Below, one piece after another: positions 1-64,000 of a DNA stretch of 64,000 nucleotides. The stretch spans positions 448,437 through 512,436 of the forward strand of contig LLKB01000001.1 of the NCBI GenBank assembly GCA_001414325.1, in the 5' to 3' direction. The position numbers and the translations under genes are program-made. Each line of letters begins with the position of its first letter. Position 1 is the stretch's first letter. Below the pieces are notes generated by a model, which saw only the letters and a program-made list of their open reading frames with translations, did no database searches and was not told the origin of the DNA. The stretch comes from Butyribacter intestini (GTDB lineage Bacteria; Bacillota; Clostridia; Lachnospirales; Lachnospiraceae).

Positions 1-1945
<1,945 letters not shown>

Positions 1946-2204
1946 AAGGAACGAAAGCACAGGGATGAGAGACAAGGCAAAGTGAAAACTTGTTTTCAGA
2001 TTTGACTTGTAGTCAGACCGGTATTTGAGTGGAATGACATGAAGTATGCGAAGCATACGAATGACATGGAGCTCAAGTGCTTGAGTGTAACGAGGATAAA
2101 TATATGACAGAAAGTCATTTATCTGAGTATAGAACGAAGATTTTTCTTGCAATCGAAAGGAAGTCGAAATATTCAATATACAGTTTTGAAGGTATCAGTA
2201 ATTT
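1946..2204 (+). other. 23S trailer without 5S rRNA
   Basis: I see no 5S rRNA in these 259 bases: none of the usual 5S conserved blocks is present. The stretch holds short hairpin-forming segments (for example GTATGCGAAGCATAC near 2046) typical of rRNA processing spacers and leads directly into the terminator at 2205. It contains no convincing gene. Confidence 0.6.
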
Positions 2205-2229
2205 AGAAACCGTAAGGTTTCTTTTTTTT
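2205..2229 (+). terminator. rRNA operon terminator
   Basis: A perfect stem AGAAACC/GGTTTCT with a GTAA tetraloop is followed by a run of eight T, a textbook intrinsic terminator for the rRNA operon. Confidence 0.9.
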
Positions 2230-2389
2230 ATTATTCTTATTTTATGAATAAACAATATAAGTTCTATATACATGAATGGAGATATAGTTGTTGTATGTTT
2301 ATATATATTGTTGTCTGCTTTTGAACATTATATAATGTAAATATTGCTCGTTATTATTTAATAAATCATATATAATAAATAAAAAAATC

Positions 2390-2446
2390 TCTACAATAAA
2401 TCCATATAAAATTTCAGTAGAGAATTTTATATGGATTTATTGTAGA
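2390..2446. terminator. 24-bp perfect inverted repeat, likely bidirectional terminator
   Basis: Two arms of 24 bases (2390-2413 and 2423-2446) are perfectly complementary around a 9-base loop. A-rich sequence lies on the left and T-rich sequence on the right, so the hairpin has a U-tract when transcribed in either direction. It sits between the convergent rRNA operon and aroK. The arm is unusually long and AT-rich for a terminator. Confidence 0.65.
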
Positions 2447-2489
2447 ATAATTTTTTTAATAATTATATTAACTAAGATAGTTATGCTAT

Positions 2490-3005
2490 CTAAAATAAAA
2501 GTGTCTTTATTTCTTCGGCTATTCGTCCAATTTTTTTATTAGAACACTCAATAGTAATATCAGCATACTTTTCATATAATACTATGCGTTCATTGTACAA
2601 CGATTTTAAAGTTTGTCCTTTTTTTATTGAGACACCGCGTTTGGTCAAATCCCCTAAACGTTCTTCAATTTCCTCGTAGGGAAGTTTAAGATAAATAACG
2701 GTACCGATTGAGCTTAAATGTGTCATGGCATCTTTACCGTAAACAGCACTTCCACCTGTTGCAATAATGCTTTTGTGGGTATTTATTTTAGAGTTGATTT
2801 CATTTTCTATCGAGTTGAAACCATCCAGACCATATTTGTCAATAAGTTCGTGTAAAAGCATATTTTTTTCATTTTGAATAATGATGTCCGAGTCTATAAA
2901 AGTATATCCAATAATTTTTGCAAGAACAATGCCTATTGTACTTTTTCCGGCACCCGGCATACCTATCAGGATAAGATTATCTTTATTATATGGTTTGGTA
3001 GTCAT
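2490..3005 (-). CDS. aroK: Shikimate kinase
   Basis: Phosphorylates the 3-hydroxyl of shikimate with ATP in the chorismate pathway, in the cytoplasm. The protein (171 residues, normal for AroK) has the Walker A motif GMPGAGKST near residue 16, the DSD motif (FIDSDIII) that holds Mg and shikimate, and the GGSAVY glycine-rich substrate loop. I chose the ATG at 3005 because AAGGGGGA lies about 11 bases upstream; an in-frame ATG at 3038 would add 11 residues with no good ribosome site. The partner pathway gene aroE lies 6.6 kb away, also on the minus strand. The gene stands alone and ends toward the hairpin at 2390. Confidence 0.93.
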   Translation of the reverse strand: MTTKPYNKDNLILIGMPGAGKSTIGIVLAKIIGYTFIDSDIIIQNEKNMLLHELIDKYGLDGFNSIENEINSKINTHKSIIATGGSAVYGKDAMTHLSSIGTVIYLKLPYEEIEERLGDLTKRGVSIKKGQTLKSLYNERIVLYEKYADITIECSNKKIGRIAEEIKTLLF

Positions 3006-3163
3006 TAATATTAGTTCCCCCTTATTGATGATCATCATACATTAGTTATGCATGTTAGTGACTGTATAATATTTTAATACGAAAGACAGGATATGTCAAA
3101 AAGATAAGTCCTTGATAAGAAAAAATGATAGCAGCAATTTTTATGGGAGGCTGATTCAAAAGT

Positions 3164-3358
3164 TTGAGGGTAAGAACAGCTCCGATTTCTGTTTTATGGT
3201 CACCACCAAAGAAAAATGCACCTTTTGTATGTATAGAATCGTGGTATGGAAGATGTGATAGTATAAACTACAAAGGTGAATGGAAAAAACGGAAATGGGG
3301 TAATAGGTTCGAAGCTGGAAAAATATTTAAGGGCGGATATGATATAGAAGCATTTTGA
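3164..3358 (+). pseudogene. C-terminal remnant of an aldose 1-epimerase
   Basis: The 64 codons read in frame from a TTG at 3164 match the C-terminal end of the galactose mutarotase (LacX/GalM-like) family: LWSPPKKNAPFVCIESWYGR followed by a CD, then a GEWKKRKWGNRFEAG segment and a closing beta strand. Full proteins are about 290 residues; here an in-frame TGA lies just upstream and the catalytic N-terminal part is absent. I infer a gene decayed by deletion. The frame has stayed open to its natural stop, so the loss may be recent. No ribosome site of note precedes the TTG, and expression is unlikely. Confidence 0.7.
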
Positions 3359-3517
3359 TTTTAATATCCATTATTAACCGTTATTATGTCGATTGTGACG
3401 GTTTACAAATATGTGCTAATAATGTAATATATAATATATATGATTATTAAAGTTTGCATATTTGTATATACAGACATTTTGCAATAATAAGAAGAAAAGC
3501 TGAGGAGGTCGGCAATA

Positions 3518-4441
3518 ATGGATACAAATATATTATTAGAGAGCGGTACTAACGAACTTGAGATACTTGAATTTACGGTCGGTGGCAATTATTATGGTAT
3601 AAATGTTGCTAAAGTAAAGGAGATTATGACATACCAGCCACTTACTCCGGTACCTAAGGCACATCCAAATGTAGAGGGGGCATTTAGTACCAGAGGAGAA
3701 ACAATATCAATCATTAATCTGGCGAGATGTCTTGGTATGAAAGAAGAGACTGATACATCAAAGGATATGTTTCTTGTTACAAATTTTAATGGTCTGTTAT
3801 CAGGATTTCATGTAAATGGAGTTGTCGGAATACATAGAGTAAACTGGTCACAGATTATAAAGCCTGACAGCATGATAAATAATGCAAAGACGGGAGTGAC
3901 TACAGGTATTATAAATATTGATGATAAACTTGTAATTTTAATTGACTTTGAGAAAATCGTTGCTGACATTACACCAGATGTAGGTATCAACCTTAAAGAT
4001 ATTGATGGACTTGGAGATAGAAGAAAAAACAATCAGCCTATTATATATGCAGAGGATTCACAGCTTCTCAGTACACTTATCTATGATGGTCTGTCAAAAG
4101 CCGGTTATACACGTATTCTTCCTACAAATAATGGTTTGGAGCTTTGGAATATTCTTCAGAAATATAAAGAAGAAGGAACCGTTAAGGAAAATGTTGCATG
4201 TGTTGTAACTGACATTGAGATGCCTCAGATGGATGGACACAGATTGCTTAAACTTATCAAGAATGATCCTGATTTAAAGGATATTCCTGTTATAATCTTC
4301 TCATCGTTAATAAATGAAGAAATGAGGAAAAAAGGCGAGTCGCTTGGAGCAGATGCACAGTTATCTAAGAATGATATAGGTGAATTTATTAAGAAACTTG
4401 ATGAGATTTTAGCGAAAAAAGCAGAAGAAGAAAACAAATAA
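3518..4441 (+). CDS. cheV: Chemotaxis coupling protein CheV (CheW domain plus receiver)
   Basis: Links chemoreceptors to the CheA kinase and takes part in adaptation through phosphorylation of its receiver domain. Residues 1-150 are a CheW-like domain (LEFTVGGNYYGINVAKVKEI; then HPNVEGAFSTRGETISIINL). Residues about 175-300 are a receiver with the acidic pair in IYAEDS, phospho-acceptor Asp in CVVTDIEMPQMDGH and the Lys in QLSKND. Length 307 matches the family (about 300). AGGAGG lies about 10 bases before the ATG. It stands alone, with two terminators behind it. It implies flagellar motility or a chemosensory array in the host. Confidence 0.93.
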   Translation: MDTNILLESGTNELEILEFTVGGNYYGINVAKVKEIMTYQPLTPVPKAHPNVEGAFSTRGETISIINLARCLGMKEETDTSKDMFLVTNFNGLLSGFHVNGVVGIHRVNWSQIIKPDSMINNAKTGVTTGIINIDDKLVILIDFEKIVADITPDVGINLKDIDGLGDRRKNNQPIIYAEDSQLLSTLIYDGLSKAGYTRILPTNNGLELWNILQKYKEEGTVKENVACVVTDIEMPQMDGHRLLKLIKNDPDLKDIPVIIFSSLINEEMRKKGESLGADAQLSKNDIGEFIKKLDEILAKKAEEENK

Positions 4442-4449
4442 AAGTAAAA

Positions 4450-4493
4450 AGACTGTTGCATATTAGATTTTACGATTTGCAATAGTCTTTTTT
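4450..4493 (+). terminator. Terminator after cheV
   Basis: An 11-bp stem (AGACTGTTGCA with TGCAATAGTCT, one G-U pair) is followed by six T. Confidence 0.85.
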
Positions 4494-4559
4494 ACATATA
4501 GTAGTAAAAAGCTCGTAAAGTAGCGTGACACCAATGAGAATTGCGAAGCAATTCTTGGA

Positions 4560-4586
4560 GGGCAAAACGCTGGTTTTGCCCTTTTT
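4560..4586 (+). terminator. Second terminator between cheV and the protease gene
   Basis: GGGCAAAAC and GTTTTGCCC form a 9-bp stem followed by TTTTT. It overlaps the last bases of the convergent protease gene. A smaller hairpin (AGAATTGCGAAGCAATTCT, about 4537-4555) precedes it. Confidence 0.85.
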
Positions 4587-5475
4587 ACCTTAACAGCGTA
4601 TCACAGCGTATTAGGCCCCATCCTTGTTTAGTGTGTGGAAGTTTGAGATTAATACCATTTCGTTTCAGATGGAGTTTTACATCCTTGTTAGTCATATAAG
4701 GAAATTTTTCTAATAGAAGTGCAATACATCCACTTACTATAGGGGTTGACATTGAAGTTCCGCTTCTGGGGATGTATAGGGCAGGGGTTGTTTTGTTATT
4801 ACAACTTATGATATTAAGTCCCGGGGCTACTATATCAGGCTTTTTTATACAATTTGATGTCGGACCACGACCTGAAAAATCATGCGAAAATCTACCAAAA
4901 ACAGTGTCAGATGTCCCTACGGTGATTATTTTTCTGCTGTTTCCGGGAGCACCTATGGTATAATCAGCCGGACCATTGTTTCCAGCAGCCGTTACGACAA
5001 TTAATCCAGCTTCCCAAAGTGTATTTATCGACCTTACAAGAGGAGAATTTTCATCAAATTTTTTTATGGATACGCTTCCAACGGAAATATTTACAATCCG
5101 TATATTGTATTTGTCTTTGTTCTTTAATAGCCAGTTGATTCCTGACATCACATTTTTAATGTTTCCCTCACCATTTTTGTCAAGTATTTTTATTATGTGA
5201 AGTTTACAGTCTGGTGCAATGCCTTCATATAATTTATTAGACATCATGCCATTTCCTGCTATTATGCCTGCGACATGGGTGCCGTGTCCATTATCGTCAT
5301 AAAGTCTGTTTTGGTGATTTATGGTATCAAAAAATGAAACAAAAGGACCATCATTATATACTATATCAGGGTGAGGGCTGATACCGGTATCCATAACTGC
5401 AATACCTACATTTTTGCCCGTAAGTCCTTGTTTTCTTGCATAATCGAGTTTTATAACAGAAGCAACGCGGTTCAT
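4585..5475 (-). CDS. Subtilisin-like serine protease (S8 family)
   Basis: All three catalytic blocks are present: Asp in GIAVMDTGIS (residue about 30), His in GHGTHVAGI (about 64) and Ser in SGTSMSTPIVSG (about 243), with the oxyanion Asn in TAAGNNGP. At 296 residues it is only the catalytic domain: there is no signal peptide and no long propeptide, which suggests an intracellular or minimal S8 enzyme. The start is uncertain: ATG 5475 has only a weak purine stretch upstream, and the frame stays open for 11 more codons without a usual start codon. Convergent with cheV; likely monocistronic. Confidence 0.9.
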   Translation of the reverse strand: MNRVASVIKLDYARKQGLTGKNVGIAVMDTGISPHPDIVYNDGPFVSFFDTINHQNRLYDDNGHGTHVAGIIAGNGMMSNKLYEGIAPDCKLHIIKILDKNGEGNIKNVMSGINWLLKNKDKYNIRIVNISVGSVSIKKFDENSPLVRSINTLWEAGLIVVTAAGNNGPADYTIGAPGNSRKIITVGTSDTVFGRFSHDFSGRGPTSNCIKKPDIVAPGLNIISCNNKTTPALYIPRSGTSMSTPIVSGCIALLLEKFPYMTNKDVKLHLKRNGINLKLPHTKQGWGLIRCDTLLR

Positions 5476-5688
5476 CAGGTAATACTCGCAATCTAACTGG
5501 TTATAATATCAATATGCATAATGTGTTTTCTTTGTTACTTAATATAATAGTTTTGCCAGAGTAAAAGAGAATTCGATGTCCAAAATGGAATAGTTAATTG
5601 TTATTGTATTATATATTAGTTTTGCTAAGGCAATAGGCTTGAAACGATGCTATTGGCATAGATGTTATATTTTCTGAAAAATAAATAC

Positions 5689-5717
5689 TTGAAATAAGTT
5701 GAAAAATAGGATAAAAT
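5689..5717 (+). promoter_or_regulatory. Vegetative promoter for efp
   Basis: TTGAAA at 5689 and TAAAAT at 5712 are separated by exactly 17 bases, about 75 bases before the efp start. The rest of the 317-base gap (5476-5792) is AT-rich and shows no gene. Confidence 0.7.
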
Positions 5718-5792
5718 AGTAAAAGAGTTTTGTCGCATTTTATGATGCAGACAATGGGACGCAGAAGTCACACATTAAGGAGGATTTTGATA

Positions 5793-6347
5793 ATGGTATC
5801 AGCAGGAGATTTTAGAAATGGTTTAACTATTGAGTTTGAAGGCAATGTATATCAGGTAATCGAGTTTCAGCATGTAAAACCTGGTAAGGGTGCCGCATTC
5901 GTAAGAACAAAGCTTAAGAACATCAAAAATGGTGGTGTTGTTGAGAAAACTTTCCGTCCAACTGAGAAATGTCCTCAGGCTCACATTGAGCGTCAGGAAA
6001 TGCAGTATTTATATGCAGACGATATGTATCATTTCATGAATACAGAAACATATGACCAGATTGATATGACAGCAGATCAGGTTGGTGATTCTCTTAAATT
6101 TGTTAAAGAGAATGAGATGGTTAAGATGCTTTCGCACAATGGTGAGGTATTTGCTATTGAACCGCCTCTTTTTGTAGAGTTAGAGATTACAGAGACAGAG
6201 CCTGGATTTAAGGGTGATACTGCACAGGGTGCTTCTAAGCCTGCCATAGTAGAGACAGGAGCACAGGTGAGTGTACCTCTCTTTGTAGAGACAGGAGACC
6301 GTATCAGTATCGATACACGTACAGGAGAATATCTTAAGAGAGTTTAA
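5793..6347 (+). CDS. efp: Translation elongation factor P
   Basis: EF-P binds between the P and E sites and relieves ribosomes stalled at polyproline. The 184-residue protein has the KOW-like N-terminal domain with the loop [14 protein letters not shown], placing Lys32 at the tip as in Bacillus EF-P, and OB-fold domains ending in [13 protein letters not shown] chose the ATG at 5793 because TAAGGAGG lies just upstream; the frame extends 21 codons further 5', but those residues do not fit the family. It has its own promoter and is followed by a hairpin, so it is monocistronic. Confidence 0.96.
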
Positions 6348-6364
6348 TTCAATTTATTTCTTAA

Positions 6365-6413
6365 AAGGGCGTAATTCTATGGAAACCCCGTGTTTTCAAG
6401 GATTGCGCCCTTT
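6365..6413 (+). terminator. Probable terminator after efp
   Basis: GGGCGTAATTC at 6367 pairs with GGATTGCGCCC at 6400 (two G-U pairs), with a second inner stem; the T-tract is short (TTTG). Confidence 0.6.
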
Positions 6414-6542
6414 GTGCAAGTTGATGTAAAGGTGTGCTAAAAAGGGTCTAAAGGTAACACATAAGTAACGCGTAGGTTACAAATACGCAAAAAGATTTAT
6501 GCGTAAAACTTATATAAAAAGTAAAGAGGGAGCAAAGATAAG

Positions 6543-7508
6543 GTGAATCTGACCAATATAGATAAATTAAATATGCTCATTGAGCAGGGAATGTTTGAGC
6601 CTGTTGAGCTTGATGAGAAAAATATTATTGATGAAAATGGCAGGGGAGATTTCCGTATTATTTATCTTATGAATGATACGGTTGAAAGTTTTTTGGTATT
6701 TAAAAATGCAAAATACACCGGTGAATACAATGATAAATTTGAGGGGTTTACGGATATTGAACTTGAAAAGAGAGAAGAGGGTTATGTACTTATAATTAAG
6801 CAGGAACAGTCATATTTTTTAATCTTTTTTGATGATGTGGAACTTGAAAATTATTATTATAATTATGGGAAAATAGGACATTTTTGGATAAAGGGTTATG
6901 AACATCTGCGTGTGCTTGAGTATCAGGTGGCTATTGTCTGGGATAAGATGTGCTATATAGGAAAAGAATCCTGCACAGACAATGAATTAAAGATAGCATC
7001 TTTAAAGCAGTTTCCACCGCTGAATTATTGCAGTTATCCTTGTGTTCCTGATATCTATCAGGTGCCGCTTGAGGATAAATGGCATCTATCTAAAGATGCT
7101 AATAATTTTATGATGGAAATTGCTAAAAAAGCAGGGGACACTGAATTAGAAGAAAAACTTTTGCAATATGGAGAAAATCCGACTATAAAAAATGCAAAAA
7201 AAATGGCTAAACTTTTTAGGCGAAAAGAGCATAAAAAGGTAATACAACTACTTATGAAATACATAGAAGAAGCGGCAGCAGTTTATCCAGACAGAAGCTT
7301 TGGAAAAAGCCTTGATGAAAGAAATAAAAAATTGCTGGATAAGGCTGTTAATAGAAAAAATGAGTTGGAAAAAGCCGGTATGGAAGCTGTTGTATATAAA
7401 GAAGAACAGTTTGTCTATGACTGTGACAGTGTGGAATTTAATGTTTATGTTATGTTATGGAAAGATGGTCTTGTAAACAGCAGTGTAAGGATTGAGAAAA
7501 TAGAATAA
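6543..7508 (+). CDS. Uncharacterised protein, 321 residues
   Basis: I do not recognise the family with confidence. The start is a GTG at 6543 with GAGGGAG about 12 bases upstream; an ATG 33 bases further in is the alternative. The product looks soluble. Residues 1-170 are rich in beta strand and aromatic residues (QSYFLIFFDDVELENYYYNY), and residues 180-270 are helical and lysine-rich, with no signal peptide or membrane segment. Its codon use is like its neighbours, so it looks resident rather than acquired. It follows the efp terminator and precedes a HAD hydrolase gene by 165 bases. Confidence 0.75.
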   Translation: MNLTNIDKLNMLIEQGMFEPVELDEKNIIDENGRGDFRIIYLMNDTVESFLVFKNAKYTGEYNDKFEGFTDIELEKREEGYVLIIKQEQSYFLIFFDDVELENYYYNYGKIGHFWIKGYEHLRVLEYQVAIVWDKMCYIGKESCTDNELKIASLKQFPPLNYCSYPCVPDIYQVPLEDKWHLSKDANNFMMEIAKKAGDTELEEKLLQYGENPTIKNAKKMAKLFRRKEHKKVIQLLMKYIEEAAAVYPDRSFGKSLDERNKKLLDKAVNRKNELEKAGMEAVVYKEEQFVYDCDSVEFNVYVMLWKDGLVNSSVRIEKIE

Positions 7509-7672
7509 AGATTGTTATGTTTGAAGCATTAAATAATTTTTTTAAATGACAATGTATAAATAAAGAAGAAAATGATTAAAAAATGTATAGATATGTAGTT
7601 TTAAAATCGGAAATTAGATAATTAGTTTTGCAATTAAATAAATGGATGTATATTAGAAAGGGTTATAAGGAT

Positions 7673-8272
7673 ATGATTAAAAATCTTATTTTTGATGTAG
7701 GCGGAGTGCTTTTTGATTACAGATGGAAAGAGATGTTTATGGATTATGGTCTTGACGAGGACAATGCCATAAGAGTCGGAACTCAGATGTTTAATGATCC
7801 TGACAGGACATGGGATATTTTTGACCTTGGTATAAAGTCTGATGAGGAGATTGCTGATATATTCTGCAAAAAATATCCTGGTGATGAGGATGTTATCAGA
7901 TGGTTTATAAGACATGGTGAATATATGCAGGTGCCAAGACCGAAAGTGTGGAAAAAGGTTCATGAATTAAAACAAAAAGGATATAAAATCTATATTTTGT
8001 CGAATTATCCTGAATCACTGTTTAAGAAGCACACGGAATATGCTGATTTTATGGATGATATTGACGGACTTATGGTCTCTTATATGATACATAAAGCAAA
8101 GCCGGCAGAGGATATTTATAAGGCATTATGTGATAAATACGGGCTTGACAGGAGCGAGAGCATTTTCTTTGATGACAGGTCAGAAAATGTTGAGGGTGCC
8201 GTTAAATTTGGAATGAAGTCAGTAAAAATTTTATCTGAGCAGGTTTTATTGGATGAGCTTGACAGATTTTAA
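7673..8272 (+). CDS. HAD-superfamily hydrolase
   Basis: The protein (199 residues) carries the haloacid dehalogenase motifs: motif I in NLIFDVGGVLFDY (nucleophile Asp near residue 7), motif II in YILSNYPESLF, the Lys in HKAKPAEDIY and motif IV in IFFDDRSENVEGA. The small helical cap after motif I resembles the YihX/epoxide-hydrolase-like phosphatase subgroup; the substrate, probably a sugar phosphate, cannot be read from sequence. The ATG at 7673 is preferred over an in-frame ATG at 7646 because motif I must lie near the N-terminus and GAAAGGG lies 11 bases upstream. Confidence 0.88.
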   Translation: MIKNLIFDVGGVLFDYRWKEMFMDYGLDEDNAIRVGTQMFNDPDRTWDIFDLGIKSDEEIADIFCKKYPGDEDVIRWFIRHGEYMQVPRPKVWKKVHELKQKGYKIYILSNYPESLFKKHTEYADFMDDIDGLMVSYMIHKAKPAEDIYKALCDKYGLDRSESIFFDDRSENVEGAVKFGMKSVKILSEQVLLDELDRF

Positions 8273-8478
8273 AAGTAACAGATTAGGCTTTAATTTATTA
8301 TATTCATAATTCCATAAATAAGTTCGGTACTGTTAATTATTTTTTATAGCTGAACTGTTACAGTAAGAAAATTCTAAGGAATTTCAACTTTACATAGTAA
8401 AACAGTTGGAATATAATTATTACTCAGGGAATTATAAAATGTTGCATTGCGGTTTATATCGCAGAAAGGGAGGTTTTC

Positions 8479-9468
8479 ATGAAAATATTAGTATTAGGCG
8501 GAGCTGGATATATCGGTTCACATACAGTCTGCGAGCTTGTTGATGCAGGGGAAGAAGTAGTTATAGCTGACAGCTTGGAGACAGGACATATTGAGGCTGT
8601 AAATCCGAAAGCAAAGTTTTATCAGGGAGACATAAGAGATAAGAAGTTTATTGATAGTGTTTTTGATAATGAAAAAATAGATGCAGTCATTCATTTTGCC
8701 GCAAACTCACTTGTAGGTGAGAGTATGACAAATCCGTTGAAGTATTATGACAATAACCTTTATGGTACAAAGGTGCTTCTTCAGAGTATGGTAGAACATG
8801 ATGTTAAGAAAATCGTATTTTCTTCAACGGCAGCAACTTATGGAGAGCCTGAGAGTATTCCTATTCTTGAGTCGGACAAGACAGAGCCTACAAATCCATA
8901 TGGAGAGACAAAACTTTCTATGGAAAAAATGATGAAGTGGACAGATGTTGCACATGGTGTTCATTATGTTGCACTCAGATATTTTAATGCCTGTGGAGCT
9001 CATGTCAGCGGCGAAATAGGAGAAGCTCATAATCCTGAGACACATCTTATTCCACTTATTCTTCAGGTACCTAACGGACAGAGAGAATCAATAAGCATTT
9101 TCGGTGATGATTATGATACAAAAGACGGTACATGCGTGAGAGATTATATTCATGTAACAGATCTTGCACAGGCACATATACTTGCTGTTAAATATCTTAT
9201 GGACGGAGGAAAGAGTGATGTTTTCAACCTCGGTAACGGTGTAGGATTTACTGTAAAAGAAGTAATAGAGACAGCAAGAAAAGTGACGGGACATCCTATT
9301 CCGGCAGTTATTTCACCACGCCGTGGAGGAGATCCGGCAAAACTTATCGCATCGAGCGAAAAAGCAAAGAGCATACTTGGTTGGAAACCTGAACACGCAG
9401 ACCTTGAAGAGATAATTGCAACAGCATGGAAGTGGCATAAAAATCATCCGAATGGATATGCAAAATAA
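8479..9468 (+). CDS. galE: UDP-glucose 4-epimerase
   Basis: Interconverts UDP-glucose and UDP-galactose with bound NAD. The Rossmann motif [10 protein letters not shown] lies at residues 7-16, the catalytic Ser/Thr in FSSTAATYG and Tyr-xxx-Lys in [12 protein letters not shown], and the sugar-binding segment in RYFNACGAH. Length 329 is normal. AAAGGGAGG precedes the ATG by 7 bases. The 206-base gap upstream should hold its promoter. It ends at a strong bidirectional terminator shared with aroE. Confidence 0.96.
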
Positions 9469-9506
9469 GATAAATATAATCTATAGCATATGTTGATAAA
9501 ATATAG

Positions 9507-9548
9507 AAAACCCGACAGTAATGTTAAAAGGCATTGCTGTCGGGTTTT
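9507..9548. terminator. Bidirectional terminator between galE and aroE
   Basis: A 17-bp stem (AAAACCCGACAGTAATG with CATTGCTGTCGGGTTTT, one G-U) has A on the left and T on the right, serving both convergent genes. Confidence 0.92.
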
Positions 9549-9572
9549 GTTATGTCGATATAAAAGCAGAAA

Positions 9573-10352
9573 TTATTTTTCCTGTTCTGCAAGTTTATCT
9601 GTATATATTTTTTTGTAAACCTTATCTATCTCAGCCTCATCAAGTTTTTTCTCAAGGAAAAATTCTACGGCGTAAAGTGCCTGTGCGACGAGCATTTCAA
9701 GACCGTTTACACCTGTCATACCGAGTTCTTTTGCCTGTGCAACAAGTTTGGTTTCAAGCGGATTGTAGATAACATCTGCAACTGCTTCGCATTTAGGGAA
9801 TTTTGTAAGGTCAACAGGTGAAGCGTCACATTTAGGGAACATACCTACAGGGCTTGTATTTGCTATAAATTCTGCATCTGTGTGTTTTGCAAAACATTCA
9901 TCGTAAGTAATTGCTGAATCTGTCTTTATAATATCGACGATGATAACCTCTTTTGCTCCCATTTTTTTTAGGACTGCTACAACAGCCTTTGATGCACCGC
10001 CGTCACCGAGTACGACACATTTTTTACCTTCTATCTTGATATTATGCTTTTTGAGCATATACATAAACCCTGAGAAATCAGTATTGTGTCCGTAAAGTTT
10101 TCCGTTTTTATTTACTATAGTATTTACTGCTCCGATTGCTTTTGCATTTTCATCAAGTTCATCAAGATAAGGAATTACATCCTTTTTGTAAGGGATAGTG
10201 ACATTTATCGACTTAAATTCATGCTTACTCATAAAATCATTAAAATCTTCTTTGCTGACCGGATGTATTTCATATGTATAGTCAGCGAGACTTTCATGAA
10301 TTTCTTTTGAATAGCTGTGTCCGAGTTTTTCTCCAATTAATCCGTATTCCAT
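9573..10352 (-). CDS. aroE: Shikimate dehydrogenase
   Basis: Reduces 3-dehydroshikimate to shikimate with NADPH. Residues 5-20 hold the shikimate-binding GEKLGHSYSKEIHE. NVTIPYKKDV carries the catalytic Lys near residue 64, and GHNTDFSGF the catalytic Asp. The dinucleotide loop is LGDGGASKAV, with the Ala/Gly-rich AroE form. The C-terminal segment ADVIYNPLET is typical. At 259 residues it is slightly short (usual 270-290). GTGAGG lies about 10 bases upstream of the ATG. It stands alone on the minus strand. Confidence 0.95.
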   Translation of the reverse strand: MEYGLIGEKLGHSYSKEIHESLADYTYEIHPVSKEDFNDFMSKHEFKSINVTIPYKKDVIPYLDELDENAKAIGAVNTIVNKNGKLYGHNTDFSGFMYMLKKHNIKIEGKKCVVLGDGGASKAVVAVLKKMGAKEVIIVDIIKTDSAITYDECFAKHTDAEFIANTSPVGMFPKCDASPVDLTKFPKCEAVADVIYNPLETKLVAQAKELGMTGVNGLEMLVAQALYAVEFFLEKKLDEAEIDKVYKKIYTDKLAEQEK

Positions 10353-10825
10353 TTTGTAACCTCACTTTCAAGTCTTTGGATGATAATATTTTTGCTGTAA
10401 ATCAAATTTAGTTTTTTACATCTGTAAATATATGGCGGCAGTTTATATATCTGGCACTAAAGAGAAGGGCGTAAAAAACTTCAGCATTATTATAATACAG
10501 CATTTAATAAATATAAGCAATAAACTTGTTGATGTTTAGCAATCAGGTGAACTGTTACATCAGGTGATTAAATATTGAAAAATTTAGACATTTAAGTGTG
10601 AATGGCAATATTAAATTTAACATAATTGAGAGTGAATAACATATTTAAGATGGACGGACATATAAATGTAACTATACAGACAAGATGTAGATGAGTTGCC
10701 GGTTATTGTTCATACAAACGCAATATGACTGGCAGTAGTTTTTTGTACAGTTCTAGTGTAATAGCAACATGTCACTACACTAGGGGGATGTATTTTTGTT
10801 TTATGTCAGATATGGAGGTGATACG
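10353..10825. other. Intergenic region upstream of the spoIIIA operon
   Basis: About 470 AT-rich bases between divergent aroE and spoIIIAA; I see no gene. It must hold the aroE promoter and the sporulation (probably sigma-E) promoter of spoIIIA, but I cannot place either with confidence. A CATACAAA near 10710 resembles a sigma-E -10 element. A hairpin with 8-bp arms CTAGTGTA (10754) and TACACTAG lies just before spoIIIAA. Confidence 0.5.
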
Positions 10826-11770
10826 GTGGACAAAAAGAAAGATGAGATAATAAAACTTCTGCCGCTTGACATAAGAAAACTTTTTAAGTTTTGTGATATT
10901 GAGTTTTCAAAATTGCAGGAGATAAGGCTGCGTGTGAATATGCCAATTATGATATTGTACGACTCCATGGAATATTTTATTTCGTGCAGAGGTGAGATGA
11001 CAAAAGAGAGAAAAAACGGCTACAGGGTGAGTTGTGCACAGATAAAAGAAGCAATGGTCTATATAAGCAATTATTCAAGATATGCTTTTGAGGAGGAGAT
11101 ACGACAGGGTTTTATCACTGTTGAGGGCGGTCACAGGGTAGGAGTAGCAGGCAAGATTATATGGGACAGCGGAAAGATAAGAAATATAAGCTATATTTCT
11201 TTTATAAATATAAGAGTGTCCCATGAAGTAATAGGCTGTGCAAGAGGTGTGATGAGGTATCTTAGGGATGAGAGTGAATTTTTTAACACGCTTATAATCT
11301 CACCGCCGAGATGCGGAAAGACGACTCTTTTGAGAGACATTGTGCGTATAGCGGCTGATGGAAGTGAGATTGACAGGGGTATGACGGTAGGAATAGTGGA
11401 TGAGCGTTCAGAAATAGGTGCCTGTCATTTAGGATGTCCGCAAAATAACATAGGCTGCCGTACGGATGTGCTCGATGGCTGCCCAAAATCGCAGGGCATG
11501 ATGATGATGGTACGCTCTATGGCACCAGAGATAGTGGCGGTCGATGAGATTGGCTCAAAGGATGATGCGGCGGCGATAGAGTATGTGATGAACTGTGGGA
11601 TAAATGTTATAGCGACCGTTCATGGTCTTGATATGGATGAGGTGATAAACAAGCCGGTGATAGGTGAACTTGTGAGAAAACGGAGATTTAAGCGTTATAT
11701 TGTCCTGAAAAGAGGAAAGATGGGACAGATAGCTGCAATATTTGATGACAGGGGGAATGTTATATATTAA
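10826..11770 (+). CDS. spoIIIAA: Stage III sporulation ATPase SpoIIIAA
   Basis: Cytoplasmic ATPase of the SpoIIIA-SpoIIQ channel joining mother cell and forespore, related to type II/IV secretion ATPases. Walker A is SPPRCGKTTLLRD near residue 160 and the Walker B-like segment is EIVAVDEIGSKDDA. 314 residues is normal. The start is the GTG at 10826, with GGAGGTGATAC directly upstream; the frame extends to a TTG 30 bases earlier, but that would bury the ribosome site inside the gene. First gene of an eight-gene operon running to 16157. Confidence 0.94.
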   Translation: MDKKKDEIIKLLPLDIRKLFKFCDIEFSKLQEIRLRVNMPIMILYDSMEYFISCRGEMTKERKNGYRVSCAQIKEAMVYISNYSRYAFEEEIRQGFITVEGGHRVGVAGKIIWDSGKIRNISYISFINIRVSHEVIGCARGVMRYLRDESEFFNTLIISPPRCGKTTLLRDIVRIAADGSEIDRGMTVGIVDERSEIGACHLGCPQNNIGCRTDVLDGCPKSQGMMMMVRSMAPEIVAVDEIGSKDDAAAIEYVMNCGINVIATVHGLDMDEVINKPVIGELVRKRRFKRYIVLKRGKMGQIAAIFDDRGNVIY

Positions 11771-11793
11771 CGGTAAAACTGGCAGGATTTCTA

Positions 11794-12285
11794 ATGCTGG
11801 CAGCAGGAGGTGTTATGGCAGGCATTTATGCATGGGAGAGGTATATGCTGCGTGTCAGGGTTTTGGAGGAGTGGCAGACCATATTTATTGAGATAGCCGG
11901 GGAGATAAATTATTCAGCGGAAAGTATGTCGCAGATATGCAGCCGCATTGAAAATATGAGTGTATATGGAAAAAAATTCTGGGGTGAGATGTCAAAGCAG
12001 ACTAAATATAAGAACGAGGGGCTTATAGGGACATTTTGGAAAGAGTATCTTGATGGGTACAAATACTGGGAACTTTTGAGTGCTGAGGATAAAAATATAA
12101 TATATCGTTTTGGGGAGAGTTTTGGAACACTTGACATATACTCACAGATAAATGAGATAAAGATGTACGAAAAAAGAATAGAGGGCAATATTTCAGATGC
12201 AAGACAAAAAATGAGAGAGCAGAAAAAAGTATGTATTTTTATGGGACTTATATCAGGCCTGATGGCGGGAATATGTCTTTTTTAA
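11794..12285 (+). CDS. spoIIIAB: Stage III sporulation protein SpoIIIAB
   Basis: Membrane protein of the SpoIIIA channel, related to type II secretion protein GspF. An N-terminal hydrophobic segment (LAGFLMLAAGGVMAGIYAW), a helical soluble middle (residues 25-140) and a C-terminal membrane helix (VCIFMGLISGLMAGICLF) match the family; length 163 is close to the usual 170. The start is ambiguous: ATG 11794 has only AGGA upstream, while ATG 11815 has a strong AGGAGG but would cut the first helix. Codons homologous to the family run upstream to 11776 without a standard start. It lies 23 bases after spoIIIAA. Confidence 0.88.
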   Translation: MLAAGGVMAGIYAWERYMLRVRVLEEWQTIFIEIAGEINYSAESMSQICSRIENMSVYGKKFWGEMSKQTKYKNEGLIGTFWKEYLDGYKYWELLSAEDKNIIYRFGESFGTLDIYSQINEIKMYEKRIEGNISDARQKMREQKKVCIFMGLISGLMAGICLF

Positions 12286-12297
12286 AAGGGGAGATAA

Positions 12298-12495
12298 ATG
12301 ACTATAAATTTAATTTTTAGAATTGCAGCGGTCGGAATACTTGTATCGGTGCTTGGAACTGTTCTAAAACATTCGGGCAGGGATGAACAGGCTTTTTTGG
12401 TGAGTCTTGCAGGACTTATACTTGTATTTTTATGGATAGTTCCGTATATAGAGCAGTTGTTTGAAACAGTGGAAAAATTGTTTTCAATAGGGTAA
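12298..12495 (+). CDS. spoIIIAC: Stage III sporulation protein SpoIIIAC
   Basis: Small two-helix membrane protein (65 residues, as in Bacillus). Helices cover about residues 4-22 and 32-52, joined by the conserved loop KHSGRDEQA typical of SpoIIIAC. AAAGGGGAG lies 5 bases before the ATG. It begins 12 bases after spoIIIAB. Confidence 0.93.
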   Translation: MTINLIFRIAAVGILVSVLGTVLKHSGRDEQAFLVSLAGLILVFLWIVPYIEQLFETVEKLFSIG

Positions 12496-12598
12496 AATGG
12501 CTGACTTGGAAAATATTTAATGTATCAAAAAGCAGTCAAAATAAAAAAAGAAAGTGCATCAAAAAATTGACAAAATAAGATAGGGAAGATGAGAAAAT

Positions 12599-12982
12599 AT
12601 GCTTAAAATAGCGATAATAGGTGTGATGGCGGTTTTTCTCGCACTGCCTTTAAAAGAAAGTAAACCTGAGTTTTCAACATTGATAATTATAAGCGGGTGT
12701 ATGCTTATACTCGGCTGTGCTGTATCGAAGATTGCTGAGATAATCAGGGTGATAACAAAGATAAATAAATATATGGGAGAACAGTCAGTATATCTCGGTA
12801 TATTATTTAAGATTATCTCGATTACATATATTGCAGAGTTTGGAGCATCACTCTGCCGTGATTCAGGGTACAGTGCGATAGGAAATCAGGTTGAATTTTT
12901 CGGAAAGATAATGATACTTGCAGTTAGTATGCCGATAATCACAACATTGTTTGAGACGATAAGCAGTATTATGGGAAAATAA
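12599..12982 (+). CDS. spoIIIAD: Stage III sporulation protein SpoIIIAD
   Basis: Polytopic membrane protein (127 residues) of the same channel, distantly related to SpoIIIAC. Hydrophobic segments cover about residues 2-16, 27-45, 66-82 and 104-122; the central segment with GASLCRDSGYSAIGNQVEFF is the family signature. It is separated from spoIIIAC by 103 bases with no gene, an unusually long gap for this operon. Confidence 0.92.
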   Translation: MLKIAIIGVMAVFLALPLKESKPEFSTLIIISGCMLILGCAVSKIAEIIRVITKINKYMGEQSVYLGILFKIISITYIAEFGASLCRDSGYSAIGNQVEFFGKIMILAVSMPIITTLFETISSIMGK

Positions 12983-13031
12983 AGGTTCTGTATCTATGTA
13001 TTACTCTATGCAATAGAAGTGGAGAACTTCT

Positions 13032-14141
13032 ATGGTAGTGTTAAATAAACGGTCTAAAGGAGGAAAAGGTGTGGAGAGCGTCGATGATGAAGAATTATAT
13101 AATGGCATTATGGACGAAATATCGTCAGGGGATATACAGAGTACGATGGATAAGCTGCTTGAAAACCAGTCCTTTGATTTTGGGGATTTTGTCGGAAAGA
13201 CAATAAATTCGGGAAAGGGCATAGATTTCAATAACATATTAAAACAGGTAGCAGATGGTATAGTATCAAATCTTAATGATGAAAAGAGTTTATACACAAA
13301 TATAATACTCATAGCTTTGTCGGGGGCCGTGATAACAAATTTTTCAAAGCTGCTTCAGGGAAAGCGAGTGGCACAGATGGGATTTTATACAATATATGTT
13401 TTGTTTTTTTCTGTACTTTCGGTTTCTTTTATGCGGACAAGTACAATAGCCGAGGAGACGCTTACAAAGATATTTGATTTTATGAAAGTTCTTGCCCCTA
13501 CATATTTTACCTGTCTGTCATTTACAAAAGGGGCGGGACTTGGGACGGGTTATTACCAGATAACACTTCTTATGCTGACGGTTGCTGATTTTATATTGTT
13601 GAAGTTTGTGCTGCCGGGTGTAAAGATATATTTCTGGCTTCGGATAGCAGACCAGTTGTCAGAGGAGGAAATGTTTTCAAAGATGGCAGAGTTTGTAAAA
13701 GATATATTGAGTTTTTCTATGAAAACGATGTCAGTCGTGTTAATGGGGGTAAATGTCGTGCAGGGAATGATTGCACCGCTGGCAGCAGAGGCAAAAAATT
13801 CCGCACTGGTAAAGGTTGGCAGCATGGTGCCGGGAATAGGCAATACGATAAGCAGTGCGGCGAGTTCGGTGCTTCTGGCAGGAAGTCTTGTAAAAAATGC
13901 AGTCGGTGTGGCTGGGATAGTTGTGCTTATTATCATATGTGCAATGCCGCTAATCAGGCTGTGGGTATCGGAGTTTGCATATAAGGGGCTTTCGGCTGTG
14001 TTGCAGCCTGTGTCAGACAAGCGGATAATCAAATGTCTTTCGATGACATCTGATGCAATAAAACTTCTGGCATATGCCGTGGGACTTGCGGCGATGTTTT
14101 TTGCAATATCAATAGCAGTCATAAGTACAATGACAAATTAA
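13032..14141 (+). CDS. spoIIIAE: Stage III sporulation protein SpoIIIAE
   Basis: Large multi-spanning membrane protein, likely the pore-like component of the SpoIIIA complex. After an acidic N-terminal domain (residues 15-85), it has about seven hydrophobic helices, with the conserved SFTKGAGLGTGYYQ and GSMVPGIGNTISSAASSVL segments. At 369 residues it is shorter than Bacillus SpoIIIAE (about 400) and lacks the N-terminal signal peptide; only 50 bases separate it from spoIIIAD. The start may instead be the GTG at 13071, which has a stronger AAAGGAGG 7 bases upstream. Confidence 0.92.
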   Translation: MVVLNKRSKGGKGVESVDDEELYNGIMDEISSGDIQSTMDKLLENQSFDFGDFVGKTINSGKGIDFNNILKQVADGIVSNLNDEKSLYTNIILIALSGAVITNFSKLLQGKRVAQMGFYTIYVLFFSVLSVSFMRTSTIAEETLTKIFDFMKVLAPTYFTCLSFTKGAGLGTGYYQITLLMLTVADFILLKFVLPGVKIYFWLRIADQLSEEEMFSKMAEFVKDILSFSMKTMSVVLMGVNVVQGMIAPLAAEAKNSALVKVGSMVPGIGNTISSAASSVLLAGSLVKNAVGVAGIVVLIIICAMPLIRLWVSEFAYKGLSAVLQPVSDKRIIKCLSMTSDAIKLLAYAVGLAAMFFAISIAVISTMTN

Positions 14142-14232
14142 TAAACAAGATTTATGTCTGTACATATTGACACAAAGTTAATATGAAAAAAGTGTGTTAG
14201 GAATGTGAATTAGTATGAAATGGGGATGCCAA

Positions 14233-14775
14233 ATGAATATGGAAAAAATTATTTGTAATGTTTTGATTTTTACTATCATAACTTCTGTCTTAAAAGGACT
14301 TATTATCAAGGATGAATATAAACAGTATTTTCAATTTTTCTGTGGACTCATAATGATATTGATAGTAATAACGCCTTTTATAGATTTTTTGAGCAGCGAT
14401 AATGATTATTACGATATATTGCAAAAAAATATATATAGCTTAGAAATAAAGGATTCGATAGGCAGTATAAAAACAGCCGACGGAAAGATGAGGGATGTGC
14501 TTGTAAGACAGTGTGAGTCAAAGATTGAGGGGCAGATAAAAAAGATGGCACAAAAAGACGGCGTTGACTGCAATAGCGTTGATGTTGAGACAAAAATGTC
14601 TGACGAGGAGCTTGAAATAGTCATGGTAAATGTCAGCATGAAAGATGGTGCAGTGGCAGCATATTCAGATATATCAGGGAGCAGGGATAAACTTGATAAG
14701 AACGAGAAAAGGCTAAAAAATGATATATGTGACAGCTACATGCTTGACGGGGGGAAGGTGAAGATTTGGAAATAA
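14233..14775 (+). CDS. spoIIIAF: Stage III sporulation protein SpoIIIAF
   Basis: Membrane-anchored channel component with two N-terminal helices (NVLIFTIITSVLKGLII and YFQFFCGLIMILIVITPFID) and a soluble ring-building domain of about 120 residues. I prefer ATG 14233, which has GGGGATG 6 bases upstream; ATG 14215 and ATG 14239 are also in frame. The last codons overlap the start of spoIIIAG. Confidence 0.88.
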   Translation: MNMEKIICNVLIFTIITSVLKGLIIKDEYKQYFQFFCGLIMILIVITPFIDFLSSDNDYYDILQKNIYSLEIKDSIGSIKTADGKMRDVLVRQCESKIEGQIKKMAQKDGVDCNSVDVETKMSDEELEIVMVNVSMKDGAVAAYSDISGSRDKLDKNEKRLKNDICDSYMLDGGKVKIWK

Positions 14776-15365
14776 ATATAAAGGATAAGCTTAAAAATTT
14801 ATCAGGAGAAAAAATAAAAGGAAGTCTTATGCATGATTTTGGCATAGGCAGAATAGTTATTATCATAATATGTGGTGTTGTGATACTTGCCGGGAGTCTG
14901 TATGACGGCGGCAGTGTGGTAAAGGAGAGTGACAGTGGAAAAAATACGGAAAATGAAAATATACTTAGTGAAGATGACGCACTTGATATTATGAACAAAT
15001 ATGCAAAACAACAGGAAATTAAGTTAAAGACGATGCTTGAGAGTATGGACGGGGTGGGAGAGGTGAAAGTGATGGTAACGCTTGCTTCATCTGAGGAAAA
15101 GGTTGCACTTAAAGATACGGAGACAGGAGAAAACAAGGGAAAAGACACAGACTCGGTCAGCAAAAAAAGTGAGAGCGTGCTAATAAAAAATAATGGTGAT
15201 GAAAACCCATATGTTGTCAGTGTCACCGCACCTAAGATAGCAGGAGTTGCTGTCGTGTGCGAGGGTGCGGACGGCGGGAAAAAAGACAGTGAGATAATTG
15301 AGATGATAGGGGCATTATTTGACATTGAGTCACATAAAATCAAAATAACAAGAATGACAGCGTGA
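14766..15365 (+). CDS. spoIIIAG: Stage III sporulation protein SpoIIIAG
   Basis: Single-pass protein (199 residues) that forms the large ring of the mother cell-forespore channel. The membrane helix is at about residues 28-45 (IVIIIICGVVILAGSLY). The C-terminal ring-building domain carries the VKVMVTLASSEEKVALKDTE segment and ends with the pattern HKIKITRM. It starts at a TTG inside the end of spoIIIAF, preceded by GGGGGGAAGGTG; translational coupling is likely. Confidence 0.92.
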   Translation: MEINIKDKLKNLSGEKIKGSLMHDFGIGRIVIIIICGVVILAGSLYDGGSVVKESDSGKNTENENILSEDDALDIMNKYAKQQEIKLKTMLESMDGVGEVKVMVTLASSEEKVALKDTETGENKGKDTDSVSKKSESVLIKNNGDENPYVVSVTAPKIAGVAVVCEGADGGKKDSEIIEMIGALFDIESHKIKITRMTA

Positions 15366-15470
15366 AAAATCCATATATGCAAGATTTTTCACACGCAAGA
15401 TTTGTGTCTGTGCACACTTGACACAAACTTGATATATATTATATATGTGTGCAGAAATGGGGATTATATT

Positions 15471-16157
15471 ATGAGTAAATCAAGTCGTAAAAACGGAATA
15501 GTCATCACGGCACTGGCTTTGATGATAATTGCAGCAGGTTATTTGAATTTTACGGGGCAGAAGATTACAACGAATGGTATTTCGGCTAAGACAACTGTGG
15601 TTCCGGAGACGGTTAAGGATACGACAGTTGATATTTCGGCGGAGGATGAACAGGCATCGGATTCTGATGCAAAGGAAGAGAAAAGTGCATCGTCAAAGGA
15701 TGATGCTTCTTCAGAGGATGGTTATGAATTGGCAGACAGCGGCGAGGTTCAGGCATCTGAGGAAAATCCGGGGGAGGCCGTTATGGTTTCAAATAACATA
15801 GGTTCTGATTATTTTGCATCGTCAAAGCTTAACAGGGAGCAGACCAGAGCCAAAAATAAAGAGACACTTATGAACATAATAAATGATGATAAGATTGCAT
15901 CTGCTGACAAAAAGAGTGCAATTAAACAGGTGGCAGCCATGACTAAGATTTCAGAAAAAGAAAATGCCGCAGAGCTTATGCTGCAGGCTAAAGGATTTGA
16001 AAATGCAATGGTAAGCATAAGCAGTGGAAATGCAGATGTTATTGTTAGTTCAGAGGGGCTTACAAATAAACAGATAGCCCAGATAGAGGATATAGTTAAA
16101 AGAAAAACAGGCATTACGGCTGATAAAATAGTAATTACACCTGTAAATGTCAAATGA
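15471..16157 (+). CDS. spoIIIAH: Stage III sporulation protein SpoIIIAH
   Basis: Mother-cell partner of SpoIIQ, with a YscJ-like ring-building domain. One helix lies at residues 9-26, followed by an acidic, Ser-rich linker (residues 45-110) and the conserved domain from SSKLNREQTRAKNKETL to the end (228 residues). The ATG at 15471 has GGGGAT upstream; the frame extends 23 codons earlier, but without a ribosome site. Last gene of the operon. Confidence 0.93.
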   Translation: MSKSSRKNGIVITALALMIIAAGYLNFTGQKITTNGISAKTTVVPETVKDTTVDISAEDEQASDSDAKEEKSASSKDDASSEDGYELADSGEVQASEENPGEAVMVSNNIGSDYFASSKLNREQTRAKNKETLMNIINDDKIASADKKSAIKQVAAMTKISEKENAAELMLQAKGFENAMVSISSGNADVIVSSEGLTNKQIAQIEDIVKRKTGITADKIVITPVNVK

Positions 16158-16272
16158 TATTGCAAAAGTCTGTGATTTTGCTATAATAGTACCATAACGG
16201 TTGCTGTTTGCGGGAAAATCGTGAGCAGCAATTTATAATGCACTGTTTTGTATAGTGAAGGAGGTAAACATT

Positions 16273-16629
16273 ATGGCAAAAGAACAGATGACAGAAGACA
16301 TCATTATGGAAAAAAAAGATATAGGTGAAGTAAAGATTGCTTCTGATGTTGTGTCTGTTATAGCAGCACTTGCGGCTACCGAGGTCGAGGGTGTAAATTC
16401 TATGGCGGGTATGAATAAATTTGGCGTTAAAAATACAAAAGGTGTTCGTGTGCTCATGAATGAGGGTCGTGTTCATGTAGATATGATGATAATCGTAAAA
16501 TACGGTTATAGTATTCCAAAAATTTCAAAACAGGTACAGAGCAGAGTAAGCCAGCAGATAGAGACTATGACCGGACTTAAAGTGTCAGGCGTAAATGTCA
16601 GAGTAGCCGGCGTAAATCTTGACGCATAA
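16273..16629 (+). CDS. Asp23/Gls24 family envelope stress protein
   Basis: YloU/YqhY-type small protein (118 residues). The signature is DVVSVIAALAATEVEGVNSM and a C-terminal VKYGYSIPKISKQVQSRV. YqhY homologues sit at this same place in Bacillus (upstream of nusB) and influence fatty-acid or envelope homeostasis. GAAGGAGG lies 9 bases before ATG 16273, ruling out the earlier in-frame start. It opens the nusB-xse-isp operon. Confidence 0.92.
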   Translation: MAKEQMTEDIIMEKKDIGEVKIASDVVSVIAALAATEVEGVNSMAGMNKFGVKNTKGVRVLMNEGRVHVDMMIIVKYGYSIPKISKQVQSRVSQQIETMTGLKVSGVNVRVAGVNLDA

Positions 16630-16645
16630 AATTAAGGAGTTATAT

Positions 16646-17056
16646 ATGACTAGAAGACAGATAAGAGAAAATTTGTATAAGATGCTTTTTCAGGTTGAAT
16701 TTCATGATAAGGAGTCACTTAGGACGCAGATTGAGATTTATCTTGAAGATTTAGAAATGGCAGATGAAAAAGATAAAAGAGAACTCAGGGATAAATTCAA
16801 TGAACTTGTTGAAAATTTAGAGGATATTGACGCAAAGATAGAGGAAAAAGCAAACGGATGGACGATAAACAGGATTGCAAAATCTGAGCTTACGATACTC
16901 AGACTCGGAGTTTATGAACTGCTTTATGTTGAGGATGTTCCAAACAAGGTTGCGATCAACGAGGCGGTAGAGCTTGCAAAAGCATATGGAGCAGACAAGG
17001 CATCTGGTTTTATCAACGGAATACTTGCATCTGTTGTAAAAGAAGTGTCAGAGTAG
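16646..17056 (+). CDS. nusB: Transcription antitermination factor NusB
   Basis: Binds boxA RNA with NusE (S10) in rRNA antitermination. All-helical protein of 136 residues, starting TRRQIRENLYKMLFQVEF and ending with the family core EVPNKVAINEAVELAKAYG-like (here DVPNKVAINEAVELAKAYG) and SGFINGILASV. TAAGGAG precedes ATG 16646. A hairpin follows the gene but the operon probably continues. Confidence 0.95.
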   Translation: MTRRQIRENLYKMLFQVEFHDKESLRTQIEIYLEDLEMADEKDKRELRDKFNELVENLEDIDAKIEEKANGWTINRIAKSELTILRLGVYELLYVEDVPNKVAINEAVELAKAYGADKASGFINGILASVVKEVSE

Positions 17057-17071
17057 CTTAAATTTCTTTAT

Positions 17072-17101
17072 AAGGGCAGCATACTGATGTTGCCCTTTTT
17101 G
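17072..17101 (+). terminator. Hairpin terminator or attenuator between nusB and xseA
   Basis: GGGCAGCAT and ATGTTGCCC form a 9-bp stem (one G-U) followed by six T, only 22 bases before xseA; it may partly terminate the upstream message. Confidence 0.75.
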
Positions 17102-17122
17102 TAGAATAAGAAAGGTTTTAAG

Positions 17123-18322
17123 ATGGGACAGGTAAGTTCGGTATCTCAGGTAAATATGTATATAAAAAATATGTTTATAAGAGATTATATGTTAAATAAT
17201 ATTTCAGTGAAAGGTGAAGTGTCAAATTGTAAATATCATTCATCGGGACATATTTATTTTACTATAAAGGACAGGGCATCGCAGCTTTCATGCGTAATGT
17301 TCGCATCCATGAGGAAACATCTTTTGTTTACCCTTGAGGAAGGGCAGAGTATTGTTGTGGACGGCAATATCGGTGTTTACGAGAGAGACGGAAAATACCA
17401 GCTCTATGCAAGGAGCATAACAAAAGAGGGAGCAGGAAAGCTGTATGAAGAATATGAGAAGTTGAAAAAGCGTCTCTTAGCGGAGGGGCTTTTTGATGAT
17501 ACAAGAAAACGAAAGATACCGTCTTATGCAAAAAAGATAGGTGTTGTCACGGCGGGAACAGGGGCAGTCATACAGGATATATGCAATGTCTCAAAGAGGA
17601 GAAATCCGTATGTGCAGATAATCTTATATCCCGCCAAAGTTCAGGGAACAGGGGCAGCAGATACTATTATAAAAGGGATAAGATATTTTGAAAAAACGGA
17701 TGTTGATACGATAATAATAGGACGAGGCGGCGGTTCAATAGAGGACCTACAGGCATTTAATGATGAGCAGCTTGCAAGAGTTATAGCAGCTTGCAAAAAG
17801 CCGGTGATAAGTGCGGTAGGGCATGAGACAGACACGACGATAGCTGATTATGCGGCAGATCTTCGTGCACCGACACCGTCTGCGGCAGCAGAGCTTGCAG
17901 TGTATTCGTATCGTGAGACGGTCATTGCCTTAAGAGAAGCAGAATATTCTTTGAACTGGCAGATGGCAAATATATTAAAGATAAAAAAATTAAAACTTGC
18001 CCGGTATATGACGATGCTTTCACATGAAAGTCCGCAAAATCTTATAAATGAGCGCAGAATGTATCTTACTGATATGCAGGAAAAAATAGAGGGACTTATG
18101 AAGCAGAAACTTATATCGTCAAGACATCAGTTAGAACTGTATGTACAGGAAATGAAAGGTCTTTCACCTCTTTATAAGCTGCAGGGCGGTTATGCGTATG
18201 TGTCGGATGAAAACGGAAAAAATATAAATTCAGTAGATGATATAGATAAGGGCGAACGGATAAACCTTGCATTTAAAGACGGATATGCAAAGGCTGTTAT
18301 CTCGTCGAAAGAAAAAGCGTGA
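17123..18322 (+). CDS. xseA: Exodeoxyribonuclease VII large subunit
   Basis: Catalytic subunit of exonuclease VII, which degrades single-stranded DNA from either end. The N-terminal OB fold (residues 1-100, VKGEVSNCKYHSSGHIYFT) and the catalytic core are clear: GVVTAGTGAVIQDI, IIIGRGGGSIEDLQAFNDE, and the VGHETDTTIADYAADLRAPT motif. 399 residues is normal. AGAAAGG lies upstream of the ATG. Its partner xseB follows 16 bases later. Confidence 0.96.
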   Translation: MGQVSSVSQVNMYIKNMFIRDYMLNNISVKGEVSNCKYHSSGHIYFTIKDRASQLSCVMFASMRKHLLFTLEEGQSIVVDGNIGVYERDGKYQLYARSITKEGAGKLYEEYEKLKKRLLAEGLFDDTRKRKIPSYAKKIGVVTAGTGAVIQDICNVSKRRNPYVQIILYPAKVQGTGAADTIIKGIRYFEKTDVDTIIIGRGGGSIEDLQAFNDEQLARVIAACKKPVISAVGHETDTTIADYAADLRAPTPSAAAELAVYSYRETVIALREAEYSLNWQMANILKIKKLKLARYMTMLSHESPQNLINERRMYLTDMQEKIEGLMKQKLISSRHQLELYVQEMKGLSPLYKLQGGYAYVSDENGKNINSVDDIDKGERINLAFKDGYAKAVISSKEKA

Positions 18323-18338
18323 GATTTGGAGGTCAGAT

Positions 18339-18536
18339 ATGGCGGCAAAGAAAATGTCATTAGAGGAATGTTTTGAAAGTCTGGATGATATTATACTTGA
18401 ATTACAGAGTGGAGAACTTTCGCTTGAGGATTCATTTAAAAAATATGAAGATGGAATGAAACTCATTAAAAAATGTAATGAGACGATAGATAAAGTTGAA
18501 AAGAAACTGACGGTTGTTGAAACTGATGATGAATAG
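18339..18536 (+). CDS. xseB: Exodeoxyribonuclease VII small subunit
   Basis: 65-residue helical partner of XseA, with the family core SLEECFESLDDIILELQSGE and LSLEDSFKKYEDGMKL. TTGGAGG lies 7 bases before ATG 18339. It sits between xseA and ispA as in Bacillus. Confidence 0.95.
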   Translation: MAAKKMSLEECFESLDDIILELQSGELSLEDSFKKYEDGMKLIKKCNETIDKVEKKLTVVETDDE

Positions 18537-18548
18537 GGGGACTAGAAG

Positions 18549-19457
18549 ATGGAGTTAATGGAACAGGATAGTTTTAAGAAAGAGCAGGAAAAAATTATTT
18601 CATATATAGAAGAGGTTTTAAAAAATTATCTTCCTAAAACACCGTCATATCAGAAAACTATATATGATGCAATGGAGTACAGTGTTATGGCGGGGGGAAA
18701 GAGACTTCGTCCGATGATGATGCACCAGTCATATATAATGTTTGGCGGTAAGGACGAAAAAGTTATTGAACCGTTTATGGCTGCGATAGAGATGATTCAT
18801 ACATATTCGCTGGTGCATGATGACCTGCCGGCTATGGACAATGATGAGTACAGGAGAGGAAGAAAGACAACCCATATAGTGTTCGGTGAGGATATGGGAA
18901 TACTTGCCGGTGATGCTTTGTTAAATTATGCTTATGAAACGGCTGTTAAAGGTGTTATGGCTGCCAGGGATAAGGTCAGTGCCGTTAAGGCTTTGGAGAT
19001 ACTGGCAAAAAAGGCTGGAATAACGGGAATGGTCGGAGGACAGGTTGTCGATGTTGAACTGACGGGGAAAAATCCTGATAAAGATCAGCTTGATTTTATT
19101 TTCAGATTAAAAACGGGTGCACTTTTAGAAGCATCACTTATGGTTGGTGCGGCACTTGCCGGAGCAGATGACAAAGACATAGAGCTTATGGAAAAAGCCG
19201 GACTAAACATAGGAATGGCATTTCAGATACAGGATGATATACTCGATGTTACAAGCACAACCTCAGAGCTTGGAAAGCCGGTGCACAGTGACGAAAAAAA
19301 TGACAAGATTACATATGTAGCGCTTTATGGTATCGAAAAGGCTCACAGTGATGTAAAACAATATTCTGAAAAGGCACTTTCGATATTTGATACATTAGAA
19401 GTAAAAAATGAGTTTTTATATACTTTGACAGAAAAGCTGATAAACAGAAGAAAATAG
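18549..19457 (+). CDS. ispA: Polyprenyl (geranyl/farnesyl) diphosphate synthase
   Basis: Condenses isopentenyl diphosphate with allylic diphosphates to make C15 farnesyl diphosphate. The first Asp-rich motif is HDDLPAMDNDEYRRG (DDxxxxD form of bacterial FPPS), the second is QIQDDILDVTS, and GGKRLRP binds diphosphate. 302 residues is normal. The ATG at 18549 has GGGGG about 10 bases upstream; a second ATG lies 9 bases in. It lies 12 bases after xseB and feeds from Dxs downstream. Confidence 0.95.
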   Translation: MELMEQDSFKKEQEKIISYIEEVLKNYLPKTPSYQKTIYDAMEYSVMAGGKRLRPMMMHQSYIMFGGKDEKVIEPFMAAIEMIHTYSLVHDDLPAMDNDEYRRGRKTTHIVFGEDMGILAGDALLNYAYETAVKGVMAARDKVSAVKALEILAKKAGITGMVGGQVVDVELTGKNPDKDQLDFIFRLKTGALLEASLMVGAALAGADDKDIELMEKAGLNIGMAFQIQDDILDVTSTTSELGKPVHSDEKNDKITYVALYGIEKAHSDVKQYSEKALSIFDTLEVKNEFLYTLTEKLINRRK

Positions 19458-19487
19458 ATTACTGTTTATAAAAAGAGAAGCAGTAGA

Positions 19488-21377
19488 ATGGAGAGTAAAG
19501 TGGGACGATTATTAAATCAGATAAACGAGCCGAATGATATAAAAAAGATTGACCCTAGAGAGTACAGGCTGCTCGCAAAAGAGATAAGGCAGTTTTTAGT
19601 TCACAAGATAAGCATGACAGGCGGTCATCTTGCGTCAAATCTCGGTGCAGTCGAGCTTACAATGGCACTTCACTTATGTCTTGATTTTCCAAATGATAGT
19701 CTGGTGTGGGATGTAGGGCATCAGAGTTATACGCACAAACTTCTTACAGGCAGAAAAGAGGGGTTTGACACACTCAGACAGTTTGGAGGAATGAGTGGAT
19801 TTCCAAAGAGAAGTGAAAGTAATTGTGACGCATTTGATACGGGACACAGTTCAACATCTATAAGTCTCGCAATAGGAATGGCAAAAGCAAGGGAACTTAA
19901 AAAAGAAAAAAATAATGTATTTGCTGTTATAGGTGACGGAGCATTGTCGGGAGGAATGGCATTTGAGGCACTCAACAATGCGGCGAGATTGAAATCCAAT
20001 CTGGTTATCGTTCTCAATGACAATCAGATGTCTATATCTAAAAATGTAGGTGGAATGTCAAAATATCTGGGAAATATCAGGACAAGCACCAATTATACGG
20101 AGTTTAAAGAGGATGTTGAGACAAAGTTGAGAAAATCACATATAGGAAATGCACTTGCTGACAGTATCAAGGGTGCAAAGGATGCAGTCAAAAGACTTTT
20201 TGTTCCGGGTATGCTGTTTGAAGATATGGGGATAACATATATCGGACCTATAGACGGGCACGATGTAAAACAGATGGTAAGTGCATTTGAAAGTGCCTCA
20301 AAAATGCAAAAAGCCGTGATAGTTCATGTCTGTACCAAAAAGGGAAAGGGGTATCTTCCGGCTGAGGAAGATCCGTCAGCCTTTCATGGAATTGCACCTT
20401 TTAAGCCGAGTGACGGAACACTTAAAAATAAAGAAAAATATTTGACATATACTTATGTGTTCAGCAGAAAGATGGTTGAACTTGCTGATAAAGATGAAAA
20501 AATAGTTGCAATATCTGCGGCAATGCCGTCAGGAACAGGACTAAACCGTATGGCAGAAAGATTTCCCGACAGATTTTTTGATGTCGGAATAGCGGAGGAG
20601 CACGCTGTTACTTTTGCGGCAGGCATGGCTTCAAAAGGCATGAAACCGGTTGTCGCAATATATTCGACATTTTTCCAGAGGGCATATGACCAGATTCTCC
20701 ATGATGTCTGTATTGGCAGACTTCCGGTAATATTTGCAGTTGACAGGGCAGGGCTTGTCGGAAGTGATGGCGAGACACATCAGGGAATGTTTGACATATC
20801 ATATTTTAACAGTATGCCCAATATGACGGTTATGGCACCTAAAAATGTTTTGGAATTAGAAAAAATGCTTGAATTTGCGGCAGGGTTTGACGGTCCGATA
20901 GCAATAAGGTATCCAAGAGGGAAGGCATATACGGGACTTAAGGAATATGACACAAAAATAGAGTACGGAAAGAGTGAAAAAATAACTGACGGTGTTGATA
21001 TTGCACTGCTTGCTGTCGGAAGTATGGTAGAAACTGCTGTAAAAGTTAGAAAAATACTTTTGCAGCATGGCATTGATGTGACTATAGTAAATGCAAGATT
21101 TGTAAAACCACTTGATGAAGAAATGCTTTCTGATATAGGCAGAAACCACCGCTATATAATAACGATGGAGGAGGGAATCCTCACAGGCGGCTTTGGAGAG
21201 AGTGTTTCTCATTGGTATCAGGAAAATGCACCGCAGATGCCATTTATAAGAAATATAGCACTGCCGGATAAATTTATCGAGCACGGAAGTGTTGAAATGT
21301 TAAAGAAGAAATATAAGATAGATGCAGAGGGTATAGCAGAAAAAATAATGGATTTTACAGGTGCATTGTATCAATGA
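19488..21377 (+). CDS. dxs: 1-Deoxy-D-xylulose-5-phosphate synthase
   Basis: Thiamine-diphosphate enzyme that starts the non-mevalonate isoprenoid pathway from pyruvate and glyceraldehyde 3-phosphate. Visible blocks are HLASNLGAVELT, the ThDP motif GDGALSGGMAFEALN, the DRAGLVGSDGETHQG segment, and the C-terminal transketolase domain ending with GGFGESV. 629 residues is normal. Its ribosome site is weak (AGAGAAG), so it may depend on coupling with ispA 30 bases upstream. Confidence 0.97.
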   Translation: MESKVGRLLNQINEPNDIKKIDPREYRLLAKEIRQFLVHKISMTGGHLASNLGAVELTMALHLCLDFPNDSLVWDVGHQSYTHKLLTGRKEGFDTLRQFGGMSGFPKRSESNCDAFDTGHSSTSISLAIGMAKARELKKEKNNVFAVIGDGALSGGMAFEALNNAARLKSNLVIVLNDNQMSISKNVGGMSKYLGNIRTSTNYTEFKEDVETKLRKSHIGNALADSIKGAKDAVKRLFVPGMLFEDMGITYIGPIDGHDVKQMVSAFESASKMQKAVIVHVCTKKGKGYLPAEEDPSAFHGIAPFKPSDGTLKNKEKYLTYTYVFSRKMVELADKDEKIVAISAAMPSGTGLNRMAERFPDRFFDVGIAEEHAVTFAAGMASKGMKPVVAIYSTFFQRAYDQILHDVCIGRLPVIFAVDRAGLVGSDGETHQGMFDISYFNSMPNMTVMAPKNVLELEKMLEFAAGFDGPIAIRYPRGKAYTGLKEYDTKIEYGKSEKITDGVDIALLAVGSMVETAVKVRKILLQHGIDVTIVNARFVKPLDEEMLSDIGRNHRYIITMEEGILTGGFGESVSHWYQENAPQMPFIRNIALPDKFIEHGSVEMLKKKYKIDAEGIAEKIMDFTGALYQ

Positions 21378-21433
21378 TGCAACACATTATTTATACAGCA
21401 GGTTTGAATGGTAAATGATTAATTGGAGGCAGC

Positions 21434-22309
21434 ATGAAAGAGCATAAGAAAAAAGAAAGACTTGATGTACTTCTCGTAAAGAGAGGTTTTGCGGAATCGA
21501 GAGAAAAGGCGAAAGCGATAATAATGACAGGAAATGTGTTTGTAAAAGAACAGAGGGAAGATAAGGCAGGAAGTACATTTGATGAGAATGTGGAGATTGA
21601 AGTAAAAGGAACTCCGATGAAATATGTCAGCAGGGGCGGTTACAAATTGGAAAAAGCAATGGAACTTTGGCAGGTGCCGCTTGCAGACAGGGTATGCATG
21701 GATGTAGGTTCATCGACAGGCGGTTTTACAGACTGTATGCTTCAGAACGGAGCCGTAAAAGTGTATGCGATAGATGTTGGAACAAACCAGCTTGCGTGGA
21801 AATTGAGGCAGGACGAGAGAGTAGTGTCAATGGAAAAGACTAACATCAGATATGTAACACATGAGGATGTGCCTGATAATATAGGATTTTCTTCAATAGA
21901 TGTAGCTTTTATCTCGCTGACAAAAGTTCTTGTTCCGGTGAGAAATCTGCTGGCGGATAACGGCAGAGTAGTATGTCTTATCAAACCTCAGTTTGAAGCC
22001 GGAAAGGATAAGGTTGGAAAAAAAGGTGTGGTGAGAGATAAAAAAGTACATCTTGAAGTAGTACAAAATGTCATGATATACGCTATGGCAATAGGCTTTA
22101 AGGTACTTGAACTTAACTTTTCACCTATAAAAGGACCTGAGGGAAATATAGAATATCTTCTCTACATAGAAAAGGATACGAACAGAACTGACACTGTATG
22201 TGATATTACCGAGGAAGAAAAAAGCAAGGCAGAGGAAATATTTAGTGAAAAATATGAGAAGCTTGCACAGGAAACGGTAGAGCAGGCACATCTGAAATTA
22301 GATATATAA
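21434..22309 (+). CDS. tlyA: TlyA family rRNA methyltransferase / hemolysin A
   Basis: Predicted 2'-O-methyltransferase of 16S and 23S rRNA cytidines. An S4 RNA-binding domain covers residues 8-65 (RLDVLLVKRGFAESREKAKA), followed by a FtsJ-like fold with the SAM motif DVGSSTGGFTDCMLQNGA and IKPQFEAGKDKVGKKGVVRD. 291 residues is normal. TTGGAGG precedes the ATG. The same gene (yqxC) occupies this place in Bacillus. Confidence 0.95.
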   Translation: MKEHKKKERLDVLLVKRGFAESREKAKAIIMTGNVFVKEQREDKAGSTFDENVEIEVKGTPMKYVSRGGYKLEKAMELWQVPLADRVCMDVGSSTGGFTDCMLQNGAVKVYAIDVGTNQLAWKLRQDERVVSMEKTNIRYVTHEDVPDNIGFSSIDVAFISLTKVLVPVRNLLADNGRVVCLIKPQFEAGKDKVGKKGVVRDKKVHLEVVQNVMIYAMAIGFKVLELNFSPIKGPEGNIEYLLYIEKDTNRTDTVCDITEEEKSKAEEIFSEKYEKLAQETVEQAHLKLDI

Positions 22310-22348
22310 ATTTATAAAAAGTATGACGACTGCAAAGGAGAGTCTCTA

Positions 22349-23230
22349 ATGAGCAAAAAAATGACATTTTTTTGTATTATAACTAACAGTGATAAAAAGG
22401 ATAATTATGAGAAGGCATCTGAGATAAAAAAATATCTTGAAAATAAAGCCTGCGTATGCACGATACTTGAAAACAAGCTGACACAGTCGGCAGGAATAAG
22501 ACATTTTACTGATATAAGACATATAGACGACAAGACGGAATGTGCTATTGTACTCGGTGGTGACGGAACGATGATACAGGCGGCGATAGACCTTGTGCAT
22601 ACGGAGCTTCCTATAATAGGAGTAAACACCGGAAATCTCGGTTTCCTCACAGAGGTTGAGTATAAAGATGTATTTGATGCACTTGACAAGCTTATTGAGG
22701 GTGATTATACGATAGAGTCACGGATGATGCTAAAGGAAATATCATACTTTAAACAGCCGGACAGCCGTTCGTCATGTTATGCGTTAAATGATATAGTGGT
22801 AAGCAAAAGGGGCAGCGGCAGGCTTATAACGGTAAAAGTTTATCTTGAAAATGAGCTTGCAGATGTGTACCGTGCAGATGGTCTTATAATATCGACACCG
22901 ACAGGTTCGACAGGCTACAATCTTTCGGCAGGAGGACCTGTTATGGTACCGAATTTAAAGGCGATGGTCGTAACTCCGATATGTGCACATTCCCTAAATA
23001 AAAGAAGTCTTGTTGTCGATGCTGCGGAAAATATAACATTAGAGATAGGTCAGACAAAGGATGTAGGTGTCGACCTTGCAATGGTAACTGCTGACGGGAG
23101 AACGATAGGAGAACTTTCAACAGGTGACAGGCTTGTACTCGAAGTTCCTCATGCGACAACGAAGCTGATAAAATTATCAGATATAGGCTTCTACGAGAGG
23201 ATGAGAGAAAAGTTAAACGGTGAATTGTAA
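22349..23230 (+). CDS. nadK: NAD kinase
   Basis: Makes NADP from NAD and ATP. The signature GGDGTMIQAA is near residue 70, followed by GVNTGNLGFLTE and the conserved TPTGSTGYNLSAGGP. 293 residues is normal. AAAGGAGAG precedes the ATG. It lies between tlyA and argR, an insertion relative to the Bacillus order but common in clostridia. Confidence 0.96.
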   Translation: MSKKMTFFCIITNSDKKDNYEKASEIKKYLENKACVCTILENKLTQSAGIRHFTDIRHIDDKTECAIVLGGDGTMIQAAIDLVHTELPIIGVNTGNLGFLTEVEYKDVFDALDKLIEGDYTIESRMMLKEISYFKQPDSRSSCYALNDIVVSKRGSGRLITVKVYLENELADVYRADGLIISTPTGSTGYNLSAGGPVMVPNLKAMVVTPICAHSLNKRSLVVDAAENITLEIGQTKDVGVDLAMVTADGRTIGELSTGDRLVLEVPHATTKLIKLSDIGFYERMREKLNGEL

Positions 23231-23284
23231 TAATCAGTTTGGTTTTTTACAGGGTTAATCCTAAAAAATATCAGGGGGGAGAAT

Positions 23285-23743
23285 ATGAAGCTTGAAAGAA
23301 GATCAAAGATAATAGAATTGATAGGCAAATATCAGATAGAAACGCAGGAGGAACTGGGAGAAAGGCTTGAACAGGAGGGCTTTACAGTGACGCAGGCGAC
23401 GATTTCAAGAGACATAAGGGAGTTAAAACTTACAAAGGTGTCTGTTGACGGTGTTCACCAGAAATACACACTTCTTCAGGAGAAAGAGACAAATCTTTAC
23501 AATAAGTATGTAAGGGTATTGCAAGACGGTTTTTTGTGGATGGATCAGGCTGAAAACATACTTGTTATAAAAACAATTTCAGGCATGGCAATGGCGATAG
23601 CGGCGGCAATAGACAATTTGGAAGTGCCCGGTGTTGTTGGAACAATAGCAGGAGACGATACGGTCATGTGTGCCGTTCATTCCGTGGGTGAAGTGCCTGT
23701 AGTTATGACAAAGATAGACAGGCTTTTAAAAGAAGAAAAGTAG
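23285..23743 (+). CDS. argR: Arginine repressor
   Basis: Arginine-responsive regulator. The N-terminal winged helix-turn-helix (residues 1-70) shows TQEELGERLEQEGFTVTQAT and ISRDIRELKL; the C-terminal hexamer domain has the GTIAGDDTVM arginine-binding block. 152 residues is normal. GGGGGGAG lies directly before the ATG. Confidence 0.95.
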   Translation: MKLERRSKIIELIGKYQIETQEELGERLEQEGFTVTQATISRDIRELKLTKVSVDGVHQKYTLLQEKETNLYNKYVRVLQDGFLWMDQAENILVIKTISGMAMAIAAAIDNLEVPGVVGTIAGDDTVMCAVHSVGEVPVVMTKIDRLLKEEK

Positions 23744-23837
23744 CCAAAGGTTGCAAGAGTGCAGGAAAAATGCTAAAATAAATTAGTTATGGTGGAAAAT
23801 TATCATATTATGTTATTAAAGAAAGGAAAATAGAGAA

Positions 23838-24581
23838 ATGTCAGGACATTCAAAATTTGCAAACATTAAACATAAAAAGGAGAAAAACGACGCTAAAAAA
23901 GGTAAGATATTTACTATTATCGGTCGAGAGATTGCAGTAGCAGTTAAAGATGGCGGTCCGGATCCTGAAAATAACAGCAAGCTTCGTGATGTTATCGCAA
24001 AAGCTAAAGCAAACAATATGCCAAATGATACTATTGACAGAGGTATCAAAAAGGCAGCAGGTGACGGTGACGGAGTAAATTACGAGGAAGTTACATATGA
24101 AGGATATGGTCCGAGTGGTATCGCTATCATAGTTAAGGCTCTTACAGACAATAAGAACAGAACTGCAAGTAATGTTCGTAATGCTTTTACAAAGGGAAGC
24201 GGAAGTGTAGGAACGCAGGGCTGTGTATCGTATATGTTTGATGAGAAGGGACAGATAATCATTTCTAAAGAGGAACTTGAGGACAATGATATAGAAGTTG
24301 ATGCAGATGAGCTTATGATGCTTGCACTTGATGCGGGTGCTGAGGACTTCTCAGACGAGGAAGAAGCATATGAGATAATCACGGCACCAGAGGATTTTTC
24401 AGCAGTAAGAGAGGTTCTTGAAAAAGAAAATTATCCTATGGCAAGTGCTGAAGTTACGATGATTCCACAAAATTATGTCACATTGACGGATGAAAATGAT
24501 ATAAGACAGCTTAATCGTACACTTGATCTTCTTGATGAAGATGACGATGTACAGGATGTTTTTCATAACTGGGATGAGTAA
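23838..24581 (+). CDS. yebC: YebC/PmpR-family protein
   Basis: TACO1/YebC family protein (247 residues); members have been described as transcription regulators and as translation factors that help at polyproline stalls. The N-terminal [20 protein letters not shown] and the following [19 protein letters not shown] are the family signature, and an acidic third domain (residues 130-200) is present. GAAAGGAAAATAG precedes the ATG. The 94-base gap before it probably holds a promoter. Confidence 0.94.
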
Positions 24582-24693
24582 ACATAGTGCATAATCATAA
24601 AGTTTATGCAGGATGTTTCACTTTCCGAATGTAATAATTTGTGCTTTTTATGCCGATAGAAATAAAAAGACGGATTGAGTCAGGGGAGGAACT

Positions 24694-27600
24694 ATGAATC
24701 GATTAAAGGATAAGATTAAGAAAAAATGGAAGACCATGGCGGGAATGACAGTTATGCTTATGTTCGTTTTTGTGGTTGGCTTTGCGGCAAAAGCACATTT
24801 TACATCAAGGGCGGCAGATGACGACCGCGATTATGTTGTTCTTGACAGCACCGGCAGACAGATGACATCAGGTCAGGAATACACCATGCGTAGAAAACAG
24901 GATCAGTTAAGTGCATCGGGAGCACAGGATAGCAATACGACATACACATGGCAGAGTTTGGATTCAACCAAATTACAGATTGGTTCTACTCCGGGAACTT
25001 ATGGTGCTGAAGTGACGACTACCGGAATCAACAGTACACTTTACACTCAGGCAGTTCAATATGGTACGGTCGGTCTGACGCTTACCATTACTGAGAATAT
25101 AAATGGAAAAAATGTTTCAAAAACATTTACATTTACCATAAACATAATGTTCTCCGTGAACGAGTATCTCGTAAAATCTACCGGTGTAGAGATGAGCAAG
25201 ATTTTTGATACCGATGAGCGTAAAGCAATCATCATGGATTATCACGGAAAAACGGAAACAAAGCTTGAATTTGGTACGGATGCTACCGATAGTTCGCAGA
25301 GTCAGAAACTTAATCTTATGTTCGGTGATGCTACAAAAGGAAGCTGGAATACCAGTAATAAGGATGTTGTTAAGATTGATAATAATGGTATAGTGGCAAC
25401 AGGTCCGGGTAAAGCAAAGCTGACGGTCACATATCAGGATACTGATATGACTAAGTCTGATACAGATGAGATATGGGTATATGTAAGACCCGAGGTCATA
25501 TATCAATCAGGGGATGGTACAGGTACCGGAAACGGAAAGATAGTAAACTCAGATGTTTATACGCAGTCACTTGTTGTAAAAACAGGCGATTACCTTGACT
25601 GTCAGGCAAAGTTTGACAGTAATCCGAATGAATCTATAAGCCAGAAACTTATCTGGGTTATTTCAAAGGAAGTAGGTGGCAATACAGGTAAAAAAGTATT
25701 GATAAGAGATTCACTTGGAAATACCGGTTCAGAGGATAAGGATGATGCTGAGCTTGTATGGTATCCTGCACTTAAAAAATATCAGCTCAAGGCAAAGGCA
25801 GAAACATATGTCGTACAGTTCTTTGTAGCTGATACTTATCCGGGATTTGAAAACCTTGAAGTTTCAACAGGAAAAAAATATCACTGTGATCCTGTAAATA
25901 TAGCAGGTGGAGTACAGGTCAAGACAAATTATGAAGAAAAAAATGTTACCATAAATATTGGTGGTCATTATGACTTGACAGATGCATTTAATATTTCATT
26001 AAAAGGATTGACGCAAAACTTTAACGGTAAAATATATACAGATGTTTCAGCAGGAATAGATGGCAGTAAAATAATTGATTTTGATAATGCATCATGGAAT
26101 ATCACTACAAAGTCGACAGGAAAAGCAACATTGATAGTGACAAAAAATCCACAGCAGTCAGCAAATACAAATATTCCGGAATATGATACATTAGAAACAG
26201 TAAAAGTAAACATAACTGTAATGCAGACATTCTCAATGAATGTGTCGAGCATTGATATGGCGATAGGCTCAAGTGAGCAGCTCTATGGTACATTTGGCGA
26301 AGATGTCACAACAGAAACAAGTCAGTTTAAATGGGAACCTTCGGATGATTCAAATGAATATATAACGGTTAAACCTAACGGGCAGTATGCAACGATAGTA
26401 GCCAAAAAAGAAACTCCGGCAAATACGCCGGTGCTGGTAACGCTTTCGTGGACGAGTCCTGACGGTGTTACGCTTACCACAAAGTGTAATGTAACAGTAA
26501 GAAAGAGTGTAGAAGAATTCCATATGGTTCCTGACACTCTGACTATAGAGCAGGGACAGCAGAGCATTATAGCAACAGATTTGACAGAGAAAAGAAATCT
26601 TATATGGCTTTCTTCTGATCCGTCAGTAGGTACTATTGAACAGATATCAGGTACGACTAATCCATCAGCAATGTTTACTGCACTTAAAGCGGGAAAAACA
26701 GTGATTACAGCACTTAATCCTGACAATAATGTTTATGCGACTTGTGAGATAACCGTAACGCAGCCTGTTACGGAGCTTGCGATAGGTGTTGTCGATCAGG
26801 AAACAAAAGAAGTTGTCCAGTATGACACATATACGACTACACTTGCAGAAAAATATGTATTTATGAAAGCTATTTTTGGCCCATCAGACACAACAGAGAA
26901 AGAGACAGACTTTAAGTGGAGTGTAGAGGGAACATCACTTTCAGATGTGAATCCTACAGATATTGCTGAGATAGATTCATCGGGAAAGGTTTCTATGAAA
27001 CGAGAAGGGGATGTGTATATCAGGGTGCAGAGTGCTAATATGTATGCAACCTGTCATCTTATCATCCAGTCACGACCAATGACAGAGATAACAACCGATG
27101 TATCAAGTCTTAATATGATAAAAGGTGATACATATGCGGTAACTGCATCATATCAACCTGAAGACGCATCTGATACAAGAATGACATGGACCTCAGATGA
27201 CACTAAAGTAGCTACAGTGAATGATAAAGGAGTGATTACGGCAGTAGGTCCGGGAACTACTTCGATTAAAGCAACAGCAGTTCTCCCACAGTCAGATGAC
27301 AATCACACGACAGCATCGGCAACGATAGTAGTAAATGTAAGAAACAGGCTTACTTCTATTGCGTTTGGATCAAAGGCTGAGTATATTTCAGTTGGCTCGT
27401 CGAAAACTGTAGATGTTCAGTTTACACCAAGTGAGAATATAAACAGTAATGTTACATTTTCATCATCAGACACGACAATATTTACCGTGTCAAAAGAAGG
27501 TGTTATAACAGGTGTCAAAGAAGGTGTTGCAATGCTTAGCTGTGTTGCCGAGGATTTAGGTCAGGAGGGTGCCATAACCTGTATGGTCTATGTAACTTCT

Positions 27601-29355
27601 TCGCAGGTATCGGCAACGGATTTTGCGATAGTGCCAAATGAGGATACTGTTTATATTGGAAAGACATTACAGCTTACACCTGTGTTTACACCTGAAAATG
27701 TTACAGACAGAGATGTTACATGGACAACTTCAGATGAGACAAAAGCAACAGTAGATGCCAATGGTGTCGTGACTGGTGTCGAGGAAGGAACAGCCGTAAT
27801 AACTGCTACATATAAAGATACGACAAATGATAACCGTGTATGGACGGGAACCTGTATCGTAACGGTTGAGAAAGCACCTGTTTCAGCAACGGGATTTGAA
27901 GTTACACCGGTTACACAAAATATCGTATGTGGAAAGAAATTTACGATAAAACCTCAGTTTACTCCGGAAGATACAACAAACCAGAATGTAATTTACCAGT
28001 CTCTTGATGAGACGGTTGTTACTGTTGATTCAAAGGGAGTTGTAACAGGTGTCGGACCGGGAGATGCTATTGTTCAGTGTACTGCAGAAGATGGAGGTTT
28101 TAATGCTACTGTAGCAGTTCATGTAGAAAAGGCAGTTGATTTTAAATTGTCACCTTCTACAAGAGAGCTTGCATTGGGGCACAGTTTTACTCCAAAAAAG
28201 GTTATAAAACCAACATCAGCAAACAAAACTGCAACATGGAAATCATCAAATATAAGTATTGCGACAGTAAGTTCTTCCGGAAAGGTTAAGGCTAAAAAGA
28301 TAGGAACATGTACTATTACATGCACACTTACAAAATATAGACAGTCAGCAAAATGTAAGGTTAAGGTAAGAAAACTTCATACAACGGTAAAACTCAACAA
28401 GAGTAATATCCGTATAGGATTGAATCAGTCATACAAACTTAAAGCTACTGTTAAATCTAATGCGGGCAAGCTTCCGGGCGTAACATGGAAAAGTTCAAAT
28501 TCGCGTGTATTAAAAGTATCAAGCAGCGGTAAGATAACAGCAAAGCGTGTCGGAGTTGCAAGAGTGACCGTAATGACTAAAGATGCAATTCATGCAAAAG
28601 CTTCTTGTAAAGTAAGAGTAATAAGGCGTGTATCAAGTATCCGACTTAATACAAATTATACAGTATGTTATGTGGGAAGAAGCAAAAAGCTCCATGCTAT
28701 ATTGAAACCTGCATCTGCATCTGTTAAGGGTGTTAAGTGGACAAGTTCAGATAGCAAGATTGTTCAGGTAAACAGTTCAGGAAAAATCTGGGGTATTGCA
28801 GAGGGAGATGCGTACATAACTGCAACTACTACGGATGGAAGCAATAAGAAAGCAAGATGTTTTGTTAAGGTAGTTGAGCCTGTACCGGTTACAAGTATTG
28901 TTATTGCACAGCAGGATGTAACGATGAAGCGTGGAGATAAGATGAAGCTGTCATACTCAGTGCTTCCATCTGATACTTCAGATAGTATTAAGTTCTCAAG
29001 TGATAATAAGAGAGTTGCAACAGTGGACAGAAAGGGTAATATAACAGCGGTAGGAACAGGTAATGCGACTATCACAATACTTGCGACAAGTGGTGTAACA
29101 TCTACGGTAAATGTAAATGTAGTTGCGATGAACAAGTCAGTTCTCAATCTCAGACAGTATGATACTGAGACATTGATAGTTCATGGTACATCAGATACAG
29201 TTACATGGTATTCATCGAATACACGAGTTGCGGTAGTAACAAATGGTAAGGTTGTTGCGAAAGGAACGGGAACGGCATATATATATGCATATGTAAACGG
29301 ATGCAAGGTAGGATGCCAGATAAATGTTTCTTCAGTAAACAACAATAAACGATAA
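24694..29355 (+). CDS. Giant surface or secreted protein of bacterial Ig-like (Big_2) domains
   Basis: 1553 residues. An N-terminal basic stretch and membrane helix (residues 15-35, MAGMTVMLMFVFVVGFAAKA) act as signal or anchor. The rest is a string of beta-sandwich repeats with the Big_2 pattern (WTSSD..VATVD..GVVTGV..GTAVITAT). Clear copies begin near residues 794, 890, 974, 1064, 1146, 1227, 1311 and 1398, with a half-domain at the end; more divergent copies fill residues 40-790. The repeats from 1146 on are Lys/Arg-rich and basic, the earlier ones acidic. I see no LPxTG sorting motif, no SLH domain and no enzyme domain. Expected role: adhesion or cell-wall structure. GGGGAGG precedes the ATG; two terminators follow. 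Confidence 0.9.
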   Translation: MNRLKDKIKKKWKTMAGMTVMLMFVFVVGFAAKAHFTSRAADDDRDYVVLDSTGRQMTSGQEYTMRRKQDQLSASGAQDSNTTYTWQSLDSTKLQIGSTPGTYGAEVTTTGINSTLYTQAVQYGTVGLTLTITENINGKNVSKTFTFTINIMFSVNEYLVKSTGVEMSKIFDTDERKAIIMDYHGKTETKLEFGTDATDSSQSQKLNLMFGDATKGSWNTSNKDVVKIDNNGIVATGPGKAKLTVTYQDTDMTKSDTDEIWVYVRPEVIYQSGDGTGTGNGKIVNSDVYTQSLVVKTGDYLDCQAKFDSNPNESISQKLIWVISKEVGGNTGKKVLIRDSLGNTGSEDKDDAELVWYPALKKYQLKAKAETYVVQFFVADTYPGFENLEVSTGKKYHCDPVNIAGGVQVKTNYEEKNVTINIGGHYDLTDAFNISLKGLTQNFNGKIYTDVSAGIDGSKIIDFDNASWNITTKSTGKATLIVTKNPQQSANTNIPEYDTLETVKVNITVMQTFSMNVSSIDMAIGSSEQLYGTFGEDVTTETSQFKWEPSDDSNEYITVKPNGQYATIVAKKETPANTPVLVTLSWTSPDGVTLTTKCNVTVRKSVEEFHMVPDTLTIEQGQQSIIATDLTEKRNLIWLSSDPSVGTIEQISGTTNPSAMFTALKAGKTVITALNPDNNVYATCEITVTQPVTELAIGVVDQETKEVVQYDTYTTTLAEKYVFMKAIFGPSDTTEKETDFKWSVEGTSLSDVNPTDIAEIDSSGKVSMKREGDVYIRVQSANMYATCHLIIQSRPMTEITTDVSSLNMIKGDTYAVTASYQPEDASDTRMTWTSDDTKVATVNDKGVITAVGPGTTSIKATAVLPQSDDNHTTASATIVVNVRNRLTSIAFGSKAEYISVGSSKTVDVQFTPSENINSNVTFSSSDTTIFTVSKEGVITGVKEGVAMLSCVAEDLGQEGAITCMVYVTSSQVSATDFAIVPNEDTVYIGKTLQLTPVFTPENVTDRDVTWTTSDETKATVDANGVVTGVEEGTAVITATYKDTTNDNRVWTGTCIVTVEKAPVSATGFEVTPVTQNIVCGKKFTIKPQFTPEDTTNQNVIYQSLDETVVTVDSKGVVTGVGPGDAIVQCTAEDGGFNATVAVHVEKAVDFKLSPSTRELALGHSFTPKKVIKPTSANKTATWKSSNISIATVSSSGKVKAKKIGTCTITCTLTKYRQSAKCKVKVRKLHTTVKLNKSNIRIGLNQSYKLKATVKSNAGKLPGVTWKSSNSRVLKVSSSGKITAKRVGVARVTVMTKDAIHAKASCKVRVIRRVSSIRLNTNYTVCYVGRSKKLHAILKPASASVKGVKWTSSDSKIVQVNSSGKIWGIAEGDAYITATTTDGSNKKARCFVKVVEPVPVTSIVIAQQDVTMKRGDKMKLSYSVLPSDTSDSIKFSSDNKRVATVDRKGNITAVGTGNATITILATSGVTSTVNVNVVAMNKSVLNLRQYDTETLIVHGTSDTVTWYSSNTRVAVVTNGKVVAKGTGTAYIYAYVNGCKVGCQINVSSVNNNKR

Positions 29356-29410
29356 GATATGATGTAAGAATAAAGTATTACGCATTAATATCTAATATAT
29401 GATTTAAGGG

Positions 29411-29456
29411 AAAGTATCATATAAAACTTATAGTTTTGTGTGGTACTTTTCTTTTT
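29411..29456 (+). terminator. Terminator after the Big_2 gene
   Basis: A 17-bp stem (AAAGTATCATATAAAAC with GTTTTGTGTGGTACTTT, several G-U pairs) is followed by a T-rich tract. Confidence 0.85.
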
Positions 29457-29475
29457 GTGTGCAACAGTTCAACGG

Positions 29476-29525
29476 AAAAAAATTGACAATAGTTGAGTTT
29501 ATTCACTGTATTGTCAATTTTTTTT
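29476..29525. terminator. Second hairpin before recN, bidirectional terminator-like
   Basis: AAAAAAATTGACAATA and TATTGTCAATTTTTTT form a 16-bp stem around a 17-base loop, with T runs in both orientations. It insulates the recN promoter. Confidence 0.75.
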
Positions 29526-29551
29526 GGGGGGTGAATTGTTATGAATTAAAA

Positions 29552-29621
29552 CGAAAATATGTTCTTGACAAACGGGTGTTCAGTATGATATTATCCATAT
29601 AACAAGAGCGAAAATATGTTC
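29552..29621 (+). promoter_or_regulatory. recN promoter flanked by two LexA-like boxes
   Basis: The 13-base sequence CGAAAATATGTTC occurs twice, at 29552 and 29609. Both match the Bacillota LexA box CGAACNNNNGTTC except for the same single base. Between them lie TTGACA at 29565 and TATTAT at 29589 (18-base spacer). The arrangement points to SOS control of recN, with LexA bound on both sides of the promoter. Confidence 0.75.
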
Positions 29622-29646
29622 AGTACAATATAAAGGGGGAGTATCC

Positions 29647-31359
29647 ATGTTACTTAATCTTCATGTGAAAAATCTTGCGATTATTGATGAGATCGAAGTT
29701 GAATTTTCCGAGGGACTTAATGTTCTTACAGGAGAGACCGGTGCCGGTAAGTCCATCATTATCGGTTCTATAAATATTGCACTTGGCGGAAAAGTTTCAA
29801 AGGATATTATCAGGACAGGTACGGAGTTTGCACTCGTGGAACTTACATTTTTAGCTGAGGACAGTGAACAGATAAACAGTCTTGAAAAGCTGGGGATTAC
29901 ATTAGAGGAGGATGTCGTAGTAATATCTAGAAAGATAACTAAATGCCGCACTATAAACAGGGTCAATGGTGAGACGGTAAGTGTTTCTATGCTTAAAAGT
30001 ATTGCCGATATACTTATAGATATTCATGGCCAGAATGAGCAGCAGTCATTACTGTATAAGAATAAACATATGGAGATTGTTGACAGATATGCGGCAGAAA
30101 AAATGTGTGGGAGAGACATGGAGTTTTCAGAAATGTATAGACAGTATAAGGATATGCTTGTCAAGTATTCAGAAAAAGAAATGTCAGAGGAAGAAAGACT
30201 TAGAGAAGTATCATTTATACGGTATGAGCTGGAGCAGATAGAACAGGCACATTTAGTAAAGGGTGAGGAGGAAAAGCTTCAGGAGAGATACCGTTATCTT
30301 TCAAATGCAAATGAGATAAAGAGTGGTATAAATGAGGTGTATTCACTTGTAGAAGATTCTTACGGTGACAGTCAGAGCGTGTCACAGATGCTTGGAAGAA
30401 GTTCCCATATATTAGCAAAGATAAGCGGTTATGATGAAAGACTTAAGGAGCTGGCGAGACAGATAGCAGATATTGATGAACTTATCATGGATTTTAACAG
30501 GGATTTGCAGGAATATGCGTCTGATATGGATGAAAATGGTGAGGAGTTTGCAGAAGTTGAAACGAGGCTTGATCTTGTCAGGACAATTAAATCAAAATAT
30601 GGTGCGACAACTGAACTGGTTGAAAATTATGCAAAAGACCTTGAAAATAAACTTGAAAAATATGAAGCATACGAAGAATATAGGGCAAATCTCGAAAAGA
30701 AGATAGAGATATATAAAATTAAGCTGGAGAAACTCGGAGAGAGTATTTCAAAAATTAGAAAAAAGTGTTCTGCCGAACTTGAAAAGAGGATAACCGACGC
30801 ACTTATAGACTTAAATTTCCTGCAGGTAAAATTTGAAATAGCAGTCAGGGAACTTGATGAGTTTAATTCAAAAGGAAAAGATGAAGTTGAATTTATGATT
30901 TCCACAAATCCCGGTGAAGATTTAAAACCAATCGGTCAGGCTGCATCAGGTGGCGAACTTTCAAGAATCATGCTTGCAATAAAAGCCGTTCTAGCCGAAC
31001 ATGATTCGATAGGTACATTAATATTTGATGAGATAGATGTTGGTATCAGTGGACGCACAGCACAGAAAGTAGCTGAAAAGATGGCATTTATAGGTCATTC
31101 ACATCAGGTTATATGTATATCACACCTTGCACAGATAGCTGCAATGGCAGATCATAACTATCTTATTGAAAAAAATAATTTATTAAATAAGACGAGTACA
31201 GTCATAAGGCAGTTAGAGGGTGATGAGATAGTAGAGGAGATAGCAAGAATACTCGGAGGAGCAAAGATTACCGATGCCGTACTTGAGAGTGCAAGAGAGA
31301 TGAAACAGCTTGCAGATATTGAAAAAATAAATTATAAAAAAGTAAGTCGCACGGCATAA
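29647..31359 (+). CDS. recN: DNA repair protein RecN
   Basis: SMC-like ATPase for double-strand-break repair, bound to DNA in the cytoplasm. Walker A GETGAGKSIIIGSI lies near residue 30. Long coiled-coil arms cover about 150-370. The ABC signature ASGGELSRIMLAIK and Walker B TLIFDEIDVGISG are near 445-480. 570 residues is normal. AAAGGGGGAG precedes the ATG. It has its own, apparently SOS-controlled, promoter and lies before spoIVB as in Bacillus. Confidence 0.97.
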   Translation: MLLNLHVKNLAIIDEIEVEFSEGLNVLTGETGAGKSIIIGSINIALGGKVSKDIIRTGTEFALVELTFLAEDSEQINSLEKLGITLEEDVVVISRKITKCRTINRVNGETVSVSMLKSIADILIDIHGQNEQQSLLYKNKHMEIVDRYAAEKMCGRDMEFSEMYRQYKDMLVKYSEKEMSEEERLREVSFIRYELEQIEQAHLVKGEEEKLQERYRYLSNANEIKSGINEVYSLVEDSYGDSQSVSQMLGRSSHILAKISGYDERLKELARQIADIDELIMDFNRDLQEYASDMDENGEEFAEVETRLDLVRTIKSKYGATTELVENYAKDLENKLEKYEAYEEYRANLEKKIEIYKIKLEKLGESISKIRKKCSAELEKRITDALIDLNFLQVKFEIAVRELDEFNSKGKDEVEFMISTNPGEDLKPIGQAASGGELSRIMLAIKAVLAEHDSIGTLIFDEIDVGISGRTAQKVAEKMAFIGHSHQVICISHLAQIAAMADHNYLIEKNNLLNKTSTVIRQLEGDEIVEEIARILGGAKITDAVLESAREMKQLADIEKINYKKVSRTA

Positions 31360-31552
31360 AGAGTTTTAGAAAGAAAATATATTTTAATAACAGCATTTTA
31401 AGACGAGAAAATATTTTGGACAGTTTTATGTTAATGAACAGTTTTAATATTTTTGAATACTTTTTTGTATTTTGCGGATTATATCAAATATAAATATTGT
31501 ATATTTTCAAAAACAAAAATTGGAAATATACTTTTTGTTGGAGGATATAAAG

Positions 31553-32803
31553 ATGCAGAAAAAGAAGTATTATCAGTTGTTTCTTATCGGGGCACTGGTA
31601 TTGGATATAGTTGTATCGGTATTATACTATATTTGGTATCTTGACCGTAAAATACCTACAGATATAAACATAGTTGCAAATTCTGAGCAATCATTTGATT
31701 TTAATCTTCCTGTTAAATGTGAAAATACTTCAAATACCTGCATAAAAGTTATGAGCAATCCGGGAACGGACGGTATGATGAGAGTGACAGCGGGAAAAAG
31801 TTATGGAAGCTGCAAAGCAGAACTTAAGCTGTTTGGCATTATACATTATAAGAATATTAAGTTTAATGTCGTCAAAGAACAAAAACTAATGCCGTCGGGA
31901 CGGGCGGTAGGCATTTATGTAAATGCGAGGGGAGTAATGGTTCTTGGGACGGCAAATGTGCGTGGAAAGGATGGTGTTGAGTACAGTCCGGCAAAAAATA
32001 TACTTCAGACGGGTGATTATATATACCAGGTCGATGGAAAGAAAGTTTCATCAATAGATGATATAGAAAGTATATTGCAAAACAAAGATAAAGCTTCAAT
32101 ACGGATGAAAATCCGCAGAGGAAATGAAAATATATTCGTAAAGATGAAGTGTATTGAAGCGGATGACGGAAAATTTAAGATAGGGACATGGCTTAGAGAA
32201 GATACAGAGGGGATAGGAACGATAACATATGTTACTAAGGATAATATGTATGCCGCTTTAGGTCATGGCATAGCAGATGCAGATACGGGACTTTTAGTAG
32301 ATATATCGGCAGGAGGGTTATATAAGGCAGATGTAAGCACGGTTATACCGAGCAAAAAAGGAAGTCCCGGACAAATATCAGGAAGCGTGGAATTGTCTGA
32401 CAGATGCCGTCTGGGAAGCATCATAAGCAATACAAATTCAGGTATAAAGGGAAAAATAACAGCCGGTGAGACAGCTTATATATATCAGAAAAAAACTGCA
32501 CTTCCCATTGCATTAAAGCAGGAGATAAAAAAAGGAAAGGCATATATATTATGTCAGTTAGACAAAGTAACAGATAAATATGAAGTCGAGGTGTGTAGTG
32601 TATATCAAAATTCAAAAGAAAATAAGGATATGGTAATAAAAGTTACTGATGAGAGACTTTTAAATAAAACGGGCGGTATCGTGCAGGGGATGAGTGGTTC
32701 ACCAATCATACAGAATGGAAAGATTATAGGTGCTGTTACTCATGTTTTTGTAAATGACCCGGTAAAGGGATATGGGATTTTTATTGAAAGGATGCTTTCG
32801 TGA
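31553..32803 (+). CDS. spoIVB: SpoIVB signalling peptidase (S55)
   Basis: Serine protease made in the forespore, where it crosses the inner membrane and triggers activation of pro-sigma-K processing. An N-terminal membrane helix (residues 8-28) is followed by a PDZ domain (about 110-195, GDYIYQVDGKKVSSIDDIES) and the S55 domain with the catalytic His in ALGHGIADADTG and the Ser in QGMSGSPIIQNGK. 416 residues. The ATG at 31553 has TTGGAGG upstream; earlier in-frame starts at 31472 lack one. It lies directly before spo0A, the conserved order. Confidence 0.95.
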   Translation: MQKKKYYQLFLIGALVLDIVVSVLYYIWYLDRKIPTDINIVANSEQSFDFNLPVKCENTSNTCIKVMSNPGTDGMMRVTAGKSYGSCKAELKLFGIIHYKNIKFNVVKEQKLMPSGRAVGIYVNARGVMVLGTANVRGKDGVEYSPAKNILQTGDYIYQVDGKKVSSIDDIESILQNKDKASIRMKIRRGNENIFVKMKCIEADDGKFKIGTWLREDTEGIGTITYVTKDNMYAALGHGIADADTGLLVDISAGGLYKADVSTVIPSKKGSPGQISGSVELSDRCRLGSIISNTNSGIKGKITAGETAYIYQKKTALPIALKQEIKKGKAYILCQLDKVTDKYEVEVCSVYQNSKENKDMVIKVTDERLLNKTGGIVQGMSGSPIIQNGKIIGAVTHVFVNDPVKGYGIFIERMLS

Positions 32804-32896
32804 AATATTGATTTGATGTAAATAGTAGAATGATGTTGTCAGATTATGTAATAACATGAAGATATATAGTAAAGTGTAAGAAAAACAGCATTTAAA

Positions 32897-32978
32897 GGTC
32901 GAAATGTAGAGCGTGTTTATCGTTGAATTATGATGTGATAGGGCATAATATCTAGAAGAAGAAAAACAAAAAGTCGAA
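32897..32978 (+). promoter_or_regulatory. Two candidate Spo0A boxes upstream of spo0A
   Basis: GGTCGAA (32897) and AGTCGAA (32972) each differ from the 0A box TGTCGAA at the first base. The second overlaps the region just before the spo0A ribosome site. Autoregulation is known for spo0A; these sites are suggestive only. Confidence 0.35.
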
Positions 32979-32991
32979 TTTGGAGGTAAAT

Positions 32992-33804
32992 ATGGACAAC
33001 ATCAAAGTATTAGTAGTTGACGATAACAGTAGAATTGTAAATTTACTTAAGGATGCTATTACAAAAGAAACAGATATGGATGTGATTGCGACAGCAGCAG
33101 ATGGTGAGGAGGCACTTAAAAAAATCGAAATCCATAATCCGGATGTCGTCTTACTTGATCTTATAATGCCAAGACTTGACGGACTCGGTGTTATGGAGAG
33201 ACTTAAAGAGAAGAAAAAAATAACTTCGGTTCCAAAGATAATTGTTATTTCGGCTGTCAGCCAGGAAAGCGTAACGGAAAATGCGTTTGCACTTGGTGCA
33301 GCATATTATATTTTAAAGCCGTTTGATACTCAGATGGTACTTTCGAGAATTAGAACGGCAGTAAACGAGGAGAGTGCACAAAATCATGTGATAAATACAG
33401 TATATGAAAATGGAAAAAACATGTTAAAGAAATCATATAATCTTGAAGCAGATGTAACAGATATAATCCATGAGATAGGAGTACCGGCACATATAAAGGG
33501 GTATCAGTATCTAAGAGATGCAATAATAATGTCAGTTAATGATGATGAGATGCTTGGTGCGATTACTAAGAGATTATATCCAACGATAGCAAAAAATCAT
33601 AAGACTACATCAAGCCGTGTAGAGAGAGCGATAAGACATGCTATAGAGGTGGCATGGAGCAGGGGAAAAGTTGATACAATCGAAGAATTATTTGGATACA
33701 CAGTAAGTTCGGGCAAAGGTAAACCTACCAACTCAGAGTTTGTCGCATTGATTTCTGATAAAATACGCCTTGAATATAAAATGAACAGGAAAATGATAGT
33801 TTAA
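32992..33804 (+). CDS. spo0A: Master sporulation regulator Spo0A
   Basis: Phosphorylation-activated DNA-binding regulator of entry into sporulation. The receiver (residues 1-125) has [10 protein letters not shown], phospho-acceptor Asp in [13 protein letters not shown] and the Lys in YILKPFD. The Spo0A-specific effector domain (about 150-270) has [20 protein letters not shown] and the recognition helix region [20 protein letters not shown]. 270 residues. TTGGAGG precedes ATG 32992. It follows spoIVB with a 188-base gap that can hold its own promoter. Confidence 0.97.
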
Positions 33805-33878
33805 CAGATAAAATACTTTTCAGAGCCGCTGATTTGGTTTATAATATATATAAACATTGGCAAAGGAGGTTGGTTGTA

Positions 33879-35315
33879 TTGAAGAATATTTTATTTGTAG
33901 CATCGGAGAGTACTCCGTTTATCAAGACGGGAGGATTGGCAGATGTAGTCGGTTCACTGCCTAAATGTTTTGATAAGAAAAAGTACGATGTAAGGGTTAT
34001 GATTCCCAAATATGCATGTATTCCTGATGAGTGGAAAAACAAGATGGTTTACAAAACACATTTTTACATAGACTTGGCATGGCGTAAACAGTATGTTGGA
34101 ATCATGGAACTGCAGCATAATGGCATTACATTTTATTTTATAGATAATGAATTTTATTTTGCAGGACCAAAACCATACGGTTATATACACGAAGATATTG
34201 AGAAGTTTGCATTTTTTTGCAAGGCTGCATTGTCATCACTTCCAAGTCTTGATTTTCATCCGGATGTTATTCATTGTCATGACTGGCAGACAGGACTCAT
34301 TCCTGTATATCTTCATGATATGTTTCAGGAAAATCCGTTCTATACGAATATTAAGACAATAATGACTATACATAATCTTAAATTTCAGGGTGTATGGGAC
34401 TTGCAAAAAGTTAAGGATATAACAGGGATAAAACCTTCGTTTTTTACATCGGACAAACTTGAAGCATATGGTGATGCAAATTATCTCAAAGGTGGAATTG
34501 TTTATGCTGACCTGGTAACAACAGTCAGTGATTCATATGCAGAGGAGATAAAGATGCCGTTTTACGGTGAAAAACTTGACGGACTTATGCGTGCGAGAGA
34601 AAATTCGCTTGTAGGTATTGTGAATGGGCTTGACTATGATGAGTATAATCCGGAAACAGATCCTTTGATTTACAAAAATTATTCTGTAAAAACATTTAGA
34701 CGCGAAAAGATAAAGAATAAGAGGGCTTTACAGAGAGAGCTTGGACTTGAGGAAAATGATAAGAAGTTTATGATAGGAATAGTTTCAAGACTTACAGACC
34801 AGAAAGGTCTTGATCTTGTAGATTATGTCATAGAAGAAATCTGTGCGGAGGATACACAGCTTGTCGTGCTTGGAACAGGTGAAGAAAAATATGAGCATTT
34901 ATTCCGTCATTTTGAGTGGAAGTATCATGACAGAGTTTCAGCGAATATTTATTATTCAAATGAGCGTTCACATAAGATATATGCGGCTTGTGATGCATTT
35001 CTGATGCCGTCACTTTTTGAACCATGTGGACTTAGTCAGTTGATGAGTCTTAGATATGGAACAGTTCCTATCGTGCGTGAGACTGGTGGTCTTAAAGACA
35101 CTGTAGAACCTTACAATGAATATGAGGGAACTGGAACAGGTTTTTCATTCTGCAATTATAATGCTCATGAGATGTTAAATACTATCCGTTATGCCAAGGA
35201 TGTATATTTTAACCGTAAACGCGAGTGGAATAAGATTATTGACAGAGGAATGGCTAAAGACTTTTCATGGGGACAGTCAGCACAGAAGTATGCCGAACTT
35301 TATGACAGACTGTAA
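33879..35315 (+). CDS. glgA: Glycogen (starch) synthase
   Basis: ADP-glucose-dependent GT5 glycosyltransferase that extends glycogen. The N-terminal KTGGLADVVGSLP motif binds ADP-glucose, HDWQTGLIP and the C-terminal PSLFEPCGLSQLMSLRYGT and RETGGLKDTV are diagnostic. 478 residues is normal. I chose the TTG at 33879, with AAAGGAGG 9 bases upstream; the frame starts earlier, but the KNILFVASESTPFIKTGG beginning fits the family N-terminus exactly. No other glycogen gene is present nearby. Confidence 0.95.
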   Translation: MKNILFVASESTPFIKTGGLADVVGSLPKCFDKKKYDVRVMIPKYACIPDEWKNKMVYKTHFYIDLAWRKQYVGIMELQHNGITFYFIDNEFYFAGPKPYGYIHEDIEKFAFFCKAALSSLPSLDFHPDVIHCHDWQTGLIPVYLHDMFQENPFYTNIKTIMTIHNLKFQGVWDLQKVKDITGIKPSFFTSDKLEAYGDANYLKGGIVYADLVTTVSDSYAEEIKMPFYGEKLDGLMRARENSLVGIVNGLDYDEYNPETDPLIYKNYSVKTFRREKIKNKRALQRELGLEENDKKFMIGIVSRLTDQKGLDLVDYVIEEICAEDTQLVVLGTGEEKYEHLFRHFEWKYHDRVSANIYYSNERSHKIYAACDAFLMPSLFEPCGLSQLMSLRYGTVPIVRETGGLKDTVEPYNEYEGTGTGFSFCNYNAHEMLNTIRYAKDVYFNRKREWNKIIDRGMAKDFSWGQSAQKYAELYDRL

Positions 35316-35401
35316 AAATGGCGTATCATTGATTTGTTATTTATTGCAAGCTTGACTTCGGCAGTCAAAACTATGCAACAATGAGTAAATTTGAAGTGAA
35401 C

Positions 35402-35431
35402 CGGGCTGGACATGAGTGTTCAGCCCGATTT
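35402..35431 (+). terminator. Hairpin after glgA
   Basis: CGGGCTGGACA and TGTTCAGCCCG pair over 11 bp (one G-U); only a short T-tract follows, and the ribosome site of the next gene is adjacent. Confidence 0.6.
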
Positions 35432-35442
35432 AGGAGACTGAC

Positions 35443-36159
35443 ATGATAAGATTAGACAAGTTCCTTTCTGAAATGTCCGGCTGGACAAGAAGTGAAGTAA
35501 AAAAGATAGTGAGAACAGGAAGTGTAACTGTAGATGGAAATGAGGTAAAAAAGCCTGAAACTAAAATTGACGAGAAATTATCAATAGTCAGGGTAGATGG
35601 CAGGCAGATTAAATATAATAAGTATGAATATTATATGTTGAATAAGCCCAAAGGATTTGTATCGGCAACAACAGATAGGGAGCATAAGACAGTTGTGGAT
35701 ATAATAAGTTCATCGGAAAAAAAGGACCTGTTTCCTGTAGGGAGGTTAGACATAGATACAGAGGGACTTTTACTTATAACAAATGACGGAGAGCTGGCTC
35801 ACAGATTATTAGCTCCCAAAAATCATGTGGAAAAAACATACTATGTTGAAGTTTCAGGAATACTTGATGATGCTGATGTGGATGCAGTGGAAAAAGGTCT
35901 TGATATAGGTGAAGAGAAAAATACAATTCCTGCAAAAATGGAAATATTAAAAACAGATATTCAGAATAATATATCATCATGTTATCTGACAATACATGAA
36001 GGAAAATTTCACCAGGTCAAGAGAATGATGAAAAAACTTGGCAAGACAGTTACATATCTGAAAAGGGTGAGCATGGGAAGTCTTATTCTTGACAGCAAAC
36101 TTAAAAAGGGAAATTACCGGAAACTTACCGAGCAGGAAATCATAGAATTGAAAAAATAA
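35443..36159 (+). CDS. RsuA/RluB-family pseudouridine synthase
   Basis: Converts a uridine of rRNA to pseudouridine. An S4 domain covers residues 1-60 (MIRLDKFLSEMSGWTRSEVK); the catalytic Asp is in PVGRLDIDTEGLLLITNDG, and the KTYYVEV and EGKFHQVKRMM segments follow. 238 residues matches RsuA-like enzymes. RsuA and RluB-type targets cannot be told apart here. TTAGGAG precedes the ATG. Last chromosomal protein gene before the prophage. Confidence 0.93.
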   Translation: MIRLDKFLSEMSGWTRSEVKKIVRTGSVTVDGNEVKKPETKIDEKLSIVRVDGRQIKYNKYEYYMLNKPKGFVSATTDREHKTVVDIISSSEKKDLFPVGRLDIDTEGLLLITNDGELAHRLLAPKNHVEKTYYVEVSGILDDADVDAVEKGLDIGEEKNTIPAKMEILKTDIQNNISSCYLTIHEGKFHQVKRMMKKLGKTVTYLKRVSMGSLILDSKLKKGNYRKLTEQEIIELKK

Positions 36160-36232
36160 TTAAAAATATGTTATAAAATATTTAAAAGATACTTGACCTA
36201 AACAGAAAAATAAGGTAAACTATTAAGGCAGT

Positions 36233-36305
36233 GCTGAAATAGCTCAGTTGGTAGAGCACTTCACTCGTAATGAAGGGGTCGTGGGTTCGAGTCCCATTTT
36301 CAGCT
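36233..36305 (+). tRNA. tRNA-Thr (anticodon CGT)
   Basis: 73 bases fold as a cloverleaf: acceptor GCTGAAA/TTTCAGC with discriminator T, D-arm with AGTTGGTAGA, anticodon stem CTTCA/TGAAG with loop CTCGTAA (anticodon CGT) and T-arm with GTTCGAGTC. CCA is not encoded. The integrase gene begins 184 bases downstream, so the 3' half is the likely phage attachment core. Confidence 0.95.
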
Positions 36306-36312
36306 TACTATG

Positions 36313-36358
36313 AAAAGTACCGAAAAGCCTTAGATAAAGGGGCTCGGTACTTTTTTTT
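36313..36358 (+). terminator. Terminator downstream of tRNA-Thr
   Basis: AAAAGTACCG and CGGTACTTTT form a 10-bp stem with a further GC pairing inside, followed by a run of eight T. Confidence 0.88.
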
Positions 36359-36399
36359 GTACTCAAAATTTTGGCGAACATACTTGCGGTTTTTTCTGA

Positions 36400-36457
36400 T
36401 TTTTGCTAGAATTTCTTTTATAGTTATGGTAACTGTTATGGTAACTTTTTTGCTAGA
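36400..36457 (+). repeat. Nested direct repeats upstream of integrase (candidate arm/Xis sites)
   Basis: TTTTTGCTAGA occurs at 36400 and 36447, enclosing two copies of TTATGGTAAC at 36424 and 36436 (12-bp period). Repeats of this kind next to a tRNA att site are typical of integrase arm-type or excisionase binding sites; the role is inferred. Confidence 0.5.
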
Positions 36458-36488
36458 TACTTTGCATATGAAAGAAAGAGGTAGCTAT

Positions 36489-37643
36489 ATGATGAAACGA
36501 AAAAATGGAGAAGGCAGCTGGGGAACCAAAACTATTAAAGGTATAACATATAAAAGATTCAGGAGTCCGGAGGGAAAAGACTTTTACGGAAAAACAGAAA
36601 AAGAAATTAGACAAAAATATAAAATATGGAAAGAGCAATATGCTGATAAAAATATTAAAAAGGAATTAAAAACTGTCAATGATATTGCAGATGAATGGCT
36701 CGAATCGGTAAAAAAACATATAAAAGCTACAACATATGATGGATATGAATATTTTGTTGAAGGAGTTCTTAAAAAGAAAAATGGATATGATTTAGGAAAT
36801 ATGCAAATTCAACAGGTTTCAGATGTACAAATACAAAAATATATTGATTATTTGGCAGATAGTATTGCTAAGTCAAGTATTAAAAAAGATAAGTCGCTAT
36901 TGCATCAAGTATTTAAATATGCAAAAAAACATGGCGTTATTTCGGATAACCCAATGGAAGATATAAAAATACCAAATGATGATAATATCGTAAAGAAGGC
37001 GAAAGAATATGTTTTTATATCAACGGAAGATTGGAAGAAGCTGGAAGCGGAAGAATGTCGAGTATGGTCAAATAACAAACGTGTGTATGGAAATAATGCA
37101 AAGGTAGTAATATTCCTATTGCATACGGGATTGCGATTTGGAGAATTGACTGCGTTAAAATGGAAAAATGTTAATTTAGAAGAAAAGGATATATTTATTG
37201 TTGAAAACAGTCCAATTATTAAAAATAGAGATATAAATGCCAGGACAAAATATAAAGTTGATGAAACAACAACGAAACGAAAGTCAAGCGAAAGGCATAT
37301 TCCATTATCAAATAAGGCTATTGAAATATTAGAATATTTTAGAAATAAATATCCACATGAAAGTAGTGATCATGTTTTTGTTGCTGAAAATGGCAGTTTG
37401 GTCGATAGAAGTAATGTATCAAGATGTTTATCAGGAATGTTGAAAGCTGCAAAGTGTGAAGTGCAGGAAGCTAGTCCGCATGATTTAAGACATTCTTTTG
37501 GTTCAGAGTTAATTAAAAATGGTATTGATATAAAAGTAGTTAGTGAATTGATGGGACACAAAGATGTACAAACAACATATAATATATATATTCATATTTT
37601 AAAAGAGCAAAAGGTGGATGCAGTAAGCATATTTAATAGATAG
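36489..37643 (+). CDS. int: Phage tyrosine integrase
   Basis: Site-specific recombinase that inserts and, with help, excises the prophage. The N-terminal AP2-like arm-binding domain (residues 1-55) starts KRKNGEGSWGTKTIKGITYK. A SAM-like core-binding domain follows (about 65-165) and then the catalytic domain with Arg in HTGLRFGEL, HDLRHSFGSELIKNG, GHKDVQTT and the terminal Tyr in TYNIYIHI. 384 residues. I chose ATG 36489 with AAGAGG upstream; the frame runs back into the tRNA gene. Its low GC content differs from the upstream genes. Confidence 0.95.
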   Translation: MMKRKNGEGSWGTKTIKGITYKRFRSPEGKDFYGKTEKEIRQKYKIWKEQYADKNIKKELKTVNDIADEWLESVKKHIKATTYDGYEYFVEGVLKKKNGYDLGNMQIQQVSDVQIQKYIDYLADSIAKSSIKKDKSLLHQVFKYAKKHGVISDNPMEDIKIPNDDNIVKKAKEYVFISTEDWKKLEAEECRVWSNNKRVYGNNAKVVIFLLHTGLRFGELTALKWKNVNLEEKDIFIVENSPIIKNRDINARTKYKVDETTTKRKSSERHIPLSNKAIEILEYFRNKYPHESSDHVFVAENGSLVDRSNVSRCLSGMLKAAKCEVQEASPHDLRHSFGSELIKNGIDIKVVSELMGHKDVQTTYNIYIHILKEQKVDAVSIFNR

Positions 37644-37650
37644 GATATAA

Positions 37651-37682
37651 GCAGGTATCTTAAGATATGATACCTGCTGTTT
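37651..37682 (+). terminator. Terminator after integrase
   Basis: GCAGGTATC and GATACCTGC form a 9-bp stem followed by TGTTTT. Confidence 0.85.
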
Positions 37683-38080
37683 TAAAAATTTTCAAGGTAA
37701 CCAATTTCATACCCCCCTACCTTGAGGAAAATAATTCACCATAGATTTTCAGTTTTAAAATTCTTGAAATTTTTTTCTCAATTTGGAGCGGATTCTTAAA
37801 AAGTTTCTGTCAAAAAGATTTATGACAATACTTAGATATTCCAACACAAATATATAAATTAAATATAGATTGGTAGCATAAAAGTGCAAGAAGATATATG
37901 CCGCCGACAAACAGAACAATATCATACGCAGCATCACCACATTATTTTCTGGAAGTAATACAACAATAATCACGATTGCGTAATGGCTTCATATAGTCGT
38001 TAAATATGAGTAAGTGTTATAATATTGGCTTTTAACTTAAATGTGATTATAAAGGCATATATGCGTTGCTGTCAAGGTAT
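37683..38080. other. Gene-poor stretch after the integrase
   Basis: About 400 AT-rich bases. On the minus strand a 72-codon frame (37973 down to 37755, GTG start) encodes a hydrophobic sequence that could form two membrane helices (LRMILFCLSAAYIFLHFYAT), but no ribosome site precedes it and I do not call it a gene. Confidence 0.3.
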
Positions 38081-38107
38081 AAATAAAAGAGGGGCACATA
38101 AAGCCCC
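38081..38107 (-). terminator. Terminator of the leftward small-gene operon
   Basis: On the minus strand GGGGC-TTTATGT-GCCCC is followed by TCTTTTATTT, directly after the 56-codon gene. Confidence 0.75.
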
Positions 38108-38277
38108 TACCAAAATATAACATTGCCTTTGCTGTCAACGGTGTAATGCCACCATTTACCAGATGCGTATCTGATGCAGATGTTACCAGCTGCATCTGTC
38201 CAGACCTCTTTGATTTCGCCGTATTCCCATTGTTCGAGTAAAGAGCGGTGGAAGTTGTAGAATTGTTTTGGTGTCAT
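38107..38277 (-). CDS. Small phage protein, 56 residues
   Basis: Found by eye: ATG at 38277 with AAGGGTGATT directly upstream, 56 codons, stop at 38107. The product begins MTPKQFYNFHRSLLEQWEYG and ends in a compact WTDAAGNICIRYASGKWWHY strand-turn-strand pattern. It is soluble, without a recognised family. Last gene of a leftward operon that starts at 39046, with a terminator behind it, which supports its reality. Confidence 0.65.
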   Translation of the reverse strand: MTPKQFYNFHRSLLEQWEYGEIKEVWTDAAGNICIRYASGKWWHYTVDSKGNVIFW

Positions 38278-38282
38278 AGTAA

Positions 38283-38381
38283 TCACCCTTTTACCTTTCT
38301 ATATTGCGGCTTGCCATCATCAGCGTACAAGTTGCCATCTTGTGCGGACACTCCAAAAGTGGAGCGTTTCGGCTTAATCAA
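38283..38381 (-). CDS. Possible 32-residue phage peptide
   Basis: A TTG at 38381 overlaps the stop of the upstream gene, and 32 codons run to a TGA five bases before the ATG of the next gene. The sequence (KRSTFGVSAQDGNLYADDGK) reads like real protein, and the tight packing fits the operon. No good ribosome site is visible, so it would rely on translational coupling. Confidence 0.4.
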   Translation of the reverse strand: MIKPKRSTFGVSAQDGNLYADDGKPQYRKVKG

Positions 38382-38790
38382 GTAAATTTTTTGGAGATAT
38401 GTTGTATTGACTTTCGAGCTTCTCAAAGGCTTTTAAAGTAACCCGGTACTTTTTATTGCCGTCCCTCTCAGTCTCAAGTAAAGTTATTCCCCGACCTTTT
38501 AAATCTAAAGTTGTATCAATGTAGTAATGTGTTCCATAATGACTAATGCGGGCTTGTATGTCATCGGTTTTTTGGGGGCTGCTGAGCTCTTTATATTTTT
38601 GTCTGCCAACTCTGCGGAGCGTGAGCGTTTCCGCTGTTGTGATGTATTCATCACTTGCGAGACTCTCAACAGTTTCAAGATAAAACTTGCAGCTTTCGGG
38701 GCTGTCGCACATATCAAAGAAAACTCTTAGATTTTTATATGCGTTTGTATGTTCAATTCTATTTGTTGGAAAAGTAATAACCTGACACAT
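38374..38790 (-). CDS. Uncharacterised phage protein, 138 residues
   Basis: Soluble mixed alpha/beta protein with no family that I recognise. The start is ATG 38790, with AGAGAGG 5 bases upstream; the frame extends 20 codons earlier without a site. Residues 60-138 look like a winged-helix-type fold (ITTAETLTLRRVGRQKYKEL then GITLLETERDGNKKYRVTLK), so a DNA-binding role is possible but not shown. Second gene of the leftward operon next to the regulatory region at 39085. Confidence 0.7.
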   Translation of the reverse strand: MCQVITFPTNRIEHTNAYKNLRVFFDMCDSPESCKFYLETVESLASDEYITTAETLTLRRVGRQKYKELSSPQKTDDIQARISHYGTHYYIDTTLDLKGRGITLLETERDGNKKYRVTLKAFEKLESQYNISPKNLLD

Positions 38791-38839
38791 AATAACCTCT
38801 CTTTCTGCCCTCGTAACCTCCGGGGCGGGATAGATATTG

Positions 38840-39046
38840 TTAAGCTTCAAAAGTTACATCTTTTGCAAAAAATACTTCTCTGTCTCCCCAGTCCTGTATT
38901 TTGCAAGTGCGTTCATCATAGCGTCTTTCATTGCTTCGTCCTTCATGTTGTATCTGAATTACCCTAACTGTTTTATTGGTTCTTTTCAGAACCTCAAATA
39001 CATAGCTGCCAGTTCTGTATGTTTTTCCTATCTCAAATTTTCTCAT
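38840..39046 (-). CDS. Uncharacterised phage protein, 68 residues
   Basis: First gene of the leftward operon. AGGAGG lies 9 bases before ATG 39046. The sequence is a small, probably all-beta domain (KFEIGKTYRTGSYVFEVLKR, later KIQDWGDREVFFAKDV). No family is recognised. Its promoter region faces the rightward Cro-like gene across the palindrome at 39097, so it is probably repressed in the lysogen or is itself a lysogeny-associated product. Confidence 0.72.
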   Translation of the reverse strand: MRKFEIGKTYRTGSYVFEVLKRTNKTVRVIQIQHEGRSNERRYDERTCKIQDWGDREVFFAKDVTFEA

Positions 39047-39084
39047 AACTTTGTACCTCCTGCGTGTTTGTTGTTTTGTTTTTG

Positions 39085-39116
39085 TTGTATATACAATATC
39101 ACTTTTAAAAGTGATA
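39085..39116. promoter_or_regulatory. Tandem palindromes: candidate phage operator
   Basis: TTGTATATACAA (39085-39096) is followed immediately by the perfect 20-bp palindrome TATCACTTTTAAAAGTGATA (39097-39116), in the divergent region between leftward and rightward small genes. A half site AAAGTGATA recurs at 39482, before the next rightward gene. Confidence 0.6.
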
Positions 39117-39154
39117 GTCAAGTAGTTTTGTAACTTTTTTTAGTTATTTTTTTG

Positions 39155-39183
39155 TTGACTTTGTTTTTATGCGGCTGTAATAT
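39155..39183 (+). promoter_or_regulatory. Rightward promoter before the XRE-like gene
   Basis: TTGACT at 39155 and TAATAT at 39178, spacer exactly 17, 38 bases before the GTG start. Confidence 0.75.
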
Positions 39184-39221
39184 GTATATATAGAAGTAAA
39201 TGAAAGGGGGATTTTGCGGGC

Positions 39222-39458
39222 GTGTTAAAATATAAAATAGATATTGGAGATGCGTTGGAAAGAATTGGATTTAATGCATATAAAGCTAAAACAACCAAAT
39301 TACTTAGTCAAGATACACTAAAGAAAGTAAAATCTGATGATACTAACATATCCTTAAAGAGCCTTAATAGTATATGTATGCTTTTAGATATGCAACCAAA
39401 AGATTTATTGATGTATGTTGAAACTGAGGAAGAAAAAGAAAATTTAAAAAAGTTATAA
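39222..39458 (+). CDS. XRE/Cro-like helix-turn-helix regulator
   Basis: 78-residue protein whose fold is mainly one helix-turn-helix: residues 30-60 carry the SQDTLKKVKSDDTNISLKSL and NSICMLLDMQPKDLLMY pattern seen in short Cro-like (HTH_26) proteins. The start is a GTG with GGGGG about 12 bases upstream. It follows the promoter at 39155 and the tandem palindromes, which are its likely binding sites. Confidence 0.75.
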   Translation: MLKYKIDIGDALERIGFNAYKAKTTKLLSQDTLKKVKSDDTNISLKSLNSICMLLDMQPKDLLMYVETEEEKENLKKL

Positions 39459-39538
39459 AAACACTTGAATGTAACTAAAAAAAGTGATATTATAATATTG
39501 CCGAAAGACAATAGCCCGAAAGGGAGAAAGGAGACAAT

Positions 39539-39724
39539 ATGGATATGACAGAATTAGAAAAGCGTGATATGCTCATAGAATTATTATCAACACTTTATAG
39601 AATTAAAGCGGATAATAAAGAGGAAAATAAAACGCTGGATTATGAAATCACAGTAACAGAGCAAAGATTAACTGCTATGGGTTACAACGATTTTTCAAAA
39701 TTGAAATTAGAAAAGGCTGACTAA
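39539..39724 (+). CDS. Small uncharacterised phage protein, 61 residues
   Basis: Helical, charged protein (TELEKRDMLIELLSTLYRIK). AAAGGAG lies 5 bases before the ATG. A copy of the half operator AAAGTGATA and a TATAATATT element lie 50-60 bases upstream, suggesting its own regulated promoter. No family recognised. Confidence 0.65.
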   Translation: MDMTELEKRDMLIELLSTLYRIKADNKEENKTLDYEITVTEQRLTAMGYNDFSKLKLEKAD

Positions 39725-39861
39725 GAAAGCCAGCCAAACAAAGCGGGGGCGAGCAATCGCCCTTGCTAATTCATAGTATAATAGTTATTGATTAAAAAGG
39801 CAATAGTTAAAAAATAAGGACTAATAACCGGGCAAGCGGAGAAAGGAAAGTGAGGAAATAA

Positions 39862-40176
39862 ATGGTTGACATTGATATACTGCGTAAAATGAATAGACCT
39901 GAAAAGATAGCATTAACAAAACATGCAAGGGAACGATTGGCAGAGCGGGCAATAACGATTGATGATATTGTTAATGGAATAGATACAGGTGAAGTTATAA
40001 AGCAGTATGAGGATGATAAGCCGCTACCAAGTTGTTTGGTTTTGGGGCTTTCTGTAAATAATAAGTATATTCATATTGTTGTAAGCAATGATGAAGAATA
40101 TATTTATATAATAACGGCGTATTATCCAGATCCGCAATTATGGTCTGATGATTTTAAAACAAGAAAGGGGCGTTGA
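39862..40176 (+). CDS. DUF4258 protein, probable toxin of a toxin-antitoxin pair
   Basis: 104 residues with the DUF4258 pattern: ALTKHARERLAERAITIDDI near residue 18, then strands VLGLSVNNKYIHIVVSNDEE and a terminal YYPDPQLW. The family is related in fold to RelE/MqsR-like mRNA interferases and commonly sits before a YgiT-type zinc-finger gene, exactly as here. GAAAGGAAAGTGAGG precedes the ATG. Activity is inferred, not shown. Confidence 0.8.
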   Translation: MVDIDILRKMNRPEKIALTKHARERLAERAITIDDIVNGIDTGEVIKQYEDDKPLPSCLVLGLSVNNKYIHIVVSNDEEYIYIITAYYPDPQLWSDDFKTRKGR

Positions 40177-40178
40177 TT

Positions 40179-40406
40179 ATGTTATGTATGGCATGTGGAG
40201 CAACTGTTCAAAAGGGTTATACCACTGATGTTACAGATTTAGGTGATTGTCTTATTATTGTTAGAAATGTACCATGTTATAAGTGTCAGGAATGCAACGA
40301 AGTAACTTATACGGGGGATGTTGTTAAGAAACTTGAGGAAATCGTGAAAATGGCGAAAAGTTATATGAATGGTATTTCGATTATTGATTATTCAAAAGCT
40401 GCGTAA
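40179..40406 (+). CDS. YgiT/MqsA-type zinc-finger protein, probable antitoxin
   Basis: 75 residues with two CxxC pairs (MACGAT preceded by LC, and CYKCQECNEV), the zinc module of MqsA/YgiT antitoxins. The helix-turn-helix half of full MqsA is missing, leaving a short tail. ATG 40179 has AAAGGGG 8 bases upstream; a TTG at 40173 overlaps the stop of the DUF4258 gene. The gene pair is followed by a terminator, forming a closed two-gene unit. Confidence 0.8.
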   Translation: MLCMACGATVQKGYTTDVTDLGDCLIIVRNVPCYKCQECNEVTYTGDVVKKLEEIVKMAKSYMNGISIIDYSKAA

Positions 40407-40442
40407 AATTCTGTAAGATACCATTAAAAGCATAGAATTACA

Positions 40443-40476
40443 GTTGTCATTATAGTAATATAGTGGCAACTTTTTT
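40443..40476 (+). terminator. Terminator after the DUF4258/YgiT pair
   Basis: GTTGTCATTATA and TATAGTGGCAAC form a 12-bp stem with two G-U pairs, followed by six T. Confidence 0.85.
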
Positions 40477-40547
40477 GTGTTCCAGAAAGAAAAAACTTTG
40501 TTAAGTTTTCACAAAATTAAAGAATATCTTTTGTGCAAAATAACTAT

Positions 40548-40597
40548 GGTTACAAGTTGGTTACAGACTGGTTACCATATGGTTGTCACTTGGGTGC
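40548..40597 (+). repeat. 11-bp phased GGTTAC array
   Basis: GGTTAC starts at 40548, 40559 and 40570; GGTTGT follows at 40581 and GGGTGC at 40592: a period of exactly 11 bases. It is followed by a purine-rich stretch with repeated TAGATTAG motifs (40613-40660). The whole 40407-40929 gap (523 bases) carries no clear gene. A position just before terS suggests a packaging (pac) or replication/regulator site. Confidence 0.7.
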
Positions 40598-40814
40598 GTA
40601 GTATAGTATAGATTAGTGTAGTGTAGATTAGAGTTAGGATAGTAGAGGTTAGATAAGAGGAGAGAAAGAAAAAATAAATAAAAAGATATATTTACAAAAT
40701 GGAATTATTTAGAAGAATTGTTTTTTTGATTTTTTATTTTTTGGGGGTTGATTTTTATTAAACGATTTGTTATAGTTAAGTTACTCCGAACAGTTGAGCT
40801 GTATCGGGCAAGTG

Positions 40815-40897
40815 ATGAGCTTGATTTTGAGGAAACTCGGTGAGTTATGAAGAATAGACTTTATTCTTGAAAGTCTATTGTTGATAGCTCATTTTTT
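40815..40897 (+). promoter_or_regulatory. Leader hairpin with terminator and alternative pairing before terS
   Basis: Outer stem TGAGTTAT (40841) with ATAGCTCA (40884) encloses an inner 10-bp stem AATAGACTTT/AAAGTCTATT, then six T: a strong intrinsic terminator 33 bases before the terS start. ATGAGCT at 40815 can pair instead with AGCTCAT (40886), which would break the outer stem. This resembles an attenuator. Confidence 0.55.
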
Positions 40898-40929
40898 GCT
40901 TTTATGGAAAAAATTAAGGTGGTGATATT

Positions 40930-41490
40930 TTGGGCGGAAAAGGTTCTGGAAATAGAATGGTGGCAAAAAATAAGGCATGGAAAAAGTCTCCAGTTATTGG
41001 CAACAATGGGATTACTGCTACAAAAGAAGAGATTAGCAAGATAACGGCTCATGCTTTGGAAATTGCTTTGTGGGATGAGATAGACACGAAAGACCCGGAG
41101 CAGTTAAGGGATAGAACATTGAAATATCTTCAGTATTGTATTGATAACAATATCAAGCCTGGAAACTTGGGGTTATACAATGCATGGGGCATTACGAAAG
41201 GTGAGGTAAGCAACATACAGCAGAGAGAGCCTAACTCACCACGCACTGCCGTCATTAAAAAAAGCAGACAAATCATGTCGCAAATTCGTGAGCAGTTAAT
41301 GGCTGACGGAAAAGTTAATGCTGTTGCGGGCATATTCTGGCAAAAGAATTATGATGGCTTGAAAGACCAGCAGGAGGTTGTGATTGAGCCTAGAAAGCAG
41401 ATTGAAGCTGACAAGACCCCAGAGGAAGTACAGCAGATGTTAGCGGATGACATTCCAATAGATGCGGATTATGATGAAAAAAGCGAATAA
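40930..41490 (+). CDS. terS: Terminase small subunit
   Basis: DNA-recognition subunit of the phage packaging motor. 186 residues starting at a TTG with AAGGTGGTGATAT upstream. The basic N-terminus (GGKGSGNRMVAKNKAWKK) is typical of clostridial phage small terminases; a helix-turn-helix-like region spans about 70-105 and the segment NAVAGIFWQKNYDGLKDQQ is characteristic of this group. The acidic tail probably contacts TerL. Assigned from pattern and position. The large subunit lies 4 kb further on, beyond cargo genes. Confidence 0.7.
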   Translation: MGGKGSGNRMVAKNKAWKKSPVIGNNGITATKEEISKITAHALEIALWDEIDTKDPEQLRDRTLKYLQYCIDNNIKPGNLGLYNAWGITKGEVSNIQQREPNSPRTAVIKKSRQIMSQIREQLMADGKVNAVAGIFWQKNYDGLKDQQEVVIEPRKQIEADKTPEEVQQMLADDIPIDADYDEKSE

Positions 41491-41816
41491 ATATACATGA
41501 TTTTGGTATATTTTGTGTATATTTTTTTGTAGCTGGAGCACGATTTTGAGAAAGCCCGTATTTATAGGCATTGCAAAGAGTTATGGAATAATTAACTTTT
41601 GAAATAAATTAAGATTTATCAAAGAGTTGATAAAAAGTTATGTTTTGACGGTAGCTGTTGAGATGTCGGAAGCGTAAAGGAATAAAGGACGGGGGAGGGG
41701 GTGTAGTGAGTAGCCAAAAACCCCTTACTCAGCCCCTAAATCATTCAAAAAATAAAAAAAGACCTGTTATCAGGTTCTCAAAAAAATTTTAAAAAACAAA
41801 AAAGGAGAGATTGAAA
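41491..41816. other. Gap between terS and the SPFH gene
   Basis: 326 bases with no reading frame that I would call. It contains a G-rich run near 41690-41700 (GGACGGGGGAGGGGGTG) and a small hairpin GACCTGTTATCAGGTT at 41761. A promoter for the SPFH gene is expected, but no good -35/-10 pair is visible. Confidence 0.4.
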
Positions 41817-42794
41817 ATGAATGTATTTGTAGGAATTGTAGGTGTATTGGTAGTTGTAGGTGCATTTATCTTTGGTTGTATGAAATCAGCAAGAAATATG
41901 ATATTGGATGAACAGTTGCAGAAAGAGTGCATCAGTAAAGAGGAATGGAATCAGAAACATAGAGGTTATGGCGGGAACATTCTGGGAATATTGATGGGGA
42001 TTATTATTTTTGCTTTTGCGTTTTCATTTGTTATCATACCGACCGGTTATACGGGTGTCAAAACATCTTTCGGACAGGTATCTGCGAATACGCTTCCAAA
42101 TGGATTTAATCTGAAATTGCCATTTGTGCAGCATATCGAAAAAGTAAATAACAAACAGCAGGATGTTGTGTTTGGTAAAAGTAAAATTTCATCAGAAACA
42201 AGTGAACGCAATGCGGTGACTTTTAAAGGCATAACAGTTACATATCAGATTAATCCTGAAAAGTCTGCATGGATCTATGCGAATGTATCAGATTACAAGA
42301 ATAACCTTATCGGTGAGTCTTTGGTTGGTTCGGCGATAAAAACAACATCGAAAGAACTTACACCAACTGATGTTACTAACAGAGGAATATTAGAGCCGAA
42401 AGTAAGAGATGAAATGCAGTCATCGCTTGATGGAAAGTACGGAAAAGATGTAATCATGGTAAGTAAAGTTATTGTTAAAGAAGCGGCATTTGATAAAGAA
42501 TATGATGAGAAGATAGCCAAGAAGCAGCAGGCTCAGATGGATTATGAAAAGCAGCAGATAGAGAATAAAAAGAATATCGAAAAAGCAGAAGCAGATGCTA
42601 AGGTAAAAAAGACTCAGGCAAAGGCAGAAGCGGATGCGACCAAGATTGCTGCAGAAGCTGAGTCAAAAGCCAATAAAAAGATTGTGTCAAGCATAACAGA
42701 AAAACTGATAGAAAGTAAATTAGCAGATGCAAGATTGAAGCATGGCTGGGTTACTGTAAAAGGTGCTGATACAGTTGTCACAAAAGACAAATAG
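41817..42794 (+). CDS. SPFH/band-7 (prohibitin-like) membrane protein
   Basis: 325-residue membrane scaffold protein. Two hydrophobic segments (residues 2-21 and about 50-72) are followed by the SPFH domain (IIPTGYTGVKTSFGQVSANT to about residue 225) and a long Lys/Glu/Ala-rich coiled coil (about 225-300, KKNIEKAEADAKVKKTQAKA). The family forms membrane microdomains and controls FtsH-type proteases (HflK/C, prohibitins). GGAGAG precedes ATG 41817. It is a cargo gene between the two terminase subunits; a role in superinfection exclusion or membrane protection is conceivable but not shown. Confidence 0.88.
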   Translation: MNVFVGIVGVLVVVGAFIFGCMKSARNMILDEQLQKECISKEEWNQKHRGYGGNILGILMGIIIFAFAFSFVIIPTGYTGVKTSFGQVSANTLPNGFNLKLPFVQHIEKVNNKQQDVVFGKSKISSETSERNAVTFKGITVTYQINPEKSAWIYANVSDYKNNLIGESLVGSAIKTTSKELTPTDVTNRGILEPKVRDEMQSSLDGKYGKDVIMVSKVIVKEAAFDKEYDEKIAKKQQAQMDYEKQQIENKKNIEKAEADAKVKKTQAKAEADATKIAAEAESKANKKIVSSITEKLIESKLADARLKHGWVTVKGADTVVTKDK

Positions 42795-42948
42795 TTAGTA
42801 TTTGTTATCAGATAAATTCTTGAAGAGTAAATGGTGCTGTCGGTTAAATATCGACTGATGTGAGCGTGGCGGAGTCCTCACGAAGAATGATAATGTACTT
42901 AAAAAGTAAAACGCAACAGGGAGGATATACTTGTGCATCCTCTCTCAT
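42795..42948 (+). other. Structured spacer upstream of tRNA-Glu
   Basis: Three short hairpins in a row can be drawn: GTCG/CGAC (42839/42852), GTGAG/CTCAC (42860/42877) and GAGGAT/ATCCTC (42921/42937). No second tRNA could be folded. They may be processing elements of the tRNA transcript. Confidence 0.35.
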
Positions 42949-43020
42949 GCTCCGTTGGTCTAGTGGTCAGGACACATGACTTTCTCTCATGTAACACCGG
43001 TTCAAATCCGGTACGGAGTA
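42949..43020 (+). tRNA. Phage-borne tRNA-Glu (anticodon TTC)
   Basis: 72 bases fold as a cloverleaf: acceptor GCTCCGT/ACGGAGT with one G-T pair, discriminator A, D-arm GGTCTAGTGGTCAGGAC, anticodon stem CATGA/TCATG with loop CTTTCTC (anticodon TTC), and T-arm ACCGG-TTCAAAT-CCGGT. CCA is not encoded. It lies inside the prophage, 150 bases after the SPFH gene and 21 bases before the next gene. Confidence 0.93.
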
Positions 43021-43041
43021 TTTGAAAGTGAGGCGGTTACT

Positions 43042-43323
43042 TTGATAATAACCAAACACGCACAAAAGAGATTAAAAGAACGATGCGGCTTGAATAAAAA
43101 AGCATCGGAACGCTTGGCAAAATTGGCTTATGAGCATGGAATAAAGCACAATGAAACAACAGGTAACTTGCGGAAATGGGTTGATAGTCAATACTTCTAT
43201 AACGAAACTGCTAATAACATCAGATTGTATGGTGACAAGGCTTTTATTTTCAGCGATTATAAGCTGATAACTGTATTGCAGATACCTCACAATCTGGTCA
43301 AGTATGTGAAAAGGAGAGCATAA
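43042..43323 (+). CDS. Small protein with TKHAxxRLxER motif (toxin-like fold)
   Basis: 93 residues from a TTG at 43042 with GTGAGG 7 bases upstream; the frame opens earlier only inside the tRNA gene. The opening IITKHAQKRLKERCGLNKKA resembles the start of the DUF4258 protein at 39862, and the C-terminal strands (IRLYGDKAFIFSDYKLITVL) fit the same RelE-like layout. No zinc-finger partner follows; the next gene overlaps by one base. Function unknown. Confidence 0.7.
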   Translation: MIITKHAQKRLKERCGLNKKASERLAKLAYEHGIKHNETTGNLRKWVDSQYFYNETANNIRLYGDKAFIFSDYKLITVLQIPHNLVKYVKRRA

Positions 43324-43880
43324 TGGATAACTTAGCACAGCATAAATTACTTTTGCAGCAGATGCATCATACATATATCAAGAAAAATCATGATTATGGC
43401 GATAGCTTTAGTCGTTCATTTAAGAAATATGGACTTGTAGCAGCTATGGTCCGTATGGAAGATAAATGGAACAGACTTGACAATATGGCATCAGGAGCAG
43501 AACAGAAAGTTGCTGATGAAACTATAGGAGATACACTGTTAGACCTTGCTGGATACTGCGTTATGACAACGATGGAGTTGGACAGACAGAAAGAAAACGC
43601 AAATCAAAAGGCATTTGAGGAACAGGTGCGAACTGAATATGCAGATGATTCAGCAAAGGAAGATAATACATCAAACGATGGAGAAAAAGTAGTTCTTCAT
43701 GATGATGAAAATGGAGATATTGAAGTAAATGTTCCTGAAAAGGTGGCAAAAGCGAAGAAATCGATTGATGAAGGCAAGGTGATGGCTGTGTATAATGCAA
43801 AGTGGTCGCAGGCCAAGATTGCGGATGAGATGGGATGCTCACAGGGACGGATTTCGCAGATTATTAGGGCATATAAATAG
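43323..43880 (+). CDS. DUF1599-like protein with C-terminal helix-turn-helix
   Basis: 185 residues. Residues 5-85 match the DUF1599 (nucleotide-modification-associated) pattern: YIKKNHDYGDSFSRSFKKYG, then a Trp/Arg-containing helix and ADETIGDTLLDLAGYCVMT. A linker rich in Asp/Glu follows, and the last 35 residues form a helix-turn-helix (QAKIADEMGCSQGRISQIIR). The ATG overlaps the stop of the previous gene (TAATG), so the two are translationally coupled. Role is unknown; nucleotide metabolism plus regulation is a guess. Confidence 0.75.
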   Translation: MDNLAQHKLLLQQMHHTYIKKNHDYGDSFSRSFKKYGLVAAMVRMEDKWNRLDNMASGAEQKVADETIGDTLLDLAGYCVMTTMELDRQKENANQKAFEEQVRTEYADDSAKEDNTSNDGEKVVLHDDENGDIEVNVPEKVAKAKKSIDEGKVMAVYNAKWSQAKIADEMGCSQGRISQIIRAYK

Positions 43881-43899
43881 ATTGATAGGAGTTACAACA

Positions 43900-44118
43900 A
43901 TGAATAAAGAACTATTGGACAAAGCAAATAATTTGATGCATGATATTGAAACAATATCGAAGGTTATTGATGAGAAAGAAAATAGTCATCATTGGATTAC
44001 AGTAATAACGCCGCATCATAAAGATCGTTATTATTCATGCAGGTTTATGGATGAATTAACTGAGTGGATGAAAAAGAAAAGAGAAGAATATAAAAAAGAA
44101 TTTGAACAGTTGAAATGA
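43900..44118 (+). CDS. Uncharacterised phage protein, 72 residues
   Basis: Small charged helical protein (NKELLDKANNLMHDIETISK) ending in a Lys/Glu coiled segment. TAGGAG lies about 7 bases before ATG 43900; the frame upstream is only the shadow of the previous gene. Same operon as the DUF1599-like gene, 19 bases behind it. Confidence 0.7.
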   Translation: MNKELLDKANNLMHDIETISKVIDEKENSHHWITVITPHHKDRYYSCRFMDELTEWMKKKREEYKKEFEQLK

Positions 44119-44162
44119 AATTGATGTGTCGAAATTTGTCGGACGAAAATGGTTCTTTGATA

Positions 44163-44449
44163 ATTGAATATTGATGGTTGCTATGATAAAATTATTCTAT
44201 CACTAAGAAAAGGGGAGCGTGTCGAATGGAATGTTTGCGTTGCAAAGCAGAAATGAAACATTATAAATTTAATGGAAATTTTGAAATTTATGGAAAAGAG
44301 CATGATCCTGGAAATGGGTATGCAAGGCGACGATTACCACATAATCCGCATAGCGTATATGTATGTGAAAAGTGTGGATATATGGAATTAAGTACAAAAA
44401 ACTGTGAAAACGAAGATATATAATGCTTTACCAACCATCAATATTCAAT
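44163..44449. repeat. 18-bp perfect inverted repeat flanking a zinc-ribbon gene
   Basis: ATTGAATATTGATGGTTG at 44163-44180 recurs as its exact reverse complement at 44432-44449, enclosing the 65-codon gene at 44226 and nothing else. The right copy also forms part of a terminator. I see no flanking target duplication. Confidence 0.7.
44226..44423 (+). CDS. Small zinc-ribbon protein, 65 residues
   Basis: Two CxxC knuckles (MECLRCKAEMKHYKF and VYVCEKCGYMEL) form a zinc ribbon around a central loop. AAGGGGAG lies about 9 bases before the ATG. Such small ribbons in phages often bind nucleic acid or protein; the role cannot be told. The gene sits inside the 18-bp inverted repeat described separately. 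Confidence 0.75.
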   Translation: MECLRCKAEMKHYKFNGNFEIYGKEHDPGNGYARRRLPHNPHSVYVCEKCGYMELSTKNCENEDI

Positions 44450-44474
44450 AACGAATAGGTGGTTGGTATTTTTT
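44429..44474 (+). terminator. Terminator directly before a small gene
   Basis: TACCAACC and GGTTGGTA pair over 8 bp, followed by ATTTTTT. The next ATG (44475) abuts the T-run. Confidence 0.7.
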
Positions 44475-44711
44475 ATGCAAAAAAATAATAAAGGATTACA
44501 CATTTGCGGCAGATGCGGTGCAAAGATTGAAGAAAATTATTTACCTGGAAAAATTGAAACAACAAAAGATATTGAAATTATATACTCTGTACATCGTTTT
44601 TATGACATTAGAAAAATGGATATTGACATAGGAAATTTTGAAATTGAGTTATGCCATAAATGTAGGAAAGATTTTGGGAGGTTTATGAGGAATGAAGAAA
44701 TCACGAAATAA
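44475..44711 (+). CDS. Small CxxC protein, 78 residues
   Basis: Two CxxC motifs (HICGRCGAKI and ELCHKCRKDFGRF) indicate a zinc-binding protein. The start is taken as ATG 44475, right at the end of a terminator hairpin; no ribosome site is visible, because the hairpin occupies that place, so folding may limit translation. The end overlaps the next gene by 20 bases. Confidence 0.6.
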   Translation: MQKNNKGLHICGRCGAKIEENYLPGKIETTKDIEIIYSVHRFYDIRKMDIDIGNFEIELCHKCRKDFGRFMRNEEITK

Positions 44712-44931
44712 AATCGTCATCAAAACTAGAAAAGGTGGATATACGAAGTTGTATGCCAATGGTAAATGGCAAAAGAAAGTATATAACATTGATTACCATG
44801 CGGCTTATATATCTCGAAGAATTAAGGTTAATTGCGAATTTGATAAGTATAAGACCGATAAGAATGGCTCAGTTATATTTAACAGAGATAAAGCAGAGTT
44901 CTTAAGCGAACATTGTTCAATAATGATTTAA
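44692..44931 (+). CDS. Small basic phage protein, 79 residues
   Basis: Starts with KKSRNKIVIKTRKGGYTKLY and is rich in Lys, Arg and Tyr, with a predicted beta-hairpin N-terminus. GGGAGG and GAGGA lie upstream of ATG 44692 within the end of the previous gene. No family recognised; a nucleic-acid-binding role is plausible from the charge. Confidence 0.65.
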   Translation: MKKSRNKIVIKTRKGGYTKLYANGKWQKKVYNIDYHAAYISRRIKVNCEFDKYKTDKNGSVIFNRDKAEFLSEHCSIMI

Positions 44932-44942
44932 GGAGTGAGATT

Positions 44943-45374
44943 ATGTTGATAGTTGCATTGCAAGATGATTTAGGTCATTATGCGATATGGGACACAAATG
45001 ATAAGAAATTTTTAGGAGTTAATCTGACAGTGCATGGAGCTATTGCAAAAATTCTTGATAACAGATGGACCTATACATATGAAGAGGCAATAGAAAAATT
45101 GGAACATGCACAACCATTTTCGGAAATAGCAGCTCATATTAGTGTTGGAAACTTTAGTGACGAGGAAAAAACATTAAAAGAAAAGATACATGAATTGGAA
45201 GAAATTATCGATACGAAATTGGGTGGATGGACTAAAGATAGAAAATATGGTTTATCATTGACAGAACTAACGACAGCACTTGAAAAAGCTGACAAATACG
45301 ATGAAGTTGAAAAATGGTTAAAAAAAGAGATTAAATATACTAGAAAGAATATGCCATTTTTGTATAAAAAATGA
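44943..45374 (+). CDS. Uncharacterised phage protein, 143 residues
   Basis: Soluble protein: an N-terminal beta-rich half (LIVALQDDLGHYAIWDTNDK) and a C-terminal half of helices (EEKTLKEKIHELEEIIDTKL). TAAGGAG precedes ATG 44943, which lies 11 bases after the previous stop. No family recognised. The 190 bases after it hold only short imperfect hairpins before terL. Confidence 0.65.
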   Translation: MLIVALQDDLGHYAIWDTNDKKFLGVNLTVHGAIAKILDNRWTYTYEEAIEKLEHAQPFSEIAAHISVGNFSDEEKTLKEKIHELEEIIDTKLGGWTKDRKYGLSLTELTTALEKADKYDEVEKWLKKEIKYTRKNMPFLYKK

Positions 45375-45564
45375 TTGATTGTATGCAGGTGACGAAAATA
45401 TAGTAAGATTATTTGAAAGTTATATAAGATTTTACGAACACATATTAAAGAAATAGAATAATAAAACATATTACCGACTGCAAACAGTTGTAGCCGTTTA
45501 CCTGGAATTAGTTATAGGCAGACTTGCAATGGCATCTCTGCATTTGAGTGGAGGTGTCTTTTTT

Positions 45565-47223
45565 ATGTCCGAACAAAATAAGAGAATTATTAAAGGTCTG
45601 CATCAAAAAGACCTAACCAATATCAAATTTGCCAGTGCGTTGCTTGATATGGCGATTGAGGAAAAGAACGATGATTTAGATTTTGCATTGCAGCAGGCAA
45701 AGGAAGCGCAGAAGATTGCAGCAAAGGAGAGTCGAAAGAAGAACAGTATAGAGTTTGCAAATCTGTATTGGAAAGCTACTTTGATGTTGGCACCGTATTT
45801 TTTTGAAGATTTCCTTTACTACATGGAAAAGGACAGAAAGCCGGAGAAAAGGTTTTATATGCCACGCAGACGCACTCTGAAAGTGGTTGTTGACGATTTG
45901 CAGGACTTAGAAGATGATAAACTTGATTTTTATGGTTTATCCATGCCTCCGCGAGTAGGTAAATCAACGATATGTATTTTCTTTATGGCTTGGGTTATGG
46001 GAAAACGACCAAACAGTCATAATGCGATGTCAGGGCATAGTGGTATTTTGGCAGATGGATTTTACAGCGAAGCACTCAATCTTATGGAATTGGATGTGCC
46101 GGAAGAAAAAAGACAGTATCATTTCCTAGATATATTCCCTCAGACATTTCTGCAGAAGAAATCAGCAGATAAGAAAGAGATTACTTTGAATGACCCTGAT
46201 AGATTTGCTACATTGACTTGTCGTGGTATTGATGGTACATGGACAGGTGCAGTTGATATTTCATGGGACGGCTATTTGTATGTTGATGATATGGTTCGTG
46301 ACAGACAGGAGAGTTTATCTCCATCACGATTAGAGGGAAGATACCAGGATTATCTTAACTTGCTTGTTGACCGTAAAAATGACGGTACAAGAGAATTGAT
46401 GGTCGGAACCAGATGGAATGTTCTGGATCCTTTAGGCAGAGTTGAAAAGCAGTACAAAGATAATCCACGGTACAGATTTAGAAAGATACCGGCACTTAAT
46501 GAGAATGGAGAGTCTAACTTTGTTTATGATTATGGCAAGGGATTCTCTACAGAATATTTCTTGAATGTTAAGAGTCGTCTTGATAAGAACGAATGGGAAG
46601 CAAAATTTCAGCAGCGACCATTTATCAGAGAGGGACTTTTATTTGCTGAAAATGAACTTCTTACATACAATGGTGTGTTACCGCCTGAAAGTAGCTTAAT
46701 TCGAGTATTGGCTGCCTGTGATGTGGCTTGGGGCGGTGGAGATAGTTTATCAATGCCGTTTGGATATGAATATGATGACGGATATATCTATATCCCAGAT
46801 TGGATTTTTAACAAGGGAGATAAGACGGTTACTCAGCCTATTGTTGTTGGAAAAACATTATATCATAAGCCGCAGATGGAACATTTTGAAGGAAACAACG
46901 GCGGGGATGAGTATGCAGATAAGATAGATGAATTGTTACAGGCTCAACATTACTCATGTAGCATCTCGTCCAGCAAAGCACCAAATACAATGAGTAAAAT
47001 GGCAAAGATTATACAGTATGCACCGGATGTTAAGAGAAGATGTAAGTTCCTTGCGGCAAATAAGAGAGACAAGGAATATCATGACGCAATGGATGAATTG
47101 ACCATAACAGTTCAGATTGGTAGTAATGACCATGACGATGCTGCAGATGGAGTGACACAGTTAATAATGTTAGCAAATGGTGGCAGTTTGGCAAAGGCAG
47201 AGTTTATTGATTCACCATATTAG
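45565..47223 (+). CDS. terL: Terminase large subunit
   Basis: ATPase-nuclease motor that packages phage DNA. 552 residues: Walker A in MPPRVGKSTICIFF (about 128), Walker B in YLYVDDMV (about 239) and an RNase H-like nuclease domain from AACDVAWGGGD (about 383) to the C-terminus, with a further acidic cluster in SNDHDDAADGVTQL. ATG 45565 has TGGAGGTG 8 bases upstream; an earlier in-frame ATG at 45529 lacks one. It opens the second block of packaging genes. Confidence 0.95.
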   Translation: MSEQNKRIIKGLHQKDLTNIKFASALLDMAIEEKNDDLDFALQQAKEAQKIAAKESRKKNSIEFANLYWKATLMLAPYFFEDFLYYMEKDRKPEKRFYMPRRRTLKVVVDDLQDLEDDKLDFYGLSMPPRVGKSTICIFFMAWVMGKRPNSHNAMSGHSGILADGFYSEALNLMELDVPEEKRQYHFLDIFPQTFLQKKSADKKEITLNDPDRFATLTCRGIDGTWTGAVDISWDGYLYVDDMVRDRQESLSPSRLEGRYQDYLNLLVDRKNDGTRELMVGTRWNVLDPLGRVEKQYKDNPRYRFRKIPALNENGESNFVYDYGKGFSTEYFLNVKSRLDKNEWEAKFQQRPFIREGLLFAENELLTYNGVLPPESSLIRVLAACDVAWGGGDSLSMPFGYEYDDGYIYIPDWIFNKGDKTVTQPIVVGKTLYHKPQMEHFEGNNGGDEYADKIDELLQAQHYSCSISSSKAPNTMSKMAKIIQYAPDVKRRCKFLAANKRDKEYHDAMDELTITVQIGSNDHDDAADGVTQLIMLANGGSLAKAEFIDSPY

Positions 47224-47236
47224 GAGGTATGATAAA

Positions 47237-47671
47237 ATGACTAAGGAATTATTGAACAATTACAGATACCTTGATGAAATCATCAGAAAAGATGAGGAAA
47301 AATTGCAATATTACAAAGACAATCCACCATCTGCTTATGTTGGAAAGGTGCAGTCATCAAACAAAGAGTTTCCATATCAGAGGACTTCGATAGAGGTATC
47401 AGGTTGCGAGGTCAAAGACAGAAGATCATGGAAAGAAAAACAGTATGAACTGATTACAAAGTTACATAATGAGCGTGCCGAGTTTGAACAGATGAAGCTG
47501 GAGATTGATATTTTCTTGACTAAGATATTTGATGGCAGGGACAGGCTGATATTTGAATATCTTTATAGAGATGGCATGACACAGCAGGAAGTGGCGGATA
47601 AGTTGTTTGTGGATAGAAGTACGGTGTCGAAAGTGGTAAATCGGTATTTGGAAGAGTCGGTGGTTAGTTGA
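47237..47671 (+). CDS. Sigma-70 region-4-like phage regulator
   Basis: 144 residues with an N-terminal coiled helix (about 1-35), a variable middle and a C-terminal helix-turn-helix of sigma-70 region-4/ArpU type: DRLIFEYLYRDGMTQQEVAD then KLFVDRSTVSKVVNRYLEES. ArpU/DUF1492-like proteins in this place control late transcription. TTAGGAGG precedes ATG 47237. It lies 13 bases after terL. It is a candidate activator for the paired promoters at 50304 and 51793. Confidence 0.8.
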   Translation: MTKELLNNYRYLDEIIRKDEEKLQYYKDNPPSAYVGKVQSSNKEFPYQRTSIEVSGCEVKDRRSWKEKQYELITKLHNERAEFEQMKLEIDIFLTKIFDGRDRLIFEYLYRDGMTQQEVADKLFVDRSTVSKVVNRYLEESVVS

Positions 47672-47724
47672 ATGATTATGTATAATATTATATAATTTGT
47701 TTATTAAAATAAGGAGAAAATAAT

Positions 47725-47874
47725 ATGGCGAGAAGAAAGAGAAAATCTAAAAGTATTATAGGGCTGTTGTTTGCTGTAATGTTATTACCAATAAATATTT
47801 TATTAAAAACACTTATGGCGTGGGATGGATTTACGACATCTAATACTAGAAAAAGAAGAAAGAAAAAATTTTGA
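47725..47874 (+). CDS. Small basic membrane protein, 49 residues
   Basis: Found by eye. AAGGAG lies 8 bases before the ATG at 47725. The product starts MARRKRKSK, has one hydrophobic helix (residues 11-31, IIGLLFAVMLLPINILLKTL) and ends in a Lys/Arg cluster (RKRRKKKF). A terminator follows at once. A holin-like or other membrane role cannot be decided. Confidence 0.65.
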   Translation: MARRKRKSKSIIGLLFAVMLLPINILLKTLMAWDGFTTSNTRKRRKKKF

Positions 47875-47884
47875 AAAAATAGTT

Positions 47885-47912
47885 TTAAGAGCCCGTTCGG
47901 GCTCTTAATTTT
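47885..47912. terminator. Bidirectional terminator
   Basis: TTAAGAGCCCG and CGGGCTCTTAA are perfect complements around TT, followed by a run of eight T. It lies between the small membrane gene and the convergent repressor gene. Confidence 0.9.
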
Positions 47913-48291
47913 TTTTATACCTTTTAAGTTCTGTAAGTTCCGATACCCTTTTAAGTGCTTCTTTTGCACCATCGTCATTTAGCAATTTAAGACAAGTAAG
48001 TATTTCGGTATAGGAATCTTTTGCAACATCACTGAGATAGTGATATTCATTAGAAATTATATCTATTCTCATATTATCAAATTTGAGTTCGTCTTCCCAG
48101 CCAATAAGTGCTAATGGGGAAACATTCAATGCATCGGAAAGTCTTGCAATTTTATCTGTTTTAATATTGGAAATCACTCCTGTTTCCCATTTTCTGACAG
48201 TTGATTTACCAACACCAACTTTATTTCCTAATTCTTCTAGTGTCATTCCTTTTTGGGTGCGTAGTTCTTTTATACGTTCACCTATTGTCAT
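47905..48291 (-). CDS. XRE-family (CI-like) repressor
   Basis: 128 residues, on the strand opposite to the packaging genes. The helix-turn-helix is at residues 1-62 (TIGERIKELRTQKGMTLEEL, then KVGVGKSTVRKWETG) and the C-terminal half is helical, without a LexA-type protease domain. TGGAGGCG lies 7 bases before the ATG. Divergent to the small ORF and ribbon-helix-helix gene, in the arrangement of an immunity switch. The last codons lie within the terminator hairpin. Confidence 0.88.
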   Translation of the reverse strand: MTIGERIKELRTQKGMTLEELGNKVGVGKSTVRKWETGVISNIKTDKIARLSDALNVSPLALIGWEDELKFDNMRIDIISNEYHYLSDVAKDSYTEILTCLKLLNDDGAKEALKRVSELTELKRYKKN

Positions 48292-48403
48292 AGAATCGCC
48301 TCCATTTCATAATTAAATAATAGCATAAAAGTGTCGTATTGGCAACAAAAATACAAATAAAAACAGAAAGGGTGTCTTGGATGAGAAAAAAGGTATTGAC
48401 ACT

Positions 48404-48493
48404 ATGGAGAAAGAGCGTTACTATATGAGTGTCTTAAACGACACAAAAAGAAGAAAGCTATACTTTAATACAAAAAATGTAAAAAGGGCTTGA
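48404..48493 (+). CDS. Possible 29-residue peptide
   Basis: ATG at 48404, 29 codons (EKERYYMSVLNDTKRRKLYF), stop at 48493. Only AAGG at 12 bases upstream resembles a ribosome site. It spans the GTGTC/GACAC palindrome and overlaps the -35 of the next promoter, so it may not be a gene. Confidence 0.25.
   Translation: MEKERYYMSVLNDTKRRKLYFNTKNVKRA
48429..48444. promoter_or_regulatory. Candidate repressor operator
   Basis: GTGTCTTAAACGACAC, a dyad with GTGTC/GACAC arms, lies in the divergent region of the CI-like repressor. A related AGTGTCGTATTGGCAAC lies at about 48330, close to the repressor start. Confidence 0.45.
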
Positions 48494-48531
48494 TATTTTG
48501 TAGCTACAGTATTATATTTATTGTAGCGACA
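48490..48531 (+). promoter_or_regulatory. Promoter with TGTAGCTACA operator for the ribbon-helix-helix gene
   Basis: TTGATA at 48490 and TATATT at 48513, spacer 17. The palindrome TGTAGCTACA (48499-48508) lies inside the spacer, and a near copy TGTAGCGACA lies at 48522-48531 near the start point. The same palindrome occurs at 56779 in the promoter of another gene. Confidence 0.75.
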
Positions 48532-48551
48532 AAAAGAAAAGAGGTGATAAG

Positions 48552-48731
48552 ATGTCGCCAAGAACAGGTAGACCAAAATCTGACAATAATAAAAATGTAA
48601 TGTTTAGAGTTCGACTTGATAAAGATATGGTTGAAAAGTTAGAAGCAGCTTCAAAGAACTTGGAAATTACAAAATCAGATGTTGTTAGAAATGGTATTGA
48701 AAATGAGTACCAAAGGTCTATAAAAAAATAA
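48552..48731 (+). CDS. Ribbon-helix-helix regulator, 59 residues
   Basis: Found by eye. GAGGTGAT lies directly before the ATG at 48552. The product begins SPRTGRPKSDNNKN and then has the Arc/MetJ pattern: a strand VMFRVRLDKDM, helix VEKLEAASKNLEIT, and helix KSDVVRNGIENEY. Such proteins bind DNA as dimers of dimers on short palindromes, and two TGTAGC(T/G)ACA sites lie in its own promoter, so it is probably autoregulated. Confidence 0.85.
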   Translation: MSPRTGRPKSDNNKNVMFRVRLDKDMVEKLEAASKNLEITKSDVVRNGIENEYQRSIKK

Positions 48732-48856
48732 GAACAGCTACACCGCCCTGAGAAAGCATATAACTGTTCTAATCCCAATCTAAAAGAGATTGATAAATAT
48801 ATTCTATCAGTTTCTTTTGGAGAAATCAATCAAAATTTGAAAGCGAGGTAGAATGT

Positions 48857-49678
48857 ATGTGTAACACAGCAGAATTAAAAATTGCAGAATACCATAATAT
48901 CAGAGTGCTAACAACACAGCAGCTTGCAGGATGTTACGGAACGACAACAGATACAATAACAAAGAATTTCAACCGAAACAAAGACAGATACATTGAGAGA
49001 AAGCATTACATAGCACTTGAGGGAGACAATAAAAATGATTTCTTGAACCAAGGACAATTTGACCGAGGTTTGAAAAATGCTAAAACCTTATACCTTTGGA
49101 CAGAAAAAGGAGCTTTTCTCCACGCAAAATCTCTAAACACTGATGAAGCATGGGATGTATATGACAGACTGGTTGAAAGCTATTTTAGAGTTAAGCAGAG
49201 AGCAATAGACCGTTCTCAATTATCACCGCAGATGCAGATGTTTTATGCAATAGCAGACGAACAGGCTAAAATGGAATTGGAGCAAAAACGCCAGGCAAGA
49301 CAGATTGAGCGTGTTGAGGAGAAACAAAGAGTTCTTTCTGAAACTTTTGAAAATCCATCAGATAAGGAAGATTTTAAGTCTTGGTGTAAGAAGTGCATAA
49401 AGAAAATTGCAGATACACCAAAGTTTTGCAGGGAGCATTATGTTAATACAAGGTACCACGATGCTTGGAATGAGAGCTATGCACGACTTAGTGAGAAGCG
49501 GGCGTGCCGACTTGGGCAGAGAGTGAAAACTGCGAGAGAAAAAGCAGAGAAGAATGGAGCCAGTCAGTCCAAAATTAGGGAAATTACATATTTGTCAATA
49601 ATCACAGATGACAAGGATTTAAAGCCAGTGTATGAAACAGTAATAAAGGAAATGATGTTGGCGTATTGCGTAGCATAG
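48857..49678 (+). CDS. Phage antirepressor (ORF6N/ORF6C type)
   Basis: 273 residues. The N-terminal ORF6N domain (residues 12-110: VLTTQQLAGCYGTTTDTITK, LYLWTEKGAFLHAKSLNTDE) is followed by a helical linker and an ORF6C-like C-terminal domain (about 175-270: KFCREHYVNTRYHDAWNESY). Such proteins bind phage repressors and promote induction. GCGAGG lies upstream of the ATG. It stands next to the CI-like repressor, its likely target. Confidence 0.85.
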   Translation: MCNTAELKIAEYHNIRVLTTQQLAGCYGTTTDTITKNFNRNKDRYIERKHYIALEGDNKNDFLNQGQFDRGLKNAKTLYLWTEKGAFLHAKSLNTDEAWDVYDRLVESYFRVKQRAIDRSQLSPQMQMFYAIADEQAKMELEQKRQARQIERVEEKQRVLSETFENPSDKEDFKSWCKKCIKKIADTPKFCREHYVNTRYHDAWNESYARLSEKRACRLGQRVKTAREKAEKNGASQSKIREITYLSIITDDKDLKPVYETVIKEMMLAYCVA

Positions 49679-49711
49679 TAAAAATTCAAACAAACGACAA
49701 GGAGCGATATT

Positions 49712-50038
49712 ATGGATATATCAGGAACAAAGATTTTATTTGATGCCGACAATATGAATATTGAAGAGGGCATAGAGATAGAAACAGCATATTCACTTTT
49801 AAGTACTTTTATGGATAAGTATGATTATATGTACGATATGTCAGAGTGTACTAATGCACAGGCATATTGTTTAGTTGCTAATGCAAAAGATATATACCAC
49901 TTGATAAGAGCTACATGGAATATACTTGAGAATGTAAAAGAGCAGAATAAAAAAGTGCAGGAGTTGATTGGAAATGCTTTTGATGTTGTTAAAGTAATAC
50001 AGGATGCAGCAGACAGCAAAGGAGCAGTACGAGCATAA
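49712..50038 (+). CDS. Uncharacterised phage protein, 108 residues
   Basis: Acidic helical protein: DISGTKILFDADNMNIEEGI at the N-terminus, then two helices (ETAYSLLSTFMDKYDYMYDM; AKDIYHLIRATWNILENVKE). AAGGAGCG precedes the ATG. Lies 33 bases after the antirepressor gene, probably in the same message. No family recognised. Confidence 0.65.
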   Translation: MDISGTKILFDADNMNIEEGIEIETAYSLLSTFMDKYDYMYDMSECTNAQAYCLVANAKDIYHLIRATWNILENVKEQNKKVQELIGNAFDVVKVIQDAADSKGAVRA

Positions 50039-50063
50039 GGTACTTGAAAGGAATGGTGTTAAT

Positions 50064-50285
50064 ATGAACGAGATTGAAAAAATATATTATAACTTTAATG
50101 AGTTATGTGACGATTATGCAGAACTTGAAGATACAATAGAAGCAAGAAAAAAGATGGAGCAGAAGATGGGCAAAGAACTGTTTATGAAATATGATAATGA
50201 AATATCGGATTGTTGTATGTACACAGAAAAGCAGGGCTTTATATGGGGATTTCAGTATGCTATGAAGCTGATGACGGCGTATTGA
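50064..50285 (+). CDS. Uncharacterised phage protein, 73 residues
   Basis: Short helical protein (NEIEKIYYNFNELCDDYAEL), ending with GFIWGFQYAMKLM, a pattern seen in small clostridial phage proteins of unknown role. AAAGGAATGG precedes ATG 50064, 25 bases after the previous stop. The message probably ends at the terminator at 50357. Confidence 0.65.
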   Translation: MNEIEKIYYNFNELCDDYAELEDTIEARKKMEQKMGKELFMKYDNEISDCCMYTEKQGFIWGFQYAMKLMTAY

Positions 50286-50303
50286 TTAGTGGATGCTGAA
50301 TAA

Positions 50304-50336
50304 TTCACACATTTCACATTCCTAAAATGATATTTT
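50304..50336 (+). promoter_or_regulatory. Candidate activator-dependent promoter A
   Basis: TTCACAC at 50304 and TTCACAT at 50313 (9-bp period), then TATTTT at 50331, 18 bases after the start of the second repeat. The same layout recurs at 51793. Confidence 0.6.
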
Positions 50337-50356
50337 AATATTATGAAAATATGTAA

Positions 50357-50400
50357 AAGAGTCACAGGACAAATTGATATGTCTGTTGTGGCTCTTTTTT
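50357..50400 (+). terminator. Leader terminator before the head-morphogenesis gene
   Basis: AAGAGTCACAGGACA and TGTCTGTTGTGGCTCTT form an imperfect stem followed by six T, downstream of promoter A; a terminator in a leader suggests antitermination or attenuation. Confidence 0.75.
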
Positions 50401-50437
50401 GCTGAAACAGCAGGAAAGATTATTTGAGGTATGTGAT

Positions 50438-51682
50438 ATGGGATTGATGAAATTTGACCGGTTAAATGTACTTTCTGAAAATGAAACGATTAGTGATGAG
50501 CGGAAAAGGATTAGTCGAAAGAAAATACCAATTCATGAATATTTTGAAGATATGCAGATTAGTGAAGAACAAAAACAAAAGCGTATTCGTTTAGCAAATT
50601 TATTGCTGGCGGATGTGCTTTTTTTATTTGCACTGTCAAAAGGAAATAATGACAAGCATTATCTTGTAAAGTCGTTTCAGAACAGATATACGGAGTCGGT
50701 AAAGAGTGTTGCACAGCAGGATAAAGAATTATCACGATACATAAGAAAGGTTTGTGAAAATATCGTTGATACTACATTGAAAGATACGAAGAAGCCCAGT
50801 GATTTAACAGATAGTGCAGGCACTGAATATAGGACTTCTGTTGATAGAGCAATGAACATAGCTGAGAATGAAGCGAATAGTATATTAAATAATGAAGAGT
50901 ATAGAAGTGCCATAAAGAATGGCTGTACGAAGAAAAAGTGGATATCCTTTGGTGATGAAAGGGTAAGAACGGATCATGCGGATGTTGATGGTGAGGTAGT
51001 GGATATATACAAGCCTTTTCATGTTGGAGGATATTTGATGATGTTTCCAAAAGATGATTCTTTGGGAGCAGGTCTTGAAGAAATTGTAAATTGTCGTTGT
51101 TCGGTGGAGTATTTACAAGATAGGGTAATAGTATTAGATGATAAAGCAATTGGTACAGAAGATTCAGGAAAAAAGCCAACATTATTTGTGGATGTTACTG
51201 AGGAATATTTAAAGGCTGGAAAAGTTAATTTAGGGAAAGTGATTGATGAAAAGGAATATGAAAAGGAAGGACAGAGGTATTGTGTAGATGGAAAAAATGT
51301 AGTTTTGGATTATTCGGAAAGTGAAAGAAAAATTGCTGAAAATTTAGCTGGCTTGCTTGGTGCAAATGTAAAAATGATTCCGAGAGTATTATTTCCACAA
51401 GGAATATCAACGCCAGATATTTTTATTAACAATGAGGCATATGATATAAAGGAACCTATAGGAAAGGGAAAAGCTGTTATATATAATATGGTTTCAAAAA
51501 AGAAAAGACAGGCTAATAATTTTGTTATAGATATATCACATTGTCCATTGTCGGAGAATGAAATAAGAAATCAAGTTGCTGATGTGTATCGTTCAAGTCA
51601 TACCCGGTTCATAGATAAAATAATTTTATGTAAGAATGGAAATATCTTGAATATTTATAAGAGAATAAAAAAAGAGGAATAG
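50438..51682 (+). CDS. SPP1 gp7/MuF-like head protein with C-terminal nuclease-toxin-like domain
   Basis: 414 residues. Residues about 90-228 are a phage head morphogenesis (MuF/gp7) domain: the conserved WISFGDERVRTDHADVDGEV, HVGGYLMMFPKDDSLGAG and NCRCSVEYL. Residues about 285-414 resemble CdiA-CT-like nucleases of the BECR fold: STPDIFINNEAYDIKEPIG, a GKAVIYNMVSKKKRQANNFV segment and VIDISHCPLSENEIRNQV. MuF proteins with nuclease tails are known as polyvalent phage effectors thought to be carried in the virion. ATG 50438 has GAGG upstream; TTG 50399 is also in frame. Unusually, it precedes the portal gene. Confidence 0.85.
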   Translation: MGLMKFDRLNVLSENETISDERKRISRKKIPIHEYFEDMQISEEQKQKRIRLANLLLADVLFLFALSKGNNDKHYLVKSFQNRYTESVKSVAQQDKELSRYIRKVCENIVDTTLKDTKKPSDLTDSAGTEYRTSVDRAMNIAENEANSILNNEEYRSAIKNGCTKKKWISFGDERVRTDHADVDGEVVDIYKPFHVGGYLMMFPKDDSLGAGLEEIVNCRCSVEYLQDRVIVLDDKAIGTEDSGKKPTLFVDVTEEYLKAGKVNLGKVIDEKEYEKEGQRYCVDGKNVVLDYSESERKIAENLAGLLGANVKMIPRVLFPQGISTPDIFINNEAYDIKEPIGKGKAVIYNMVSKKKRQANNFVIDISHCPLSENEIRNQVADVYRSSHTRFIDKIILCKNGNILNIYKRIKKEE

Positions 51683-51835
51683 ATGGCCTCGCCCAAATAT
51701 GGGGGCAAGGTATCTACTCCTCTAAGATATCTTACAGATATATTATCATTATATGGAGTTGCTGTCAAATGTATGTATGGCGAAATCAAACTTTCACACA
51801 ATTCACACAAAAACCATGCTATATTGGTATCATGA
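51683..51835 (+). CDS. 50-codon frame / structured RNA directly behind the toxin-like gene
   Basis: An ATG abuts the stop of the previous gene and has AGAGGAA upstream; 50 codons follow (starts ASPKYGGKVSTPLRYLTDIL). The 5' part is GC-rich and can fold two mutually exclusive ways: 51687-51694 with 51703-51710, or the 9-bp stem 51707-51715 with 51725-51733. Position behind a toxin-like domain suggests an immunity factor or regulatory RNA; neither is shown. The promoter B repeats lie at its 3' end. Confidence 0.4.
   Translation: MASPKYGGKVSTPLRYLTDILSLYGVAVKCMYGEIKLSHNSHKNHAILVS
51793..51825 (+). promoter_or_regulatory. Candidate activator-dependent promoter B
   Basis: TTCACAC at 51793 and again at 51802 (9-bp period), then TATATT at 51820, 18 bases after the second repeat begins, the same geometry as at 50304. 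No good -35 element is present, as expected for an activator-dependent promoter. Confidence 0.65.
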
Positions 51836-51846
51836 AATAACTATAA

Positions 51847-51886
51847 GGGTCAAGCGGTTTCAAATGAAGCCGCATGGCTCTTTTTT
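51847..51886 (+). terminator. Leader terminator before the portal gene
   Basis: GGGTCA/TGGCTC, GCGG/CCGC and TTC/GAA stack into one stem, followed by six T, about 20 bases after the promoter B -10. It parallels the hairpin at 50357. Confidence 0.75.
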
Positions 51887-51911
51887 GATGCATTGAAATG
51901 AGGTGAGATAA

Positions 51912-53501
51912 GTGGAAGCAGAAGAAACAATGGAGTTATTCGGAAGAAAACGCATTTATACTGATGAGATTGTTATTGATGAAACAAATATTCTTTCTGT
52001 CTTGAATGATGCACTTATCACACACATGGAAAATTACAATGCGATTGCATATCTTTTGAAGTATGAAAAAGGATATCAGCCTTTACAGCGTAAAAAGACA
52101 GTTCGACCTGAGATTGATGTCAAGGTGGTAGATAATGTTGCCAATGAAATTACTGAATTTAAACTTGGCTATAACTGGGGTAATCCTATTATCTATGTGC
52201 AGCATGGCAATAATGATTTATCAGGAAATGACAGCAATTCAGACGATAATGCAGTTTCTATGTTATCGGAAATGTTTCGAGAGGAAGGAAAAGCAAGTCT
52301 TGACCAGGAGCTTGCACGATACATAGAGATTTGCGGTATTGGATATCGTTTCATCAGAATTAAACCGGATTATGATGGCGGTTCTGTATTTCAGATGGCA
52401 ACGCTTAATCCGATGTTTGCATTTATCGTATATTCAAATGATGCATTTAAGCGTCCTATGATGGCGTGTACTTTTCGTATAACTAAGAGTGGTGCGAGAT
52501 ATTACACTTGTTACACAAAAGATGCTGTATTTGAGATACAGGATGCTGTAAAGATTATCAATGGTAAAGAAAGAGTGGATGAAAAAGGAAAACGCATTAT
52601 CAGAAATGGTAAAGGCGGGGAAATAAATCCACTTGGAATTATCCCTATTATTGAATACAATCGCTCACATGATAGAACAGGGTGTTTTGAGCGTCAGATT
52701 TCAGATATGGATAATCTTAATATCCTTGTATCAGACTTTACAAATGATGTGGCACAAACTACACAGGCAGTATGGTGGGCGAATGATATTGAATTGCCAA
52801 AGGATGAAAATGGAAAGACCAAAAAGGTACAGGCTGGTCAATGGATTTTATCTAAGACTACCGGAGCAGGCAATAAGCCGCAGATTCAGTCCTTAGCATT
52901 TATATATGATTACAATGGCATATTGGAAGATATCAAATACAGACGAGATGTAATCTTACAGAAATGCGATGTTCCTTTACGAAGTGAACCGGGCGGAGGT
53001 TCTACTGGTACAGCAATGAGTATGTCGAGTGGTTGGTCGGATGCCGATTGTGCGGCGAATAAGGAATGTCAGATTATTGAAGCGTCAGAAATGCAGATGC
53101 TTAGGGTGATAAAAAAGATTATTGAGCTGTCAACAGATATTCCGGAAGATAGCCCTTTAAAATCTCTTAAGATATCTGATATTGATATAAAGTTTGTCAG
53201 AAATAAAAATTATGACATGGCAACAAAAGCTAATACATTTGCTACATATGTTTCTCATGGTGTACATGGCAGGCATGCAATGCAATTAGCGGATATAGGT
53301 GGAGATATTGAACAGATATGGCTTGATTCCAAAGATGGTGTTGAAAAGTATCAGAAGTCAGTGTATGACAAGCAGACAACAACTGCAAATGATATTGGAA
53401 AAGTTCCATATAATATCAGTCAGACAGAAGAAGATAAAACTGACAGGATTCAGCAGGATGAATCAGACCAAAATAAAAACAGTCCAATACTTAGCAACTA
53501 A
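51912..53501 (+). CDS. Portal protein (SPP1 gp6 family)
   Basis: Twelve-fold ring at the head vertex through which DNA enters and leaves. 529 residues with GTG start and GAGGTGAG upstream. Family features: an N-terminal helical wing (residues 15-60), the conserved region FKLGYNWGNPIIYVQHGN, the central IIEYNRSHDRTGCFERQISD and DVAQTTQAVWWANDIEL, and the stem/crown region with CDVPLRSEPGGGSTGTAMSM. The acidic/Gln-rich tail is normal. Precedes scaffold and capsid genes. Confidence 0.92.
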   Translation: MEAEETMELFGRKRIYTDEIVIDETNILSVLNDALITHMENYNAIAYLLKYEKGYQPLQRKKTVRPEIDVKVVDNVANEITEFKLGYNWGNPIIYVQHGNNDLSGNDSNSDDNAVSMLSEMFREEGKASLDQELARYIEICGIGYRFIRIKPDYDGGSVFQMATLNPMFAFIVYSNDAFKRPMMACTFRITKSGARYYTCYTKDAVFEIQDAVKIINGKERVDEKGKRIIRNGKGGEINPLGIIPIIEYNRSHDRTGCFERQISDMDNLNILVSDFTNDVAQTTQAVWWANDIELPKDENGKTKKVQAGQWILSKTTGAGNKPQIQSLAFIYDYNGILEDIKYRRDVILQKCDVPLRSEPGGGSTGTAMSMSSGWSDADCAANKECQIIEASEMQMLRVIKKIIELSTDIPEDSPLKSLKISDIDIKFVRNKNYDMATKANTFATYVSHGVHGRHAMQLADIGGDIEQIWLDSKDGVEKYQKSVYDKQTTTANDIGKVPYNISQTEEDKTDRIQQDESDQNKNSPILSN

Positions 53502-53611
53502 GACATTTGTAAAAAGCAGGTGTTTTTTTTATACGCCCTAGAGAAAGGGCAATATAAATTTCGCAAAAATGATAATTCAGAGAAGAATATAAACGCAATG
53601 GAGGTAGCGAG

Positions 53612-54211
53612 ATGAGAAAGCAGAATTTAGAACCGTTAAGAATGAATTTACAGCTGTTTGCTGAAAATCCGATAAAGGATAATGCATCAGATAGCAAAGC
53701 AGAAAATGAACCGGATAATGTTCCTGAAGATGATGATACAGAACCGGAAACAGAGCCGGAGGATGACAAGCCTAATTTGGCAGAAGAAAACGCATCCTTA
53801 AAGGTGCAGCTTGCCAAAATGAAGAAAGCTATGGATAAGGCTACAAGCGATACTGCCAGATATAAAAAGCAGTTGCGCGAAAAACAGTCTGCTGAGGAGA
53901 TAGCTTTACAGGAAAAGGCTGAAAAAGAAGCGGAGCGTGAAGAAGCTTATCAGAAGCTGCTTAAAGAAAATACAGTGACAAAATATGAAAAGAACTTTTT
54001 AGCTCTTGGTTATTCTGAAGAATTAGCAACAAAAGCTGCTAATGCACAGTATGACGGAGATACGGAAGAGTTATTTAAAATTCAGCAGGATTTTCAGTCT
54101 GCATTATTGAAGCAGAAAGAAGCTGAATGGGCAAAGTCAAGACCAAATCCACAGGCAGGAAACGGCGAAGGTGATGATATGGATGCTTTCCTCAAAGGAT
54201 TTGGAGCATAA
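53612..54211 (+). CDS. Phage scaffolding protein
   Basis: Directs capsid assembly inside the procapsid and is then lost. 199 residues: the MNLQLFAENP N-terminal motif common in Bacillota phage scaffolds, a very acidic region (residues 30-65), a long coiled coil (about 65-125, ENASLKVQLAKMKKAMDKAT) and a C-terminal capsid-binding segment (DDMDAFLKGFGA). DUF4355-like. ATGGAGG precedes the ATG. The 110-base gap after portal contains a GCCCT/AGGGC hairpin. Confidence 0.88.
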   Translation: MRKQNLEPLRMNLQLFAENPIKDNASDSKAENEPDNVPEDDDTEPETEPEDDKPNLAEENASLKVQLAKMKKAMDKATSDTARYKKQLREKQSAEEIALQEKAEKEAEREEAYQKLLKENTVTKYEKNFLALGYSEELATKAANAQYDGDTEELFKIQQDFQSALLKQKEAEWAKSRPNPQAGNGEGDDMDAFLKGFGA

Positions 54212-54234
54212 AAAGAAAGAAGAGGTAGAAAATT

Positions 54235-55062
54235 ATGTCAGTAAATTACGCAAGCAAATATGCATCAGCGGTGGATGAAAGATTTAGCACAGGTTCGCTC
54301 ACAAATGGACTTGTAAACAGTGAATATGACTGGATCGGAGTTTCAACAGTTAATGTATATTCTATTCCAACATCAGCGATGAATGACTATTCAATGTCTG
54401 GTACAAGCCGTTATGGAACACCAGAAGAACTTGGCAATGAAGCACAGGAAATGACAGTTGCGCAGGACAGGTCATTTACATTTACGATTGACCGCAAGAA
54501 TTATGATGACACAATGATGACTATGGAAGCAGGTAAGGCATTGAGCCGCCAGTTAAATGAAGTTATCATTCCGGAGATTGATACTTATCGTATTGCAGCA
54601 TTAGTTTCAGGTGCACCTGTAGGAAATGTAAAAACTCTTGCAACAACAAAGGCTAATGCATATGAGGAGTTCTTAGCGGTACAGGAAATTCTTGACGATA
54701 ACGAGGCACCGCAGGTGGGCAGAGTAGTATTATGCACACCGGCATTTCACAATAAGATTAAGCTTGATGAGGCTTTCACAAAGAGGGGCGATATGGCTAC
54801 ACAGATTGCCATTAACGGTGTTGTTGGAGAAATTGATGGTGTTCCATGTATTAAGGCACCAACAAAGAGATTTCCTAAAAATGTAGATTTTATCATTACA
54901 AATGCTATTGTAATGCCATCACCTGTTAAGCTTCAGGAATATAAGATTCATACAGATGCACCGGGTATTTCAGGTTGGCTTGTAGAAGGTCGTGTTCGTT
55001 ATGATGCATTTGTCCTTAAGGAGAAAGCTAAGGCAATCGGTGTTCATAAGAGCGCAGAATAA
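54235..55062 (+). CDS. Major capsid protein
   Basis: 275 residues, lying directly after the scaffold gene with AGAGG before the ATG. The N-terminal arm (VNYASKYASAVDERFSTGSL) and TFTIDRKNYDDTMM are typical of clostridial HK97-fold capsids without a protease domain; the core continues with RVVLCTPAFHNKIKLDEAFT. No cleaved propeptide is apparent. A terminator-like hairpin follows, as often behind highly expressed capsid genes. Confidence 0.9.
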   Translation: MSVNYASKYASAVDERFSTGSLTNGLVNSEYDWIGVSTVNVYSIPTSAMNDYSMSGTSRYGTPEELGNEAQEMTVAQDRSFTFTIDRKNYDDTMMTMEAGKALSRQLNEVIIPEIDTYRIAALVSGAPVGNVKTLATTKANAYEEFLAVQEILDDNEAPQVGRVVLCTPAFHNKIKLDEAFTKRGDMATQIAINGVVGEIDGVPCIKAPTKRFPKNVDFIITNAIVMPSPVKLQEYKIHTDAPGISGWLVEGRVRYDAFVLKEKAKAIGVHKSAE

Positions 55063-55068
55063 GATATA

Positions 55069-55104
55069 CAGCCCTTTAGATGTAATGTTTAAGGGGCTGT
55101 TTTT
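55069..55104 (+). terminator. Hairpin after the capsid gene
   Basis: CAGCCCTTTA and TAAGGGGCTG pair over 10 bp (one G-U), followed by five T; probably a partial terminator. Confidence 0.8.
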
Positions 55105-55115
55105 AGGAGGATATT

Positions 55116-55256
55116 ATGATTGAACTAAAAAATGCAAAGACAAAGCAGACAATTAAAGTAAGTTCAGATGTGCAGGCAAAACCTTTTATTCGTGCCGGGT
55201 ATGAAATTGTAAAGAATGATGCGAAGAAGTCTAGTGCGAGTGAGGATAAGAAATAG
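55116..55256 (+). CDS. Small head-region protein, 46 residues
   Basis: Found by eye. TAGGAGG lies directly before the ATG at 55116; 46 codons end 11 bases before the next gene. The sequence (IELKNAKTKQTIKVSSDVQA, then KPFIRAGYEIVKND, and a polar Lys/Ser tail) resembles short phage proteins coded between capsid and connector genes. Role unknown. Confidence 0.75.
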   Translation: MIELKNAKTKQTIKVSSDVQAKPFIRAGYEIVKNDAKKSSASEDKK

Positions 55257-55267
55257 GAGATATTGAT

Positions 55268-55591
55268 ATGGCAGAGATAACATCAAAACATCGTATATTG
55301 TGTGGATTGGACAGTAACGATACATCAGAAGATGATGTGCTCTCTGTCTATCTGAAAAAAGCACAAAACAAAGTGGTTAAAGCACGATATCCATTTGGTT
55401 GTACAGATATTCAACGGGAAGAAACATTGGATTCATATTCAGAAAATGTAGATGGTTTGCTGGTGCATTATTATAACAAGATTGGTGCAGACAATGAAAC
55501 TGCTCATTCTGATAGCGGCACCAGCAGAACATACATGAAAGATAGTGACTTTCTTGATGATATTGTACCTGTTGCAGATGTTGTGTTATAG
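55268..55591 (+). CDS. Head-tail connector (gp6/gp15-like)
   Basis: 107-residue helical protein of the type that docks below the portal. EDDVLSVYLKKAQNKVVKAR and the conserved Tyr-Pro and DIQREE region fit connector proteins of HK97/SPP1-like phages. AGGAG precedes the ATG. Assigned by pattern and position after the capsid. Confidence 0.72.
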   Translation: MAEITSKHRILCGLDSNDTSEDDVLSVYLKKAQNKVVKARYPFGCTDIQREETLDSYSENVDGLLVHYYNKIGADNETAHSDSGTSRTYMKDSDFLDDIVPVADVVL

Positions 55592-55593
55592 GA

Positions 55594-55701
55594 ATTAAGT
55601 GGAACGCTTGGCGATTCCTTAGAATCTCTCCTTATGTCAAGCAGGGCGGTATCTATGTGGTGGCTGGGAGCGATACCAATTATGAGGAGAGAATGTTATG
55701 A
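55594..55701 (+). other. Protein-like open block without a normal start
   Basis: 35 codons in the frame +2 to the connector gene run to a TGA that overlaps the next ATG (ATGA). The sequence (KWNAWRFLRISPYVKQGGIY, then VVAGSDTNYEERML) looks like real protein, but only ATT or ATA could start it. It may be a small gene with a rare start, a frameshifted tail of the connector, or the remnant of a damaged gene. Confidence 0.35.
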
Positions 55702-56171
55702 GAGATTTAAAAAGAAATCAGCGAAAGATGTATTATTCGCTATATATTGAGCAGGAGAATGATTCGGATTTTGATGTGCTTGATACCGTTGCAAAATATT
55801 CAGCTCCGGTTGAATTTAAAGCAAGTTTGACAGCAGGCAAATCAGATTCCGATGATTCACCATTTGGTAAGGATATTTCATATGATAGGATTATTTCCAC
55901 AGTGAAAAAGGACTTACCGATTACGGAAACATCACTGATTTGGTATGAAACAGAACCTATATTATTGGAAGATGGTTCAGCAAATCCTGATAGTGCAGAT
56001 TACAAGGTTGCAGCGGCACCTTTAGATGGTCTTGATGGAATACGGATTGCAATTAAGAGTATTGCGAAGTCGAATGTTCCAAAGAATGATAAAAAAGATG
56101 ATGTTACAGAAGATAACGGAAATAAAGAAGATAATTCAGACAGTAGTGGTGATGATTTAGAGGATTGGTAA
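55698..56171 (+). CDS. Uncharacterised head-closure-region protein, 157 residues
   Basis: Position suggests a head-closure or connector component. The first 120 residues form a beta-rich domain (LKRNQRKMYYSLYIEQENDS; FKASLTAGKSDSDDSPFGKD), and the last 35 are a highly acidic, low-complexity tail. GAGGAGAG precedes the ATG. The stop overlaps the region before the DUF4406-Tad2 gene. Confidence 0.7.
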   Translation: MRDLKRNQRKMYYSLYIEQENDSDFDVLDTVAKYSAPVEFKASLTAGKSDSDDSPFGKDISYDRIISTVKKDLPITETSLIWYETEPILLEDGSANPDSADYKVAAAPLDGLDGIRIAIKSIAKSNVPKNDKKDDVTEDNGNKEDNSDSSGDDLEDW

Positions 56172-56185
56172 AGGAGAGATTGAAA

Positions 56186-56770
56186 ATGAAGAAGTTATTT
56201 ATTAGTCAGCCTATGAATGGAAAGACGGAAGAGGAAATTCTTGCAGTAAGGAAGAAAGCTATCGAAAGTGCAAAAGTTATGCTTAATGAAGATGTTGAAG
56301 TTATTGAATCATATTTTGAGGACTATAACCCAGACAAAGGGTGTGTACCTTTGAAGTACCTTGCAAAGTCATTGGAATTACTGGCTGATGCAGATGTGGC
56401 ATATTTTGCTAAAGGATGGGAGAGTGCAAGAGGTTGCCGTATTGAAAATCAGTGTGCTATTGAGTATGGCATTGATACGATAGAAGATTATACAAATGGT
56501 TCTTTGGAACAGGGATATAACTTCGGTACTGCTCTTGAAATTTTGAAACATGGTGGTAAGGTTGCCCGTGAGGGTTGGAATGGTAAGAAACAGTATATTC
56601 AGTTGGCAACAGGCATCTCTTATAAGTCAGCAGATGACGAGATTGTAAATTGTGAGCATGATGAAATCGGAAATAAGGCTATTGCTTTTGTCGGGACATC
56701 TGGTGTACAGATTGGATGGCTTGCATCACAGGCTGATATGCTTGCAGAGGATTGGGTTGTTGTAGAATAA
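56186..56770 (+). CDS. DUF4406 (deoxyribosyltransferase-like) fused to a DUF2829/Tad2-like anti-defence domain
   Basis: 194 residues. Residues 1-105 are DUF4406: KLFISQPMNGKTEEEI, then DADVAYFAKGWESARGCRIE with the Glu expected at the active site of nucleoside 2-deoxyribosyltransferase-like folds. Residues 110-194 match DUF2829, the Tad2 family: YNFGTALEILKHGGKVAREG, then WNGKKQYIQLATG and IGWLASQADMLAEDWVVVE. Tad2 proteins sequester the cyclic ADP-ribose-type signal made by Thoeris defence. ATG 56186 has AAAGGAGAG upstream. It sits as cargo among connector genes. The fold calls are by eye; joint function is inferred. Confidence 0.82.
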   Translation: MKKLFISQPMNGKTEEEILAVRKKAIESAKVMLNEDVEVIESYFEDYNPDKGCVPLKYLAKSLELLADADVAYFAKGWESARGCRIENQCAIEYGIDTIEDYTNGSLEQGYNFGTALEILKHGGKVAREGWNGKKQYIQLATGISYKSADDEIVNCEHDEIGNKAIAFVGTSGVQIGWLASQADMLAEDWVVVE

Positions 56771-56772
56771 TG

Positions 56773-56801
56773 TTCCAATGTAGCTACTTTTGTCGTATAA
56801 T
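56773..56801 (+). promoter_or_regulatory. Promoter with GTAGCTAC operator for the orphan 277-residue gene
   Basis: TTCCAA at 56773 and TATAAT at 56796, spacer 17. TGTAGCTAC fills spacer positions 1-9, identical to nine bases in the spacer of the promoter at 48490. This indicates an independently controlled cargo gene. Confidence 0.7.
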
Positions 56802-56827
56802 GGCGATGAAAGGAGCTGATAAAAGTT

Positions 56828-57661
56828 ATGTATGTTTCAGAAATAAAAAGATGCTTTCAAAATAGTATATTAAATTTTTATGTATCAAATGGAATAAAAT
56901 GGAAATTTACTGATACATTAGATTTCCATTTGTTACTGATTGATTATTTTGAAATACTAAGAAAACACATTGTTCCAAGAAAAAGAAATATATATATTTC
57001 TAAAGAGTTGAAACAAAAAATTAATTCACCAGAGTATTCTGCATGGGAAACGAGATTTTATAAAATAAAAGAAAAATTCAAAAATGGAGAAGATATGAAC
57101 TCATTTTTAAGTAAAAAGGCGGATGAGAATGGATTTAAAGACAGACTATTAACATGTTGGAAAATGTATCATCTGCATTTTTTCCCAGAGAAAAAGAGAG
57201 GGGATATGTTACTTTTTGCTATTATTACAGATGATAATGTATATATGGTAGATATACTTCCTCATAGTAAGGAATATGTTTTCTCTACTTTTAATTTGTT
57301 GAATATTGCTCATTCTAATTGGAAAGAAATTTTTGAGCAATATAGGCTTAGAGGAGTGGTTGAAATGTCAGTTATAATCAAAGAAGATAAAGAAATAAAT
57401 GAGTTTCGAAGAGGTGGAATTTGCACAGCAATGCAATTAGGAAATGATATATATTCTTTAGATACGATGTCTTCAGATGGTCATAATGCAATGGATGTAA
57501 TGTATGCAAATCATATATGCAATAAATTACATGAGTATGAGCATAAAGGAATCTTTAAAAACTGTAAAATATATGATTTTTCTTTGACATATATAATGAA
57601 TCCATGTTTTGTTCTAACATATTATGATGCCAAAGGAAAGCTTGATGTTTGGAGTATTTAG
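56828..57661 (+). CDS. Orphan cargo protein of unknown function, 277 residues
   Basis: No family recognised. The product is soluble and very AT-rich in coding, unlike the neighbouring structural genes. Residues 105-160 carry the most motif-like stretch: RLLTCWKMYHLHFFPEKKRG then DMLLFAIITDDNVYMVDILP and HSKEY, a His/Arg-bearing strand pattern like that seen in some RelE-like or host-takeover proteins; this is only an impression. GAAAGGAGC precedes the ATG. It has its own promoter with a putative operator and interrupts the head-tail joining genes, the hallmark of a moron. Confidence 0.8.
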   Translation: MYVSEIKRCFQNSILNFYVSNGIKWKFTDTLDFHLLLIDYFEILRKHIVPRKRNIYISKELKQKINSPEYSAWETRFYKIKEKFKNGEDMNSFLSKKADENGFKDRLLTCWKMYHLHFFPEKKRGDMLLFAIITDDNVYMVDILPHSKEYVFSTFNLLNIAHSNWKEIFEQYRLRGVVEMSVIIKEDKEINEFRRGGICTAMQLGNDIYSLDTMSSDGHNAMDVMYANHICNKLHEYEHKGIFKNCKIYDFSLTYIMNPCFVLTYYDAKGKLDVWSI

Positions 57662-57678
57662 AGAGGTAATTTAGTCTT

Positions 57679-58185
57679 ATGCCAAAACAAATCAATTTCA
57701 CATATGACAGTCCATCAAGCATTGACAATGCCATTAAGGAAATGCGGTCATATCAAGCCAATATTACTTACAAATGCAAACTTCTAGCCGAACGCTTAGC
57801 GAATATCGGTGTGGAGATTGCAAGGGTGAATGTGGCTGATTTTGATGCAATCTACAGCGGGGAGCTATTGTCGAGTATTAAAGCTGAATATGATGGAATA
57901 ATTCCTGATGGAGCCTCATGGATGGTTATTACAGACTGTCCATGGGCTTTTTATGTTGAGTTCGGTACCGGAATTGTCGGTGCGAATAGTCCACACCCTG
58001 ATACAAGCATTGCTAATTGGAAATATGACATCAATCAGCATGGAGATATGGGTTGGTATTACTTCAAAGATGGAGATTGGCATTGGACAAAAGGTATGCC
58101 GAGCAGACCATTTATGTATCAGACAGGCATGGATTTGAGAGCAAGGATAGAAAGTGTTGCGAGGGAGGTGTTTGCAAGTGCTTAG
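57679..58185 (+). CDS. HK97 gp10-like head-tail joining protein
   Basis: 168 residues. The core AFYVEFGTGIVGANSPHP and MPSRPFMYQTGMDLRARIES match the HK97 gp10/minor structural family, which forms the adaptor between head and tail. GAGAGG lies about 13 bases before the ATG. The 3' end overlaps the next gene by 8 bases. Confidence 0.85.
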   Translation: MPKQINFTYDSPSSIDNAIKEMRSYQANITYKCKLLAERLANIGVEIARVNVADFDAIYSGELLSSIKAEYDGIIPDGASWMVITDCPWAFYVEFGTGIVGANSPHPDTSIANWKYDINQHGDMGWYYFKDGDWHWTKGMPSRPFMYQTGMDLRARIESVAREVFASA

Positions 58186-58576
58186 CGTATGGAATGAAGT
58201 TTCAAAGAGATTACAACAGGAACTTAAAACAGATGCAGATGCACCATATCCGCAATTACATCTAACTTCAAAGGATGTTTCAGACAGTCCACCGAAGTTC
58301 CCATGCCTGTTTGTCAATTCGCTTGGAGAACCGACAGAGGGGACAGATTTACAGAATAATCAATGCTATATTACTTCCACAATAGAATTGCAGAGCTATT
58401 CGGCAGAATCGCCGGGCGGCTCACAGACAGAAGCACGAAAGATAATGGATGTAGCTGGTGATGTGATGCTCTCAATGGGGTATCAGCTTATTTATGGACC
58501 GAAACAGGATAACAGAAATTATTTCCGCACGATAGCACGCTTTAGGCGGCTTGTTGGTGGTGGAGATGAATTATAA
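58178..58576 (+). CDS. Tail completion/terminator protein
   Basis: 132 residues from GTG 58178, with GGGAGGTG upstream inside the previous gene; the frame also has a start at 58154, but the coupling start fits better. The fold pattern (LSVWNEVSKRLQQELKTDAD, then FPCLFVNSLGEP, and CYITSTIELQSYS) matches small tail-terminator proteins that cap the tail tube in this genomic position. Assigned by position and pattern. Confidence 0.72.
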   Translation: MLSVWNEVSKRLQQELKTDADAPYPQLHLTSKDVSDSPPKFPCLFVNSLGEPTEGTDLQNNQCYITSTIELQSYSAESPGGSQTEARKIMDVAGDVMLSMGYQLIYGPKQDNRNYFRTIARFRRLVGGGDEL

Positions 58577-58647
58577 ATGAAACAGTAAATATGGAGCTTG
58601 CAGATGCAGGCTCTTATTTTTATGGAAATTTTAGGAGGGAAAAACAA

Positions 58648-59130
58648 ATGGATCTTAGTACAATCGGAGTTAAATTTGGATGGGCAGTAGAAAAAACTGC
58701 CGGGGAAAAGCCTACTGCATTTAAGTGGATTAAAAGATGTAACAAGATTGCTGGCCTTAATATTACTAAAGATAAACTTGATACAACCTGTTTTGAGGAT
58801 AAGATTAAGACATATATTGCAGGTGTGGGAGATACTGGTGGAGATTGGAATATTAATTTCAATGGAACAAAGAAAGGCTCTGCCATAGATACTGTTAAAG
58901 CATGGAATGAGCTGTTAGAAAAATCAGAAGCAGGTGCAGAAGAGGGCAAGGCAACATGGGCTGATATCTTTATTCCGGGATTTGGTTCTTATTTCGTTAA
59001 ATTTGAGCCGGGAGAAATTCCGCTGCCTGATCTTGAGCCAAACAGCAAACTTGATATTCAGATTGCAAATGTTGTAAATGAATATATTGGGCTTAATGAA
59101 GCAATCGAGCCTACGGAGACTGTGGCTTGA
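58648..59130 (+). CDS. Major tail protein
   Basis: 160 residues, main subunit of the tail tube. The pattern DLSTIGVKFGWAVEKTAGEK, WIKRCNKIAGLNITKDKLDT and TYIAGVGDTGGDWNINFNGT fits tube proteins of long non-contractile tails. ATG 58648 has TAGGAGG upstream. The gene ends at TGA 59128, but the same frame continues open for 33 further codons (see next entry). Confidence 0.88.
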   Translation: MDLSTIGVKFGWAVEKTAGEKPTAFKWIKRCNKIAGLNITKDKLDTTCFEDKIKTYIAGVGDTGGDWNINFNGTKKGSAIDTVKAWNELLEKSEAGAEEGKATWADIFIPGFGSYFVKFEPGEIPLPDLEPNSKLDIQIANVVNEYIGLNEAIEPTETVA

Positions 59131-59232
59131 AGAGCTGGTACAGAAGATAAGAGCATACAGAATGTATTACTCGATGATAATTCGGATGAAAAAGACGATG
59201 ACACAGATGTATCTATCAATGGGGGAGAATAA
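59131..59232 (+). other. In-frame acidic extension behind the tail-protein TGA
   Basis: After the TGA the frame reads 33 codons to a TAA at 59230: AGTEDKSIQNVLLDDNSDEK then DDDTDVSINGGE. The tail is acidic and protein-like, as C-terminal extensions of tube proteins can be. It may be reached by readthrough, or the TGA may be a recent nonsense mutation. Confidence 0.5.
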
Positions 59233-59268
59233 TGCTCCCTCTGTATTTGGTAAAGGAGAGATTGATTT

Positions 59269-59811
59269 ATGAATTTTAAAGTTGGAGATAAAGAGTACAC
59301 ATTAGAATATACATTTGAAGCGGCAGAAAATCAGAAGTGTGTAGATGCAATGACGGACATTTTTGGAGGTGCGATGATGACTAAGATTGATGAGTCAAAG
59401 TCGGAAGCACTGCAGATTAGAGATTTTCTTATGACAATGTCGGATCTGCCACGCATGGCAATGGATATGTTCTATGCAGGCTTGTTAGAAAATCATGGTG
59501 AAGATGGTGACGGCGAGATTATGAGCCGTTTAGATGCTAAGAGATTATATAAGGAGTTCTGTAAAGAAAATCCGGATGATGTAATGGCATCATCTTATTA
59601 TGGACTTATTACGGTAATCTCTGAGCAGATGGAGAAAGATGGTTTTTTCAAACGGACCGGTCTTGCGGACATCCTGGAGAGCATGGGCAGAGCGATACAG
59701 GAAACAGGAAAGCCGGTGAAGAAGCCGACAGACAGAAAGAAGAAACAGCCGACAAAGAAACAGAAGGAAGCAGCGGAGAAGAAAGTGGAGAACCATTCTA
59801 CATCAGAGTAA
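59269..59811 (+). CDS. Tail assembly chaperone (G-like product)
   Basis: 180 residues; binds the tape measure protein during tail assembly. The domain NFKVGDKEYTLEYTFEAAEN to about residue 145 is followed by a Lys-rich tail. AAAGGAGAG precedes the ATG. The -1 frame is open throughout its 3' third and continues into the next frame, so a lambda G/GT-type -1 frameshift is expected. Candidate slip sites are TTTTTTC at 59643-59649 (frame T TTT TTC), AGGAAAG at 59706, and the AAG-rich stretch 59737-59760. Confidence 0.85.
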   Translation: MNFKVGDKEYTLEYTFEAAENQKCVDAMTDIFGGAMMTKIDESKSEALQIRDFLMTMSDLPRMAMDMFYAGLLENHGEDGDGEIMSRLDAKRLYKEFCKENPDDVMASSYYGLITVISEQMEKDGFFKRTGLADILESMGRAIQETGKPVKKPTDRKKKQPTKKQKEAAEKKVENHSTSE

Positions 59812-59846
59812 GAACGGAATTTCTTCCAAATGCTTTACTTTACGGA

Positions 59847-60209
59847 GTGCAATATGAGTTATTTTGGCATTTAAATCCAACAAAACTCCAACCATTCAAA
59901 GAAGCATATCAAAAGCGGCTTGAAGTTGAGGAATATGCAAGATGGCGAAGCGGACTGTATGTTATGCAGGCAGTTGGAGCTTGTTTTGGTGGTGAATATC
60001 CTCAGCAGCCTATTGGATTTGAAAAGCAGAATGGCAGTTATGCAGATGACACGGAAGATGATGAAGAAAATTACACAGAAGAAGAAATTCAGCGTGCAAG
60101 GGAGCGTTTTATTGCAGGTCTTGTAATACAGGAAAGCAGAAATAAACGCGAAAAAGCACGCGAACAAAGAATGAGATTGAGAGAACAGCAGGAGGGTGAG
60201 TCTGAATAA
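59847..60209 (+). CDS. Tail assembly chaperone extension (T-like, -1 frame)
   Basis: 120 codons from a GTG, but coding clearly begins upstream: from about 59796 the -1 frame reads FYIRVRTEFLPNALLYGVQY without a start codon or ribosome site. This is the T domain joined to the preceding gene by ribosomal frameshifting, giving a GT-like fusion that recruits the tube protein to the tape measure. The C-terminus is a charged helix (ENYTEEEIQRARERFIAGLV). Tape measure follows, as expected. Confidence 0.8.
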   Translation: MQYELFWHLNPTKLQPFKEAYQKRLEVEEYARWRSGLYVMQAVGACFGGEYPQQPIGFEKQNGSYADDTEDDEENYTEEEIQRARERFIAGLVIQESRNKREKAREQRMRLREQQEGESE

Positions 60210-60252
60210 GGTCACTCTCTTTTTTTGATTATGGAGAAAAGAGGTGCTTGTA

Positions 60253-63200
60253 ATGGCAGGAACGGTAGATAACTTAAATATAAAGATAGATGCGTCAGCA
60301 AGAGGAGCAAATCAACAGTTGGATAAATTAGTTCAAAAGATGATACAGTTGCGTTCCACTGTCAATGGTATCAATGTGGGAAATCTCAATAATTTATCTA
60401 TAAGTATTCGTAACTTTTCAAGGGCAGCATCGGGATTGAGTCAGATAAAAACAACTGATTTTTCCCGGATGGCAAAAGGTATTGAAAAACTTTCAAATAT
60501 CCGGGAGGGCGAATTAAACAAGGCAGCCGGAGCAATAACCAATATTTCTAAAGCAGTTTCAAATATTGGAAATGTAAGTGATGGTGCGGATAAGATTGCA
60601 CAGTTGGCACAGGGAATATCCAGATTAGGATATAAAAGCACGACTCAGGCAATTCAGAACATTCCGTTGTTGACAAAAGAATTAAAAAATATGATGACAG
60701 AATTGTCAAAAGCACCTACGGTGTCTGATAACTTGATTGCCATGACAAATGCTATGGCTAATTTAGGAGCACAGGCAAGTGGTATTCGTTCTGTTGGAAG
60801 CACGATGAACAATGCAGGCAGGAGTGGAAATAGTTTCTTTGGCATAATGAAAAGGGGAATTTCAAATGTCTGGAAATTTGCTTCAAGTGTGCGTTCTGCC
60901 ACAAGTCACAATCGTTCATTTGCGTCTACAATAGGATTGCTATATGCAAGATTTTGGATGCTGAAAAGGACAATAGGTGCTGTAGGCAGTGCGGTGAAAT
61001 CTTCAATGGATTATATTGAAGAATATAACTATTTCAATACCACTATGGAAAAAATCGCATCGGAATGGAAGAAAGATTTTTCAAAGTATGGTTATAAAAA
61101 TGCAGATGCGTATGGGAAGTCATTTGAGGACAGAGTCACAAAAATGATGAATAAAATGACCGGATTTCAGATGAACAGGAATGGTACGCTTACTGACAGT
61201 GGTGTAAAAAATCTTGGTCTTGATGTTACCCAGATGACTAATTATGCGGCAGGTGTAGCTCAGGTGACAAACTCTGTAGGAATGACAGGAGAAGCATCGG
61301 CAGCCGCATCAAAGGCTCTTTCAATGCTTGCCGGTGATATGTCATCATTCCGAAACCTTGACATGGAAACAGTTATGAATAACTTTTCATCGGGGCTTAT
61401 CGGACAGTCGAGAGCGTTATATAAGTATGGTATCGATATTACAAATGCTACATTGACAACATACGCTCATGAGCTTGGTATTAAAAAGGATATTTCTACA
61501 ATGACGCAGAATGAAAAGATGCAGCTCCGTATGATTGCGATACTCGACCAGTCAAAAGTAGCATGCGGAGATCTTGCAAAAACGATAAATTCTCCATCAA
61601 ACCAGTTGCGTTTATTGCAGAACAACTTTAAATCTTTATCACGAACGATAGGTGATATGTTTTTGCCGGTAGTGTCGAAAGTGCTTCCGTATGTAAACGG
61701 ACTTGTAATTGCTATTCGCAGACTTTTTGAGTGGACTGCGTCTATGCTTGGAATTGATTTAAAGGATGTTATCGGCAATTCCGGTGGCGGCTATTCGGAT
61801 ATTTTTGACAGTTTAGGTGATGATGCTGACGATGTAAGTAACGGCATGGACGGGCTTACAGACAGTACAAATAATGCTGCTGAAGCACAGAAGAAACTGA
61901 ATAAGCAGATACAGAGATTTGATAATTTGAACAATATGACTACTTCCACAAATAAAGGAAGCTCGTCTGATAAAAATAATAATAACAGTTCTCCTATTGA
62001 CCTTACGGATCAGTTAAATTCAGCATTGGCAGATTATGAAAAAGTATGGAATGATGCATACGACAGTATGACGAATGATGCGGAAAAATTTGCGGACAAA
62101 CTTACAAAACTTTTTAAGAGTGCATGGACTTCCGGGGATGGTTCAGATATTGGTTCTGCTGTGGCTGGATGGCTGAATAAGGGCATTGACTGGGTGAATA
62201 ATCATACAGATAAATGGTCTAAGGGACTTAAAAAGATTACAACCATAATGGGAACTTCTCTGAATGGTTTTGTTGAAAACTTTAAGTGGGCTGGGCTTGG
62301 AAAGGCTGTTGGAAATTCCATTAAGGGGGTGCTTGAAGCTGAAACAAACTTTTTCAACGCTGTAAATTGGGTAAATCTTGGAAAAGGTCTGTCGAAAACG
62401 CTTAATGCTGCTATTAAAACAGGAGTTTTACAGTCCTACTTTAAAGCGATGGCAAGTAAATTAAGAGCGGCTATCGAGATTGCATTTGGAGCAATTACAA
62501 CATTTGATTTCAAAGGACTTGGAAATGCGTTAGGACAGGGAATAAACGATTTCTTTAAGACAATGAATAAGAAAAATAAACAGACCAGTCTTAATGGATG
62601 GCAGAAACTTGGAAAAGGTTTGAGTGATGGAATAGGTGGTATTGCAGATACCATTACAACTGCACTTAAAAAAGTCAAATGGGTAAAAGTTGGGCAGGCT
62701 ATTGGTGATTTTATAGCAGCTATTGATTTTGGAAAGGTTGCATGGAACTTCGCTAAGTTAGTATCAGCTTTAGTAGGAGCAATTGCAGGAGCACTCAAAG
62801 GTTCATTCTCCAAAGCACCTATTGAAACAGCATTTTTGGTTATGTTTGCCGGACTTAAATATACAGGCATAGGCAAATTTATTGCAGGGGAGATTTCAAA
62901 GAAAATGGCGGCATCATTAGCTGAAAAGATGGGATTTGAAATCTCAAAAGATGCGGGAATAAGTACAGCTATTAAAACAGCTCTCAAACAACTTATAACC
63001 AAAGCAGGTCTTACAAGCTTGACTGTTTCTGTGGGAGTCATTGGGATTGCAGCGGCAACAGTAGGTTTAGTTGCTTTTTACAACTATGTTGAGGAGAAAG
63101 CAAATGAAAAAATACAATTGGATATGTCTGAAGCAAATAAGGAATTAGGGGATTTAAATTCATCTGCTAAAAAGTGCAAAAAGTCTGTTGATGAAACAAA

Positions 63201-64000
63201 AGATGCATTAAAAAAGATAGAAAAAAGAGATAAAAATGCAGAGAAAAAGGGAGAAGAAATAGACAGTCTAGCAACTGCTTATTATAAATTGTCTAAAAAA
63301 GTAAATAAGACAAAGGCAGAAAAGGCAACTCTTAAAAAAATGTCAAAAGAACTTTCAAAGGAGATGCCAGGATTAAAAAAGAATATTAACAAAGAAACAG
63401 GAGCATACACGGGCAACTGGAAAGAACTTAAAAAACTTGTAAAGCAGACTAAAGAATACTACAAGGCAAAAGCGGCACAAAAAGACCTTGCTGATATAGG
63501 CAATAAACTTTATGAGAATGAGAAAAATATAGCTGAGGCAGAGAAGGATGCAAAAAAGGCATCTGCTAAATTAAAGAATGAGAGAATTGACCTGAAAAAC
63601 GAAACAAAGCGTTTGAATGAACTGGAAGCTAAAAATATTAAATATAAAAGTGGTTCAGCCAATATGACAAAGAAAGAGTATGAAGAGATGGAAAAGCTTC
63701 GTGGTACTTTGCCAATGCTGAAACAGAAATTAGAGGATCAGCAAATAATTTATGACAAACATAAGAAGAAACTTAGTGAATTAAAAGATGCTCACCAAGA
63801 ATTAAACGATAAGTACAATACGGCATCAGATTATGTTGATAAATATACTACTAAGATTAATAAAAACACAGAGAGTGTGGGAAAACAAAAAGATGCTATA
63901 AAAAGTGTGGGAGAAGAAACTGATAAATTGTCGGGAAAAAATGCGACAGTATCTATAAATTCTAAGGGAGTTGAAAAGACTAAAAAAGATATTGATGGCA
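60253..64000 (+). CDS. Tail tape measure protein (3' end outside window)
   Basis: At least 1249 residues; sets tail length and is ejected at infection. ATG 60253 has GAGGTG upstream. The N-terminus is a repetitive helical region (LNNLSISIRNFSRAASGLSQ). Then comes the conserved phage tail tape-measure core (about 310-470: AAGVAQVTNSVGMTGEASAA, INSPSNQLRLLQNNFKSLSR, TIGDMFLPVVSKVLPYVNG), Ala/Gly-rich amphipathic stretches (about 660-960), and a long Lys/Glu coiled coil from about residue 950 on. No stop occurs before the end of the window. Confidence 0.93.
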   Translation, partial: MAGTVDNLNIKIDASARGANQQLDKLVQKMIQLRSTVNGINVGNLNNLSISIRNFSRAASGLSQIKTTDFSRMAKGIEKLSNIREGELNKAAGAITNISKAVSNIGNVSDGADKIAQLAQGISRLGYKSTTQAIQNIPLLTKELKNMMTELSKAPTVSDNLIAMTNAMANLGAQASGIRSVGSTMNNAGRSGNSFFGIMKRGISNVWKFASSVRSATSHNRSFASTIGLLYARFWMLKRTIGAVGSAVKSSMDYIEEYNYFNTTMEKIASEWKKDFSKYGYKNADAYGKSFEDRVTKMMNKMTGFQMNRNGTLTDSGVKNLGLDVTQMTNYAAGVAQVTNSVGMTGEASAAASKALSMLAGDMSSFRNLDMETVMNNFSSGLIGQSRALYKYGIDITNATLTTYAHELGIKKDISTMTQNEKMQLRMIAILDQSKVACGDLAKTINSPSNQLRLLQNNFKSLSRTIGDMFLPVVSKVLPYVNGLVIAIRRLFEWTASMLGIDLKDVIGNSGGGYSDIFDSLGDDADDVSNGMDGLTDSTNNAAEAQKKLNKQIQRFDNLNNMTTSTNKGSSSDKNNNNSSPIDLTDQLNSALADYEKVWNDAYDSMTNDAEKFADKLTKLFKSAWTSGDGSDIGSAVAGWLNKGIDWVNNHTDKWSKGLKKITTIMGTSLNGFVENFKWAGLGKAVGNSIKGVLEAETNFFNAVNWVNLGKGLSKTLNAAIKTGVLQSYFKAMASKLRAAIEIAFGAITTFDFKGLGNALGQGINDFFKTMNKKNKQTSLNGWQKLGKGLSDGIGGIADTITTALKKVKWVKVGQAIGDFIAAIDFGKVAWNFAKLVSALVGAIAGALKGSFSKAPIETAFLVMFAGLKYTGIGKFIAGEISKKMAASLAEKMGFEISKDAGISTAIKTALKQLITKAGLTSLTVSVGVIGIAAATVGLVAFYNYVEEKANEKIQLDMSEANKELGDLNSSAKKCKKSVDETKDALKKIEKRDKNAEKKGEEIDSLATAYYKLSKKVNKTKAEKATLKKMSKELSKEMPGLKKNINKETGAYTGNWKELKKLVKQTKEYYKAKAAQKDLADIGNKLYENEKNIAEAEKDAKKASAKLKNERIDLKNETKRLNELEAKNIKYKSGSANMTKKEYEEMEKLRGTLPMLKQKLEDQQIIYDKHKKKLSELKDAHQELNDKYNTASDYVDKYTTKINKNTESVGKQKDAIKSVGEETDKLSGKNATVSINSKGVEKTKKDIDG

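What the first reader, a model, noticed from the sequence alone, without database searches (positions are those of the whole stretch)
56186..56770. DUF4406 fused to a Tad2-like anti-Thoeris domain
Sequence shows two joined modules: a nucleoside-deoxyribosyltransferase-like DUF4406 domain and a DUF2829/Tad2-like domain. Tad2 is known to bind the cyclic ADP-ribose-type Thoeris signal. An attached domain that may act on nucleotides suggests capture plus turnover or modification of the signal, a two-step anti-defence protein. The gene lies as cargo among connector genes.
Basis: partly seen in the sequence, partly recalled or inferred. Interest (0 to 1): 0.82.

Follow-up and report, generated by a model that had tools for sequence, protein, structure and literature searches.

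The report
Phage immune-signal sponge fused to enzyme
A bacterial virus carries one protein that joins a domain related to known sponges for bacterial immune signals with a domain that looks like a sugar-base-bond-cutting enzyme, which suggests, without yet proving, that it could both trap and destroy the alarm molecule.

Summary
Window 56186-56770 (+) is a 194-residue prophage gene: its C half is a Tad2-like domain (Pfam PF11195, E 1.3e-20; nearest PDB sequence ModTad2, E 2.9e-14), its N half is DUF4406 with a nucleoside-deoxyribosyltransferase (NDT) fold. A model (pLDDT 90) gives two confident domains with a loose linker. The N half keeps the NDT catalytic glutamate (E87, 30 of 30 relatives); the typical active-site tyrosine is Phe (F5), followed by Ser (S7), a pair once engineered into an NDT to raise activity on inosine. 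The fusion is rare (two phages found), but DUF4406 lies within 0.8 kb of a separate Tad2 gene in eight further loci, in either order. The N halves of the two fusions are not one clade. Against a necessary partnership: none of 27 DUF4406-only virus contigs holds Tad2. The next gene matches defence system PD-T4-7. Best reading: a late cargo protein that sequesters an ADP-ribose-type signal and probably hydrolyses it or a related nucleotide. Signal binding and catalysis are inferred, not shown. New variant of a known kind.

The parts
56186..56770 (+). DUF4406-Tad2 fusion gene, 194 aa
56173..56176 (+). GGAG ribosome-binding motif, nine bases before the ATG
   Evidence: read from sequence
56186..56485 (+). 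N half, residues 1-100: DUF4406 / NDT-fold domain
56198..56206 (+). F5-I6-S7, aligned with the NDT Tyr-x-Ala positions of the active site
56444..56446 (+). E87, aligned with the catalytic Glu of NDTs; E in 30 of 30 rows of A2
56486..56515 (+). linker, residues 101-110; 104-107 have pLDDT under 50
56516..56767 (+). C half, residues 111-194: Tad2-like domain
56573..56587 (+). G130-K134 (GWNGK) loop; also present in ModTad2, AcrIIA7/HgmTad2 and SptTad2
56717..56755 (+). W178-W190 (WLASQADMLAEDW) motif; near-identical in AcrIIA7/HgmTad2 and SptTad2, W..S..D.LAEDW in ModTad2
54235..55062 (+). major head protein (context)
   Evidence: phrog_422 E 3.4e-64
55268..55591 (+). head-tail connector (context)
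   Evidence: PF05135 E 1.9e-7
55698..56171 (+). gene directly upstream; no Pfam or PHROG match (context)
56828..57661 (+). gene directly downstream: PD-T4-7-like defence gene, 277 aa (context)
   Evidence: PADLOC PDLC04065 E 1.4e-35; no Pfam or PHROG match
57679..58185 (+). tail completion / Neck1 protein (context)
   Evidence: phrog_5 E 5.5e-6

Best explanation
A prophage counter-defence protein, carried in the late head-tail region, with two parts on one chain. The Tad2 half most likely folds and assembles like known Tad2 sponges and sequesters an ADP-ribose-type immune signal made by TIR (Thoeris) defences. The DUF4406 half most likely is an NDT-type glycosidase with E87 as nucleophile; with F5 and S7 in place of the NDT Tyr-x-Ala it should tolerate a 2'-hydroxyl, so that ribosyl compounds such as histidine-ADPR are possible substrates. 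The chain would thus bind the signal, or keep it local, and turn it over. Shown here: both folds (by sequence, profile and predicted structure), the conserved catalytic glutamate, the repeated linkage of the two families. Inferred: signal binding, catalysis, late expression, that both halves act on the same molecule.
For: C half is Tad2 by Pfam, by phmmer against the PDB and by Foldseek, and shares GWNGK and the W..S..D..A.DW motif with solved Tad2s. N half is NDT-like by PHROG, by profile-profile (91% probability, E 1.1e-6, 90 columns, E87 on the NDT glutamate) and by Foldseek of the half alone (of the 50 rows listed, 21 are NDTs and 5 DNPH1/RCL, the first an NDT at 8.1e-4, the only one under 0.001). 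E87, R82, G83, C84, Y94 30 of 30, S7 29 of 29, F5 19 of 29 with Met 9 and Tyr 1. In an engineered NDT, Y7F-A9S raised kcat/KM for inosine 8-fold over wild type and S9 lies 2.5 A from the catalytic Glu (PMC12645435, passages). Linkage: 10 of 117 distinct Tad2 genes gathered here have DUF4406 fused (2) or on the same strand within 5 kb (8, seven of them within 400 bp); 3 of 8 Tad2-bearing genomes among 299 of the host's family. The N halves of the two fusions are not one clade (p-AU 0.0007). ThsB-like TIR domains in 76 of 299 genomes of the host's family.
Against: 0 of 27 DUF4406-only virus contigs, many of them fragments, contain a Tad2-like gene, so DUF4406 usually works without it. Two of 41 Tad2 contigs carry a DUF4406 match about 8 and 13 kb away, the latter below the family cut-off. 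The fusion is rare: 1 of 299 family genomes and 1 of 398 phylum genomes, both times the window's own. Tad2 domains are also joined to several other N-terminal stretches, so the domain is fusion-prone. By my reading the second NDT aspartate falls on E64, which is E in only 25 of 30 rows. Conservation counts are helped by the way the loci were fetched (peptide patterns from this protein). Neither ThsB_TIR, TIR_2 nor the ThsA STALD domain was found in the host genome (the STALD control was silent). I saw no binding or enzyme data for this protein.
Confidence: 0.42

Rival explanations
1. Two independent activities packed in one gene: a Tad2 sponge and a nucleotide-pool or other counter-defence glycosidase whose substrate has nothing to do with the Tad2 ligand. 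The fusion arose because both are short cargo genes inserted at the same sites.
For: DUF4406 mostly occurs without Tad2 in the contig (0 of 27). In the loci looked at, stand-alone DUF4406 genes lie in different places: near a scaffolding, an endolysin, an anti-repressor, a primase and a terminase gene (L009, L171, L175, L177, L184). Order of the two genes varies. The next gene is a third, unrelated cargo gene, PD-T4-7.
Against: Where both families were seen in one contig they are mostly fused or within 0.8 kb on the same strand, more than shared cargo sites would easily give; the linked DUF4406 genes are scattered over their tree (9 label changes).
Confidence: 0.33
2. The N half is not catalytic and serves as an oligomerising or ligand-holding scaffold for the Tad2 tetramer.
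For: NDTs are themselves oligomers (recalled; a figure legend on CtNDT seen speaks of the tetramer). RyDEP homologues show that a family can switch between enzyme and sponge (PMC13232231, section 5).
Against: E87 and the RGC motif are invariant in 30 of 30 rows of A2, 28 of them not fused to Tad2.
Confidence: 0.12
3. The Tad2-like half is not a signal sponge in this subfamily; it has some role in the head or neck operon.
For: Tad2-like genes in these phages often lie in the head region: 35 of 117 have a gene of the Phage_min_cap2 cluster (named through one member, L052) within 5 kb, 23 of the 36 such genes within 400 bp. The middle segment (about residues 140-176) aligns poorly with the solved Tad2s.
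Against: Best matches are sponges, several solved with ligands; the loop motifs are kept; only 21 of 299 family genomes match either half, and the gene is found at different sites, as cargo is.
Confidence: 0.1
4. The N half mimics a TIR domain and disturbs ThsB assembly, as a decoy.
For: Foldseek of the whole model also lists a TIR domain (4c6t, E 1.7e-3) and a chain of the ThsB-Tad3 complex (9b7d_C).
Against: For the half alone NDTs rank first; the ThsB-Tad3 chain comes 34th; profile comparison with four ThsB-like TIRs gave nothing (0.5% probability).
Confidence: 0.03

Closest known systems
Tad2 family (PF11195; SPO1 Tad2, ModTad2, HgmTad2/AcrIIA7, SptTad2)
   Same: C half has the same fold and shared motifs; ModTad2, solved with histidine-ADPR, is the nearest PDB entry by sequence and by fold.
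   Different: The seven Tad2/AcrIIA7 sequences found in the PDB are 88-158 residues long; here a 100-residue NDT-fold domain precedes it. The ligand is not known.
DUF4406 / nucleoside 2'-deoxyribosyltransferases, DNPH1 (PF14359, phrog_355)
   Same: Fold and catalytic glutamate near the start of a helix.
   Different: Phe-x-Ser at the place of the Tyr-x-Ala of CtNDT and of the first row of A4; RGC and W78 conserved in DUF4406; shorter (about 100 residues); fused to Tad2.
RyDEP (phage RyR-domain proteins, PMC13232231)
   Same: Phage proteins against ADPR-type Thoeris signals; one is a glycosidase, others act as sponges (abstract and section 5).
   Different: RyR-type domain and another catalytic pair (H75/D117). 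There one domain is either enzyme or sponge; here the two would be separate domains of one chain. No RyR match in 46 contigs (control silent).

Membership tests
Tad2-like (PF11195) | sequence match above the curated cut-off | tested here: met
   74.1 bits against 25, residues 112-193
Tad2-like (PF11195) | Tad2 fold | tested here: met
   24 PDB chains at E up to 0.001, all Tad2/AcrIIA7
Tad2-like (PF11195) | conserved motifs in the loops said to line the pocket (GWNGK, W..S..D..A.DW) | tested here: met
   shared with solved Tad2s; in 25 rows of A3, but those rows were fetched partly by these motifs; the pocket loops are as given by a review (PMC12043709, passages), their match to these motifs is my inference
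anti-Thoeris sponge | tetramer that binds gcADPR, hisADPR or cyclic dinucleotides and blocks Thoeris or CBASS | not testable with these tools
   needs protein
DUF4406 (PF14359) | sequence match above the curated cut-off | tested here: inconclusive
   21.4 bits for the whole protein (cut-off 22), 23.5 for the half alone; 29 of 30 rows of A2 match at E up to 0.01
NDT superfamily | NDT fold and catalytic glutamate | tested here: met
NDT superfamily | active-site tyrosine beside the glutamate | tested here: not met
   F5 by alignment; so a typical deoxynucleoside-specific NDT is not claimed
NDT superfamily | glycosyl transfer or hydrolysis | not testable with these tools
   needs protein

The most novel reading that the evidence does not exclude
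A single-chain 'capture and destroy' anti-Thoeris protein: the Tad2 half binds histidine-ADPR (type II Thoeris) and the DUF4406 half cuts its N-glycosidic bond through E87, which would make DUF4406 a second family of ADPR-signal glycosidases beside RyDEP, and stand-alone DUF4406 a widespread, unrecognised counter-defence family of phages.
Probability: 0.2. Interest if true: 0.85.

Novelty: new variant of a known kind. Interest (0 to 1): 0.55.

Why it matters
A 2026 preprint (PMC13232231; [quoted passage not shown] A natural fusion of a sponge-type domain with an NDT-type glycosidase names a concrete candidate and a substrate class that can be tested with two small proteins. If the N half acts on ADPR signals, the many stand-alone phage DUF4406 genes gain a function.

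Tried and rejected
A phage with the fusion in named collections: three of 216 phage records cover 80% or more of the query (60 of the 216 were listed). On reading, MT835516 has DUF4406 followed by a separate, unrelated gene and no Tad2 hit in the 9.8 kb fetched, and SJ46 (two records) has Tad2 behind a different N part (no DUF4406 hit). Rhizobium phage RHph_I1_18 and Pasteurella phage Pm86 have the Tad2 match behind other N parts, judged by eye. Of 44 plasmid records, 22 cover 80% or more; the one that I read (Klebsiella, L216) has no DUF4406 domain.

A link to RyR-domain proteins: 0 of 46 contigs, but the control was silent too, so absence is not shown. Profile comparison of the N half with four ThsB-type TIRs: nothing. 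PDB sequence search with the N profile: six matches, all judged chance, the best a snake toxin chain at E 0.0079. A first joint alignment put the N-only rows in the wrong place and was not used (A1; checked). For A4 I used 8 of the 12 NDT-like places (three of the 8 below Pfam's cut-off); the other four, L196, L199, L200 and L201, were dropped.

A first neighbour count merged unrelated ORFs because of overlapping frames; it was redone with trimmed starts, same-strand genes only.

Literature: 'Tad2'+'Thoeris'+'DUF4406' 0 papers; 'Tad2'+'Thoeris'+'fused' 4 papers, titles and abstract starts seen, none by title about this; 'DUF4406' 3 papers, listing seen. Papers most likely to discuss Tad2 diversity (Hadary 2025, Tal 2026) and the Tad2 structure and hisADPR papers are not held, so prior mention of this fusion is not excluded.

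Full report
Observation. The gene at 56186-56770 (+) codes for 194 residues and has a GGAG motif nine bases before its ATG. Pfam finds Tad2-like PF11195 at 112-193 (E 1.3e-20) and DUF4406 PF14359 at 3-96 (21.4 bits; cut-off 22; 23.5 bits for the half alone). PHROG 355, nucleoside 2-deoxyribosyltransferase, matches residues 1-113 at 5.6e-16. NCBIfam and PADLOC gave no match for the protein. In the PDB the C half finds ModTad2, AcrIIA7/HgmTad2, SptTad2 and SPO1 Tad2.

Structure. AlphaFold2 on alignment A3 (52 rows) gave mean pLDDT 90.2 and pTM 0.60, with values under 50 only at residues 104-107; the relative placement of the halves is therefore not known. Foldseek of the whole model: 24 PDB chains at E up to 0.001, all Tad2 or AcrIIA7, best ModTad2 with hisADPR (1.9e-6); below these come TIR (4c6t, 1.7e-3), NDT (9emx, 2.9e-3) and DNPH1 (8rpt, 8.9e-3), and also unrelated folds such as KaiC. 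The N half alone (pLDDT 93.8, pTM 0.84) gives a T. brucei NDT first (8.1e-4, the only match under 0.001). Of the 50 rows listed 21 are NDTs and 5 DNPH1/RCL; the rest include two structural-genomics proteins (7m5h, 1t1j, two chains each), quinone reductases and other flavodoxin-like proteins, EngA, two EcThsA chains (ranks 26, 27) and a chain of the ThsB-Tad3 complex (rank 34). VIA-align was not available.

Active site. A profile of 30 DUF4406 domains (A2) against eight NDT-like proteins (A4) aligns 90 columns with 91% probability; E87 falls on the glutamate that is invariant in A4, and F5 and S7 fall on the Tyr and Ala of the first row of A4. In A4 itself four of eight rows have that Tyr (read by eye). 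In A2: E87 30 of 30, S7 29 of 29, F5 19 of 29 with Met 9 and Tyr 1. One search pattern spans E87 (it begins with E-N), but 16 of the 30 rows do not have N88, so they were fetched by other patterns. PMC11204291 (section 11 read) says that NDTs and DNPH1 have a Tyr hydrogen-bonded to the catalytic Glu and are highly specific for 2'-deoxy substrates, while NAD-cutting TIRs usually have Phe or Ala there. PMC12645435 (passages) reports that Y7F-A9S in CtNDT improves kcat/KM for inosine 8-fold over wild type and that S9 lies 2.5 A from the catalytic Glu; it also reports that Y7 does not touch the 2'-OH itself. PMC10913048 (passages) gives E88 as nucleophile. So the N half looks like an NDT-type glycosidase open to ribosyl substrates. 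This is inference from alignment, not measured in the model.

Tad2 half. In the 25 Tad2 rows of A3, F113, R128, GWNGK 130-134 and W178-W190 are (nearly) invariant, but two of the search patterns lie in these motifs, so that this count is biased. The unbiased evidence is that the solved Tad2s share GWNGK and W..S..D..A.DW. A review places the Tad2 pocket in loops beta1-beta2, beta3-beta4, strand beta4, loop beta4-alpha3 and helix alpha3 (PMC12043709, passages). I saw no paper on the ligand of this subfamily.

How often the two families meet. The scan of viral contigs with the whole protein found 207 relatives, of which the best 80 were kept; two are fusions, L001 (the same phage, 100%) and L002 (68%). 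Genome contigs: 57 relatives, no further fusion. 299 genomes of the host's family: 21 with a match, one fusion (its own), and two with the two genes side by side (G232, G256) out of 8 genomes with a match to the Tad2 half. 398 genomes of the phylum: 8 with a match, no other fusion. Among 117 distinct Tad2 genes gathered here, eight have a separate DUF4406 gene on the same strand within 5 kb (L010, L013, L023, L025, L031, L108, L112, L147), seven of them within 400 bp and one at 775 bp, in both orders; in L108 the two genes lie three bases apart in the same frame. G232 and G256 carry the same DNA as L013 and L147 and were counted once. In reverse, 0 of 27 DUF4406-only virus contigs (all that searches gave) have a Tad2-like gene. 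Of 41 Tad2 contigs four have a DUF4406 match: L023 and L031 within 1 kb, two others about 8 and 13 kb away, the last below the cut-off (distances computed by hand). The 41 were chosen by hand from the 72 Tad2-bearing virus loci and included L023 and L031, known already, but not L001, L002, L010, L013 and L025. The sample is biased: loci were found with patterns from this very protein, 127 of the 207 viral relatives were not kept, and several contigs are short.

Trees. On the DUF4406 tree (49 rows) the label 'linked to Tad2' needs 9 changes (bootstrap 8-10), like shuffled labels (mean 9.4); starred branches force at least 3, but only 1 after three rows (L103, L106, L163) were dropped. Holding the N halves of the two fusions together is rejected (p-AU 0.0007; the pair was fixed by architecture before the first tree, but the test was run after seeing it); for the Tad2 halves a common clade is not rejected (p-AU 0.73, few columns, and the constrained tree was the better one). 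So either the fusion arose twice, or an old fusion exchanged its N half.

Surroundings. In the window the fusion lies 1.1 kb after the major head gene (phrog_422); in L002 it lies 0.7 kb after a different major head gene (phrog_29) and before a tail terminator gene. The review says that ThsB1 recognises the phage major head protein, so expression of the sponge together with its trigger would make sense; that is a thought, not a result. The next gene, 56828-57661, matches PD-T4-7 (PADLOC E 1.4e-35), a system that the E. coli pangenome selection paper names (PMC9519451, search listing only; that it was first described there is recalled); the gene at the same place in L002 shows no similarity and no PADLOC match. 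The prophage also has an integrase, terminase subunits, an anti-repressor and head genes.

Defence in hosts. ThsB_TIR (PF08937) occurs in 76 of 299 genomes of the family. In the host genome PF08937, TIR_2 and STALD gave nothing; the STALD control was silent, so that absence is weak. A prophage need not meet its target defence in its present host.

Verdict. The two-domain protein is real and unusual; the sponge half is likely functional, the enzyme half probably catalytic, and the joint action on one signal is an attractive but untested reading. I file it as a Tad2-like domain fused to an NDT-fold DUF4406 domain, not as a proven anti-Thoeris protein.

Noticed in passing
window 56828-57661 (+): The gene directly after the fusion matches anti-phage defence system PD-T4-7 (PADLOC PDLC04065, E 1.4e-35): a defence gene beside a likely counter-defence gene, both as prophage cargo.
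   Followed up: partly
Tad2 loci, e.g. L118 1801-2067: A gene of a cluster whose member in L118 is DUF6275 (PF19791) lies within 5 kb of 21 of 117 distinct Tad2 genes; 19 of the 21 genes are within 400 bp. A possible functional partner of Tad2.
   Followed up: no
L013 7770-8264, L023 7770-8264 and others: Many Tad2-like proteins of these phages have a second, diverged Tad2-like stretch in front (about residues 1-60), a tandem arrangement; Pfam sees only the second copy in L013.
   Followed up: partly
L108 4528-5079: Separate DUF4406 and Tad2 genes, three bases apart and in the same frame, in an Oscillospiraceae MAG contig.
   Followed up: partly
L068 7815-8267, L047 7794-8258, L057 3243-3890: Tad2-like domain behind another recurring N-terminal module (KKFVGTK...PMTR...YxDGYxSWSP), seen by eye, without a Pfam match in L068.
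   Followed up: no
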